IMG/VR virus record: IMGVR_UViG_3300028840_001832
Location: 1-41,936 of that record
DNA length: 41,936 bases
Strand: one strand, 5' to 3'
Origin: a virus
In this document: piece by piece, positions 1 through 41,936 of the stretch
Numbering within the stretch: position 1 is the first letter of the stretch
Layout of the letters: each line of letters opens with the position of its first letter
The notes under the pieces: model-generated
What the model saw: the letters and a program-made list of their open reading frames with translations, nothing else
What the model was told of the DNA's origin: nothing
The model's database searches: none
Position numbers and translations under genes: made by a program

Positions 1-51
1 ATGAAAAAAGCCCCTAAAGATAGATTAATACAAGTATATAAGGAGGATTAA
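1..51 (+). CDS. Short reading frame at window edge (possibly the end of a cut gene)
   Basis: The frame from base 1 encodes 16 residues (MKKAPKDRLIQVYKED) and stops at 49-51. Its last codons, AAG GAG GAT, form the ribosome binding site of the next gene. It may be the tail of a gene opened by the window edge or a genuine tiny ORF. If the window is circular, the gene at 41765 would instead stop at 15-17 in another frame. No function can be proposed. Confidence 0.3.
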   Translation: MKKAPKDRLIQVYKED

Positions 52-52
52 A

Positions 53-211
53 ATGGGAGATTATATTATTGAATGGGATTTTAGTAAACCAATGAAAATA
101 GAAGCAGGAAAAAATATTACTTTTATATTTCCCAAACCTAAAATAGAGCCTATAACATTAGATGGATATAAAATCATAGTTCCTACTAAGAAGAAAAGGA
201 GGTTGAAATGA
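53..211 (+). CDS. Small hypothetical protein (52 aa)
   Basis: It begins MGDYIIEWDFSKPMKIEAGK and ends in a basic tail (PTKKKRRLK). The start is supported by AAGGAGG at 40-46, six bases upstream. The stop overlaps the next start (ATGA at 208-211), so it is translationally coupled to the lipoprotein gene. Alternating hydrophobic and polar residues suggest a small beta-rich protein. It has no signal peptide or membrane segment. I do not recognise the family. Confidence 0.6.
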   Translation: MGDYIIEWDFSKPMKIEAGKNITFIFPKPKIEPITLDGYKIIVPTKKKRRLK

Positions 212-552
212 AAACATTATTTATATTAATACCATTATTTTTCTTTTCCTGTTCATTATTTGAGCCGGAAACTTATAAAGTAGAATATAAAATAACAGGT
301 ACAGCTTCCCTGGTAGACGTAACACTAAATAATGCTACTGGTGGAACTGAGCAGTTTGACAATGTGCTATTACCTAAAACCTATACGTACGATCCATTTG
401 AAGATTGGTTTCTGTATATATCAGCACAGAACCAGGGGACAAGTGGCAGCGTAACTGTTTCAATTTATGTTAATGATGATCTTAAAAAATCGTCTACAAG
501 TTCCGGAGCTTATGTAATAGCTACGGCATCTGATAGTTTAGATTTTGAATAA
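208..552 (+). CDS. Small lipoprotein, MmpS-like beta fold
   Basis: Residues 1-15 form a short signal peptide ending in a lipobox (LFFFSC), with Cys15 as the predicted lipidated residue, so the mature protein of about 100 residues should be membrane anchored and exported. The mature part is beta-rich, with the pattern EYKITGTASLVDVTLNNATG, a 'YISAQN' strand and 'SGSVTVSIYVND', as in MmpS-like or Ig-like bacterial lipoproteins. It is read from GGAGG at 199-203 and overlaps the upstream gene by ATGA. By analogy, phage-encoded lipoproteins in early operons often block superinfection, but nothing here proves that. The family assignment is from pattern memory and is moderate. Confidence 0.7.
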   Translation: MKTLFILIPLFFFSCSLFEPETYKVEYKITGTASLVDVTLNNATGGTEQFDNVLLPKTYTYDPFEDWFLYISAQNQGTSGSVTVSIYVNDDLKKSSTSSGAYVIATASDSLDFE

Positions 553-586
553 AAGCATGATATAATTAGTTACCAAATTAGTATTA

Positions 587-609
587 GGGGAAGGGGCAAT
601 CTCTTCCCC
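587..609 (+). terminator. Hairpin after lipoprotein gene, possible terminator
   Basis: A perfect 7-bp stem (GGGGAAG at 587-593, CTTCCCC at 603-609) encloses a 9-base loop in the only sizeable gap between the lipoprotein gene and the replisome organiser. The tract that follows (ATTTACTTGTTT) is only partly T-rich, so it could be a weak terminator, an attenuator or an RNA-stabilising hairpin. Confidence 0.4.
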
Positions 610-652
610 ATTTACTTGTTTGGAAATATTAATTTGGAGAAACAATCAAAAA

Positions 653-1354
653 ATGAAACTATCACCAGATTGGATGAAATTAGACGTAAATATATTTACA
701 CATCCTAAAGTACGTAGAATGAGAAGACTCCCAGAGGGGGACAGTATCTTTACTTTATGGATTTATATTATGTGTGAAGGTATGAAAAATATCACTAATC
801 CTGGCGTTATAGAAATGACTGCCGGTATACCTTGTAATGAAGTTGATATTTCAGAAGATACACATATCAAGCTTGATACTGTACGGCTGGCTATTAAGAC
901 ATTTTTAGAGCTTGGAATGATAATAGTTGATCCGGTAGACAATGGGGCTTTTTCAGTTAAGAATCTAAGAAAACATCAAAGTATAGCAGAATTAGAGTTT
1001 AAAAGGGAGCAAACTAGGCAAAGAGTAGCAAAATTCCGTGAAAAGAAGAAAATAGAGCATAAAAACGATGATTCATGTAACGCGTTACACGATTACAGTA
1101 ACGCACAGAGAAGAGAAGAGAAGAATAGAGAAGAGAAGAGAAGAGAAGATAATACGGATTCCTTTTTTTCTGTTGAAAATGAATGGAAAAAGCTGCTTAG
1201 GGTAGCTATGGATGGTGGTAAAGGACTAGATACTTTATCTGATGAAACTTCCTTTGCACTAAGAGAAATAGGCGGATTAACACAGCTTAGGCGATCTAAT
1301 GAGTTCCAGACTTCCGCGCTGAAAAAAGACTTCATTAAATGTTTTAAGGTATAG
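653..1354 (+). CDS. Phage replisome organiser / replication initiator (N-terminal domain type)
   Basis: The product of 233 residues opens MKLSPDWMKLDVNIFTHPKV and continues with a winged-helix-like segment ('LWIYIMCEG', 'IKTFLELGMIIV') typical of the phage replisome organiser N-terminal family. These proteins bind the phage origin and help recruit the host helicase. A basic linker (RRVAKFREKKK and a long Arg/Glu/Lys run) joins it to a small C-terminal domain. I chose the ATG at 653 over an upstream in-frame TTG at 620 because homologous-looking sequence starts there and GGAGA lies upstream. The linker DNA carries a palindrome and an AGAAG microsatellite, annotated separately. No helicase or polymerase gene is visible, so the phage probably uses the host replisome. 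Confidence 0.75.
   Translation: MKLSPDWMKLDVNIFTHPKVRRMRRLPEGDSIFTLWIYIMCEGMKNITNPGVIEMTAGIPCNEVDISEDTHIKLDTVRLAIKTFLELGMIIVDPVDNGAFSVKNLRKHQSIAELEFKREQTRQRVAKFREKKKIEHKNDDSCNALHDYSNAQRREEKNREEKRREDNTDSFFSVENEWKKLLRVAMDGGKGLDTLSDETSFALREIGGLTQLRRSNEFQTSALKKDFIKCFKV
1077..1104. other. Palindrome and half-repeat inside the initiator gene (candidate origin element)
   Basis: GTAACGCGTTAC at 1077-1088 is a perfect 12-bp palindrome, and a further GTAACGC follows at 1098-1104. They lie in the linker-coding part of the replisome organiser gene. Many phages place origin iterons inside the initiator gene, as lambda does in O. The origin role is inference from position and symmetry. Confidence 0.4.
1106..1150 (+). 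repeat. AGAAG/AGAGAAG purine microsatellite
   Basis: An almost pure A/G tract of about 45 bases made of repeated AGAGAAG-type units. It encodes the Arg/Glu/Lys linker of the replisome organiser. All pyrimidines are on the other strand, so it is prone to slippage and could also be an easily melted region beside the palindrome at 1077. Confidence 0.7.
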
Positions 1355-1364
1355 GAGTAAAGAT

Positions 1365-1574
1365 ATGGAATATCCTGATTTTATCAAGAAAACAGGCAGA
1401 CAATGCCCTGTCCACAAATGTGATACTTACTGGCTTAATAAAGTAGAACGTTGTCCTGGCTGTGATATACACAGAGCTAAAAAAGATGCACAGAAGTTTA
1501 GAGATGAACGGATAGACCATAACAGGCTAAAGAATTATAATGATGAAAAATATAATAAAAAGAAACCTGGTTAA
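1365..1574 (+). CDS. Small Cys-rich (zinc-ribbon-like) protein
   Basis: A 69-residue protein with four well-spaced metal ligands: CPVHKC at residues 14-19 and CPGC at 30-33, followed by a basic helical tail. This suggests a small zinc-binding, possibly nucleic-acid-binding protein. It starts 10 bases after the replisome organiser stop behind a GGAG site, so it belongs to the same early operon. The exact family is not recognised. Confidence 0.65.
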   Translation: MEYPDFIKKTGRQCPVHKCDTYWLNKVERCPGCDIHRAKKDAQKFRDERIDHNRLKNYNDEKYNKKKPG

Positions 1575-1710
1575 AACTATTACCTGGAGAATAATAATAT
1601 TCTTATTTAGCTGGATATATTTTGGAAAAATAAAAATGGCTATTGAATGGAATATCGCTACTACAATTATATATTATATACATGAAAATTTATGGGAAAT
1701 AAGGAGATAA
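1543..1710 (+). CDS. DUF2061-like small membrane protein
   Basis: A 55-residue frame (start MKNIIKRNLVKTITWR, end IHENLWEIRR) overlapping the end of the upstream gene by 32 bases. It follows the DUF2061 pattern: a basic 'LVK..(S/T)WR' N-terminus, a hydrophobic segment around residues 17-27, a second hydrophobic stretch around 36-46, and a 'YY.HE..W' C-terminus. DUF2061 proteins are predicted inner-membrane proteins of unknown role, found in bacteria and phages. The start has no clear ribosome binding site, so reinitiation from the overlapping gene is likely. An internal ATG at 1636 would give only 24 residues and lose the motif. Confidence 0.65.
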   Translation: MKNIIKRNLVKTITWRIIIFLFSWIYFGKIKMAIEWNIATTIIYYIHENLWEIRR

Positions 1711-1713
1711 ATA

Positions 1714-1953
1714 ATGCAAGAACTAAGTAAAAGATATAAAGAATTAAGAAAAGAGGCTGAGCAGTGGCTTAAAGATAATGGGCCATCTGGAATATTGGGA
1801 CCTTTCCCTAATAGAAGTTGCTGGAACTGTAACCCAGCCCATGAGCGACTTAAGGAAGCAGATTACCCAATAGATTGCTTTAAATGTGGACATATATATT
1901 TTCATGGAGAAAGAATCACAGATGATATAAAGGAGGTAAATGATGGGTGTTAA
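1714..1953 (+). CDS. Small zinc-ribbon-like protein
   Basis: 79 residues with an N-terminal charged helix (QELSKRYKELRKEAEQWLKD), then two Cys pairs (CWNC at about 36-39 and CFKCGH at about 55-60) spaced as in zinc ribbons. AAGGAG at 1701-1706 sets the start. The last codons contain the AAAGGAGG used by the next gene, a layout repeated in the following genes. No specific family recognised. Confidence 0.65.
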   Translation: MQELSKRYKELRKEAEQWLKDNGPSGILGPFPNRSCWNCNPAHERLKEADYPIDCFKCGHIYFHGERITDDIKEVNDGC

Positions 1954-2260
1954 AATAAGAATATTTAAAGAACTTTACAAAGGATTCTTGCCTTCTGTAA
2001 TTGTTACATTAAAAGATGATAACGAAATATTTGCTGTATGTAATGATAATGGTAATTTGTATCGTCAAAAATTAGAAGAAGGTATGGATATTCCAAGATT
2101 AGGCACTATGCAAGATGAAGACTGCCAGAGCTTAATAGATATGCTTTATGAATGCGGTTATAGACCTTCATTGCAAAAACAAGAAATGAGAGAAGACATA
2201 AAACTTCATCTAAACGATATGAGAAAAATAGTTTCAAAAAAACTTGATATAGATTTATAA
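1943..2260 (+). CDS. Hypothetical early protein
   Basis: About 105 residues, starting MGVKIRIFKELYKGFLP, with a beta-strand-rich first half and a charged C-terminal helix (MREDIKLHLNDMRKIVSKK). Two adjacent ATGs (1940 and 1943) follow AAAGGAGG at 1929-1936. The second has the better 6-base spacing. It overlaps the upstream gene. I see no known motif. Confidence 0.6.
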   Translation: MGVKIRIFKELYKGFLPSVIVTLKDDNEIFAVCNDNGNLYRQKLEEGMDIPRLGTMQDEDCQSLIDMLYECGYRPSLQKQEMREDIKLHLNDMRKIVSKKLDIDL

Positions 2261-2272
2261 AGGAGGTAAATG

Positions 2273-2533
2273 ATGGATAATAAAGCATTTGATTGTAAAG
2301 AATGTGCTTGGTTTTTAAAAAGTGGAGTAGCATGTAAAAAAGGAATTTCAATATCAGGTCATTTAACTTCATTTTGCCCAAGTTATACATGGTTTAGAGA
2401 ATATATATTTGAGTTAGAACAAGAAAATAAAAAAATGAAAGATGCTCTTGAGGGAATAAAAGAACGAGCATGCTATGAAGGCGGTGGAGTTGCTACAGAC
2501 ATAGCAGAAGAAGCATTAAAGGAGGGTAAATGA
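2273..2533 (+). CDS. Small Cys-rich protein with C-terminal coiled coil
   Basis: An N-terminal Cys cluster (CKECAWF, then CKKG and a later FCPSYTW) resembles the four-Cys pattern of small phage zinc-binding proteins. It is followed by a helical segment (LEQENKKMKDALEGIKE) likely to be a coiled coil. The end, EEALKEGK, is encoded by DNA that also supplies the GGAGGG ribosome binding site of the next gene. It is partly paralogous to the next gene, sharing LE.ENKKMK.ALE and EALKE. The ATG at 2273 is preferred over 2270 by spacing to AAAGGAGG. Confidence 0.65.
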   Translation: MDNKAFDCKECAWFLKSGVACKKGISISGHLTSFCPSYTWFREYIFELEQENKKMKDALEGIKERACYEGGGVATDIAEEALKEGK

Positions 2534-2766
2534 TGGATAAAAAAAATAATATAAAACTGCCTTATGATTGCGAAGGTTGTTGCTATATAGAAAAACTTGA
2601 AAAAGAAAATAAAAAAATGAAAGAAGCCTTAGAGTTTTATAGTAAAAAGGATTATTATATAAATGATACTGGTTATGGGTATAGTGTTATTGATAACGAT
2701 ATTGGTAAAAAAGCCAGAGAAGCATTAAAGGAGATAAATAATGGAATGGATAAGTGTAAAAGATAG
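2533..2766 (+). CDS. Small coiled-coil protein, paralogue of the upstream gene
   Basis: 77 residues with CEGCC near the N-terminus, then EKLEKENKKMKEALEF, matching the coiled-coil part of the preceding protein, and the same C-terminal EALKE. Start and stop codons overlap (TGATG at 2531-2535). The paired architecture suggests a local duplication. As in its neighbour, codons for ALKE contain the AAAGGAG site used by the next gene. Function unknown. Confidence 0.65.
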   Translation: MDKKNNIKLPYDCEGCCYIEKLEKENKKMKEALEFYSKKDYYINDTGYGYSVIDNDIGKKAREALKEINNGMDKCKR

Positions 2767-2923
2767 ATTGCCAGAAGATGGTGAAGATGTATTATTTTAT
2801 TATGATTATATTTCTATAGGCTGGTATGAAGATGAATGGTTTTATGATAGTGAAGATAAATTTTCTGCAGAGCTTGATATTACTCACTGGATGCCACTAC
2901 CAGAATCACCAAATGAACGCTAG
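2741..2923 (+). CDS. DUF551-like small phage protein
   Basis: 60 residues: MEWISVKDRLPEDGEDVLFY at the start and ITHWMPLPESP at the end. This frame of 'W.sv.drLP..g..Vl' plus 'thWmplPe.P' is the hallmark of DUF551 domain proteins, which are common in phage early regions and have no settled function. Translation starts behind AAAGGAG inside the upstream gene and overlaps it by 26 bases. Confidence 0.8.
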   Translation: MEWISVKDRLPEDGEDVLFYYDYISIGWYEDEWFYDSEDKFSAELDITHWMPLPESPNER

Positions 2924-3242
2924 ATTATACGATATTAGCCTTCTAGAGCGTTATACAGCCACTTTCGACCTAACATTAGAGAAAGAATACAGGTTTGTCC
3001 CAAAAAGATGTTTTAGGGCTGATTTTGCTATTCCCGAATGGCGGTTGTTACTTGAAATAAATGGCGGATGTTGGCAAGGGAAAAGCCGTCATTTCTACGG
3101 CAAAGGAGCTATTAGAGATATGGAGAAATATAACTTGGCGGCTATTCATGGTTACCAGGTACTCCATTTCACCCCACAGCATTTCTCTAAAACCCAGGGA
3201 CTTGATATAATCGAGAGCTGGAGAAAGCAAAGAACTACTTGA
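2913..3242 (+). CDS. Vsr-like / PD-(D/E)XK endonuclease
   Basis: 109 residues starting MNARLYDISLLERYTATFD. The core 'FRADFAIPEWRLLLEINGG' shows the D...E.N pattern of Vsr/DUF559-type nucleases. It is followed by 'DMEKYNLAAIHGYQVLHFTPQ', the typical helix and final strand with a conserved late 'F.P'. Such proteins cut at mismatches, junctions or sites, and the phage role (recombination, packaging or repair) cannot be fixed from sequence. An in-frame ATG at 2826 would add about 29 residues read in another frame of the DUF551 gene, so I take the ATG at 2913, which overlaps that gene's stop by a few bases. Confidence 0.75.
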   Translation: MNARLYDISLLERYTATFDLTLEKEYRFVPKRCFRADFAIPEWRLLLEINGGCWQGKSRHFYGKGAIRDMEKYNLAAIHGYQVLHFTPQHFSKTQGLDIIESWRKQRTT

Positions 3243-3283
3243 AAAAAAATAGAAATTATGTATTAATAGTGTAGGAGAAACGC

Positions 3284-3832
3284 ATGAAAAAGTTAATAAT
3301 AATGCTTTTAATCGTTTTCACAGTCTCCGCAGATAAAGAAATAAAAAATCTTAAAAATAAAATAGACTATGACAGAATATATTTAGAAAGTTTAATTAAT
3401 AAATATCCTGTTATACATAAAAAAAGAATTTTAACCTGTATCCAAAAACATGCCTATATATATGACCATCCTATTGAGATGTTTGGTAGGCTTGCAGAGG
3501 TGGAAAGTGGTTTTAGGTACTGGGCAGAGAACACTAATACAGATTGTGTTGGCCTATATGGTATATCAACATACTGGTGGGCTCATTTGCCTTGGAAAAT
3601 ATGTAATTCTAAATATGCAGAATATCTAAATAAAAACAAAGGAACAAACTATAAAAAAGTTATGAAATTCATTGAGGCTAATACCGAAATGGGAGCTATA
3701 ATATTAAAGGAATATAAAGAAATGTATGGTGGTTATAGTAACGCACTCTATGTATATGGAGGTTGGCGCAAATATGAACACAAAACAAATGAAGCACAAA
3801 ATTATATTTCCAGGATATTATATGGCTATTAG
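3284..3832 (+). CDS. Secreted lysozyme-like (SLT-type) transglycosylase
   Basis: 182 residues with a clear signal peptide (MKKLIIMLLIVFTVSA, residues 1-16) and a lysozyme-like core: 'AEVESGF' with the probable catalytic Glu at 74 (or 72), then 'GLYGIS' and later 'YVYGGWRKY', the ES / GLMQ-like / AYN-like motif order of soluble lytic transglycosylases. It should cleave peptidoglycan in the periplasm after Sec export. A second, different lytic enzyme is present at 37392. Its early position suggests a role other than final lysis, or an accessory one. Start supported by GGAG at 3273-3276. Confidence 0.7.
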   Translation: MKKLIIMLLIVFTVSADKEIKNLKNKIDYDRIYLESLINKYPVIHKKRILTCIQKHAYIYDHPIEMFGRLAEVESGFRYWAENTNTDCVGLYGISTYWWAHLPWKICNSKYAEYLNKNKGTNYKKVMKFIEANTEMGAIILKEYKEMYGGYSNALYVYGGWRKYEHKTNEAQNYISRILYGY

Positions 3833-4157
3833 ATTAAAATATAAAAAAGATCTCAATAAATATTTAGGGTTTGGAGCTGAAAGGGCTTGTTATTATTTAA
3901 GGCGTGGTGTTATTGAAAACATTATTAATAGGCCACAAGAAACATATACTGAAGAAGAAATTGAAGCCTGGGCAAAAGAAAGTAAACGGTTAATTAAAAA
4001 TTATAAAATAAAAGCAGCTTTAATTCAGCGTAATAAATTATTAGCAGGTTCTAAAAGGGGAAGGATAAAACGAGATTGGCCACTTCCTAAGCCCTTACAA
4101 GATCTAGAGAATGCTTTGAAAAAAGCTAACTGGGATCCATTAAGGCTGCCTTCATGA
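3822..4157 (+). CDS. Hypothetical basic protein
   Basis: About 111 residues from the ATG at 3822, overlapping the end of the transglycosylase gene. It is strongly basic, with 'LIKNYKIKAALIQRNKLLAGSKRGRIKRDWPLPKP' in the second half, and has an N-terminal segment (LGFGAERACYYLRRGVIENII) that could be a small helix-turn-helix. An in-frame upstream ATG at 3726 would overlap the upstream gene by over 100 bases and is less likely. It is coupled to the downstream HNH gene. I do not recognise the family. Confidence 0.55.
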   Translation: MAIRLKYKKDLNKYLGFGAERACYYLRRGVIENIINRPQETYTEEEIEAWAKESKRLIKNYKIKAALIQRNKLLAGSKRGRIKRDWPLPKPLQDLENALKKANWDPLRLPS

Positions 4158-4459
4158 TTCCTAATTATCCCGAAAAGTTAATGTATCTGTACAAACACCA
4201 AAATCATAAATGTGATATATGTAATAGGATTATTTCTTTTAATCAATCACTAGACTTACATCATAAGTTTAGTAATACAAAATGGGGTAAAAAGAAATAT
4301 CCTTTATTCATTAATAGCCTTTTAAATCTATCATTAGTACATGGGGCCTGCCATTTAAATAAAGTTGGTAGGTTAAGGATAACAGATTATAACGCTAATC
4401 GTTATGAACTTTTTTTAAAGAGACATAAAAAAATTTCTGATTTTGTTAATTTTAATTGA
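4154..4459 (+). CDS. HNH endonuclease
   Basis: 101 residues with the HNH architecture: structural CDIC at residues 20-23, 'DLHHKF' with His36-His37, 'INSLLNLSLVHGACHLNK' supplying Asn58 and the C-terminal metal ligands (His63, Cys66, His67). The small stand-alone size fits either a homing-type nuclease or the HNH partner used by some phages in cos cleavage. TerL is far away (16.9 kb), so a packaging role is not indicated by context. It overlaps the upstream stop (ATGA), and the promoter of the next unit overlaps its last codons. Confidence 0.85.
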   Translation: MIPNYPEKLMYLYKHQNHKCDICNRIISFNQSLDLHHKFSNTKWGKKKYPLFINSLLNLSLVHGACHLNKVGRLRITDYNANRYELFLKRHKKISDFVNFN

Positions 4460-4485
4460 CAACTTAATGCTTGTTATTGTATAAT
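4456..4485 (+). promoter_or_regulatory. Sigma70-type promoter for a leaderless RHH gene
   Basis: TTGACA at 4456-4461 and TATAAT at 4480-4485 with an 18-base spacer, starting inside the last codons of the HNH gene. The ATG of the next gene is at 4494, about where transcription should begin, and no Shine-Dalgarno is present, so the transcript should be leaderless or nearly so. The -10 to start segment closely matches that at 38960-38976, in front of the other RHH gene. Confidence 0.75.
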
Positions 4486-4493
4486 TGTACATA

Positions 4494-4622
4494 ATGAAAA
4501 TACGTAGAAATATATCAATAAAAATGGAATTATGGAAAGCAGCTTTAAGGAAGGCTCGAGATTTGGAAAAGAGTTTATCACAAGTTATATCTGAGTTTTT
4601 AACAAAGTGGTTAGGATGGTAA
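4494..4622 (+). CDS. Ribbon-helix-helix DNA-binding protein (42 aa)
   Basis: The 42-residue product MKIRRNISIKMELWKAALRK... fits an Arc/CopG fold: a short basic strand (RRNISIKM), helix 1 (ELWKAALRKARDLE) and helix 2 (SLSQVISEFLTKWL) after a Ser turn. Such proteins bind operators as dimers and often repress their own promoter. It has its own promoter at 4456 and no ribosome binding site. It is the only gene on the transcript before the hairpin-rich region at 4652. A second RHH gene is at 38995 behind a similar promoter. Confidence 0.7.
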   Translation: MKIRRNISIKMELWKAALRKARDLEKSLSQVISEFLTKWLGW

Positions 4623-4651
4623 TGTTAGTTTTTAATACTCGGAAAATAGAT

Positions 4652-5063
4652 GGCTGGAGTCCCTCCCAAGATATGCTCCAGCCGTCCCGGTTTATTCAAG
4701 GTAGGATGAACACTTTTTCTTCAAAAATGAATACGCGGCCAGCCCTCCCCCGGAATCCTCCAAATATTTTTCCGGTGCTGGCTGCTTTGGCTTAAGCAAG
4801 GTTTTAGTAATTGCCATCTAGCTAATGGTTCATTATTAAAATTACAGTGGAAGTTTTGGGGGTACAAATTAGCCGCCACTTTAAAAAAGGCAAACCCCCG
4901 CCAGGCTTATCTATCTTATTCGGCAGGATGCATTTGCATTGGGTAGATAACAATAGGGCCTGACCGAGGCCCATTATCCATTAAATGACCATCAAAATAT
5001 ACCTGGTTAGTGGTCAGCTGGAAACAGTGCGGAAACGGTGGTCGGGTGTCCGGACTGGTACAG
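4652..5063 (+). ncRNA. Candidate structured non-coding RNA (hairpin array)
   Basis: No credible gene lies between 4623 and 5088, and the DNA is visibly more GC-rich than its surroundings. Successive helices can be drawn: 4652-4659/4676-4683 (8 bp), 4735-4743/4777-4785 (9 bp, one wobble) enclosing 4750-4755/4770-4775 (6 bp), 4858-4863/4894-4899 (6 bp), 4907-4915/4942-4950 (9 bp, one wobble) enclosing 4928-4931/4936-4939, 4956-4961/4967-4972 (GGGCCT/AGGCCC with a 5-base loop), 4986-4991/5011-5016 (TGACCA/TGGTCA), and 5025-5033/5049-5057 (8 pairs, one mismatch). It should be transcribed from the promoter at 4456. It may be a free RNA or a long leader of the gene at 5089. It matches no class I can name with confidence. 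Confidence 0.6.
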
Positions 5064-5088
5064 GGCACATTGATTTAAAGGAGGTTAA

Positions 5089-5349
5089 ATGAAAACATTA
5101 ATACAAGAAACTAAAGAAAAGGGGCTTGAAAGCCTTATGGGTAAAAAAGTAACCATATTCTGTTGTAGATATATCTATACAGGTGAATTGATAGGTATTG
5201 ATGAACAAAATATTTTACTTAAAAATCCAGCTATAGTTTATGAGACTGGGCCATTTGATAAGAAAGAATGGCAAGATTGCCAATCTTTAAATATTCCAGA
5301 ATGGTATATTGCAATTCAGAGCATAGAGAGTTATGGTATTCTTAAGTGA
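5089..5349 (+). CDS. Conserved-looking small protein, possible Sm-like barrel
   Basis: 86 residues. After a short helix comes 'MGKKVTIFCCRYIYTGELIGIDEQNILLKNPAIVYETGPF', a pattern of five short strands with the Sm-type 'Y.G.L.g.d...i.L.na' layout, then 'WYIAIQSIESYGILK'. An RNA- or DNA-binding Sm-like role is therefore possible but rests on strand pattern only. AAAGGAGG at 5078-5085 gives a strong start directly after the structured region. Its TGA stop overlaps a GTG that may start the first hexamer-array peptide. The same frame stays open beyond that TGA as far as 5616. Confidence 0.7.
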   Translation: MKTLIQETKEKGLESLMGKKVTIFCCRYIYTGELIGIDEQNILLKNPAIVYETGPFDKKEWQDCQSLNIPEWYIAIQSIESYGILK

Positions 5350-5513
5350 ATCATACTTCGAAATTCTGGTCTAGGGATAGGGTTTGGTTTTGGTCTGGGT
5401 CTGGGTCAAGGTCTAAGTCTGGGGCTGGGAATTGGTCTAGGGTTGGGACTGGGTCTGGGGCTTGGTCTTGGTGTTGGTCTGGGTCTAGGGCTAGGGCTAG
5501 GTCAAAGTATTAA
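5346..5513 (+). CDS. Trp/Ser/Arg/Gly-repeat peptide 1 (possible)
   Basis: A GTG overlapping the previous stop opens a 55-codon frame: (M)NHTSKFWSRDRVWFWSG..., then alternating Trp/Arg/Gly with Ser/Ala/Thr/Val, ending RARARSKY. Its first residues resemble those of the following frame (MKHTFKYW), so the two are a tandem duplication. There is no clear ribosome binding site, so translation would depend on coupling. Against coding in this frame, most base changes between hexamers alter the residues here, whereas the Gly-hydrophobic frame keeps its pattern. Confidence 0.35.
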   Translation: MNHTSKFWSRDRVWFWSGSGSRSKSGAGNWSRVGTGSGAWSWCWSGSRARARSKY

Positions 5514-5620
5514 AATGAAGCATACTTTTAAATATTGGGCTGGGTCAAGAACTTGGACTGGGTATTGGTCTAGGTCTAGGTCTTGGTCTAGGTCTGGGTC
5601 TGGGTCTGGGTCTGGGTAAA
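5368..5620 (+). repeat. Degenerate GGTCTG hexamer array in two blocks, G-quadruplex capable
   Basis: Block 1 (5368-5505) contains 23 consecutive hexamers of the form GGN-NTN (mostly GGTCTG, GGTCTA, GGGCTA). Block 2 (5537-5614) contains 13 more. The two blocks have matching flanks (CATACTT..AAA before, AAAGTATT..AA after), showing a tandem duplication. Block 2 ends with GGG at 5596, 5602, 5608 and 5614 separated by TCT, a textbook G3N3 quadruplex motif. Parts of block 1 (TCTAGGGCTAGGGCTAGG) look telomere-like. The G-rich strand is the coding strand. Confidence 0.85.
5515..5619 (+). CDS. Trp/Ser/Arg/Gly-repeat peptide 2 (possible)
   Basis: The ATG lies two bases after the stop of peptide 1 and opens 34 codons: MKHTFKYWAGSRTWTGYW, then alternating Ser with Arg, Trp or Gly, ending SGSGSGSG. 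It is in the frame of the gene at 5089, from which it is separated by a single TGA at 5347. Low complexity, high Trp/Arg/Gly content and the duplicated 'HT.K(F/Y)W' start are the only clues. It may be a small nucleic-acid- or membrane-interacting peptide, or not a protein at all. Confidence 0.35.
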   Translation: MKHTFKYWAGSRTWTGYWSRSRSWSRSGSGSGSG

Positions 5621-5629
5621 AGTATTTAA

Positions 5630-5713
5630 ATGATTAGTACAAAAGAAAGCATAAGGGCTGCAAGAGCCTATTTATATCTTAAAGGAGTGAGGTTTTGGAA
5701 GAAGAAGAAATAG
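5630..5713 (+). CDS. Very short reading frame after the hexamer array (27 aa)
   Basis: MISTKESIRAARAYLYLKGV and a basic end (RFWKKKK). It starts at the same place relative to the repeat flank (AAAGTATTTAA-ATG) as peptide 2 does, but without a ribosome binding site. Its codons LKGV carry the AAAGGAG used by the TTG start at 5695, so it may simply be leader sequence. Confidence 0.25.
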   Translation: MISTKESIRAARAYLYLKGVRFWKKKK

Positions 5714-5874
5714 ATTGTTTATTTGAAGGTCAATGTTTATCTGCATTGCATAAGAAAGACTTTGACCCTAAGATTGACTGTAAAGCTTGCAGACATAATA
5801 TAGAGTACAAAAAGATGTTTACTGATAAAATTGATTTAACGCCTATTGTAGAAAACAAAATAATTAATGAATAG
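5695..5874 (+). CDS. Small Cys-rich protein (TTG start)
   Basis: 59 residues, TTG start seven bases after AAAGGAG (5681-5687). The sequence holds two Cys pairs, DCLFEGQC near the N-terminus and DCKACRHN about 25 residues later, giving a likely zinc site. It overlaps the start of gmd (ATGAATAG), tying the sugar cassette to the preceding transcript. No family recognised. Confidence 0.6.
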
Positions 5875-6835
5875 AAAAGCTTTAATATTCGGGATAACCG
5901 GCCAGGATGGTTCGTATTTATCAGAGCTATTATTGTCTAAAAACTATGAAGTTCATGGCACTATCCGCAGAGCTTCAACTTTTAACACTGAAAGAATAGA
6001 CCACATATTTAATGATATTAAACTTTATTATTGTGATTTGTCTGACGGATTAAATATATTTGATATTATTAATGATATTAGACCACATGAAATTTATCAT
6101 TTAGGTGCACAATCTCATGTCTTAGTTTCTTTTAAATCTCCAGTATATACAACTAACATTAATTGTTTAGGAACTATCCAAATACTTGAAGCTATTAGAA
6201 AAGTGGATCCTTATATTAGATTTTATAATGCTGCATCAAGTGAAATGTTTGGCAAAGTCCTGGAAGTACCACAGACAGAAACTACACCTTTTAATCCTGT
6301 TTCCCCTTATGGTTGCTCTAAAGTATATTCTTATTATGTGACTAAAAATTACAGGGAAGCATATAATATTCATGCTAGTAATGGTATACTTTTTAATCAC
6401 GAATCACCACGCCGGGGTGGCACATTTGTAACACAGAAAATAGTTAAAGGAATAGCAAACATTGTAAAAGGCAAACAGGAATATTTAGAGCTTGGCAACT
6501 TACAAGCAAAAAGGGATTGGGGACATGCCAGGGATTATGTAAAGGCAATGTGGTTAATGCTACAACAAGATAAACCGGATGATTATGTAATTGCTATTGG
6601 AGAGAACCATACTGTAAATGAATTCTTAAATGTTGTTTTAACACTTGCCAGGTTAACAGATAAAAGAGAAAAAATAATAAAAATAAATCCTAAGTATTAT
6701 AGACCAAATGAAGTTGATGAACTTCTTGGGAATGCTACAAAGGCAAGGACTATTTTAGGGTGGAAACCTGAAGTTGATTTTATTTCATTAGCAGAAGAAA
6801 TGTGGAGCATGGCTTTAAATGGTCAAACTTATTAA
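5867..6835 (+). CDS. gmd: GDP-mannose 4,6-dehydratase
   Basis: 322 residues, full length for the family. NAD(P)-binding GITGQDG at 9-15, '[13 protein letters not shown]' (the Gmd-specific segment contacting nucleotide), 'AASSEMFGK' at 122-130, catalytic Tyr148-x3-Lys152 (YGCSK) and 'NHESPRRG' at 177-184, all characteristic of Gmd. It converts GDP-D-mannose to GDP-4-keto-6-deoxy-D-mannose in the cytosol, the common precursor of GDP-fucose, GDP-perosamine, GDP-rhamnose and GDP-colitose. It is first of three overlapping genes whose order (dehydratase, PLP enzyme, Fcl-like) points to colitose. The mannose precursor must come from the host, as no mannose genes are seen. Confidence 0.95.
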
Positions 6836-7931
6836 AAACACTTTTTATAAAGAATCTTTAACTAAAAAAAGATTATGTGATTTTATTCAAAAATCAGATC
6901 AGTTATCAATGGGCGAACAGTGCCGGAAGTTTGAAAAAAAGTTTAGTAATTGGCAAGGAAGAAAGTTTTCTGTATTATTTAATTCTGGATCATCTGCAAA
7001 TTTGGCTCTTATACAATCACTTTTGAATCTTAAAGTTTTAAAGAAAAATATACGGGTTGGAGTATCTGGATTAACTTGGTCAACTAATATCATGCCGCTT
7101 CAGCAGTTAGGATTAAATATAATTCCTATTGATATATCAATCTACACATTAAATATTAATTTAAAAACTATTAGAAAGCATAAAATCGATGTTTTATTTA
7201 TTACTAATGTTTTAGGGCTTTCTTGTGATTTTTGGCAGATAAAAAATTATTGTGATGATAATAAAATACTTTTATTAGAAGATAATTGCGAGTCATTAGG
7301 GAGTACATATCGTAATATTAAACTTGGGAATTTTGGGATGGCTTCAACATTTAGCTTTTATGTTGGTCATCAACTATCTACAATAGAAGGCGGAATGGTA
7401 TGTACAGATAATCAGGTTTTATATAATATGCTAAAGATGGTTAGAGCGCATGGATGGGATAGAGATTTGGAAGTTCCTAAAAATGAATTTTATGATAAGT
7501 ATAAATTTTATTATCCAGCTTATAATTTACGGCCGACTGAAATAACAGGTTTTATCGGTAATCAGCAATTAAATTATATTGATGATATTATTGATTTAAG
7601 ACATATAAATTATGTAAGAATGCGCCGGAAAATGTTAAGTAATAATGATATTTTAAATATAAGCGCACATAATAATATTATATCTAATTTTGCTATACCT
7701 GTTATTTTAAAAACAAAAAAATTATTTGAAAAGTATTTAAAAAAAGTTAACGATTTAGATATAGAAACTAGGCCAATTTTAGGAGGTAATATAACTAATC
7801 ATACTTTTTTTTATAAATATGTATCTTTACCAGTATGTGAAAAAGTATATCAAAATGGATTTTATTTACCTAATAATCCAGATTTAACAGAAACAGAACT
7901 TAAAAAAATTGAAAGGGTGATTAATGGATAA
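6819..7931 (+). CDS. colD: ColD-like GDP-4-keto-6-deoxymannose 3-dehydratase (PLP)
   Basis: A 370-residue DegT/AHBA-type PLP enzyme. 'NSGSSANL' at 55-62 holds the phosphate contacts, 'EDNCESLGS' at 154-162 provides the Asp that pairs with the pyridine ring, and '[17 protein letters not shown]' at 176-192 is the cofactor-lysine motif. At the Lys position there is His184. In this superfamily His instead of Lys marks the 3-dehydrases (ColD, and RfbH/E1), which remove the C3 hydroxyl rather than only transaminate; ColD of E. coli uses His188. With Gmd upstream and a Fcl-like enzyme downstream, this predicts GDP-4-keto-3,6-dideoxymannose formation. The alternative, a perosamine aminotransferase, would need the Lys. 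It overlaps gmd by 17 bases. Confidence 0.8.
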
Positions 7932-8841
7932 ACAATCAAGAATATTAATAACTGGTGCATCTGGTATGGTTGGATCCAGATTAGTAGAAATAATGAAAAA
8001 GCAGGGATATGTTAATCTCCTTACGCCTTCAAAAAATGAAATGAATCTTTTTAATATGGAGCAAGTTTCCCAGTGGATGTATAAGGTTGATTATGTTATA
8101 CATCTGGCTGCCCTGGTTGGCGGGATCGAAATGAATATGAAGTACCCTGTTAATTTATTTGCTAATAATATCCGCACTACATTAAATGTTATGGACTGCG
8201 CTTGTTTTGCTAATGTTAAGAAATTGCTTTTTATGGGCTCATCTTGTGTTTATCCTGTTGGATATAAATATTCTTTAGATGAATCTTATGTAATGGCTGG
8301 ATCTCCAGAATACACAAATGAAGGGTATGCTTTGGCTAAAATATCAGGTATGAAATTATGTGGTTATTACCGGCATCAGTATGGCAGTAATTTTATTTCA
8401 ATAGTTCCATCTAATATTTACGGTAAAGTTTCACCGGAACCGATACAAAAGAATCATGTAATATCTGCTTTGATAAAAAAAATACTTGAAGCTAAAAAAA
8501 ATAAATGTGAAAGCATTACATTACTAGGAACTGGGGAAGCTAAAAGAGAATTTATCTATGTTGATGATGTATGTGATGCTATTTTATTTATGATGGAAAA
8601 TTACGATGGCATTGGACATATTAACATAGGCACTGGTCAGGTTATTTCAATAAAAGAACTTGCTGAAATGCTTATGACTATAATAAATTATGAATGTGAA
8701 ATTATTTATGATACTAAAAAACCAGATGGATCAATGTTTAAGTGTATGGATGTTTATAAGGCTTCAAAATTAGGCTGGAATGCAAAAACTGCTTTATATG
8801 ATGGATTAAAAAAAATGTATAAGGATTTTATTAGTGATTGA
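7924..8841 (+). CDS. colC: GDP-L-colitose synthase / GDP-fucose synthase-like epimerase-reductase
   Basis: 305 residues of the short-chain dehydrogenase fold. GASGMVG at 11-17 binds NADPH, 'GSSCVYP' at 105-111 supplies Cys108, Tyr135-x3-Lys139 (YALAK) is the reductase pair, and 'KNHVISALI' at 176-184 gives His178. The Cys/His pair is that used by GDP-fucose synthase for epimerisation. After a ColD-type enzyme the same chemistry (C5 epimerisation and C4 reduction) yields GDP-L-colitose, the role of ColC. If the ColD call were wrong, the product would be GDP-L-fucose. It overlaps both neighbours by 8 bases. Confidence 0.75.
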   Translation: MDKQSRILITGASGMVGSRLVEIMKKQGYVNLLTPSKNEMNLFNMEQVSQWMYKVDYVIHLAALVGGIEMNMKYPVNLFANNIRTTLNVMDCACFANVKKLLFMGSSCVYPVGYKYSLDESYVMAGSPEYTNEGYALAKISGMKLCGYYRHQYGSNFISIVPSNIYGKVSPEPIQKNHVISALIKKILEAKKNKCESITLLGTGEAKREFIYVDDVCDAILFMMENYDGIGHINIGTGQVISIKELAEMLMTIINYECEIIYDTKKPDGSMFKCMDVYKASKLGWNAKTALYDGLKKMYKDFISD

Positions 8842-9574
8842 GATATTTATTGCAATAGATAATAATTTCTCTAACCACTGGGAACATGTCTTTAATTCTA
8901 TAAAAGCAAATACAAAAGAAAAAATAAGTTTTAATATTATTTGCGAATCAGATGTTAAAGTTCATGTTTCAGATGCTAATATTAATATTATTAATGTTGA
9001 ACCACAAATAAAACAATATAAGAAATTCAATCTTCAAAGTACACGAGCTATTTATTTACGATGGTTAATACCTGAACTTACTAAAAGTGATAAGGCTGTT
9101 TATTTTGATACTGACGTAATTGTTCTTGGTGATGTAAAAGAGTTATGGGACATTGATTTAAAAGATAATTATATTGCTGCTGTACCATCGTATATTTTTA
9201 AAACAGTCGGCCAAGGTGCTTTTATTCAGGGCGGATGCAGAGAATCAAGAGTTAGAAGTTTCTTATCTGGGCAGTTGGTAATGAATTGCAGAGCCTGGAG
9301 AGAATTTAAATTAAAAGATAAAATGATTGAATTTGCTTTAGATAATAATGTTTTAGATGAAGCACCACTTTCAATTATATGCAATGGCCATATACACGAG
9401 CTAAGTAAATATTGGTGTGTTCCCGCAAATTATATATCAGATGGTTATAAGCATAGTCAGATGTTATATGATTATGATATGAAAAGAGTTAAATTGCTTC
9501 ACTGGTCAGGGCCATATAAACCATGGATAAAACAAGGGAGAAATCATGAGTACTATAAAAAATATATCAGTTAG
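8834..9574 (+). CDS. GT8-family glycosyltransferase
   Basis: 246 residues with the GT8 signature: N-terminal 'IFIAIDNNF', the metal-binding DxD as 'YFDTDVIVLGDVKELW' (Asp92, Asp94), 'LVMNCRAWRE' in the middle, and 'LLHWSGPYKPW' near residue 223, the second metal-ligand motif. These retaining enzymes move galactose or glucose from nucleotide sugars onto LPS cores or glycans. GTG start overlapping colC. It may build the glycan that receives colitose, but the acceptor is unknown. Confidence 0.85.
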   Translation: MIEIFIAIDNNFSNHWEHVFNSIKANTKEKISFNIICESDVKVHVSDANINIINVEPQIKQYKKFNLQSTRAIYLRWLIPELTKSDKAVYFDTDVIVLGDVKELWDIDLKDNYIAAVPSYIFKTVGQGAFIQGGCRESRVRSFLSGQLVMNCRAWREFKLKDKMIEFALDNNVLDEAPLSIICNGHIHELSKYWCVPANYISDGYKHSQMLYDYDMKRVKLLHWSGPYKPWIKQGRNHEYYKKYIS

Positions 9575-10208
9575 CATTACAATACCAACTTTAAAAACAG
9601 AAAAAGAAGTTAAAAAGCAAATGATCGCAGCAAGTCATGTATCTCCAGATTGTGAAGTAATAGCATCTTGTATTAAACAATCAGCAGCTAAGAATCGGAA
9701 TTGGTGCATTGATAATGCAAAAGGTGATATTATTATTATGATGGATGATGATATAACCGGCTTCTTTCCTGGGTGGTGTGACATATTAATTGATGCTTTA
9801 TTTTTTCATAAGGAATTTTCTATTGTATCTGCTAGACCTAAACATGCGGATGGTGGTTATTGTCCGATATTAGGTGATAGTAGCAATCAGCAGAAGATAG
9901 GGGAATACCAAAAATGCATTCATACACCAGCAACGCAATTAAATATTTGTGGTTCTGCCTGTGTTGCCTTTTGGCGTGATTGTGGGATAAGATTTGATGA
10001 AGAATATCAAGGTGCAACTTATGAAGATTCTGATTTTTGTATGCAAATGAATAAAAAGCATCCTGATAAACAAATTGTATTTGCTAATAAATGTGATATT
10101 ATTCACAATGAAGAGAAAAAGGGCCGGGGCGATGGTGTTACAAGTAAGAATAATTACTGGAAACATAACCATGAATACTTTGCGAAAAAATGGGGTATAA
10201 GAATATAA
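9546..10208 (+). CDS. GT2-like (GT-A fold) glycosyltransferase
   Basis: 220 residues. 'SVSITIPTL' begins the nucleotide-binding strand, 'DIIIMMDDDITGFFPGW' at about 61-77 contains the DxD metal site, and 'GATYEDSDFCMQM' supplies the catalytic Asp pattern of family 2 enzymes. It probably inverts configuration while transferring from a nucleotide sugar. It overlaps the GT8 gene by 29 bases with a GGGAGAAATC site upstream of the start. Donor and acceptor are not predictable from sequence. Confidence 0.8.
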   Translation: MSTIKNISVSITIPTLKTEKEVKKQMIAASHVSPDCEVIASCIKQSAAKNRNWCIDNAKGDIIIMMDDDITGFFPGWCDILIDALFFHKEFSIVSARPKHADGGYCPILGDSSNQQKIGEYQKCIHTPATQLNICGSACVAFWRDCGIRFDEEYQGATYEDSDFCMQMNKKHPDKQIVFANKCDIIHNEEKKGRGDGVTSKNNYWKHNHEYFAKKWGIRI

Positions 10209-10226
10209 TTAATGAGGTATAAAGAT

Positions 10227-10550
10227 ATGAATAAATATACAAAATCAATAGCGTTGCGTTTTTCTGGAGAGTATTTAAGACTTTTAGAAAAGAAAGCAGC
10301 ACTGGAAAATAAAACATTATATGAGTTATTAAAAGATAATTGCATAATGTTAGTTGCGGATGGCCTTAGTCGAGCGGACCTTCAGCGGAAAATGTCATTT
10401 ACTGAAAAACAAAGTTTGTATTTTTATGAAGATTTATATGAAAGTATTAATAATGAAATTAATAAATTAAATAAATATAAAAATAATGTTAATAAAATAA
10501 TATTGAAATTGAAAAACTGTTTTAAAGATATTGAAGGAAGTTTTGAATGA
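10227..10550 (+). CDS. Small helical protein, RHH-like N-terminus
   Basis: About 107 residues. 'YTKSIALRFSGEYLRLLEKKAALENKTLYELLKDN' resembles a ribbon-helix-helix (strand then two helices), followed by a long Asn/Lys-rich helix likely to be a coiled coil. The ATG at 10227 is preferred because GAGG (10214-10217) precedes it; an ATG at 10212 is the alternative. It interrupts the sugar genes and overlaps the next one (ATGA), so it may regulate or scaffold them, but no function can be assigned. Confidence 0.5.
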   Translation: MNKYTKSIALRFSGEYLRLLEKKAALENKTLYELLKDNCIMLVADGLSRADLQRKMSFTEKQSLYFYEDLYESINNEINKLNKYKNNVNKIILKLKNCFKDIEGSFE

Positions 10551-11410
10551 GAATAGGATTATGGACAAAAACACCTAATCAAATAGTGGGGTGTAAAAAG
10601 GTAGTTGATAACTTAAAAAAAGGGTTTAATGAACTCCATCAGGAATATGTAGAAAATCAGATTGGGGATGTTAATGGTTGTATACATGGGGGAGTGTTAG
10701 CATTACAGCGTTTAGAACTTCCAGAAAAAACATTGATTGGTCCTGAAATAATGGTGCTTCCTTCAGAAAATCAATCTTATTGGTTAAAATATGATAATTG
10801 GTGTCAGCCTTCACGATGGGTGGTAGATTATATGAAAGAGTTCAGGGAAACCAGGACAGCAAATTTTTATGTATGGCCTACTGGTATTGACACTGAAGAG
10901 TTTAAACCACAGCCAAAGATTGATGAATATGATTGCTTTATTTATTATAAGAATGTCACTAAACAAACACCGGTTTATAAACTTGATGCAGTAAAGAAAT
11001 ATCTTGATAATAGAGGATTAAAATATAATGTGATTATTTATGGACAATATCAGGAAAGACAATTAAAAGACTTATGCCAAAGGTCAAAGTTTGCTATATT
11101 TTTAACTGGCACTGAAAGCCAGGGGATCGCATATATGGAAGTACTTGCATCTGGTGTGCCTATTTTTGTATTTGAAGAGAAAGAATTTTCTTATTATGGA
11201 TATAAATTTACTAATAAGAATGTAAGTGCAGCACCATATTTTGATGAAAGATGCGGGGCTAAGGCATTTGATTTATCAGATTTAGATCATTATTTTTTAG
11301 ATAATTTAAATAATTTTAAACCCCGAGATTATATAATGGAAAATCATACTTGTGCTAAGGGAGCGCAGAAATATATTGATATATTAAAGGATTGTCATGG
11401 CTGTAACTGA
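10547..11410 (+). CDS. GT4-family glycosyltransferase
   Basis: 287 residues with the GT-B layout. 'YVWPTGIDTEEFKP' at about 108-121 is the linker motif seen before the C-terminal Rossmann domain. 'FLTGTESQGIAYMEVLASGVP' holds the E-x7-E pair (Glu190, Glu198) that binds the donor nucleotide sugar. The N-terminal acceptor domain is short for GT4 (about 110 residues), giving a compact enzyme. It overlaps both neighbours and is probably part of one polycistronic message. Confidence 0.8.
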   Translation: MRIGLWTKTPNQIVGCKKVVDNLKKGFNELHQEYVENQIGDVNGCIHGGVLALQRLELPEKTLIGPEIMVLPSENQSYWLKYDNWCQPSRWVVDYMKEFRETRTANFYVWPTGIDTEEFKPQPKIDEYDCFIYYKNVTKQTPVYKLDAVKKYLDNRGLKYNVIIYGQYQERQLKDLCQRSKFAIFLTGTESQGIAYMEVLASGVPIFVFEEKEFSYYGYKFTNKNVSAAPYFDERCGAKAFDLSDLDHYFLDNLNNFKPRDYIMENHTCAKGAQKYIDILKDCHGCN

Positions 11411-12137
11411 TTTTTGGAAAGATAAAGTAAAATCAATTGAGCAGTTTTTAAAAGATTATCCAATAGAGGAGTTTTATAAATGCCAGTCTTTAGTATCTAC
11501 AATGTTTTTTGGGGATACTGGAATATTAAAAAAAGAATATGCTTATTTATCTAAGATTGATAAATGGAAAAATGCTATAAAAAATAACGATACTTTTAAG
11601 AAGTACTTACATGATAAATCAACATCAGGCAGCCATATTCATGCCGGTTATCATTTAGCACAGTTTGAAAAATATTGTAATAAGAAAATAGAGGATATGG
11701 ATGTAATTTTAGAAGTTGGATGCGGTTATGGCGCAATGGCTAAAGTATGTTTCCAGGCTGGATTTAAAGGTACATATATTCTTTTAGATTTACCAGTGAT
11801 GTCTAAAATACAAAAGCATTATTTAAGAGAATATGAGAGTAATTGCCATTTTGTTAATGAATTAATCCGTATACCTTCAGCTGAAATATATAATTCATTG
11901 TTTATTTCTACCTGGGCAGCATCAGAAATGCCGGTAAATTATAGGGATGAAATAATGGATAGATCTTTAGAATATAGCAATATTCTTTTGGCATATCAAT
12001 GCTTTTTTGAAAATATGAATTTGGAAATATATTTTAATAATTTTAAAAATAATAATTTACAATTTAAATGGCATAATATGATAATAGATGTTATGGATTC
12101 TAATCATAGGTATTTATTCGGGAAGAAAAATGATTGA
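11397..12137 (+). CDS. Putative sugar O-methyltransferase
   Basis: 246 residues with a SAM-binding 'VILEVGCGYGAMAKV' (motif I, around 104-117) and 'TYILLDLPVMSKIQKHYL' (motif II acidic residue at about 131). This combination, with 'STWAASEMP' later, matches putative sugar O-methyltransferases found in O-antigen and capsule loci. It would cap or decorate a glycan made by the neighbouring transferases. The start overlaps the GT4 gene by 14 bases and the end overlaps the next gene (AAAATGATTGA). Confidence 0.75.
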   Translation: MAVTDFWKDKVKSIEQFLKDYPIEEFYKCQSLVSTMFFGDTGILKKEYAYLSKIDKWKNAIKNNDTFKKYLHDKSTSGSHIHAGYHLAQFEKYCNKKIEDMDVILEVGCGYGAMAKVCFQAGFKGTYILLDLPVMSKIQKHYLREYESNCHFVNELIRIPSAEIYNSLFISTWAASEMPVNYRDEIMDRSLEYSNILLAYQCFFENMNLEIYFNNFKNNNLQFKWHNMIIDVMDSNHRYLFGKKND

Positions 12138-13113
12138 TTTAACTAAAAGAGAACCTGATTATACACATGATATTTCATCTGTTTGGATAGATGAACATTG
12201 TATATATAAACGAGGGCAGACCTGGGCTATTAAAAGAGAGCTTGAATGTTTATCTAGAATGTCAGATACGGGTTATGTTCCCTTAGTTGAAATATATGAT
12301 ACACATACTTTAAAGATTCAAAGGATAAGGCCAAATCCAGTTACAAATACTAAAGAATGGATGAGCCATTACCCCAAAGTATTAAAAGCACTTAAAAAAA
12401 GAAATATTAATCATTGTGATTTAACATCTTCTAATATTATCCCGTATAATAACAAGCCATTTATTATTGACTTTGGTGAAAGTTTAGATTTAACCGATAA
12501 AATATCAAAACCAAAACGGCCACACGGGGACCTATTCTGGTTATATCGTGGTATGATACACCACTTAGATCAGAGCCGTTATCCTGTATATTTTAATCAG
12601 CGTGCGCCGGAGATGTGGCATATTATTAAAAAGACTATACCGCAGAACATTGATTCAATTATGGACTTGGGTGCCGGGCATTGTGATCTTGCTATTAGGT
12701 TTATGATGGATAAAAGGTGTATCGGTTTGTTAGTTGAAAAGGATGAGCAGCTTAAAAAAGATATGACATTTACAATGGCCAATATCCCCGGTGGGGTTGA
12801 TTCCCACTTTATAGGCGATAGTATAGAACAAGTTATAAAAGAGGACATTAAAATTGATATAATGATATGCTGTTCAGTATTGCCTTATCTTGATACTAGT
12901 TTAAGAAAAAGAGTTGTTGAATATATGGTTAGAAATAGTAAAATATCTTATATAGAAATACAATATGAGGGTGATGGTCCTGGACAAATGAAAAATGAAT
13001 CTATAGCACATAATTTTTTAATAGGATGTGGATTCACAACGGTTGAAGTTATTGGTGAAACTTTTGTTGAAACCAGGAATAAATATAGACAAATTTGGAA
13101 ATGTAAATGTTAG
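12130..13113 (+). CDS. Kinase-like and methyltransferase fusion protein
   Basis: 327 residues with two recognisable domains. Residues 1 to about 145 look like a small Kdo/RIO-type kinase: Lys27 or Lys35 near 'IKRELECL', the catalytic 'NHCDLTSSNII' at 94-104 and the metal-binding 'IDFGES' at 113-118. Residues 155-327 form a Rossmann methyltransferase with 'SIMDLGAGHCDLAIRFM' at 176-192 as motif I and 'IDIMICCSVLPYLD' as motif IV. The ATG at 12130 follows GGAAG; an in-frame ATG at 12088 is embedded in the previous gene. The likely task is phosphorylation and methylation of a glycan end, as in terminators of O-antigen chains, but the substrate is inferred only from the neighbourhood. Confidence 0.7.
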   Translation: MIDLTKREPDYTHDISSVWIDEHCIYKRGQTWAIKRELECLSRMSDTGYVPLVEIYDTHTLKIQRIRPNPVTNTKEWMSHYPKVLKALKKRNINHCDLTSSNIIPYNNKPFIIDFGESLDLTDKISKPKRPHGDLFWLYRGMIHHLDQSRYPVYFNQRAPEMWHIIKKTIPQNIDSIMDLGAGHCDLAIRFMMDKRCIGLLVEKDEQLKKDMTFTMANIPGGVDSHFIGDSIEQVIKEDIKIDIMICCSVLPYLDTSLRKRVVEYMVRNSKISYIEIQYEGDGPGQMKNESIAHNFLIGCGFTTVEVIGETFVETRNKYRQIWKCKC

Positions 13114-13790
13114 AGTTTAAAGATATTATTAATAAACATAAAGGAATAACAGCCCGAATTATAGGATTAGGCCCCAGCCTGGAGCAGCACCTTGATGATT
13201 TGAGACAAAAAGAAGATGATATTTATTTTTCCTGTAATGCTTTTGATGAACTAATAGATCTCGATATTGATTACTGGGTACTTGCAAATGCTAATCCAAA
13301 GTTTGATATACTAACTAATCATAAAAGATATAATGATTATGGTAGAGCAGTTGTTTTATATAAGAGTATGAAGGGCAGAGAATGGGAAAATGAAGTTGAA
13401 AAAGTGCTTAACGTTCCTTTCCTTACGTATTCAAATAGATTCCCAGATGAAAAGAAATCAATACAATGGCAGTTTGCCAAATATACTGGTAACAATAAAA
13501 GCTATTCTTCTGGAGCTACTGTTGCAATCCACATGCTGGCATTTGCTATTATCATGGGTTGCAATCCTATTTATATTTATGGTGTGGACCTGGATTATAT
13601 CACCAATGGAGCTTATGTTAATAAGCTGGATCATAAAGTAGTTAACCCAGACGGCACACCGAATCCAACATCATACATGGAAATATACCTATCTGAAATA
13701 CTTTATTCATTTAGAGTAATAAAAGAGGCCGTGCCTGACATTATAATAATTAATAAAAGCACTAAAAATTTAGGGGCAATTTTTGATTAA
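13107..13790 (+). CDS. MptE-like / DUF115-type protein
   Basis: 227 residues beginning with 'ITARIIGLGPSLEQHLDDL' (GxGPSL at 20-25), followed by 'IYFSCNAFDEL' and 'IYIYGVDLDYITNGAYVNK'. This order (glycine-rich nucleotide-binding strand, 'sCN', 'i.lyGvD') is that of 6-hydroxymethylpterin pyrophosphokinase MptE-like / DUF115 proteins, often found in glycan and flagellin-glycosylation loci and related to some glycosyltransferases. A related protein is encoded at 24187 among structural genes. It overlaps both neighbours. The reaction is not certain. Confidence 0.65.
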   Translation: MLEFKDIINKHKGITARIIGLGPSLEQHLDDLRQKEDDIYFSCNAFDELIDLDIDYWVLANANPKFDILTNHKRYNDYGRAVVLYKSMKGREWENEVEKVLNVPFLTYSNRFPDEKKSIQWQFAKYTGNNKSYSSGATVAIHMLAFAIIMGCNPIYIYGVDLDYITNGAYVNKLDHKVVNPDGTPNPTSYMEIYLSEILYSFRVIKEAVPDIIIINKSTKNLGAIFD

Positions 13791-13992
13791 AAATAGAGTT
13801 GAGTTTCAAGAAAGAATTGAGGATAGTGTTGAAAGAATTCCTTTTCTTAAAAGATTTTTTATAAAAGGCGAATTATTAACTTCAGCAATAGGAAGGATGA
13901 ATGCTTATATGGGGGTTGCTTTTATGGAAAGTTTAGAATCTGCTAAAGTAAATGAGCTTTTAGAAGAGGCTGAAAGAAGGGGTGATTTATGA
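13783..13992 (+). CDS. Small hypothetical helical protein (TTG start)
   Basis: 69 residues, mostly charged helix (VEFQERIEDSVERIPFLKRFF and SAKVNELLEEAERRGDL). The TTG start at 13783 follows AGGGG with six-base spacing and overlaps the upstream stop. It ends by overlapping the next transferase start (TTATGA). It probably acts with a neighbour, but no motif is visible. Confidence 0.55.
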   Translation: MIKNRVEFQERIEDSVERIPFLKRFFIKGELLTSAIGRMNAYMGVAFMESLESAKVNELLEEAERRGDL

Positions 13993-14795
13993 TAACGATA
14001 ATAGTATTTAGTAAAGACAGGGCATGTCAATTAGAGCTTTGTTTAAGAAGCATAAAGGAGAAATTCCATGTTGATAAAAAAATACTTGTGCAATATACCA
14101 GTACTAATGAAGACTATGAAATCGGTTTTCAAAATGTGGCGAAGTTGTATCCGGACACAGAATTTATCAGAGAAACGAATTTTAAAGAAACTTTACAAGA
14201 AACGCTTAAAAAAGTAAATACAGAATATGTGGTGTTTTTTACTGATGATGATGTTTTTATTAAGGGTATTGATTGTTATATGTATGAAGATAAATATCAT
14301 TGTTTAAGTTTAAGAATGAATCCTAAAATAAATAGATGTTATCCTGCTAATAATAAATTAATTAAACCACCATCATTGATTCGGTCTTTTAGTTTATCGA
14401 TTCATGAGCGTATGAGTTGGAATTGGACTGAAGCAGAAGATCAACATACATGCTGGGGCTACCCAATGGCCATTAATAGCCATATATACAGGAGTAGAGA
14501 CATAATGCCACTTATTTACCAAGGTGTTTATAATAATGTCAATAGTTTAGAATCACATCTTAACAGAAACAGATGGTTTGATAAGCCTTATATGCTATCT
14601 TTCACAGAGACTAAAGTATTTAACGTCCAGAATAATTTTGTACAAGGGCCCAGGCAAAATGAGATTGAATACAGTGTTGAGTGGTTAAATGAGCAGTTTT
14701 TGGCGGGTAAAAGAATTAGTACAGACAATATTTATGGTTTAGAACCACAAGCCGCACATGGCAAACTTGAATATATTTTGGAGGATATAAAATGA
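13989..14795 (+). CDS. GT-A fold glycosyltransferase-like protein
   Basis: 268 residues opening 'MITIIVFSKDRACQLELCLRSIKE', a typical nucleotide-sugar-binding start, with 'TEYVVFFTDDDVFIKGID' as the DxD site at about 75-92. The rest lacks the usual GT2 'ED' motif, but 'CWGYPMAINSHIYRSRDIMPL' is in a comparable place. It is the last gene of the sugar cassette. Its stop overlaps the following small gene (ATGA). Confidence 0.7.
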   Translation: MITIIVFSKDRACQLELCLRSIKEKFHVDKKILVQYTSTNEDYEIGFQNVAKLYPDTEFIRETNFKETLQETLKKVNTEYVVFFTDDDVFIKGIDCYMYEDKYHCLSLRMNPKINRCYPANNKLIKPPSLIRSFSLSIHERMSWNWTEAEDQHTCWGYPMAINSHIYRSRDIMPLIYQGVYNNVNSLESHLNRNRWFDKPYMLSFTETKVFNVQNNFVQGPRQNEIEYSVEWLNEQFLAGKRISTDNIYGLEPQAAHGKLEYILEDIK

Positions 14796-14953
14796 GAAAA
14801 AAAAGATGTAAAAGTTTAAGGAAAGGATTAAATGAAATACGTAAAATTGAATTGCCAGAATATATTTTTAACAATCATAAAACAATTGATCATCCAAATT
14901 GGCATTGGCGTTTACTTAAAAAATCTTATAAAGTAGGTAGATTAAATGACTGA
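14792..14953 (+). CDS. Small basic protein (53 aa)
   Basis: MRKKRCKSLRKGLNEIRKIE at the start, 'HPNWHWRLLKKSYKVGRLND' at the end. It is strongly basic and read from GGAGG at 14780-14784, with ATGA overlap to the upstream transferase. It overlaps the next small gene by eight bases. Possibly nucleic-acid binding by charge alone; no family recognised. Confidence 0.5.
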   Translation: MRKKRCKSLRKGLNEIRKIELPEYIFNNHKTIDHPNWHWRLLKKSYKVGRLND

Positions 14954-15101
14954 AATAATATATTTATCTATAGGTTTATTAATTGGTATATCTATAGGAA
15001 TAGGCATAGACTTCTTAGGGTTTATCAGTGCTAAAAAGAAATATGATTCAACAATCCAGTATAAGAATGATTTGATCGATAAGTTGACGGAGAAAAAATA
15101 A
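14946..15101 (+). CDS. Small single-span membrane protein (51 aa)
   Basis: One hydrophobic, Gly/Ile-rich segment (IIYLSIGLLIGISIGIGIDF, residues 4-23) followed by a charged cytoplasmic-type tail (SAKKKYDSTIQYKNDLIDKL). Its stop overlaps the next start (TAATG). Small membrane proteins at such sites may be holin-like or superinfection-related, but nothing specific can be said. Confidence 0.5.
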   Translation: MTEIIYLSIGLLIGISIGIGIDFLGFISAKKKYDSTIQYKNDLIDKLTEKK

Positions 15102-15313
15102 TGAAAATAAAAGTTAAAGATTTTAATGGTTATTATGAAGCAAGATTTGATTTCTATTGTGAATATGCTACATGGCCTACAAGAATTGAAATGAACAAAA
15201 AAACTATGAAAGAGTGGTATAATAACGGATTAGTTAGTCAAGATAAGATTGGAGTAGAGTATTTTTTTAATTATGATTTAAAAGATAATGAACTTATTTT
15301 AAAATTGGGTTGA
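15101..15313 (+). CDS. Small hypothetical protein
   Basis: 70 residues, MKIKVKDFNGYYEARFDFYC at the start, beta-rich by pattern, ending ELILKLG. GGAG precedes the start with suitable spacing, and the start overlaps the previous stop. The promoter of the methyltransferase unit overlaps its stop codon. Family unknown. Confidence 0.55.
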   Translation: MKIKVKDFNGYYEARFDFYCEYATWPTRIEMNKKTMKEWYNNGLVSQDKIGVEYFFNYDLKDNELILKLG

Positions 15314-15338
15314 AAAATGATTAAAATTGGCTTATAAT
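15310..15338 (+). promoter_or_regulatory. Sigma70-type promoter before ParB-methyltransferase
   Basis: TTGAAA at 15310-15315 and TATAAT at 15333-15338, spacer 17. The predicted transcript begins about five bases before the ATG at 15350 and has no ribosome binding site, again a near-leaderless arrangement. It would drive methyltransferase, TerS and TerL. Confidence 0.65.
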
Positions 15339-15349
15339 AAAATAATAAT

Positions 15350-16585
15350 ATGAATATAAAAAACAAACTTAAAACAATAACTTTAAAAGAACTTAAACCA
15401 TATAAAAATAATGCTAAAATACATCCTGAACACCAAATCGAAACATTAAAAAATAGTCTAACAGAATATGATTATGTGGAGCCAATAATAGTCGGTACTA
15501 ATAATACTATAATTGGTGGTCATGGCAGATATGAAGCTTTGAAACAAAAAGATCCTAATCAGAAAATAGATGTTATAGATGCTAGTTATTTAAAACCTAA
15601 ACAACAAAAGAAACTTAGAATATTATTAAATAAGTCTGTTAGTAATGAATGGGACAAGGATATGCTCCAGGCTGAAATTGAATCTTTGTATAAAGATTTT
15701 GATGATATTGAAAAGATAGCTGATGAACTTTCTTTAACTGAAAAAGAAATAAATGATATTATGCCTATGATAGAAACAGAAGGCGATGATGACATTCCAG
15801 ATAAAGCACCAGCAATTACTAAACTTGGTGATTTATGGGAAATTGGACGGCATAGGTTATTATGTGGGGATAGTACCAAAGAAGAAGATGTTAATAGGTT
15901 GATGGATGGTAAAAAGGCTGATATGTTACATACAGATCCTCCATATGGTATAGATTATGATGGTGGAAGTAAGAAACGAGAAAAGATAAATAATGATGCT
16001 ATAGATATTTTGCCGTTTTATATAGGTGTTTTCAGTAATGCACACATAGCAACAAAAGATGGTGCATCTGCTTATATATGGCACGCATCCACCGAAACAC
16101 ATAATACTATAAATGCTTTTATTAGTGCTGGTTGGCAGTATAAGTCATATATAGTTTGGAATAAAGATAACAGCACATTTGGGAGGGCTGATTTTCATTG
16201 GAAACATGAGCCATGTGTTTATGGATGGAAGCAGAATAATAGTCATATTTGGTACGGTGATAGAAAACAGACTACAGTTAGGGATATAAAAAGGCCGAGC
16301 AGGTCAGATGAACATCCGACAATGAAACCAATGGATTTATGTGAAAGGCCAATAAGTTTTAGTAGTAAGGCTGGTGATATTGTTTTAGATTTATTCCTTG
16401 GTTCAGGTTCTACTCTTATAGCCTGTGAAAAAACTAACCGTATATGCTACGGTATGGAACTAGATGAACACTACTGCGATATTATAGTACAGCGGTATAT
16501 AGACTTTTGTACTAAAAACAATATTAATATAGATATTAAGCATAATGGTCAAAAGTATAACGCAGAAATAACGCAGGTGAAATAA
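15350..16585 (+). CDS. ParB-like domain fused to DNA methyltransferase
   Basis: 411 residues. Residues 9-145 are a ParB/Srx nuclease-like domain ('LKPYKNNAKIHPEHQIETLKNSL', 'IIVGTNNTIIGGHGRYEAL' with GGHGR at 56-60). Residues 158-400 form an N6-adenine/N4-cytosine methyltransferase with 'HTDPPYGID' (DPPY 196-199) before 'VLDLFLGSGST' (347-355), the beta-type motif order. It methylates phage (and perhaps host) DNA to evade restriction. Such ParB-methyltransferases often sit beside terminase genes in phages. It has its own promoter at 15310. Confidence 0.9.
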   Translation: MNIKNKLKTITLKELKPYKNNAKIHPEHQIETLKNSLTEYDYVEPIIVGTNNTIIGGHGRYEALKQKDPNQKIDVIDASYLKPKQQKKLRILLNKSVSNEWDKDMLQAEIESLYKDFDDIEKIADELSLTEKEINDIMPMIETEGDDDIPDKAPAITKLGDLWEIGRHRLLCGDSTKEEDVNRLMDGKKADMLHTDPPYGIDYDGGSKKREKINNDAIDILPFYIGVFSNAHIATKDGASAYIWHASTETHNTINAFISAGWQYKSYIVWNKDNSTFGRADFHWKHEPCVYGWKQNNSHIWYGDRKQTTVRDIKRPSRSDEHPTMKPMDLCERPISFSSKAGDIVLDLFLGSGSTLIACEKTNRICYGMELDEHYCDIIVQRYIDFCTKNNINIDIKHNGQKYNAEITQVK

Positions 16586-16878
16586 TGCCAGGTAGGCCAT
16601 TTACATCGGAGACAGCAGCCGAGGCCGGCAGGAAGTCCAAAAAGAAAAAGATTGAAGTACAGATTCAGGAGTTTCTTAATGAAAAATGGAAAGATGGAGA
16701 TGAAAGAACTAGGCTTGATTTAATTAAAGAGGCATTGCTAAAGTTTGGATTGAAGGGTAATGTAAAGGCTTTGGAGATATTACTTGATAGGGGATTTGGT
16801 AAGGCTAAACAGGTAATAGACCAAAATAACACTTTTGATAGTGATAAAGAAATAAAAATAAACATTGTTAGAGATTGA
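16585..16878 (+). CDS. Terminase small subunit-like protein
   Basis: 97 residues directly before TerL, starting in a TAATG overlap. 'MPGRPFTSETAAEAGRKSKK' is a typical basic opening of phage small-terminase or DUF5681-like proteins, followed by helices (RTRLDLIKEALLKFGLKGN, KALEILLDRGFGK). It should bind the packaging site and recruit TerL. Assignment relies on position and on the N-terminal motif. Confidence 0.65.
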   Translation: MPGRPFTSETAAEAGRKSKKKKIEVQIQEFLNEKWKDGDERTRLDLIKEALLKFGLKGNVKALEILLDRGFGKAKQVIDQNNTFDSDKEIKINIVRD

Positions 16879-18148
16879 TTTCAGGCTTGACCCTGTTTAT
16901 TGGCCACTACTAGAAAATAATAGATATAATGTTTATTATGGTGGTAGAGGTGCTGGAAAGAGTTGGCAATTTGGCCGTACTTTAATATTAAAAGGATATT
17001 GTAAATGTATAAGGGTATTATGTGCCAGGGAGATCCAGCGTTCAATTGCTGATTCAGTTCATAGACTACTTGTTGATCAAATAGCATTATTAGATAAAGA
17101 ATATCCAGAATTAGGAATAGCAGACCATTATATAACAACAAAAAATGAAATTAAAGGATTTAATGGTACTTTATTTAGTTTTATTGGTTTATATACTAAT
17201 GTAAATCAGATTAAATCTTACGAGGGTGTTGATTATTGTTGGATAGAAGAAGCTGAAAGTATAAGTCAAAATAGTTGGGATTTGCTTATACCTACAATCA
17301 GGAAAAAGAATAGTCAGATATGGATTAGCTTTAATCCTGCCAGGGAAGATGATCCGACTTATGAGATGTTTGTTAACCAGAAACAGCCTAATAGTCATGT
17401 TCAGTTTGTTAGCTATAAAGATAATAAATACTTTGGAGAGCCACTACAAACAGAAATGGAGTTCTGCAAAAAGAATAATTACTCTAAGTATTTGCATATA
17501 TGGGAAGGTCAACCAATAAGTGATTATGATACATTAGTTTATAGATTCGATAGACAAAAGAATTGCTATGATAGAAATTTTCAATATAACCAGAGTATTG
17601 AAACCTGGGCGTCTTGGGATTTTGGAGTCAGTGATGATACTGCAATTATATTTTATCAGATAAGAAAAACAACAGAAAATGAATTCGGATACTGGATTGA
17701 TATATTTGATGAATATGTTAATAATAATAAGAGTGATGACCATTACAGAGAAGTAGTTGATAATAAAAAGTATTTAATTGATGGTCATGCTTGTGATCCT
17801 GCTGGAGCTAATAGGCAATCAGACCTTAATACTTGGATAGATAAACTTAAAAAGAATCCTAGGACAGGAACAATAGATTGGCATTTCCATTATACGCATA
17901 AATACAGTGTTGCTGAAATGATAGACAGAGCTAATGATTTAATACCGTATGTCAGGTACAACCCACATATAACACCGAAATTTCATAAAATGGCTTTTCA
18001 TTGGCAATATAGAACAGATAAGGATGGCAAGTTAGTACTACCACCTAAACCAGAACATGATGAATATAGCCATGTTGGAGATTCATTTAGGTATTTTATT
18101 ATTAACAGATTCCCTCCAAAAGCAAATCAAAAGGTAAGGATATTATGA
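16865..18148 (+). CDS. terL: Terminase large subunit (packaging ATPase/nuclease)
   Basis: 427 residues of the Terminase_3/PBSX-like family. Walker A GGRGAGKS at 26-33, Walker B 'YCWIEEAES' with Glu128/Glu129, coupling motif 'ISFNPARE', and the RNase H-like nuclease with Asp253 ('SWDFGVSDDTAIIFY'), 'HACDPAGAN' and the final 'DEYSHVGDSFRYF'. TTG start at 16865 overlaps TerS. It pumps DNA into proheads and cuts concatemers. Whether it packages by headful or cos cannot be told here. Confidence 0.95.
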   Translation: MLEIDFRLDPVYWPLLENNRYNVYYGGRGAGKSWQFGRTLILKGYCKCIRVLCAREIQRSIADSVHRLLVDQIALLDKEYPELGIADHYITTKNEIKGFNGTLFSFIGLYTNVNQIKSYEGVDYCWIEEAESISQNSWDLLIPTIRKKNSQIWISFNPAREDDPTYEMFVNQKQPNSHVQFVSYKDNKYFGEPLQTEMEFCKKNNYSKYLHIWEGQPISDYDTLVYRFDRQKNCYDRNFQYNQSIETWASWDFGVSDDTAIIFYQIRKTTENEFGYWIDIFDEYVNNNKSDDHYREVVDNKKYLIDGHACDPAGANRQSDLNTWIDKLKKNPRTGTIDWHFHYTHKYSVAEMIDRANDLIPYVRYNPHITPKFHKMAFHWQYRTDKDGKLVLPPKPEHDEYSHVGDSFRYFIINRFPPKANQKVRIL

Positions 18149-18434
18149 TAAAAAAAATTAAATTTAACATAAAATGGTTTTTCAAAAAAAGGAAAAGAAG
18201 ATTAATGATAAATAAAAAATATAAACGTGAATTATTAGAAAAATTTGAAATTGGGATTAAAATAAATGACTTTCATCCATTGGTTATTGAAAGTATTAGA
18301 TATTATAAACCAGATAATATGTATATATTATATCCTCCTAGATTAGGATGTTATATAAAATTAGATAAAAAATCTTTTGATAAATCAATGAAAGAATTAA
18401 CAGTAATTGGTTGAAAAGGTAAGGATATTATGAT
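18129..18434 (+). repeat. 21-bp direct repeat bracketing a small gene
   Basis: Identical 21-base copies lie at 18129-18149 and 18414-18434 (beginning AAAAGGTAAGGATATTATG). Each spans the ribosome binding site and start of a small gene (18145 and 18430). The 285-base period suggests that a gene with its ribosome binding site was inserted or duplicated here. Confidence 0.85.
18145..18414 (+). CDS. Hypothetical basic protein between direct repeats
   Basis: 89 residues, very basic N-terminus (MIKKIKFNIKWFFKKRKRRL), then 'KYKRELLEKFEIGIKINDFHPLVIESIRYY' and a beta-rich end (MYILYPPRLGCYIKLDKKSF). The start overlaps TerL's stop. Being flanked by a 21-bp repeat, it may be a recently gained small gene (a moron). 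Function unknown. Confidence 0.55.
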   Translation: MIKKIKFNIKWFFKKRKRRLMINKKYKRELLEKFEIGIKINDFHPLVIESIRYYKPDNMYILYPPRLGCYIKLDKKSFDKSMKELTVIG

Positions 18435-18603
18435 TAATGATGATATACGTAAAGAGTTTGAAGAAGAAAAAGGGATGGTATATAATGATTCTATTTTAAA
18501 TCATGAATATGACTTGTATCTTGAAGAGTATATTAAATGGTTAGAAGAAAATCTGGTTCATGAGAGACGAATGAGAGAAAATGACTTAATGTCCCCAGAA
18601 TAA
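18430..18603 (+). CDS. Small acidic hypothetical protein (57 aa)
   Basis: MINDDIRKEFEEEKGMVYND at the start, 'EEYIKWLEENLVHERRMREN' near the end: acidic and helical. It starts in the second copy of the 21-bp repeat and is the last gene before the gap containing the operator motif and portal promoter. No family recognised. Confidence 0.55.
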   Translation: MINDDIRKEFEEEKGMVYNDSILNHEYDLYLEEYIKWLEENLVHERRMRENDLMSPE

Positions 18604-18625
18604 TGATAATATTTATAAAAAAAAG

Positions 18626-18657
18626 TAACACGATTTTTTAAAAAAATAACACGATTT
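18626..18657 (+). promoter_or_regulatory. Direct repeat of TAACACGATTT, candidate activator site
   Basis: TAACACGATTT occurs at 18626-18636 and 18647-18657, exactly 21 bp apart (two helical turns, same DNA face), and ends just before the -35 at 18659. The same motif occurs as an inverted repeat at 24793-24818. Placement upstream of the -35 suits an activator. Confidence 0.6.
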
Positions 18658-18658
18658 C

Positions 18659-18687
18659 TTGACAAATTATAGTTTATGATCTATAAT
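18659..18687 (+). promoter_or_regulatory. Strong sigma70-type promoter for portal operon
   Basis: TTGACA at 18659-18664, TATAAT at 18682-18687, 17-base spacer: full consensus in both boxes. It lies in the gap before the portal gene and directly follows the repeated TAACACGATTT motif. Confidence 0.85.
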
Positions 18688-18699
18688 AAGTAATATAAT

Positions 18700-18771
18700 A
18701 TGAGAATATTTAATCAGGGTAGAACCCGTATAATATACGGAGTTCACCTTGGCATCATCAACAAGAATTAG
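18700..18771 (+). CDS. Possible leader peptide overlapping the portal start (23 aa)
   Basis: An ATG about where transcription from the 18659 promoter should begin opens MRIFNQGRTRIIYGVHLGII and three more residues, stopping 20 bases inside the portal gene. Between lies a small hairpin (CCGTA/TACGG) next to the GGAG that serves the portal TTG. Translation of this frame could open the hairpin and couple the portal to it. Speculative. Confidence 0.3.
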   Translation: MRIFNQGRTRIIYGVHLGIINKN

Positions 18772-20413
18772 TTCACGTATCCGTACCGGATGCGCTCTTA
18801 CAGTAAAATACGCAGTTCAGAATCTAATAGACATTTTTAAAGACGACTGGTATTATATTATTCGTGAAGAGTTAAAAGATCAAGTATCCAAAGAAACCCT
18901 CGATAAATATAAATGGTTAGTTACACAGGAATTAAACGTATTAAAGCGGACTGTTAAAGATTTATCAACAGTTTATAAAAAACCTGCACAACGCAAGGCT
19001 ATCATTCCTCCTGAAGAGATTGAAAAGAAAGTTGAAGAGGGCGAAAAGCCAGAGACAAAAAAAGAGATTGTAGATGAAAATTATGATTTATCACAAAAGG
19101 ACACTAATAAGCATTTTGTCCTGCAAAATATTAATCAATACACTAACTTAATTAATCATACATTACTTAAAGTTAATTGGCGTAAAGATAAGCTTGATTA
19201 TGAGCAGCTTAATTTTAACAATGCTGAGATATTTACCGATCCAGATGACTGGATGGAAATTATAGCTATTAAATATTATTATGGTTATGTTTTCCCTGGA
19301 CACTCACAAAGCGCATATAATTGCGGTGGTTATAAGAACGAACCGTTTCTTAAATTAGCCGATACAGAAGGGCTCGCAATGGGCCCAGTTCAAACTTATT
19401 CTTATGCACAACTCTGGGTTAAAGAAGATATTGATACTAGAGAATTACCCGGTATTATTGAGAATGAAGATATAGACAAAATAGAAGGTGGTTATGTTTA
19501 TACTATCAAGCCTGTTGGCGAACAAGAAACAATTCTAGAACGTAAAGAAATTCCTTATGAAGATGATGAAGGTAACACAGTATTGCCTTTTGTTTTATAC
19601 AATAAACATTATCCAGTTGATTTTTTACTGGATTTTACTACAGGCAACGATTTAAGAGATCTTAATATAAATATTGCTATTTTAATGATTTATATTAATA
19701 CACTTGCTAAATATCAATCGTTTAAGCAGATTGTATTTACTACAGATGACCCGGATAAAATACCTGATAATATGAAAGTGGGTCCTGCTGATATACTTAT
19801 TAATCCAACTAAAGATGGTGAAGGCGATGTTCGAGTTTTAGATTTACAAACTGAAATACTTAAGTTCTTTGAGTTGGTTAAAAACCGCATCCAGATGGTA
19901 CTTGCTGGGTATGGTATAAGTCCTGAGAATTTCACAATGTCTGCTAGTCCCCAATCTGGCTTTGCTTTAAAGATAAGTAACATTGGTAAACTTGAAGCCA
20001 GGGAAATGCAATTACCTGGTTATCTTGTATCTGAAAAAGAATTGTTTGAAGTCGAGCGTATAGTATGGAATTATCACACTAACGAATCAAGCAAAAAGAT
20101 AAGCAATGAATCTGAATTAGTTGTTGATTTTGCAGAGATTGAATTCCCTAAGAGTCCAAAGGAAAAGATGGAAGATGCTAATTTCTTGCTAACACATAAC
20201 TTAATAACTGAAATTGATTTAATGATGAAACATAACCCGGATCTAACTAAAGAAGAGGCTGAAGAGCAATACGCTAAGAATAAAGCTTTTAATGATGCTA
20301 ATAGAATGGATCCTGTACAATTAAATCCTGTCCGGCAACCTGGACAAAACGGAGGGAATAATGCCTTGCGGAATCAAAAAAACCAAACGCAAAACCAGAA
20401 CCAAAAAAAGTAA
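18749..20413 (+). CDS. Portal protein
   Basis: 554 residues, first large gene after terminase. The N-terminal helix-rich part (TVKYAVQNLIDIFKDDWYYIIREEL), 'VLKRTVKDLSTVYKKPAQRKAI', the central 'YYGYVFPGHSQSAYNCGG', the stem-like 'LDFTTGNDLRDLNINIAILMIYINTLAKYQSFKQ', and 'ASPQSGFALKISNIGKLEAREMQLPGYL' match the layout of phage portal proteins (dodecameric DNA gate at the capsid vertex). The C-terminus is Gln/Asn-rich. TTG start six bases after GGAG. Confidence 0.85.
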   Translation: MASSTRISSRIRTGCALTVKYAVQNLIDIFKDDWYYIIREELKDQVSKETLDKYKWLVTQELNVLKRTVKDLSTVYKKPAQRKAIIPPEEIEKKVEEGEKPETKKEIVDENYDLSQKDTNKHFVLQNINQYTNLINHTLLKVNWRKDKLDYEQLNFNNAEIFTDPDDWMEIIAIKYYYGYVFPGHSQSAYNCGGYKNEPFLKLADTEGLAMGPVQTYSYAQLWVKEDIDTRELPGIIENEDIDKIEGGYVYTIKPVGEQETILERKEIPYEDDEGNTVLPFVLYNKHYPVDFLLDFTTGNDLRDLNINIAILMIYINTLAKYQSFKQIVFTTDDPDKIPDNMKVGPADILINPTKDGEGDVRVLDLQTEILKFFELVKNRIQMVLAGYGISPENFTMSASPQSGFALKISNIGKLEAREMQLPGYLVSEKELFEVERIVWNYHTNESSKKISNESELVVDFAEIEFPKSPKEKMEDANFLLTHNLITEIDLMMKHNPDLTKEEAEEQYAKNKAFNDANRMDPVQLNPVRQPGQNGGNNALRNQKNQTQNQNQKK

Positions 20414-20416
20414 ATA

Positions 20417-21157
20417 ATGGCTTTAGACGATAGCATGGTTTTAAATACTTTATCAGCTATACGCAGGATAGAGGATGAATATATTCTAGCACTAGAAAAG
20501 ACTATGCGGAATCTTGAAAGAAACTTAATCCCTTTATTAGATCAATATCGGGTTATTGAAGCTGCTGATGCTGCCCTTGCCAGGCGTGATATACAGCGGA
20601 TATTAACTGAAAGCGGTTATTATAGAGTTACAGGAGAATTATTAAATGAAGGTTATCAGGAAGCAATTGAAGAGGTTCAAGCTTTATATTTTGCAAGTGT
20701 TGGAGAAAATTTCCAATTTGCTGAAGCTTCTCTTGAACGACTTAATGCATTAAAGAATCTTGATTTAGGCGAGTATAATAAATTAGCAGATGGTTTTACT
20801 ACTACATTAACCAGGACTTTAACAGATATTAATTTTGGTGCTGTTAGTGCTAATCAGGCTGTACAGACATTACAGGATAATGTTGATAAGTTAGGCGGTC
20901 ATGCATCAACTTGGATTAGGACTGGACTTAGTGCTATATATCGAGAATCGAGCATTGCACTTGCTGAAGATAACGGAATAACTAGATATATCTATAAAGG
21001 TCCATTAGATATTAAGACAAGAGAGTTTTGCAGAGAACATCTTAATGAGATTAAAACAAAAGCTGAATGGGACGAGCTTGACAATGGGCAAATAACGCCT
21101 GTTAGTACTTTCGGTGGTGGTTTTAATTGTAGGCACCAGTTAATAGGGGTCGATTAA
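20417..21157 (+). CDS. Minor head protein (Mu F / SPP1 gp7-like)
   Basis: 246 residues, helical, ending 'TREFCREHLNEIKTKAEWDELDNGQITPVSTFGGGFNCRHQLIGVD'. The conserved 'R.FC...' and terminal 'GG..NCRH....' motif is the signature of the phage minor head (Mu F-like) family. It binds portal or DNA inside the capsid and is needed for head assembly or ejection. Directly downstream of portal, as usual. Confidence 0.85.
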   Translation: MALDDSMVLNTLSAIRRIEDEYILALEKTMRNLERNLIPLLDQYRVIEAADAALARRDIQRILTESGYYRVTGELLNEGYQEAIEEVQALYFASVGENFQFAEASLERLNALKNLDLGEYNKLADGFTTTLTRTLTDINFGAVSANQAVQTLQDNVDKLGGHASTWIRTGLSAIYRESSIALAEDNGITRYIYKGPLDIKTREFCREHLNEIKTKAEWDELDNGQITPVSTFGGGFNCRHQLIGVD

Positions 21158-21588
21158 TGGCAAAGGCGCGAGTTAAAATCAAATTACCTACAATTAACGA
21201 TAGGATTAAAAAACTTATTAAGTTTGATAGAATTGTGTTTCAAGTTACTACAAGATTAAAGTTATTATTGTTTGAAAATTGGCAAAATGCCAGAGGTGCT
21301 GATGGTAAAAAAATGCCGGCTTTAACTGAAAATTATAGAAAGAAAAAAGGGAAAACCGGGCGTACTGCAATACGTAATTTTTTATTTTCAGGTAATATGC
21401 TTCAGGAATTAGGTCCTGTTAAAAAAACAGATTTTCATTGGGTTTTAAAATTTATGTCTGCCCAAGAAAGAAGAAAAGCCAGGGGCAATGTAAATGCTGG
21501 TGGTAAAAAAATTAATATGATGGTGCCTGTTAGTGATAAGATAAATCAGAAATTACAAAAGCTGGCTTTTAATTTATATGTGAGGTAA
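21157..21588 (+). CDS. Probable head-tail / virion morphogenesis protein
   Basis: 143 residues, strongly basic. 'FENWQNARGADGKKMPALTENYRKKKGKTGRTAIRNFLFSGNMLQEL' resembles phage virion-morphogenesis or tail-completion proteins (phage Mu gpG-like / HK97 gp10-like), which carry 'W....G..w..L...Y...K' and 'l..sG.L..sl'. TAATG overlap with the minor head gene. Confidence 0.55.
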   Translation: MAKARVKIKLPTINDRIKKLIKFDRIVFQVTTRLKLLLFENWQNARGADGKKMPALTENYRKKKGKTGRTAIRNFLFSGNMLQELGPVKKTDFHWVLKFMSAQERRKARGNVNAGGKKINMMVPVSDKINQKLQKLAFNLYVR

Positions 21589-21590
21589 TT

Positions 21591-21782
21591 ATGGAAGTAG
21601 TAAGAGTTTTAGGTTCTGAAAGATGCTATTTAATGAGCGATGGCTCAAAGATTCCATTTTCTGAACGTGAAAGAATCTTTGGGAATCGGGGTTTAATTAT
21701 ACAATCACAGCAACCAAAGATTGTTAAGCCGTCACCACTTGCAGTAAAAACATTTACTAAAAAAAGAACCAAAAGGAGATAA
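21591..21782 (+). CDS. Small basic structural-region protein
   Basis: 63 residues: a short beta segment (VRVLGSERCYLMSDGSKIPF), then a basic tail ending FTKKRTKRR. It sits between head genes with AAAAGGAG for the next gene in its last codons. Function unknown. Confidence 0.5.
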   Translation: MEVVRVLGSERCYLMSDGSKIPFSERERIFGNRGLIIQSQQPKIVKPSPLAVKTFTKKRTKRR

Positions 21783-21784
21783 AC

Positions 21785-22372
21785 ATGGGACAACAAGTAT
21801 ATATTGCTAATGCAAATATAGATAAAACAACAAAGGCACTGGAGACTATTGACTATGCTCATCATGAAATCCATGGCGGTAATCATTACACTGCAATGAT
21901 AAGTACATCTAATATCGGTAATTTATCTTCACCAGACGATGCACTTACTTTAACTTTTACAACTCCCAATACTACTAAATGGCCACATATGATTTTTATT
22001 TTCAATGGTGTTGGTGGTGCTTTATGCAGAGTAAGAGAGGGCGGATCTGGTGGTGGATTAGAAGAAGGAGTTGTGACTTGTTTTAATAATGATCGTAATA
22101 GTTCAAATACAAGCGGGCTTTTGGATTTGGGATTGACTGCTGGTAGGATAAGTTATAATGCAGGCCTTGATACTGGAGGCAGTTTAATTGTTGATGAATA
22201 TATTTCAGGTGCTACAACTAATCAAAATAGAGCTGGCGGCGGTGCTGAATCTGGCGGCCGGTTTGAATGGAAGTTAAAACAAAATACACGTTATCAAATA
22301 TCAATGTTTAGTACTGCATCTGTTGCAGCTGCAATTGTATTGCATTGGTATGAGCATACAGATAAAGCTTAA
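21785..22372 (+). CDS. Probable capsid decoration or fibre protein
   Basis: 195 residues, beta-rich, 'HHEIHGGNHYTAMISTSNIGNLSSPDDALTLTFTTPNTTKWPHMIFIF' and a long Gly-rich middle (GGSGGG, GGGAESGG). The 'H.eIH.G.hyt' start followed by 'tP.ttkw.Hm' recurs in phage structural proteins of unknown exact role located next to capsid genes. I call it virion structural by position and composition. Strong AAAAGGAG start. Confidence 0.55.
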   Translation: MGQQVYIANANIDKTTKALETIDYAHHEIHGGNHYTAMISTSNIGNLSSPDDALTLTFTTPNTTKWPHMIFIFNGVGGALCRVREGGSGGGLEEGVVTCFNNDRNSSNTSGLLDLGLTAGRISYNAGLDTGGSLIVDEYISGATTNQNRAGGGAESGGRFEWKLKQNTRYQISMFSTASVAAAIVLHWYEHTDKA

Positions 22373-22382
22373 GGAGATATGA

Positions 22383-23195
22383 ATGGCTACAGCAGGCATT
22401 CCAAACTTAGGGCCGGCAAACATTGCTAGCTTAGAAAGTGAAGAAACAATAACACCGGCAAATGATGATTTAGTCCCTGTTATTGATGTTAGTGATAGTA
22501 ATAAGTTAAAAACTTCAACTGTTGCAAATGTTGGCGGCGGTGGTAGTGGAGATGTTACAGGCCCAGCAAGTTCTACAGACAATGCAATTGCTAGGTTTGA
22601 CGGTACAGGCGGTAAAACATTACAAAATGGATCTGCAACAGTTGATGATAATGGCAGTGTTAATGTTCCAACTGGACAGGCATATAAAATAAATAATACT
22701 GCTTTAGCATATACTGACATAACAAATTCTGTTGGTTCTTCATCTACTATAAGTGATAATGTTTTGCTTAAAGGAGATGGAGGCACAAGGGGGGCACAAG
22801 CTACTGGTACTACTGTAGATGATTCTAATAATGTAACCGCAGTCAACAACTTAACTGTAAATGCATTTATGGGATGTGATGCTGAGTATGATAATGGGAA
22901 TAGTGGTTCTACTAAGACAATAGATTGGAATAATGGTAATTATCAAAAAGTCACAATGACTGATGATTGTACTTTCACTTTTACTGCTCCTACAGGTAAA
23001 GTTGGGACTATGCGTCTAAAATTAATTCAAGATGGCACTGGTGAGCATGCAGCCACTCTTCCTGCAACTGTTCGTAGTGGTGGTGGATTTGCCCTTAATA
23101 CTTCCAATTCTGATGCTAATGAGATAGACTCAATAAAAATGGATTGGGATGGCACTAATTACGATATTTTCGCGTTGGATTATGACATAAAATAG
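22383..23195 (+). CDS. Fibre-like structural protein with 'GPASSTDNAIARFDGT' repeat motif
   Basis: 270 residues. An N-terminal domain is followed by a Gly linker (VGGGGSG) and 'DVTGPASSTDNAIARFDGTGG', a motif commonly found in phage and prophage tail-fibre or head-fibre proteins, then a beta-rich C-terminal domain ending 'DSIKMDWDGTNYDIFALDYDIK'. It probably forms a trimeric fibre. Its position among head genes suggests a head fibre rather than a tail fibre. Confidence 0.65.
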   Translation: MATAGIPNLGPANIASLESEETITPANDDLVPVIDVSDSNKLKTSTVANVGGGGSGDVTGPASSTDNAIARFDGTGGKTLQNGSATVDDNGSVNVPTGQAYKINNTALAYTDITNSVGSSSTISDNVLLKGDGGTRGAQATGTTVDDSNNVTAVNNLTVNAFMGCDAEYDNGNSGSTKTIDWNNGNYQKVTMTDDCTFTFTAPTGKVGTMRLKLIQDGTGEHAATLPATVRSGGGFALNTSNSDANEIDSIKMDWDGTNYDIFALDYDIK

Positions 23196-23206
23196 GCAAG
23201 GATAAA

Positions 23207-23917
23207 ATGAATATAATACAAATCCTTAGACGAATTGACGTAACCGACCAAGCAATATTATTGTCTTGTGATGATTTTTCAAATGGCGGTACTGCCACAG
23301 ATTACAGAAGAGGTAATCAAGATAATCAAACATGGGGTAATGCAACGGGCAGGTCAAAATCATCAACTAGGAATGGAGGATTTAACTGGGTATCTCAGGA
23401 CGCAACTCAGAATGATTATTGTATAGATGCTGATGCTTCACTACAAGGGAGAGTTGACGTTGATAAAGGGACTGTCACTGCTACGGTTAAGATTGCAAGT
23501 GGTACGTGGACAGATGGAAGTAATCGTCATTGTTTTTGGGTTTTTAGTGATGGTGATTTTGGATTAAGAATATATAAAACTACATCAAATAATACTTTTA
23601 GAATACAAAGACGTAATTCTGCTCCTGATAGTAGCTATATAAATATAGATGGGACTTATTCTAATACAAATTGGTTTAGATTTTGTGCGACTTGGAATGT
23701 TGGTGCTGATGTTATGAAACTTAGGGCGGGAGGTACAAACCTTGGTTCAGCTAGTGGATTAACTGCAAATACAGATACTATAAATGATTTTGCTATTGGT
23801 AATAGCACTGGAAGTTTTGAACCTTGGAAAGGTGAATTCCAAATGTTTATGCTATGGGATGACAATACATTGGCCAACCCTGAAATGGATTGGTTAGCAA
23901 GATATGTTGAGGCTTAA
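23207..23917 (+). CDS. LamG/concanavalin-like structural protein
   Basis: 236 residues with a jelly-roll pattern: 'VDKGTVTATVKIASGTW', 'HCFWVFSDGDFGLRIYK', 'NWFRFCATWNVGADVMKLRAGG' and 'WKGEFQMFMLWDDNTLANPEMDWL', the usual end of a LamG-like domain. It probably binds carbohydrate on the virion surface. A second LamG-like protein is at 36446 in the tail-fibre region. GGATAAAATG gives only a weak start signal. Confidence 0.65.
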   Translation: MNIIQILRRIDVTDQAILLSCDDFSNGGTATDYRRGNQDNQTWGNATGRSKSSTRNGGFNWVSQDATQNDYCIDADASLQGRVDVDKGTVTATVKIASGTWTDGSNRHCFWVFSDGDFGLRIYKTTSNNTFRIQRRNSAPDSSYINIDGTYSNTNWFRFCATWNVGADVMKLRAGGTNLGSASGLTANTDTINDFAIGNSTGSFEPWKGEFQMFMLWDDNTLANPEMDWLARYVEA

Positions 23918-24190
23918 ATGGCAACAAAAACTTTAGTTATTGAAAATATTGACCCTACTAATGGAGCTGATATTTTAAAAGCCTATGTTGCTAAATTGCC
24001 TCCAGGTATGAAAATGAAAAGCAGAACTGTATATAGTGATGGGAATGGCAAAGGCCATATTATTATGGAGTTTGAAGATACTGATTTAAACAAAGTTGAT
24101 AACTTTGGTACTAGTGAAGGAATGAAAGAAGTTACGGGTTACGATTTTGAAGATGGTGACAGTAAAAATATTAATATAAAGAGCTTATGA
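23918..24190 (+). CDS. Small structural-region protein
   Basis: 90 residues, 'TLVIENIDPTNGADILKAYVAKLPPGMKMKSRTVYSDGNGKGHIIMEFED', an alpha/beta pattern, perhaps a small ferredoxin-like domain. It starts one base after the preceding stop and overlaps the next gene (TTATGA). No family recognised. Confidence 0.5.
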   Translation: MATKTLVIENIDPTNGADILKAYVAKLPPGMKMKSRTVYSDGNGKGHIIMEFEDTDLNKVDNFGTSEGMKEVTGYDFEDGDSKNINIKSL

Positions 24191-24759
24191 AACATTTATA
24201 TGAATTATCTAATATAGGCCAGGATAAGAAATGTCTTATTGTTGGCGGTGGTGATTCCCTTAATAGATTTGAATGGGATAAACTACAGGAAGTATATGTT
24301 ATATGCTGTAATAGACATTTATCACAAATGGCTAATATGATAATTTATTATGATAATGATATGAAAGATTATTTCGATAGACACGAAGTTTCACGTGAAA
24401 CGTTATTAATTGGATTTAAACATAAAGACAATGTTTTAAATCATACATCTGATAAATGTACACATTTTTATAATTATAAAGATATGCTTTTTGGTGATAC
24501 TGGATTTCATGCCTTGCAGTTTGCAGATAGAGTTTTTAATTTTAATGAGATTTATTTAATAGGATTTGATTATACCCATAATGGGAAAAGTTATCATCAT
24601 GACGAACAGGAAAGTGATTCTAAAAAATTAGCTGATTTTGAAAAATGGTCTATTAAGACAGTACTCCCTAGATATAAAAATATTGCCTGGAAAAATAAGA
24701 TATTCAACTGTAATAAAGACAGTGAATTAAAGATTTTCCCTTATGGAGTACCATATTGA
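24187..24759 (+). CDS. MptE-like / DUF115-type protein in the head module
   Basis: 190 residues with 'KKCLIVGGGDSLNRFEWDKLQEVYVICCNRHLSQM' and 'FNEIYLIGFDYTHNGKSYHHDEQ'. The glycine-rich start, 'v.CCNr' and 'i.liGfD' match the pattern of the 13107 protein, so the phage carries two such proteins. These relatives of MptE/DUF115 include glycan-transfer proteins. Placed at the end of the head-fibre group, it might glycosylate virion proteins. It is the last gene before the capsid promoter. Confidence 0.6.
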   Translation: MKHLYELSNIGQDKKCLIVGGGDSLNRFEWDKLQEVYVICCNRHLSQMANMIIYYDNDMKDYFDRHEVSRETLLIGFKHKDNVLNHTSDKCTHFYNYKDMLFGDTGFHALQFADRVFNFNEIYLIGFDYTHNGKSYHHDEQESDSKKLADFEKWSIKTVLPRYKNIAWKNKIFNCNKDSELKIFPYGVPY

Positions 24760-24788
24760 TTGACCATATTTCAATTTATTATTATAAT
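24760..24788 (+). promoter_or_regulatory. Sigma70-type promoter for scaffold/capsid operon
   Basis: TTGACC at 24760-24765 and TATAAT at 24783-24788, spacer 17. It lies in the gap before the scaffold gene, with an inverted repeat immediately after the -10. Confidence 0.8.
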
Positions 24789-24792
24789 ACAA

Positions 24793-24818
24793 TAGCACGA
24801 TTTATTAGAATCGTGTTA
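24793..24818 (+). promoter_or_regulatory. Inverted repeat operator at the capsid promoter
   Basis: TAGCACGATT at 24793-24802 and AATCGTGTTA at 24809-24818 are inverted copies (one base off) of the TAACACGATT motif repeated at 18626 and 18647. The site covers the predicted transcription start, a repressor-like position. As RNA it would also fold into a 10-bp stem with a 6-base loop at the 5' end, which could stabilise the capsid message. Confidence 0.65.
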
Positions 24819-24845
24819 CTAAATAAAATATAAAAGGAGCATAGA

Positions 24846-25529
24846 ATGCCAGAACCAAATATAGCTGAAGCTAATATTAGAGAAGCCGTTAGACCAGAAC
24901 CGCCTAAAAAGGAAGATAAGTTTGTTGAAGTAAAAACTGAAACTAAACAGCCAGAAATTGAGCCAGAAAATAATCATCCTGGTTTATCGCATTTAAATGA
25001 AGAAGATAGGAAAGAAATACTTGCATTAAGAAAAGAAGCTGCTGATCGCAGAGTTAAAGCAAAAGAGATTGAACAAGAACTTAATAAAATGAAACGGGAG
25101 CAGCAGAAAAGAGAAGAAGAAAGATTAATTGAAGAAGGAAAAATAAAAGAATTACTAGATGTCAAAGAAAAAGAAATTGAAACACTTGTCCCATTAAGGG
25201 AAAAAGTTAGTAATTATGAACAATATTTCCAGGATCAATTAGAAATTGCAATGGGAAAGCTCACTGAAACACAGAAGGAATTTATTAATGATTCTGATAT
25301 GACAATTGAAAAAAAATTAAAGTGGGCTATAAAGTTTTCAAGTGAAGGATTGGCACCGGCTGCCCCTCCTGATAGTGTACGTCCCGGCGGCAAAGCACCA
25401 ACAGAAAAAATTAACATTAGTGAATATTTAGGTCCGGTAGGTCGGATTAAGTTAGTGGAGCTTAAAAAGACTAATCCGAATTTATTTGATGCTATTGTTA
25501 AGGAAAAACAAAATTTAAATTTAATATAG
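24846..25529 (+). CDS. Scaffold protein
   Basis: 227 residues, highly charged and helical, with a long central coiled coil (DRKEILALRKEAADRRVKAKEIEQELNKMKREQQKREEERL), then 'EYLGPVGRIKLVELKKTNPNLFDAIVKEKQNL' at the C-terminus, where scaffolds contact the capsid protein. It lies directly before the major capsid gene, the standard location. AAAAGGAG at 24832-24839 sets the start. Confidence 0.8.
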   Translation: MPEPNIAEANIREAVRPEPPKKEDKFVEVKTETKQPEIEPENNHPGLSHLNEEDRKEILALRKEAADRRVKAKEIEQELNKMKREQQKREEERLIEEGKIKELLDVKEKEIETLVPLREKVSNYEQYFQDQLEIAMGKLTETQKEFINDSDMTIEKKLKWAIKFSSEGLAPAAPPDSVRPGGKAPTEKINISEYLGPVGRIKLVELKKTNPNLFDAIVKEKQNLNLI

Positions 25530-25539
25530 GAGACAAATT

Positions 25540-26544
25540 ATGTCTATAAAATATTCAGATTTCATAGATCCGGAAGTACTCGAAAAGATTATTGGTGCGG
25601 ATTATCAAAATGAAGCCAAAACCATTAATTCTGGTATTGTCCGCAGAGAAGGGGCACCTAACGAGTCCAGCCAGGTCGAATGGATAAAACAAACTATTTT
25701 CAGTACTGATGACACCGGACAAACAATCGGTGTTGATACTGAAATAGATCTTAAAAATAAAACTCAACTATCTTACGCATTGCCTATTGTATGGCGTGCT
25801 GATGGTGCTGAGCTTGATGATGTTTCAGAAGCTATCATGGCAAAACGTGGCCGGGAAGGCGCAGAAGCTGATGCAACTGCAAACCTTGCAAATGCTATTA
25901 GTGCAAAAGCGGCTCAAATGACCGACACTGTATCAATTAAAATTATTGATGGGTGTGGTGCCTTTCTAGTTACTGACGCCAATAACTATGTTAATGATAC
26001 AGGTTCTCAAGTTAGTTTAACTAAGCTTGAAGAAACCAGATCAACACGTGGCGAAAAAGGCGTTAACTTTGAAGGCGGTTTTTTAATTTGTAGAGGTGTT
26101 ATGTATCATAAACTGGCAGCTCTTGGATTAATTGCAGCTACTTCTAACACAATGGGTAATATGAAACAAGATGAAATTGTTAATACTGGCGTTGTAGGAA
26201 CTTTACTTGGAATGAATGTATTTCCAACAGATAAAATTGCAACTGTTTCCGGTTCAACAGATCATTATATTCATTTTATTGAACGTGGCGCATTACGGAT
26301 GTTAATGAGAGAATCTCTCAATATAGATCCTGTAATTAGGGCAACAAGATCTTTTAAAGATTCAATCAAATTCAAAGTTGCTCTTGGTGGAATGGTTGAC
26401 GGCCTTTCCTGGAGTGCTACAAAAGTTAATCCAGCGACTGTTACAAATACATCACTGGCAACTGGCACTAATTATGAACAAGCTGCAACGAACATCAAAA
26501 ATGTTCCTATGGCTGTTTATCGTTGTGCTGTTCCAACTTTCTAA
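25540..26544 (+). CDS. Major capsid protein
   Basis: 334 residues, first large gene after the scaffold. It begins 'MSIKYSDFIDPEVLEKIIGADYQ', has 'LPIVWRADGAELDDVSEAIMAKRGREG' (spine-helix region) and 'GTLLGMNVFPTDKIATVSGSTDHYIHFIERGALRMLMRESLNIDPVIRATRSFKDSIKFKVALGGMVDGLSW', a typical A-domain and C-terminal pattern of HK97-fold capsid proteins. Strong AGGAG start 10 bases after the scaffold. No delta-domain or protease is seen, which fits a separate scaffold. Confidence 0.85.
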   Translation: MSIKYSDFIDPEVLEKIIGADYQNEAKTINSGIVRREGAPNESSQVEWIKQTIFSTDDTGQTIGVDTEIDLKNKTQLSYALPIVWRADGAELDDVSEAIMAKRGREGAEADATANLANAISAKAAQMTDTVSIKIIDGCGAFLVTDANNYVNDTGSQVSLTKLEETRSTRGEKGVNFEGGFLICRGVMYHKLAALGLIAATSNTMGNMKQDEIVNTGVVGTLLGMNVFPTDKIATVSGSTDHYIHFIERGALRMLMRESLNIDPVIRATRSFKDSIKFKVALGGMVDGLSWSATKVNPATVTNTSLATGTNYEQAATNIKNVPMAVYRCAVPTF

Positions 26545-26556
26545 AGGAGTAAAATA

Positions 26557-26916
26557 ATGAGTGCAAATAATAGAGTAGGTTATTTAGAAGTTGCGTTTAC
26601 TAGCACATCAACTACAAGCTTTCTTATCGGTTATCTCCCTCCCAATGCTTATATAACTGATATTAAAGTTCTTGTAACTACTGCCTTTACTGGCGGTGTT
26701 CTTGATGTTGGTACATCTGCAACTGCTGCGGCTTTTGCTAATGATGTGGATATTAGTTCACAGGGTGTAGCTACTGTTACGGCAGTGGGCGGCACTTGGG
26801 GTACTATTCAATCAACCGCAGATCAAACAGCAGTTCATGGAGTTGTTGTTGCAGCAGGTACAACTTTACCAGCTGGAGCAGCCAGGGTAACTGTTGAGTA
26901 CGTATACGCTGAATAA
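26557..26916 (+). CDS. Probable capsid decoration / head protein
   Basis: 119 residues, rich in Ala, Thr and Val, beta-strand pattern: 'TSTSTTSFLIGYLPPNAYITDIKVLVTTAFTGGVLDVGTSATAAAF'. Small Ala/Thr-rich proteins directly after the capsid gene commonly decorate the shell. AAAGGAG start. It overlaps the next gene (TAATG). Confidence 0.6.
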   Translation: MSANNRVGYLEVAFTSTSTTSFLIGYLPPNAYITDIKVLVTTAFTGGVLDVGTSATAAAFANDVDISSQGVATVTAVGGTWGTIQSTADQTAVHGVVVAAGTTLPAGAARVTVEYVYAE

Positions 26917-27104
26917 TGAGTACTAAGCCTTTAACTGAAGAACAATGTTATATTTCGTTTAGGCAGTATGAGGCTTATTTAGAAAAAGAAGTTCGGAGCG
27001 GGTCAATGGATAAAACGTTGGCCCGCCAGCTTCTAAATTCAGCCAGGAAAAACTATAGAAACCAGGAATATAATAAACAGTTAGGAAAAATAAAATGCGC
27101 TTAG
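26916..27104 (+). CDS. Small helical head-region protein
   Basis: 62 residues: 'LTEEQCYISFRQYEAYLEKEVRSGSMDKTLARQLLNSARKNYRNQEYNK', mostly amphipathic helix. Overlaps both neighbours. Possibly a connector or assembly factor by position only. Confidence 0.5.
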   Translation: MSTKPLTEEQCYISFRQYEAYLEKEVRSGSMDKTLARQLLNSARKNYRNQEYNKQLGKIKCA

Positions 27105-28003
27105 AGATACAAAAGAGTCAAGATTATACTTTTGAATGGTCTTTTTATGATAAGAATATACAGTTAGTTCCTAGTTCTGGAACTATTAAAGTATATAAAC
27201 CTGGTGGCGGGGATCTGGTTGATACAACAGCGGTAACAATTGGGACTGATGGTATTATTCGTTATACTCTCGCAGCTGCTAATACTGGGACAGTAGATTA
27301 TAATTACAAGATTGAACTTACATACACAGTAAGTGCTAATACTTACAGGCCATTTTATTTATTTGATATTGTTGAAACACCACTTCAAAATACTGTTAGA
27401 GATGAAGATTTATTTCAATATGTTGAAGAATTAAGAGATAAGAACACACCATATACAAAAGAAACTACATCTGACGGAACAGTTACTACACTTATATGCA
27501 GTGATTTAATCCCATTAAACGTTGATTTTAAAGGCGGAGATTTAGAAATATTTAATACAGATACAGATAGCTTTAGAGCAGAAATAACAGCCTGGAATAG
27601 TGCTACCGGCACAGTGACATTTTCTCCAGCTGCGGATACTGCAACATCAATAGCAACTGGTAAAAGATTTAATATTAGAGCATCATACCAGAGTAAGATT
27701 GACGAAGCTTATAATAATATTGTTCATAGAGACATTAGAAATAGGATTGGTTTAAAAGCCAGATTTATTGATACAACAGTAACTAGAAATTTAACAATGT
27801 TTAAGGCACTTGAAATTATATGTTTTTCAAAGATTGAAGAGACAGAAGATAAATGGGATTTAAGAGCCAAAGAATTTAAGGCAAAATATAAGGAAGAATA
27901 TTCAAAACTATCTGAACCGGTTGATTATAATGATGATGGATTTATAAGTAATTATGAAGATTTAAGCAGGCCTAGTTTTTTAAATAAGGGGCTTACTAGA
28001 TGA
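27095..28003 (+). CDS. Head-tail connector-like protein with EF-hand-type loop
   Basis: 302 residues. The N-terminal half (to about 105) is beta-rich ('SGTIKVYKPGGGDLVDTTAV', 'GTVDYNYKIELTYTV'). The second half has helices (ELRDKNTPYT, 'KIDEAYNNIVHRDIRNRIGL', 'MFKALEIICFSKIEETEDKWDLRAKEFKAKYKEEYSKL') like phage head-tail adaptors. Near the C-terminus, residues 277-288 read DYNDDGFISNYE, a full 12-position EF-hand or dockerin-type calcium loop (D1, N3, D5, G6, I8, E12). Neck assignment is by position. Confidence 0.6.
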   Translation: MRLEIQKSQDYTFEWSFYDKNIQLVPSSGTIKVYKPGGGDLVDTTAVTIGTDGIIRYTLAAANTGTVDYNYKIELTYTVSANTYRPFYLFDIVETPLQNTVRDEDLFQYVEELRDKNTPYTKETTSDGTVTTLICSDLIPLNVDFKGGDLEIFNTDTDSFRAEITAWNSATGTVTFSPAADTATSIATGKRFNIRASYQSKIDEAYNNIVHRDIRNRIGLKARFIDTTVTRNLTMFKALEIICFSKIEETEDKWDLRAKEFKAKYKEEYSKLSEPVDYNDDGFISNYEDLSRPSFLNKGLTR

Positions 28004-28380
28004 TAGCATCTGAGATTAGAGATTTAGTTGAATATGTAAATAGCACTGCAAAAGCTAAATGTTATTTTGGTATGCGCGATGCTGATCCAAATGAATATCC
28101 AGTTGTACAAGTGCGGATGGTTGAAGAGTTTAATATTTTTAGAGATAATCAAAAAACATTAACAACAGATTTACCTTTAGAACTACGAATAATCGTATCT
28201 AAAGAAAATGAGTATAAAGCACTTGAAGTGCTAGAACGGTTATATCTGAAGATAAACCAATTTAATCCACAAAAGGGGCACCAGTTAGAAGATGCAGGTA
28301 CTCCTGAATATGTAGAAGATACCAAAACTTTTGAAATTGGTTTAATCTACAAACTTAAATTATTAATACAAGATACATAA
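28000..28380 (+). CDS. Tail terminator / neck protein
   Basis: 126 residues in the place of a tail-completion protein, between connector and major tail protein. 'EIRDLVEYVNSTAKAKCYFGMRDADPNEYPVVQVRMVEEF' and 'LPLELRIIVSKENEYKALEVLERLYLKI' show the alpha/beta pattern of tail terminators (gpU-like / HK97 gp10-like). ATGA overlap with the connector gene. Confidence 0.6.
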   Translation: MIASEIRDLVEYVNSTAKAKCYFGMRDADPNEYPVVQVRMVEEFNIFRDNQKTLTTDLPLELRIIVSKENEYKALEVLERLYLKINQFNPQKGHQLEDAGTPEYVEDTKTFEIGLIYKLKLLIQDT

Positions 28381-28394
28381 TAAGGAGTTAAATT

Positions 28395-29240
28395 ATGGCT
28401 TTAAGTTATTATACGGGATTATCGGATGTAGATATAGCCAAAGAAGTTATAGCAAAACGTCCGGATCTTTATATTCAAAAAAGAGAATGGAGTGGTACCG
28501 GTGAATATCAGCTTATTACAACAACTGGTGTTTCCAGGTTAGTTCCTTCAACTGCGCCGGGATGGACTGCAGATGAATTTAACAGTACAGTAGCAAATAA
28601 TTTGCTTATTTTAGACGACAACAATGTTGTAGCTACTGGGAAAATAGTTGATACCACTACAACTTATATTGAATTTGATGAAACAGCTTTAGTACTGGAA
28701 AGTGATGGTGCAACAGCTCCAACTTTCACAGCTGGTACAAGTTACAGTTTCCGTATTTATTCACCATCTTCCACAAGCGGTAATACATACGGACCATTCT
28801 TTGGATTAGTTGAAGGTGCTGAATTAAACGTAAATGACACGTTCATGAAGTTTAAATATTCAGTTCCTAAACAGATGTTATTCAAAGATTTGGAAGAAAG
28901 GGAAGTTAATATTACTGGTGGTCAAGTTAATTTCACCGGTACCGATGTTGCTAAAACAATTATGGGTGCTGTTGAATATGGCTTACAAACTGGGCAAACT
29001 TCTTTAGCTGTAGGATCTAATCCAGATACGGATTTATTTTATCGTCCGACTTTTGTAGGTGAAGATAGATCAAACAGGGTCTGGGTGGTACGAATTAGGG
29101 AATGTCAATTTGAAATTAGTGGTAACCAGTTCGGTCAAGCTGAAAGCGGTCATTTTATGGCACCATTTACGGCTGACTGTTTAGCAGATACTTTTTATCC
29201 TGTTAACGCTGATTTCTTTCAAATGGTAAGAACTGATTAA
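28395..29240 (+). CDS. Major tail (tube) protein
   Basis: 281 residues, beta-rich, starting 'MALSYYTGLSDVDIAKEVIAKRPDLYIQKREW', with 'TYGPFFGLVEGAELNVNDTFMKFKYSVPKQMLFKDLEEREVNITGGQVNFTG' in the middle. Size, beta content and its place directly before the frameshifted tail chaperone fit a tube subunit. Strong AAGGAG start. Confidence 0.65.
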   Translation: MALSYYTGLSDVDIAKEVIAKRPDLYIQKREWSGTGEYQLITTTGVSRLVPSTAPGWTADEFNSTVANNLLILDDNNVVATGKIVDTTTTYIEFDETALVLESDGATAPTFTAGTSYSFRIYSPSSTSGNTYGPFFGLVEGAELNVNDTFMKFKYSVPKQMLFKDLEEREVNITGGQVNFTGTDVAKTIMGAVEYGLQTGQTSLAVGSNPDTDLFYRPTFVGEDRSNRVWVVRIRECQFEISGNQFGQAESGHFMAPFTADCLADTFYPVNADFFQMVRTD

Positions 29241-29878
29241 TGATAACAATACCAATTTATTATTTAATAATAGCTGGTATTGTTTTATTATGGTTAGTAT
29301 TCAAGTTATTTGAATATAAATCTAAGATTGCAATGCCGGAACAGATCTACGTTGATAGTTCTGGCATTGCTAACAATCCGCCTAAAGTTATTGATGTATT
29401 ACAGAATAAAACCATTAATTTTGAGTTAGGTAAACATTTTGTAAAAGTATCACAAGTAACTGTTGGGACTGGATTAACAATAATAAATAAAATTGCTTTA
29501 CTTTATGAAGCATTACAGCAAGAAATTACTAAAAAGCCTGGTAACAAAGTAAAAGAGATACAACGTAATTTTATTAAGGTTGGTATTTTTAAGCAGATAG
29601 TATATCAGATCTATTTATTATCTAAGCCGTTTGTTAAAAGTAAAAGAAAGTTTAGGAAAGATTTATTTAAAGAAGCAGACAAGAACCCAGAGAAGATTTT
29701 TTTAATAACTGAACAGGTATTTGATTACTGGAGTTACATGGGAAAGTTGCTGGCCGTCCTGAGCAGGGGCGGCAGCAGACGAATGATAATTGGCGCAGAC
29801 TATACTTGGAACTCGCTCGAAATGGATTCTCATGGGAAAACTATCATAAAACCCCGATTCGCCTTATCTATGAATTAG
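29240..29878 (+). CDS. Tail assembly chaperone, short (G-like) form
   Basis: 212 residues in the unshifted frame, between the tail tube and tape measure genes, the place of lambda gpG. 'VIDVLQNKTINFELGKHFVKVSQVTVGTGLTIINKIALLYEALQQEI' and the helical middle suit a chaperone. An unexpected hydrophobic segment (residues 4-23, IPIYYLIIAGIVLLWLVFKL) would anchor it to the membrane if this start is used. An in-frame ATG at 29330 would omit it but lacks a ribosome binding site. A fraction of ribosomes should slip at 29740 to make a longer form. Confidence 0.7.
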   Translation: MITIPIYYLIIAGIVLLWLVFKLFEYKSKIAMPEQIYVDSSGIANNPPKVIDVLQNKTINFELGKHFVKVSQVTVGTGLTIINKIALLYEALQQEITKKPGNKVKEIQRNFIKVGIFKQIVYQIYLLSKPFVKSKRKFRKDLFKEADKNPEKIFLITEQVFDYWSYMGKLLAVLSRGGSRRMIIGADYTWNSLEMDSHGKTIIKPRFALSMN

Positions 29879-29937
29879 TAGAAGAGATAAACGAGCAGCG
29901 GAGAAAGGAGGCTAAAGATGGCAAAAGACAGAATTGA
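29240..29937 (+). CDS. Tail assembly chaperone, frameshifted (G-T-like) fusion
   Basis: A -1 slip on G GGA AAG at 29740-29746 joins the first 169 codons to a second frame of 63 codons ending at TGA 29935-29937, giving 232 residues. The extension reads VAGRPEQGRQQTNDNWRRLY, then ELARNGFSWENYHKTP, then RLIYELVEEINEQRRKEAK. A Trp-containing start followed by an amphipathic 'W..y...P...iyeLvee' helix is the T-domain pattern that contacts the tape measure protein. Its end overlaps the tape measure start by 20 bases. Confidence 0.8.
29740..29777 (+). promoter_or_regulatory. Programmed -1 frameshift site with downstream hairpin
   Basis: The slippery heptamer GGGAAAG at 29740-29746 (zero frame ATG GGA AAG) is the same as in the lambda G/T site. 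A very GC-rich hairpin follows at once: 29748-29752 with 29773-29777, a single bulge, and 29754-29759 with 29767-29772 (5 + 6 pairs, one wobble). Confidence 0.85.
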
Positions 29938-31561
29938 AATTGAAGTACTCGCTAAAGGGGTAAAAGGGGCACAAAAAGACATTGAGAAGTTAAAAAAAGA
30001 AATAGGCAAAACCGGCCAACAAACTGAGTCTACCGGTGATAATATGATAGGTAAATTTGCTGCTATTGCTGCTGGTGCTTTTGCTGCCTTCCAGACTATT
30101 AAAAAAGCTATGAACCTTGCTAATGAATTTGCTTTATTTGAGCAAGGCGTCAAAGCAATGGAAACTCAATTTGGTGTATCTTCAAAAAAGATTTTAAAAA
30201 GTTTAGGCGAAGTTTCCAAAGGCACTATATCTAATGCTGACTTAATCTCTTCAGCGAATAGAGCTATGGCATTAAATGTTACTCAAGATGTGGATCAGAT
30301 GGCGCAGTTGTTAGAAGTAGCCAGGGTTCGCGGTCAAGCTATGGGAGTTGACACAACACAGGCGTTTAATGATATTGTAACTGGTATTGGTAGAGCTTCA
30401 CCCCTCATTTTAGATAATCTCGGAATAATTACAAAGGGGTGGGCCGACGAGGCTCGGGCAGCCGGTAAAGCTTTTGATGCACAATTTATTTTAAATAAAG
30501 TCCTGGCTGATGGTGCTAAGATACTTGAAAGAACCGGTGATGTAGCTGTAACTAATGCAGAGAAATTCCAGCAGATTGAAGCTAGTTTTAAGAACGCTAA
30601 ACTTGCTATTGGTCAACAATTATTACCTGAGATTTTAAAAGTAACTGATGCAATCGCTGATTTAGGCGGTAGTAAAGGGATGGAAATTGTTATTAGAAGC
30701 ACCAGAACATTAATTGCATTAGCTAGGTTTTTAGCATTACAATTTACTTTACTTGGCCGGGGTATGGTTGCATCTATAACGCCATTTATTAATTTAATAA
30801 AAAATGTAGTTGAAAGATGGGATGAATTAAAGACTGCCGGCAAAGATACTTTTACAGTATTAAAAGGGATTCTTGGTGATACAGTCACAGATACACAAGA
30901 GAGCTTAAAAAATCAATTTGATGCTGGGAAGAAAGAAATAACAGATTTTAAAGACAGTGTTTTAAATATATTTTCTGAAATTGATACTGCATTTGCTGAA
31001 AGTAATAGAAAAAGATTAGCTTTAACAACTGAAAGAACCCAGGCAGAAATTGAAGCTGAAAAAGCAGCTGCAATGAAAAAGGCTAAAATTATATCTATCT
31101 TTACTGATACTTTAGCAACTGAATCTGTAAAAGCTGGAGAGATTAATAAAAAAGCTCTTAAGAAAACTATGATAGCTACTATCAATGCTATAGCTAATGA
31201 ATTAAAAGCATTTGCAACGGCAGCACTGGCAAAGGCAATAATACTTTTAAGCCCTGGAGGAGTTGCAAGGGCAATAGCTGGACTTGCTGCTGTTTCTACT
31301 GTTCAGGCTTTAGCAACTAAAAGCTTAGGCGGATTCAGACAAGGTACAAGATTTTCACCATCAGGACCGGCAGTTGTAGGGGAAGCAGGACCAGAGATTG
31401 TTAATTTTCCACAAGGTACATCCGTAACACCTACAAATGAAATTAACACTGAAAATAATGATAACCGGAATATTACTATAAATGTTTCCAGTCCTAATGC
31501 TATTGAGTTTGTTAATGAATTACAATCTACTTATGGTATTAGTATATTCGAGGGAGGATAA
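29918..31561 (+). CDS. Tape measure protein
   Basis: 547 residues. N-terminal helices ('IEIEVLAKGVKGAQKDIEKLKKEIGKTGQQTESTGDNM'), an Ala-rich hydrophobic stretch (FAAIAAGAFAAFQTI), 'ANRAMALNVTQDVDQMAQLLEVARVRGQAMGVDTTQAFNDIVTGIGRASPLILDNLGI' (conserved in phage tape measure proteins), a helical middle, an Ala-rich segment near 420-460 and a Gly/Pro end 'GPAVVGEAGPEIVNFPQG' found at many tape measure C-termini. It sets tail length; its size implies a rather short tail. GGAGG start inside the frameshift extension. Confidence 0.9.
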   Translation: MAKDRIEIEVLAKGVKGAQKDIEKLKKEIGKTGQQTESTGDNMIGKFAAIAAGAFAAFQTIKKAMNLANEFALFEQGVKAMETQFGVSSKKILKSLGEVSKGTISNADLISSANRAMALNVTQDVDQMAQLLEVARVRGQAMGVDTTQAFNDIVTGIGRASPLILDNLGIITKGWADEARAAGKAFDAQFILNKVLADGAKILERTGDVAVTNAEKFQQIEASFKNAKLAIGQQLLPEILKVTDAIADLGGSKGMEIVIRSTRTLIALARFLALQFTLLGRGMVASITPFINLIKNVVERWDELKTAGKDTFTVLKGILGDTVTDTQESLKNQFDAGKKEITDFKDSVLNIFSEIDTAFAESNRKRLALTTERTQAEIEAEKAAAMKKAKIISIFTDTLATESVKAGEINKKALKKTMIATINAIANELKAFATAALAKAIILLSPGGVARAIAGLAAVSTVQALATKSLGGFRQGTRFSPSGPAVVGEAGPEIVNFPQGTSVTPTNEINTENNDNRNITINVSSPNAIEFVNELQSTYGISIFEGG

Positions 31562-31930
31562 ATGTCTATTGTAACTGATGGAACTACTAGCATAGATTTA
31601 GGCAACACAAATGAAACTATAGATCCTATTTTAGAGAAAAGCTCTAAAAGAACAGGCGGAGGGAATGTCCGGTCAATTACAAGCGGTGAAAGGTTTGGGA
31701 TGTTAGTTGAAGCCAGGTTAACGCCTGCAACATACAGAAGTTTTTTAGACTTAATGAATAATGGTGCATCAAGTTATTTTTTTACTCCAACTGATACAAC
31801 ACAATGGACGGATTTATATCCTGCTGCAACTTGGCCATTAAATGCTAATATATTTAATATTTCTAGAAGTTGGGATAATAGAAGTTATTACTATGTAAAG
31901 TTCGAGGTGGAATCTACAAGTTATGTCTAG
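31562..31930 (+). CDS. Small tail protein after tape measure
   Basis: 122 residues, beta-rich: 'GGGNVRSITSGERFGMLVEARLTPATYRSFLDLMNNGASSYFFTPTDTTQWTDLYP'. Located where distal-tail or minor tail proteins lie, one base after the tape measure stop, with GAGGAT upstream. It overlaps the baseplate gene by eight bases. Confidence 0.6.
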   Translation: MSIVTDGTTSIDLGNTNETIDPILEKSSKRTGGGNVRSITSGERFGMLVEARLTPATYRSFLDLMNNGASSYFFTPTDTTQWTDLYPAATWPLNANIFNISRSWDNRSYYYVKFEVESTSYV

Positions 31931-33992
31931 AGAAGCCAGCACAGCTGCCAGAACTGAAGAGATTATTTTAAATCTTACTGACCCGAATATTACGGCGTCT
32001 GTATCTCTTGAAGTAGAGCAATCCGGATCTTGGGTTCAAATTGATGATTTAGATATTCAAAGGGGTATTGATTGGACTGAATCAGGTAAGAAAGAAAAGT
32101 ATAATAATTTTAGTTTAGTATCTTTACCAGGTACTATTAAGTTTGATATTGTAAATAGGGATGGTAAATACTTTCCTGGTTCTGGTGATAGTTTAGCTGG
32201 TGTATTCGATTTAGATGTTAGGGTTCGTTTAAAAGCTGGTTATTTGCTTGATTCCGGCTCTGAGACAAGCGAAAGCCTTAACTTAAATGATATTAGTGGA
32301 ACTTATGTTAAATCATTCTTTTATCGTACAGATCACAGTGGGGGGACTGTTGTACTTGATTCTGATGGTGCTGAAAGTATAACTCATTTTACAGATTTAT
32401 TTCCTTCATCTGATACATACGATACAGCAAAATATGATGTTGATGATTATACTCCGGATGCATATACAGTTCAAACTTATGATTCTGATGTGGCTGGATT
32501 TGAAGTATTTACTAAGTTTGAAGTTACTGCCAATAATACAGCAGGCACTATTTATTATAGATCTTTTTCTGACCCTGAAGAGCTTGATAATAGTCAGTTT
32601 AGTAATTGGACAAATGGCGGATCTACATCTAATGGAACTACTACAGTTGATATTGCTGATGTTTCTGGAGAAAGATTTCTACAAGTTGCTATTTTATATG
32701 ATGGTATTACCTGGGCAGCTGGTCATATAATAAGTGATATAAAAGTTTATTATGAAAGTCGATTTGAGAGTATGTATACCAGTGTATATTATTTAGACCA
32801 GCCTAGATTTACAGATCCTAAAGCTCCACAGATTCCGATTGTTAGATGTACAGGTAGGGATATATTTAAGCGGGCTATTGGTGTTGATGTTAAATATAGT
32901 GATGTTAATGGAGAACAAATAGACGATATTATAAAAGATATTTGTGATAAAGTAGGAATATCTTATACAGCTACATCTATAGCTGATTTATCCGGCTTTG
33001 CAACCAGGGCTACTTTAACAGTTGGCAATACGGATGTTGTAAAGGCTGAGAAACTTTTTGAACAATGTATGCAGATTATTAATACTACTGGGTATGTAAT
33101 GTATACTGAGTATGATGAAACTACAGATGATAATGTTTTATACGTACAGACTAGACCAGCACTTGCAGACACAACAGGTGTTTTTAGTTATAAAAATTAT
33201 GAATATTTAGGTGAAACCAGTAAGAATGCAGGTAGATTCCTTCAAAGATTAACAGTTATTACAGATAGTCAAGTTACAGATGATGAAGTTCAACTTGATA
33301 CTGAAGCAATAAGTACAACAGGAGCAAAAACATTATCATGGTCTGGCAATGCGGAATATAAAAGAATTACTGCTGACGTCCCTGGAAATATCACTATTAG
33401 CAATCTTAGTGTGTCACCTACTCAAATCACTTTCACAGTGGATAGTGTCACTGGAACTGTTAATGTAACGGCATTTGGAAATAAATGGTCAAGTACTAAT
33501 CCAGCTTTTGAAGGTGAGGCTATAGAATGGGATAACATGACTTTGCTAGATGGCACAACTGCAAGGCTCATTAATCCGCTTGTTAAAACTGATGCAGAAG
33601 CTAAAAGTATAGCTGAAAGTTTTATAACCCAGTTTGGGACACCTATATTTGAAGCTCGTGGTTTAAAATGGCCGTATCTAAACTTAATACCTGAATTAAA
33701 TGATGGATATATGTTATGGCGGCGTTTTGTAGGTGGAACAAGTGCAGATGATATTTATATTATTACTAAAGTCACGCATCACTTTGATAAAAATTCCACA
33801 CCTACACATTACACTGAATGGAATCTTGAAGATAGTGGCACTGATTATTCGGATTTAGGTGATTTTATCTGGGACAATATAATGGATTGGGACAAAGGTT
33901 TTGTATGGGATATGGGAATAAGTACCCCACTTAGTACAGATGCAGAGATTGATGCAGCAAGTACAATAGTAAATAATGTAGATTTTAGTTAG
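31923..33992 (+). CDS. Large tail-tip / baseplate protein
   Basis: 689 residues. The N-terminal 'ASVSLEVEQSGSWVQIDDLDIQRGIDWTESGKKEKYNNFSLVSLPGTIKFDIVNRDGKYFPG' and later 'PIVRCTGRDIFKRAIGVDVKYSDVNGEQIDDIIKDICDKVGISY' and 'WPYLNLIPELNDGYMLWRRF...DDIYIITKVTHHFDKN' resemble siphovirus tail-tip hub proteins, which join the tube to fibres and contact the host. No protease or lytic motif seen. Position after the tape measure supports the call. Confidence 0.7.
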   Translation: MSREASTAARTEEIILNLTDPNITASVSLEVEQSGSWVQIDDLDIQRGIDWTESGKKEKYNNFSLVSLPGTIKFDIVNRDGKYFPGSGDSLAGVFDLDVRVRLKAGYLLDSGSETSESLNLNDISGTYVKSFFYRTDHSGGTVVLDSDGAESITHFTDLFPSSDTYDTAKYDVDDYTPDAYTVQTYDSDVAGFEVFTKFEVTANNTAGTIYYRSFSDPEELDNSQFSNWTNGGSTSNGTTTVDIADVSGERFLQVAILYDGITWAAGHIISDIKVYYESRFESMYTSVYYLDQPRFTDPKAPQIPIVRCTGRDIFKRAIGVDVKYSDVNGEQIDDIIKDICDKVGISYTATSIADLSGFATRATLTVGNTDVVKAEKLFEQCMQIINTTGYVMYTEYDETTDDNVLYVQTRPALADTTGVFSYKNYEYLGETSKNAGRFLQRLTVITDSQVTDDEVQLDTEAISTTGAKTLSWSGNAEYKRITADVPGNITISNLSVSPTQITFTVDSVTGTVNVTAFGNKWSSTNPAFEGEAIEWDNMTLLDGTTARLINPLVKTDAEAKSIAESFITQFGTPIFEARGLKWPYLNLIPELNDGYMLWRRFVGGTSADDIYIITKVTHHFDKNSTPTHYTEWNLEDSGTDYSDLGDFIWDNIMDWDKGFVWDMGISTPLSTDAEIDAASTIVNNVDFS

Positions 33993-34000
33993 GAGTTAAC

Positions 34001-35695
34001 ATGGCAAGTAAATTAACAAGCGCAGATATTAGCGAGATAACCAGACAATCGGATGTTATTTCTAAACCTGTAAGAGATAACTTTACTAATACTAAAAATA
34101 AAATAAATGAATTAGTTGATGAAATAGCAGCGGTAGCCATAGGCACAACCAATGCAGAAACTACAGCAGCTAGGCCATATAATAGCAATCTAAAAGAAAG
34201 ACTTGACCAAGTTCTTACAACACAATACAGGATTGACACTGGTGGTGTTGTTTCTATAAATGCCGGTGATTCTCAAAAAGTAGATGTAACTGCAGGGACT
34301 GGAACTGTAAATGGTATTCAAGTTAATTGGAGTGCTACAACTAGTGCGACTATTTCATATACTTCAGCCAATACAAGATATGATGTTGTAGTCATAAATA
34401 CTGATAATACTTTAACAATAGTTACAGGGGCTGAAGCTGCTATTCCTGTTTTGCCTTCTATTGCATCTACACAAAAAGCTCTTTGGGTTTTATTAATTGG
34501 GACTGCTTCTGTTGCTCTTAATCATGATGCGAGAGATCAGGGATGTTATTATAATTATCAAGGACATTTAAAATTTAATTGGAAAATCCAAGATGCAATT
34601 GATGATTTAACAAATGGTGGAACTATTTATATAAATAGAGGAACTTATATTGAAGGATTAACCTATGATGATAATCAAAATCTTATTTTTGAAGGTGGTA
34701 CGGTTATAAAAGACACATCAGGAACAACAATTAATTTTGAGTATGTTGATTTGTCAACTAAATCTGAAAGTAAAATTGAATGGTCTGGAGGAATAATAAA
34801 AGATAATGATAGAGAATTATTAACTTTTAGTATAAGGGGAACTCCATTGGCAATTTCAGGTATAGGAAATGCAGCTCTTGCCGCTTTAAGCTCAACAAGA
34901 GTGGCTTTTATTGATAATACTAATGATGATTTAAGGACTTATGATTTTAACGGAAGCATTTGGAGTCAAACTGGTAATGATTTAAACATAGCTGGAGTTG
35001 GATTGCCAACAATTACAGGATTAACTAGCACTAGAATTGCTTTTATTGATGATGGTAATGATGATTTAAGAACTTATGATTTTGATGGAACAGACTGGAG
35101 TCAAGCTGGTAATGATTTGAATATTGGTGGCGGTGTAGCTGCCCCAGCAATTACAGCTTTGTCAAGTTCAAGAATTGCTTTTATTGATGCAGTTAATGAA
35201 GATTTAAGAACCTATGATTTTGATGGCACTGATTGGAGCCAAACAGGTAATGATTTGAATATTGCTACTGTTGACGTTTCTTCAATAGCAGCTTTATCCA
35301 GTACAAGAGTAGCTTTTATTGATGGCGGCAATAAACAATTAAGAGCTTATGATTTTGATGGCACTGATTGGACCTTGACTGGTAATTCATTTACAATGGC
35401 TGATATTGCTGCAGGTATTAGTTTGTCAGCTATTACATCAAATACAGTTGTTTTTACTGATAATACAAATAGATTGTTTAGAATATTAAAATTTGATGGT
35501 ACAAATTGGACAATAATCTCTTTAGCTGATTATACTAACCCGTTTTATTCGGCTGGCGCTGGGGATTCTGCAGCTTGTTCATCTAATCAAATGGCTTATA
35601 TTGATACTACATCAGAAAAATTAACAATGTTTAATATATTGACTATTCCAACTTTTTTAAAGGCTGGTTTAGCATCAATTGAACCGCCTTCATAA
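34001..35695 (+). CDS. Tail fibre / receptor protein with propeller-like repeats
   Basis: 564 residues. Residues 1-60 (LTSADISEITRQSDVISKPVRDNFTNTKNKINEL) resemble fibre attachment domains. 'IQDAIDDLTNGGTIYINRGTYIEGLTYDDNQNLIFEGGTVIKD' at about 197-239 is a pectate-lyase-like beta-helix start. From about 285 to 510, five or six repeats of about 47-49 residues follow the pattern 'itaLSStRiAFIDd.N.dLRtYDFDGTdWsqtGNdLnI', looking like blades of a beta-propeller. It is probably the host-binding fibre. AGGAG start. Confidence 0.8.
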   Translation: MASKLTSADISEITRQSDVISKPVRDNFTNTKNKINELVDEIAAVAIGTTNAETTAARPYNSNLKERLDQVLTTQYRIDTGGVVSINAGDSQKVDVTAGTGTVNGIQVNWSATTSATISYTSANTRYDVVVINTDNTLTIVTGAEAAIPVLPSIASTQKALWVLLIGTASVALNHDARDQGCYYNYQGHLKFNWKIQDAIDDLTNGGTIYINRGTYIEGLTYDDNQNLIFEGGTVIKDTSGTTINFEYVDLSTKSESKIEWSGGIIKDNDRELLTFSIRGTPLAISGIGNAALAALSSTRVAFIDNTNDDLRTYDFNGSIWSQTGNDLNIAGVGLPTITGLTSTRIAFIDDGNDDLRTYDFDGTDWSQAGNDLNIGGGVAAPAITALSSSRIAFIDAVNEDLRTYDFDGTDWSQTGNDLNIATVDVSSIAALSSTRVAFIDGGNKQLRAYDFDGTDWTLTGNSFTMADIAAGISLSAITSNTVVFTDNTNRLFRILKFDGTNWTIISLADYTNPFYSAGAGDSAACSSNQMAYIDTTSEKLTMFNILTIPTFLKAGLASIEPPS

Positions 35696-35715
35696 TAATT
35701 TAAAGGAGCAATCAA

Positions 35716-36444
35716 ATGGCTGAAAGTACAATATTACCAACTAGATCAAGCGGTGAAACAGTAGCAAGCGCAGATATAAATTCGCTTAGTAGTCAAGCAC
35801 TTGATAAACAAGGAACAGAACAATTATCAAACATGACAGTTGTAACTACCAGCACAAGCGGTGATAAGTTTTTAATTGAATTATCGACTGGTGAAATAAG
35901 ATATATCGATAATGACAATATGCCTGCTGGCGGTGGTGGTGATGCTTTGGATGATTTCAGAATTGATAGACCAGCAGGGACTTTTGATTATCCAGCAAGT
36001 AATCCGGCCCCACTTGATACAGATTCAGGTACAAATGGAACTATAAAAAGGCATTTGATGGATGATACAACAGAGGAATTTGTTATTAGTAAATTTCAAG
36101 TTCCGCATAATCTTGATACATCAGGGACAGTTACTTTTGAAGCTTATGGTTATGCTACTACTGCGGATGGGAATGAAATACAGCTTAGATTTGGTCATTC
36201 TGCCGGTGGTGATAGTGATACATGGGACTTGGCTTTTACAGATGAAGATTCCGGGGATTTAACAACCGATGGCACACAGGATGATTTAGATCATTTTACC
36301 TGGACAGAAACAGTGTCTAATCTGGGATGGTCTGCTAATGATCAAGTTAGATTTCAGGTTTCCAGGGTGGCAATTGATGATGGAACTCCCCTTTCAGGAG
36401 ATTGGGGGTTGACTCATTTTAGGATAAGGATACCCAGGACATAA
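35716..36444 (+). CDS. Tail fibre-associated protein
   Basis: 242 residues. 'TRSSGETVASADINSLSSQALDKQG' resembles the short attachment motif of the preceding fibre. A Gly linker (AGGGGDALDDFRIDRP) leads to a beta domain ('KFQVPHNLDTSGTVTFEAYGYATTADGNEIQLRFGHSAGG...WDLAFTDED') ending 'DWGLTHFRIRIPRT'. A jelly-roll or carbohydrate-binding fibre tip is likely. Confidence 0.6.
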   Translation: MAESTILPTRSSGETVASADINSLSSQALDKQGTEQLSNMTVVTTSTSGDKFLIELSTGEIRYIDNDNMPAGGGGDALDDFRIDRPAGTFDYPASNPAPLDTDSGTNGTIKRHLMDDTTEEFVISKFQVPHNLDTSGTVTFEAYGYATTADGNEIQLRFGHSAGGDSDTWDLAFTDEDSGDLTTDGTQDDLDHFTWTETVSNLGWSANDQVRFQVSRVAIDDGTPLSGDWGLTHFRIRIPRT

Positions 36445-36445
36445 A

Positions 36446-37132
36446 ATGGCTGCTCAATTAACTAAAGCAGATAGTGATTATATTAATCAAACTGGTAATG
36501 TTGCTAATTTAAAAGTACAAAATGGCACTATCTCAATGTGGGTTAATCTTGATTCTGGATTGGCTGGAGCTGGTGTTTATCTTATAAATTATGCTGCGGA
36601 TGCTCTTAATTTTTTTATAGTTGGTAATTCTGGCGGTGGTCATGCTGATGAAACACTTACATGGCGCAGTGGTGCTGTTATGAGAATGTTATATAAAAAT
36701 GGTGAAAATAATCTTTATGACAATACCGATCATCATTTAGTTGTTGTTTGTGATGGTACGGATAACAGAATAGCACTTGATGGTGTTGAAGTTGCAGTGA
36801 CTTTTGATGTAGGTGATGTTGGAACAAATGATGCTTTAATGGATACAGCAATAACGGCTTTTAGGATTGGAAGTGATGGTTCTGGTAATGGATTTACTGG
36901 TAGTATGTGGGATTTTAGGATATACAGCCGGGGGCTTTCTAATGATGAAATTAAGATTTTATATGAAGAACGCGGAAGTGATAATATAACAAATGATTTA
37001 GTTATTAGATTGCCAATGAATGAAGGTCCAGATAGCAGTGTTGTTACAACTAATATTGATGTAGGCCCTAATGGATATGATGGGGCAATAAATGCAACAC
37101 CGGATTATGTAGCAAAATCAGTAAAAACTTAG
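36446..37132 (+). CDS. LamG/concanavalin-like tail protein
   Basis: 228 residues. 'QLTKADSDYINQTGNVANLKVQNGTISMWVNLDSGL', 'HHLVVVCDGTDNRIALDGVEVAVTFD' and 'FRIGSDGSGNGFTGSMWDFRIYSRGLSNDEIKILYEERG' follow the LamG-like jelly-roll order. Probable sugar-binding adhesin. Together with the 23207 protein it gives the phage two LamG-like surface proteins. One base separates it from the upstream stop. Confidence 0.75.
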   Translation: MAAQLTKADSDYINQTGNVANLKVQNGTISMWVNLDSGLAGAGVYLINYAADALNFFIVGNSGGGHADETLTWRSGAVMRMLYKNGENNLYDNTDHHLVVVCDGTDNRIALDGVEVAVTFDVGDVGTNDALMDTAITAFRIGSDGSGNGFTGSMWDFRIYSRGLSNDEIKILYEERGSDNITNDLVIRLPMNEGPDSSVVTTNIDVGPNGYDGAINATPDYVAKSVKT

Positions 37133-37140
37133 GAGATATT

Positions 37141-37392
37141 ATGTCAAATGTTATTAATAAAGTTACAGGACAATATTTAAAATCAGTTCATACACCATAT
37201 TATTCTAGTAATTCAGACTGGATTATTAATCCTACACAGCAGGAAATAGATCAATATAAATATGTCCCACCAGCCCCGGATCTGGATGCTATAGAAAAAG
37301 AAAGATTAATTGAAGAAAAAAAAAGAGAAATTGCAATTGATGCTTTAAAACTTGATGGTAAACTTGATTCAAAAGGGGAACTTGTTAAATAA
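37141..37392 (+). CDS. Small tail-region protein with coiled-coil end
   Basis: 83 residues: 'MSNVINKVTGQYLKSVHTPYYSSNSDWIINPTQQEIDQYKYVPPAPD', then a charged helix (EKERLIEEKKREIAIDAL). Such small proteins between fibres and lysis genes may be fibre chaperones. AGGAG start, TAATG overlap with the endolysin. Confidence 0.5.
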   Translation: MSNVINKVTGQYLKSVHTPYYSSNSDWIINPTQQEIDQYKYVPPAPDLDAIEKERLIEEKKREIAIDALKLDGKLDSKGELVK

Positions 37393-37799
37393 TGCCTGAA
37401 TTCAGTCAACGCTCATTAGACAAACTTAATACTTGTCATCCTGACCTGCAAGAAATAATGAATGAAGTAATTAAGTATTTAGATATTAGTATTATATCCG
37501 GGCATCGGGGAGCAGTTGAGCAGGATACTTTATATGAAAGGGGATTTAGTAAAGTAATGTTCCCTGCAAGTAAACATAATATAGAACCTTCCATGGCTGT
37601 TGATATTATGTTATGGAATAATAGCACACCTCATATTAGATGGAATGACAGACAGCAAATGTCTTTAGTAGCTGGAGTTGTTCATGCAATAGCAAGTCAA
37701 AAACAGATAAAAATTAAATGGGGTGGCGACTGGGATGGCAACTATATAACTTCAGATAATTGGTTTGATGGCGGACATTTTGAATTGGAGGATGATTGA
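37392..37799 (+). CDS. Endolysin, M15-family (VanY-like) peptidase
   Basis: 135 residues, full length for small phage L-Ala-D-Glu / D-Ala peptidases. 'IISGHRGAVEQDTLYERG' (33-51), 'PASKHNIEPSMAVDIMLW' with zinc ligands His62 and Asp71, and 'WFDGGHFEL' with His129 are the M15 zinc-site motifs (SxHxxxxAxD and GGHFE). It cuts peptide stems of peptidoglycan. No signal peptide, so it depends on the holin-like proteins that follow. Confidence 0.9.
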   Translation: MPEFSQRSLDKLNTCHPDLQEIMNEVIKYLDISIISGHRGAVEQDTLYERGFSKVMFPASKHNIEPSMAVDIMLWNNSTPHIRWNDRQQMSLVAGVVHAIASQKQIKIKWGGDWDGNYITSDNWFDGGHFELEDD

Positions 37800-38041
37800 T
37801 GAAAGAAGATAGAAGAAAAGAAGACGAGAGAATAGATAAGCTTATAGAGATGACTTCAAAGCATGGTATTCTTATTGAGCAGGTTCATAAATCCTGGTTC
37901 GGCATTAATGGTGCTAATGGTTATAAGACTAAAATAGATAAAATGGAAGGTGCTGTTGGGACCTGGAGATGGCTTGCCGGTGGCGGTGGTATTGTAGGGA
38001 TAACAGCCTTAATCGTTACTATTTATAAACTATTTAATTAG
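37799..38041 (+). CDS. Holin-like / XhlA-type membrane protein
   Basis: 80 residues: charged coiled-coil start (MKEDRRKEDERIDKLIEMTSKHGILIEQVHKSWFG), then one C-terminal membrane segment (WLAGGGGIVGITALIVTIYKLFN). This topology matches XhlA/haemolysin-type proteins that assist holins. The ATG at 37799 has GGAGG seven bases upstream; an in-frame TTG at 37796 is less likely. Overlaps the endolysin stop. Confidence 0.7.
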   Translation: MKEDRRKEDERIDKLIEMTSKHGILIEQVHKSWFGINGANGYKTKIDKMEGAVGTWRWLAGGGGIVGITALIVTIYKLFN

Positions 38042-38050
38042 GAGCAAATA

Positions 38051-38251
38051 ATGAAGGAACAAATGAAAAGCAAAAAGTTTATAGTCTTAGTGGTTATGAC
38101 TATTTTAAATGCTGCTTACATTGGTATTTGCAAGGATGATTCAAACTTAATCCAGCTTATGCCGTTAATGATAACTCTTAATGGCGTGTATGCAACGTAT
38201 CTTGGAGTTAATGTTTGGCAGAAAAAAAACATGAAAATTGAAACAAAATAA
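38051..38251 (+). CDS. Probable holin (two membrane segments)
   Basis: 66 residues with two hydrophobic segments (about 11-26, FIVLVVMTILNAAYIG, and 34-52, LIQLMPLMITLNGVYATYL) and charged ends (KEQMKSKK, KKNMKIETK). Size, topology and position in the lysis cluster suit a class II holin. AGGAG start, TAATG overlap with the next gene. Confidence 0.65.
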   Translation: MKEQMKSKKFIVLVVMTILNAAYIGICKDDSNLIQLMPLMITLNGVYATYLGVNVWQKKNMKIETK

Positions 38252-38460
38252 TGTTTTTTAAAATATATTTTATTGTTTCTGTTTTAATATATGCTATAAT
38301 ACTCTATGTCTGGCTTAAGAGTAAAGACAAAAAGAAATCAACTTATAAACCAAAGGAGCGAATGAATGAAGTATTTAAAAAAACTCTTCCCTCTAATCCT
38401 CGTGCTAAGCTTAAGCGTTTTCGGGAACTCACTGGACGAAAATACGATAAGTCTGGATAA
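38251..38460 (+). CDS. Small single-span membrane protein of the lysis cluster
   Basis: 69 residues: N-terminal membrane segment (FKIYFIVSVLIYAIILYVWL), then a basic soluble part (KSKDKKKSTYKPKERMNEVFKK). Its last 95 bases also encode the start of the next protein in another frame, an Rz/Rz1-like overlap. It may be an inner-membrane spanin component, though it is short for Rz. Confidence 0.55.
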   Translation: MFFKIYFIVSVLIYAIILYVWLKSKDKKKSTYKPKERMNEVFKKTLPSNPRAKLKRFRELTGRKYDKSG

Positions 38461-38803
38461 TATAACTCCAGCAGATATTTTTTATACAAATACTTGGTCA
38501 GCTGCTTGGGAGCCATACGGTAAAGTAAAATACTTTGGCAACTGGATTGCTTTTGAAAAAGATTATGTTGTACTTGCTAGGCTGGAAGTATTTAATTATT
38601 TCTTTATGCCCCATCCTTTTAACTGCATCTATGACGATGATATGAAAGAAGTAGAAATTATTATAGAAGATTTAAATGTTGAAAATCATAATTTAAAATT
38701 TGAAAATAAAAATTTAAAAAAAAGTAGAAATAAGTCATTTGGCTGGGGAGCTGTTGTCGGTGCAGTTCTTACATCAATTATCATAATTTCAATAAAAAAA
38801 TAA
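38366..38803 (+). CDS. Exported protein with C-terminal membrane segment (possible spanin)
   Basis: 145 residues: signal peptide (MKYLKKLFPLILVLSLSVFG), a periplasmic domain (TNTWSAAWEPYGKVKYFGNWIAFEKDY...), a short coiled coil (IEDLNVENHNLKFENKNLKKSRN) and a C-terminal membrane segment (GWGAVVGAVLTSIIIISIKK). This resembles a one-protein spanin, except that no lipobox Cys is present. AAAGGAG gives the start within the previous gene. Last gene before the terminator. Confidence 0.6.
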   Translation: MKYLKKLFPLILVLSLSVFGNSLDENTISLDNITPADIFYTNTWSAAWEPYGKVKYFGNWIAFEKDYVVLARLEVFNYFFMPHPFNCIYDDDMKEVEIIIEDLNVENHNLKFENKNLKKSRNKSFGWGAVVGAVLTSIIIISIKK

Positions 38804-38856
38804 AATCCCCCTTCGCAGGTAGGTTGCGAAAAAAAAGTTTAAGCTTTTTAAAAAGT

Positions 38857-38881
38857 TGGCATAGTTATATAGCCATTTTTT
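38857..38881 (+). terminator. Rho-independent terminator of the late operon
   Basis: TGGC (38857-38860) pairs with GCCA (38872-38875) and ATA with TAT (38861-38863 with 38868-38870), with one bulged A and a GTTA loop, followed at once by six T (38876-38881). It separates the late genes from the early promoter at 38937. The hairpin at 38812-38830 just upstream (TTCGCA/TGCGAA) is followed by A residues and is not a + strand terminator. Confidence 0.65.
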
Positions 38882-38936
38882 AACTTTATTTTAAATTTCC
38901 AGTAAATTTTAATAAATAAAAAAATATCTAAATAAC

Positions 38937-38965
38937 TTTACATTTGTAATATTATGTTGTATAAT
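38937..38965 (+). promoter_or_regulatory. Sigma70-type early promoter
   Basis: TTTACA at 38937-38942 and TATAAT at 38960-38965, spacer 17. It drives the RHH gene and the ERF/SSB early operon. The segment TTGTATAATT..TACAT just before the start is shared with the promoter at 4456, hinting at a common operator. Confidence 0.75.
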
Positions 38966-38994
38966 TATTACATATGATAACTAAGGAGCAACTA

Positions 38995-39180
38995 ATGAAA
39001 CTTTTTAGCACAAGACTACCAGAAGAAACCTTAAAACTTTTGGAGCATTTTTGCCATAAAAATGATTACAAAATACAAAAAGTGGTCAAAGATGCTATTG
39101 TAGAATACATTAGCAATATTGAACTTATGGAGCAAGAAACAAATGAAATTGTCAAAAACAGAAATAAAACTAATTCATAA
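38995..39180 (+). CDS. Ribbon-helix-helix regulator
   Basis: 61 residues: 'MKLFSTRLPEETLKLLEHFCHKNDYKIQKVVKDAIVEYISNIELM'. The strand (KLFSTRLP), helix 1 and helix 2 order is that of CopG/Arc-type repressors. ATG at 38995 follows AAGGAG with seven-base spacing; an in-frame ATG at 38974 lies where transcription should start and would give a leaderless form seven residues longer. First gene of the early operon, so it is a likely autoregulator. Confidence 0.75.
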   Translation: MKLFSTRLPEETLKLLEHFCHKNDYKIQKVVKDAIVEYISNIELMEQETNEIVKNRNKTNS

Positions 39181-39237
39181 GTTACTCGCTTTGAAATATA
39201 AGCATATAAAATTTTATTCAAATATTGGAGGTAAACT

Positions 39238-39468
39238 ATGATTAATATAATAACAATTATTTGTACATTAATTGCTGGTGTTGGTGCTGGAATACTTGGG
39301 ATACAAATGTTCAAAGAAAATAAAAATCTAAAAAAACTTGCATATCTTAAAGGTTATATGCAAGGACATAAAGATGCTGAAAAAAAATGCCTTGAAACTA
39401 TTGAAAAATTCTACACTAAAAAAGGAATGGAGGTAACGGATGCTGAACAATTTCCAACACAAAATTGA
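39238..39468 (+). CDS. Small membrane protein of the early operon
   Basis: 76 residues: one membrane segment (IITIICTLIAGVGAGILGIQMF), then a charged tail (KENKNLKKLAYLKGYMQGHKDAEKKCLETIEKF). GGAGG start. Its last codons overlap the next gene and carry that gene's GGAGG. Function unknown. Confidence 0.55.
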   Translation: MINIITIICTLIAGVGAGILGIQMFKENKNLKKLAYLKGYMQGHKDAEKKCLETIEKFYTKKGMEVTDAEQFPTQN

Positions 39469-39727
39469 ATCAGAAATAATAACAACCACTAATGGTGAAG
39501 AGTACCTTGTTAATATTGGTTTTGATATAGGTGAGGGATACGAAGATTGTTTTGAGCCAGTACGAGGGCATTACACAAAACCTAATGGATGGACATTAGA
39601 ATGCTATAATTTTTGCTTGGTAATAGATGGAAAAATAGAGATTGAAATTCCTGAAGAATTGTTTCATATGGTATCTGACCAGGTAGAAACAATTATAGAA
39701 GAACATGTTGAAGATATGAGGAGGTAA
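39440..39727 (+). CDS. Hypothetical acidic early protein
   Basis: 95 residues, acidic, beta-rich centre ('SEIITTTNGEEYLVNIGFDIGEGYEDCFEPVRGHYTKPNGWTLECYNFCLVIDGKIEIEIP') and a helical end (MVSDQVETIIEEHVEDMRR). Frequently seen type of small phage gene before ERF. No function known. Its last codons include GAGGAGG for the ERF gene. Confidence 0.6.
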   Translation: MLNNFQHKIESEIITTTNGEEYLVNIGFDIGEGYEDCFEPVRGHYTKPNGWTLECYNFCLVIDGKIEIEIPEELFHMVSDQVETIIEEHVEDMRR

Positions 39728-39729
39728 AC

Positions 39730-40299
39730 ATGATTGAAATGTCAAACAACAAACAACTAAAAAACATAACTGCTGCATTAATTCAGTTTCACAATGAAGT
39801 TGGCAAGGTAGCAAAGAACAGTAGCAACCCATATTTTAAAAGTAAGTATGGGGATCTTAATGCTTATTTAGAAGTTATTAAAGAACCTCTTGCCAATTCT
39901 AAGCTTACTATTGTACAGATGCCAGTAACAAATGGACTGCGAACAATACTAATGCACGAATCTGGTGAATACTTAGAAAGTGAATGTACAATACCTAATC
40001 TTCCAGCAGATGCACAAAAGTTAGGTGCTGCAATTACTTATTTAAGGCGATATATGATAGCTTCATTTTTAGGCTTAAATGCTGAAGATGACGATGGTGA
40101 GTCTATGCGCAAAAGTAAAGCGGAGCAGGAAAAGCGGATTAAATCATTGAGAGATAAAGTAAATATGGTTTACGGTAAAATAAAAAATCCAAGTGATAAA
40201 CTTAAAACCTGGGTATCACAACTAGATACTCACAATGAAAGCCAGCTTTGTGCCGGTTTAATTGAGATGGAAAAAATAATACAAGGGGAAAATAAATGA
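39730..40299 (+). CDS. erf: ERF-family single-strand annealing protein
   Basis: 189 residues. 'KNITAALIQFHNEVGKVAKNSSNPYFKSKYGDLNAYLEVIKEPLANSKLTIVQMP' and 'LPADAQKLGAAITYLRRYMIASFLGLNAEDDDG' are the core ERF motifs (NP.FkskYadl, GsaiTYarRYal...lgl..eeDdDg). It anneals single strands during phage recombination and genome circularisation or concatemer formation. Next gene is SSB-like, a usual partner. GAGGAGG start. Confidence 0.9.
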   Translation: MIEMSNNKQLKNITAALIQFHNEVGKVAKNSSNPYFKSKYGDLNAYLEVIKEPLANSKLTIVQMPVTNGLRTILMHESGEYLESECTIPNLPADAQKLGAAITYLRRYMIASFLGLNAEDDDGESMRKSKAEQEKRIKSLRDKVNMVYGKIKNPSDKLKTWVSQLDTHNESQLCAGLIEMEKIIQGENK

Positions 40300-40607
40300 G
40301 TGATAAAATATTTTGTGGTAGCGGTAAAACTTACGGGCAATATGGACAGATAGGTATTAACGTTTGTCTAAGTGATATACCAAAAGAACACATGTCAAAA
40401 GATAAAAATGGTAAAACTTGGGTTAAGCTTAATGTATGTAGTAAGAAAACTCCAACCGAAAAATCTACACACTATGTAGAGGTCAACACCTGGAAACCAA
40501 AACCAGATAATCCAGGTCATTCGCCTGAGCAAAACCAATACCATAAACCGCAGGAAGTAGCCGATGAACTCGGTAATTTTGAAGATCCAGGCGAAGTTCC
40601 ATTTTAA
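40296..40607 (+). CDS. SSB-like single-strand DNA-binding protein
   Basis: 103 residues: a short beta core ('KTYGQYGQIGINVCLSDIPKEHMSKDKNGKTWVKLNVCSKKTPTEKSTHYVEVNTWKP') and a disordered linker ending in the acidic tip 'NFEDPGEVPF', which mimics the SSB C-terminal tip used to recruit partners. It probably works with ERF. Shorter than a full SSB OB-fold, so the call is moderate. ATGA overlap with erf. Confidence 0.6.
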   Translation: MSDKIFCGSGKTYGQYGQIGINVCLSDIPKEHMSKDKNGKTWVKLNVCSKKTPTEKSTHYVEVNTWKPKPDNPGHSPEQNQYHKPQEVADELGNFEDPGEVPF

Positions 40608-41101
40608 TGAACACCGACACTTTACTGCCTATTTTTGTTAAAAAAGTACATCAGTTATATAAGGATGTGGAGAAATCCACATTCTTAACTGATGCCCTAA
40701 AAGAGATTCAGAAACTCGAAAACTGGCTTTTAACTAACCGATCCCTTCAACAGCATCGCTGCCTACAATCTTTCCTGACTTATTTATGGCAATCTTACGG
40801 TGATGACTTCAAAAGTAGAGGTGGGTTTGTGAGCTACATAAAGAGCTGTATAGGTTTTTGCAAAACAAAGAAGGTAAAAACAGTCGAGATTGACTCTAAA
40901 TGCCCTGAGTGTAACTGTGCGCTTAAAGAAAAGGCATATTTAAAGGAGTTTAAAGTCAAATCTTTGTCATTTGCAGAGTGTAGCCAGAAATTACACCAAC
41001 AAGTATTTGATAGAATCAAGGATTTTGCTTTTGATAAATGGGGTATTGTCTTTGAAAAGTGGTTTGAACACTGGACAATGAATGAAGGAACTAACCAATG
41101 A
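40607..41101 (+). CDS. Hypothetical protein with Cys pair
   Basis: 164 residues, mostly helical. A CPECNC motif near residues 99-104 could hold zinc with other Cys/His further on (CSQKLH). 'QHRCLQSFLTYLWQSYGDDFKSRGGFVSYIKSCIGFC' is a helical core. It lies in the recombination operon between the SSB-like gene and small genes, so a NinB-like or replication accessory role is possible, but no motif proves it. TAATG overlap upstream. Confidence 0.55.
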   Translation: MNTDTLLPIFVKKVHQLYKDVEKSTFLTDALKEIQKLENWLLTNRSLQQHRCLQSFLTYLWQSYGDDFKSRGGFVSYIKSCIGFCKTKKVKTVEIDSKCPECNCALKEKAYLKEFKVKSLSFAECSQKLHQQVFDRIKDFAFDKWGIVFEKWFEHWTMNEGTNQ

Positions 41102-41313
41102 ATTATAATAAACTGGCTAAAAGCCGTATCTTAGAATTCAAACAAAATAATCCCTTCCAAGATAAGAGAAAAGCGATTCTTTATAATGAAGCTTATAAAG
41201 CAGAATTAAAGAAACATTTTGAAGGTAAATCACAGGATTATTATAATCAATATTATCAAGAGGTCTTTAGATTGGAGAGATCTAAAGGTCAATTATTTTT
41301 TACAGGAGTTTAA
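41098..41313 (+). CDS. Small basic hypothetical protein
   Basis: 71 residues: MNYNKLAKSRILEFKQNNPF, then charged helices rich in Lys and Tyr (YNEAYKAELKKHFEGKSQDYYNQYYQEVFRLERSKG). ATGA overlap upstream. Function unknown. Confidence 0.55.
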   Translation: MNYNKLAKSRILEFKQNNPFQDKRKAILYNEAYKAELKKHFEGKSQDYYNQYYQEVFRLERSKGQLFFTGV

Positions 41314-41315
41314 TT

Positions 41316-41534
41316 ATGAGTACTATGAAAACTATATGTTGTAAATGTGGCGAATTTCTATGTGAAACAGAATGCAATCATCATTTAGCGCATCAAGATT
41401 CCCACGGACTATGTAAAGCCTGCGCAGTAAAATCAATATTTGAATGGAAGTTTAGACGAAAGCTAACTTATAGAGAAATGTCATTTATTATGTCACATAC
41501 TGAACAACTATACAAAAAATATGTTGAATGTTAA
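41316..41534 (+). CDS. Small zinc-finger-like protein
   Basis: 72 residues with Cys/His clusters 'CCKCGEFLCETECNHH' (8-23) and 'HGLCKACA' (30-37), a DksA- or zinc-finger-like arrangement, then a helical end (FRRKLTYREMSFIMSHTEQLYKKY). GGAG start. Probably a DNA- or RNA-polymerase-binding small protein, by zinc pattern only. Confidence 0.6.
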   Translation: MSTMKTICCKCGEFLCETECNHHLAHQDSHGLCKACAVKSIFEWKFRRKLTYREMSFIMSHTEQLYKKYVEC

Positions 41535-41546
41535 GGAGTTAATACT

Positions 41547-41762
41547 ATGAAAACATTAATGAAACCTAGACCAGCATCATTTAATGAATTTTGGATCCGG
41601 CTTAATGGTAAACATGCCAAAAAAATCGATAAAGGAACTTTAATCTGGATGCTACAACGCCATGATCTATGGCATGATTTTAACGTAACTAATAAGCTCC
41701 GGCTGAAACAAGAGCTTAAAATATTTGAAGATAGCCTTAAAAATAAAACTTTGGAGGATTAA
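41547..41762 (+). CDS. Small hypothetical protein
   Basis: 71 residues, 'SFNEFWIRLNGKHAKKIDKGTLIWMLQRHDLWHDFNVTNKLRLKQELKIFED', amphipathic helices. AAGGAG start. GGAGG for the next gene lies in its last codons. Unknown family. Confidence 0.55.
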   Translation: MKTLMKPRPASFNEFWIRLNGKHAKKIDKGTLIWMLQRHDLWHDFNVTNKLRLKQELKIFEDSLKNKTLED

Positions 41763-41764
41763 TT

Positions 41765-41936
41765 ATGAAATATAAAACAACAAAAGAAATGTTAAAAGAT
41801 TGGGATGATGGAAAACCAATCTGGTCAGTTGAAATGGGCGGACTTAGTCAGCAATATGAGAATGCAATACAGCAGGAAATATTTCCACTTTGTGAAAAAA
41901 TACTTGACAATCCAATTTTACAAAAAGATGATAAAG
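41765..41936 (+). CDS. Partial hypothetical phage protein, cut by the window end
   Basis: 57 complete codons are visible: 'MKYKTTKEMLKDWDDGKPIW', 'VEMGGLSQQYENAIQQEIF' and a charged run. The 'vEMGGlg..YEqaIq' segment recurs in small conserved phage proteins of unknown role. If the window is circular, the frame continues over base 1 and stops at 15-17, giving about 62 residues, a natural length. GGAGG start at 41754-41758. Confidence 0.65.
   Translation, partial: MKYKTTKEMLKDWDDGKPIWSVEMGGLSQQYENAIQQEIFPLCEKILDNPILQKDDK

Follow-up and report, generated by a model that had tools for sequence, protein, structure and literature searches.

A candidate phage RNA assembled from hairpin units with a recurring GGYUUA tail

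Large structured RNAs have been described in phages and prophages, for instance GOLLD and ROOL, both of which have no known function (PMC12286853). GOLLD RNAs are composed of variable and conserved parts, and phage tRNAs are sometimes found in a linker (PMC12286853). A smaller kind of structured phage RNA is represented by the put RNAs, which are hairpins located downstream of early promoters, in one case about 270 nt downstream (PMC9378689). Here, we describe a locus in a 41,936-base IMG/VR virus record (the whole of which is called the window) that contains an element of about 330 nt. The element resembles GOLLD in being a large structured phage RNA, and a relative in a second phage (L069) carries a tRNA-like fold just past a conserved module, M2. 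However, many GOLLD members are longer than 800 nt, and no tRNA-like part was recognised in the window copy. Assembly into a homo-oligomeric nanocage is a further trait of GOLLD. ROOL RNAs are often located near tRNA islands, whereas no tRNA gene was found in the window. Neither the GOLLD nor the ROOL covariance model was matched by the window or by its relatives L012, L063 and L069, and the same holds for Rfam as a whole at gathering and relaxed thresholds (no match at E<=5 in the window region or at E<=2 in the L069 region). The first-pass annotation, which could not assign the RNA to a class, was right in this respect. The element shares with HK022 put the presence of hairpins downstream of a strong phage promoter at the head of an operon. 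In contrast to put, which has about 70 nt and two stem-loops, it comprises at least four hairpins and includes a conserved double-hairpin module; put was compared through the Rfam scan alone.

A GC-rich stretch that folds on one strand

The genome is densely coded, and the plus-strand open reading frames of at least 40 aa leave 4796-5088 as the longest uncovered stretch, followed by stretches of 145-174 bases. Thus, the region 4623-5088 is unusual. The sole longer plus-strand frame in it (4607-4795) and five other stop-to-stop frames gave no match in Pfam or PHROGs, which agrees with the initial view that the region holds no credible gene and speaks against a conserved protein encoded across it. 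The GC content of the region is 0.448 as compared to 0.331 for the genome, 0.268 for the left flank and 0.307 for the right flank, so that it is indeed GC-richer than both sides; only 0.1% of the 466-base windows across the genome are as GC-rich. The following features were assigned, all of them on the plus strand:

4456..4485, +, sigma-70 consensus promoter, TTGACA-18-TATAAT (12/12 match)
4494..4622, +, Arc-like ribbon-helix-helix (RHH) ORF of 42 aa (PHROG 6506 Arc-like repressor, E 6.5e-5)
4649..4694, +, hairpin unit 1, 12-bp stem 4649-4660/4675-4686 with tail CCGGUUUAU (weak match to the M1 model, 7.6 bits)
4735..4798, +, hairpin unit 2, termed M1, 9-bp outer stem 4735-4743/4777-4785 and inner stem 4750-4755/4770-4775 with tail UUUGGCUUA (three further copies)
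4800..4845 (approximate limits), +, imperfect AU-rich hairpin (MFE and centroid structures)
4858..4909, +, possible hairpin unit 3, GGGGGU...ACCCCC, then GGCUUA at 4904 (sequence and recurrence of GGYUUA)
4904..4972, +, M2, hairpin 4907-4950 with an internal hairpin, then the GGGCCU/AGGCCC hairpin 4956-4972 (copy in L069)
4986..5016, +, perfect 6-bp hairpin 3' of M2 (sequence)
5089..5349, +, gene for an Sm-fold protein, a neighbour judged to lie outside the RNA element (AlphaFold2/Foldseek)

The promoter at 4456 is as previously annotated, and the genome contains two 12/12 sigma-70 matches as compared to 0.15 expected. The ATG of the RHH ORF (4494) is located 9 nt past the end of the -10 box (4485), so near that the proposed leaderless translation of this gene is plausible. 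The perfect helices noted before (4652-4659/4676-4683, 4956-4961/4967-4972 and 4986-4991/5011-5016) are exact, and the two nested structures were also confirmed, one formed by the two stems of M1 and the other by the hairpin 4907-4950. No homologous copy with its stem was recognised for the AU-rich hairpin, the hairpin 4986..5016 was not seen in relatives, and the possible unit 3 rivals other pairings in the MFE structure.

When compared to dinucleotide shuffles, the plus strand of 4648-4976 has a folding energy of -109.3 kcal/mol (shuffle mean -90.5; z -4.2; none of 40 shuffles as low), a value that is somewhat flattered because the limits were picked after the structure had been seen. The minus strand of the same segment gave z +0.1. 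An RNA that contains G-U pairs would show such a difference between the strands, whereas a DNA palindrome would not. For the region as a whole, the excess is modest on the plus strand (z -1.8 for 4623-5088 and z -2.3 for 4652-5063) and about zero on the minus strand. The originally proposed extent, 4652-5063, folds modestly better than its shuffles, whereas the strong structure is narrower and covers about 4648-4976. The 3' part (4977-5088) shows no clear folding excess (z -0.8 for 4870-5070), and no homologue was recognised for the last 110 bases or so before the Sm-like gene. The modest value for the whole region and this 3' end are what would be expected of a non-functional relic or a GC-rich insertion structured by chance, a reading that is very improbable because of the covariation described below and since other phages carry homologous hairpins with compensatory changes and a conserved M2.

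Homologous hairpins in other phages

Using the terminase as bait, the contigs L012, L013 and L014 were identified. L012 is a 12-kb contig with a terminase of 62% identity, in which an HNH gene, a promoter, an RHH-sized ORF, a 283-base gene-free stretch and a different small gene follow each other; the ORF (54 aa) was assigned by position and length, without a match to an RHH family. A 60-base segment common to this gene-free stretch and the window has a local score of 45, the best of 300 shuffles reaching 39. Taken in full, the L012 region shows no folding excess over shuffles (z +0.24), and M1 is its sole module. A pattern built from the 60-base segment led to L069 and L063, which are identical across the 1,200 bases compared. 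There are three independent loci, and for two of them the phages concerned demonstrably swap DNA segments. Most of the L069 phage (46,109 bases) does not resemble the window, but the two have blocks of 52-555 bases with 89-97% identity in common, which places both phages in one exchanging group. Such segments occupy window positions 1-552, 2587-2743 and 22851-23039 and point to recent exchange. What looked like a gap of 2 kb at the end of the L069 phage is occupied by an open reading frame that continues beyond the contig edge.

The gene-free region of L069 (25,362-26,175 of the reversed contig) has a z of about -5 (-5.1) and contains two copies of the M1 hairpin and the 68-base block that constitutes M2. 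At 25,978-26,127 of the same contig, there is also a 150-nt tRNA-like fold (z -5.5) with a 7-bp acceptor stem, a D-arm with GG in the loop, a T-arm with a 7-nt loop and a three-hairpin stem in place of the anticodon arm; it was called neither by ARAGORN at default settings nor by Rfam.

Further searches outlined how far the element extends. The HNH protein and the protein encoded at 3726-4157 retrieved no IMG/VR relatives. A homologue of the RHH protein (57.5% identity) is present in L062/L014 with another gene directly after it; in the L014 genome, HNH, promoter and RHH are followed by this other gene at once, and the M1 model gives no match there. Patterns based on M2 found L063/L069 only in IMG/VR and nothing in genome_contigs. 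A loose pattern of the M1 tail gave 107 matches in 66 viral and 39 genome stretches; those outside the L063/L069 copies were judged to be chance matches, as only these copies have an 8-bp stem without G-U and the matching spacing. Neither 42 sources nor 39 whole records besides that of L063 contained another strong match to the M1 model. INPHARED and PLSDB gave no match, the hits of one search being 32-36 b with E of at least 0.05. Marsh is the presumed habitat of the IMG samples from which L011, L012 and L069 derive.

M1 is an irregular hairpin with four copies, one in the window (4735-4798), two in L069 and one in L012. The changes in its stem are compensatory and the tail UGYUUUGGYYUA is conserved. 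All 36 cells of the 9-bp outer stem are paired across the four aligned copies, and for four of the nine pairs there is a copy, or more than one, in which both partners are exchanged. When the partners were slid by 1-3 columns as a control, pairing was observed in just 17-56% of the cells. The covariation score was reached by 5 of 500 shuffles, a figure that is not a probability since the copies are few and related. Thus, the comparison of homologous loci that had been recommended revealed covarying pairs in the M1 stem.

M2 is a 68-nt double hairpin, of which 65 bases (96%) are identical between the window (4904-4971) and L069. The predicted fold is the same in both phages, and the paired differences (G-U to G-C, C-G to U-G and G-C to G-U) all keep the pairing. 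The near-identity of M2 may reflect recent transfer and not constraint, because two of the three loci sit in phages that exchange segments. The motif GGYUUA occurs after hairpins three times in the window (4640-4980; reached by 10 of 2000 shuffles) and four times in L069 (25,390-25,975; reached by 5 of 2000 shuffles), and two of these sites with different stems of their own are weak matches to the M1 model. This recurrence of a hairpin followed by GGYUUA makes the RNA look like a series of hairpin units with M2 as its last part. On this view, L012 would have one such unit, the window three and L069 four or more.

A separate RNA, a leader or a DNA element

Taken together, it is likely that the locus specifies a real structured RNA element, as judged by the fold energy, the strand asymmetry, the presence of its modules in two other phages and the covariation of one hairpin. 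The description of the region as a large structured RNA of unmatched class therefore stands with regard to fold, homologues and M1 covariation and has to be restricted to 4648-4976 with regard to the strong part. A separate, trans-acting RNA outside the RNA families described in Rfam, as tested, is the reading that we prefer, with a probability of roughly 0.55. Its status as a class and its function are provisional because only three independent loci are available.

The position of the element carries much of this preference. The window and the L069 phage each possess two 12/12 sigma-70 promoters on the RNA strand, located at matching places (4456 and 18659 in the window, 5052 and 24873 in the reversed L069 contig), namely between HNH and RHH and directly after the terminase. 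In the window and in L012, the RNA follows the first promoter and the RHH-type gene. In L069, it is found at 25.4-26.1 kb behind the second promoter and a gene for an SH3-domain protein, about 20 kb from the RHH locus of this phage and between different genes, while the L069 locus matching window 4154-5088 (HNH, 12/12 promoter and RHH) lacks the RNA. The next gene encodes the Sm-like protein in the window, an unrelated 59-aa unknown protein in L012 and a J-domain protein in L069. The variety of the next genes and the relocation in L069 speak for a trans-acting RNA rather than for a leader dedicated to one gene. Of the two options that had been left open at first, a free RNA or a long structured leader, the evidence thus leans towards the free RNA.

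The strongest competitor is a cis-acting leader near the start of a long operon, which would act on whichever genes follow, either by modifying RNA polymerase for processive antitermination, in the manner of HK022 put, or by operon control. We regard it as possible and clearly less probable than the trans-acting RNA. Its best argument is the constant position behind a strong promoter, because in all three loci a 12/12 promoter and one small gene precede the element and other same-strand genes follow it. A conserved next gene is not required by such a leader, and the put RNAs are likewise hairpins downstream of early promoters (PMC9378689). Moreover, the U-tract after the last M2 hairpin is absent in the window and no terminator-like site was detected before the next gene; hence, no 3' end is predicted in this phage and the RNA may continue into the next gene. 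However, the last M2 hairpin of L069 runs into U6 (TTTTTT) and looks like a terminator, the element is a repeat array several times as long as put, and no copy is located at the second 12/12 promoter of the window (18659), before the structural genes.

It is rather improbable that the element acts at the level of DNA, as inverted repeats that serve as recombination or mobile sequences, are swapped among co-occurring phages and have no RNA function. The M2 block, shared at 96% with abrupt ends, does resemble the other segments of 89-97% identity, and the units are repeats at differing genome positions. However, the folding excess in the window is confined to one strand (z -4.2 for the limits chosen afterwards versus +0.1), several stem changes lead to G-U pairs, which are of use to RNA and not to DNA, and the M1 copies have diverged and yet kept their stem.

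According to the preferred trans-acting reading, 4648-4976 would encode a noncoding RNA of repeated units, each consisting of an irregular hairpin and a GGYUUA-containing tail (commonly UUUGGYUUA), and the conserved double hairpin M2 would end this RNA. Transcription is predicted to start at the consensus sigma-70 promoter and to include the small gene in front. The RNA may act in trans as a multivalent molecule, its repeated tails serving as binding sites for a protein of the host or the phage or for a host RNA, and M2 would be the most constrained recognition part. Whether it represents a new modular class of phage RNA, with a varying number of units, an M2 cap, a mobile position and multivalent binding of a host factor in trans, can be stated only tentatively. 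If so, a smaller RNA of repeat units that can move to another genomic position would be a simpler object than GOLLD or ROOL for probing function, as the unit number and the conserved M2 can be altered one at a time. The element also marks a locus that can be checked in metatranscriptomes of the source habitat.

The Sm-fold neighbour and its repeat ORF

The suggestion that the gene following the RNA encodes an Sm-type barrel was borne out. The AlphaFold2 model (mean pLDDT 75.9) has one helix and five strands, and the best PDB matches obtained with Foldseek are Lsm and Sm proteins. By contrast, the implied link between this gene and the RNA is unsupported. With the Sm-like protein as bait, seven loci were found, none of which has the RNA upstream, and the Sm gene is accompanied by a repeat ORF in phages where the RNA was not found; the RNA is therefore not tied to it. 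A function of the RNA on behalf of the Sm protein was also rejected because the gene is not beside the RNA in the L012 or the L069 locus.

In the window, the Sm cassette (5089-5640) comprises the gene for the Sm-fold protein and an overlapping ORF of hexanucleotide repeats (TCTGGG/TCTTGG/TCTAGG), which encodes (S/W/R/G)S dipeptides; a parallel frame reads (GL)n. Another repeat ORF, a partial one, is located at 5527-5619. The cassette recurs in L003-L010, in phages whose remaining DNA has little in common with the window. Further downstream, at 5867-6835, the window contains a gene that resembles those for GDP-mannose 4,6-dehydratase; within the phage collection, it is closest to cyanophage genes, with about 64-67% DNA identity.
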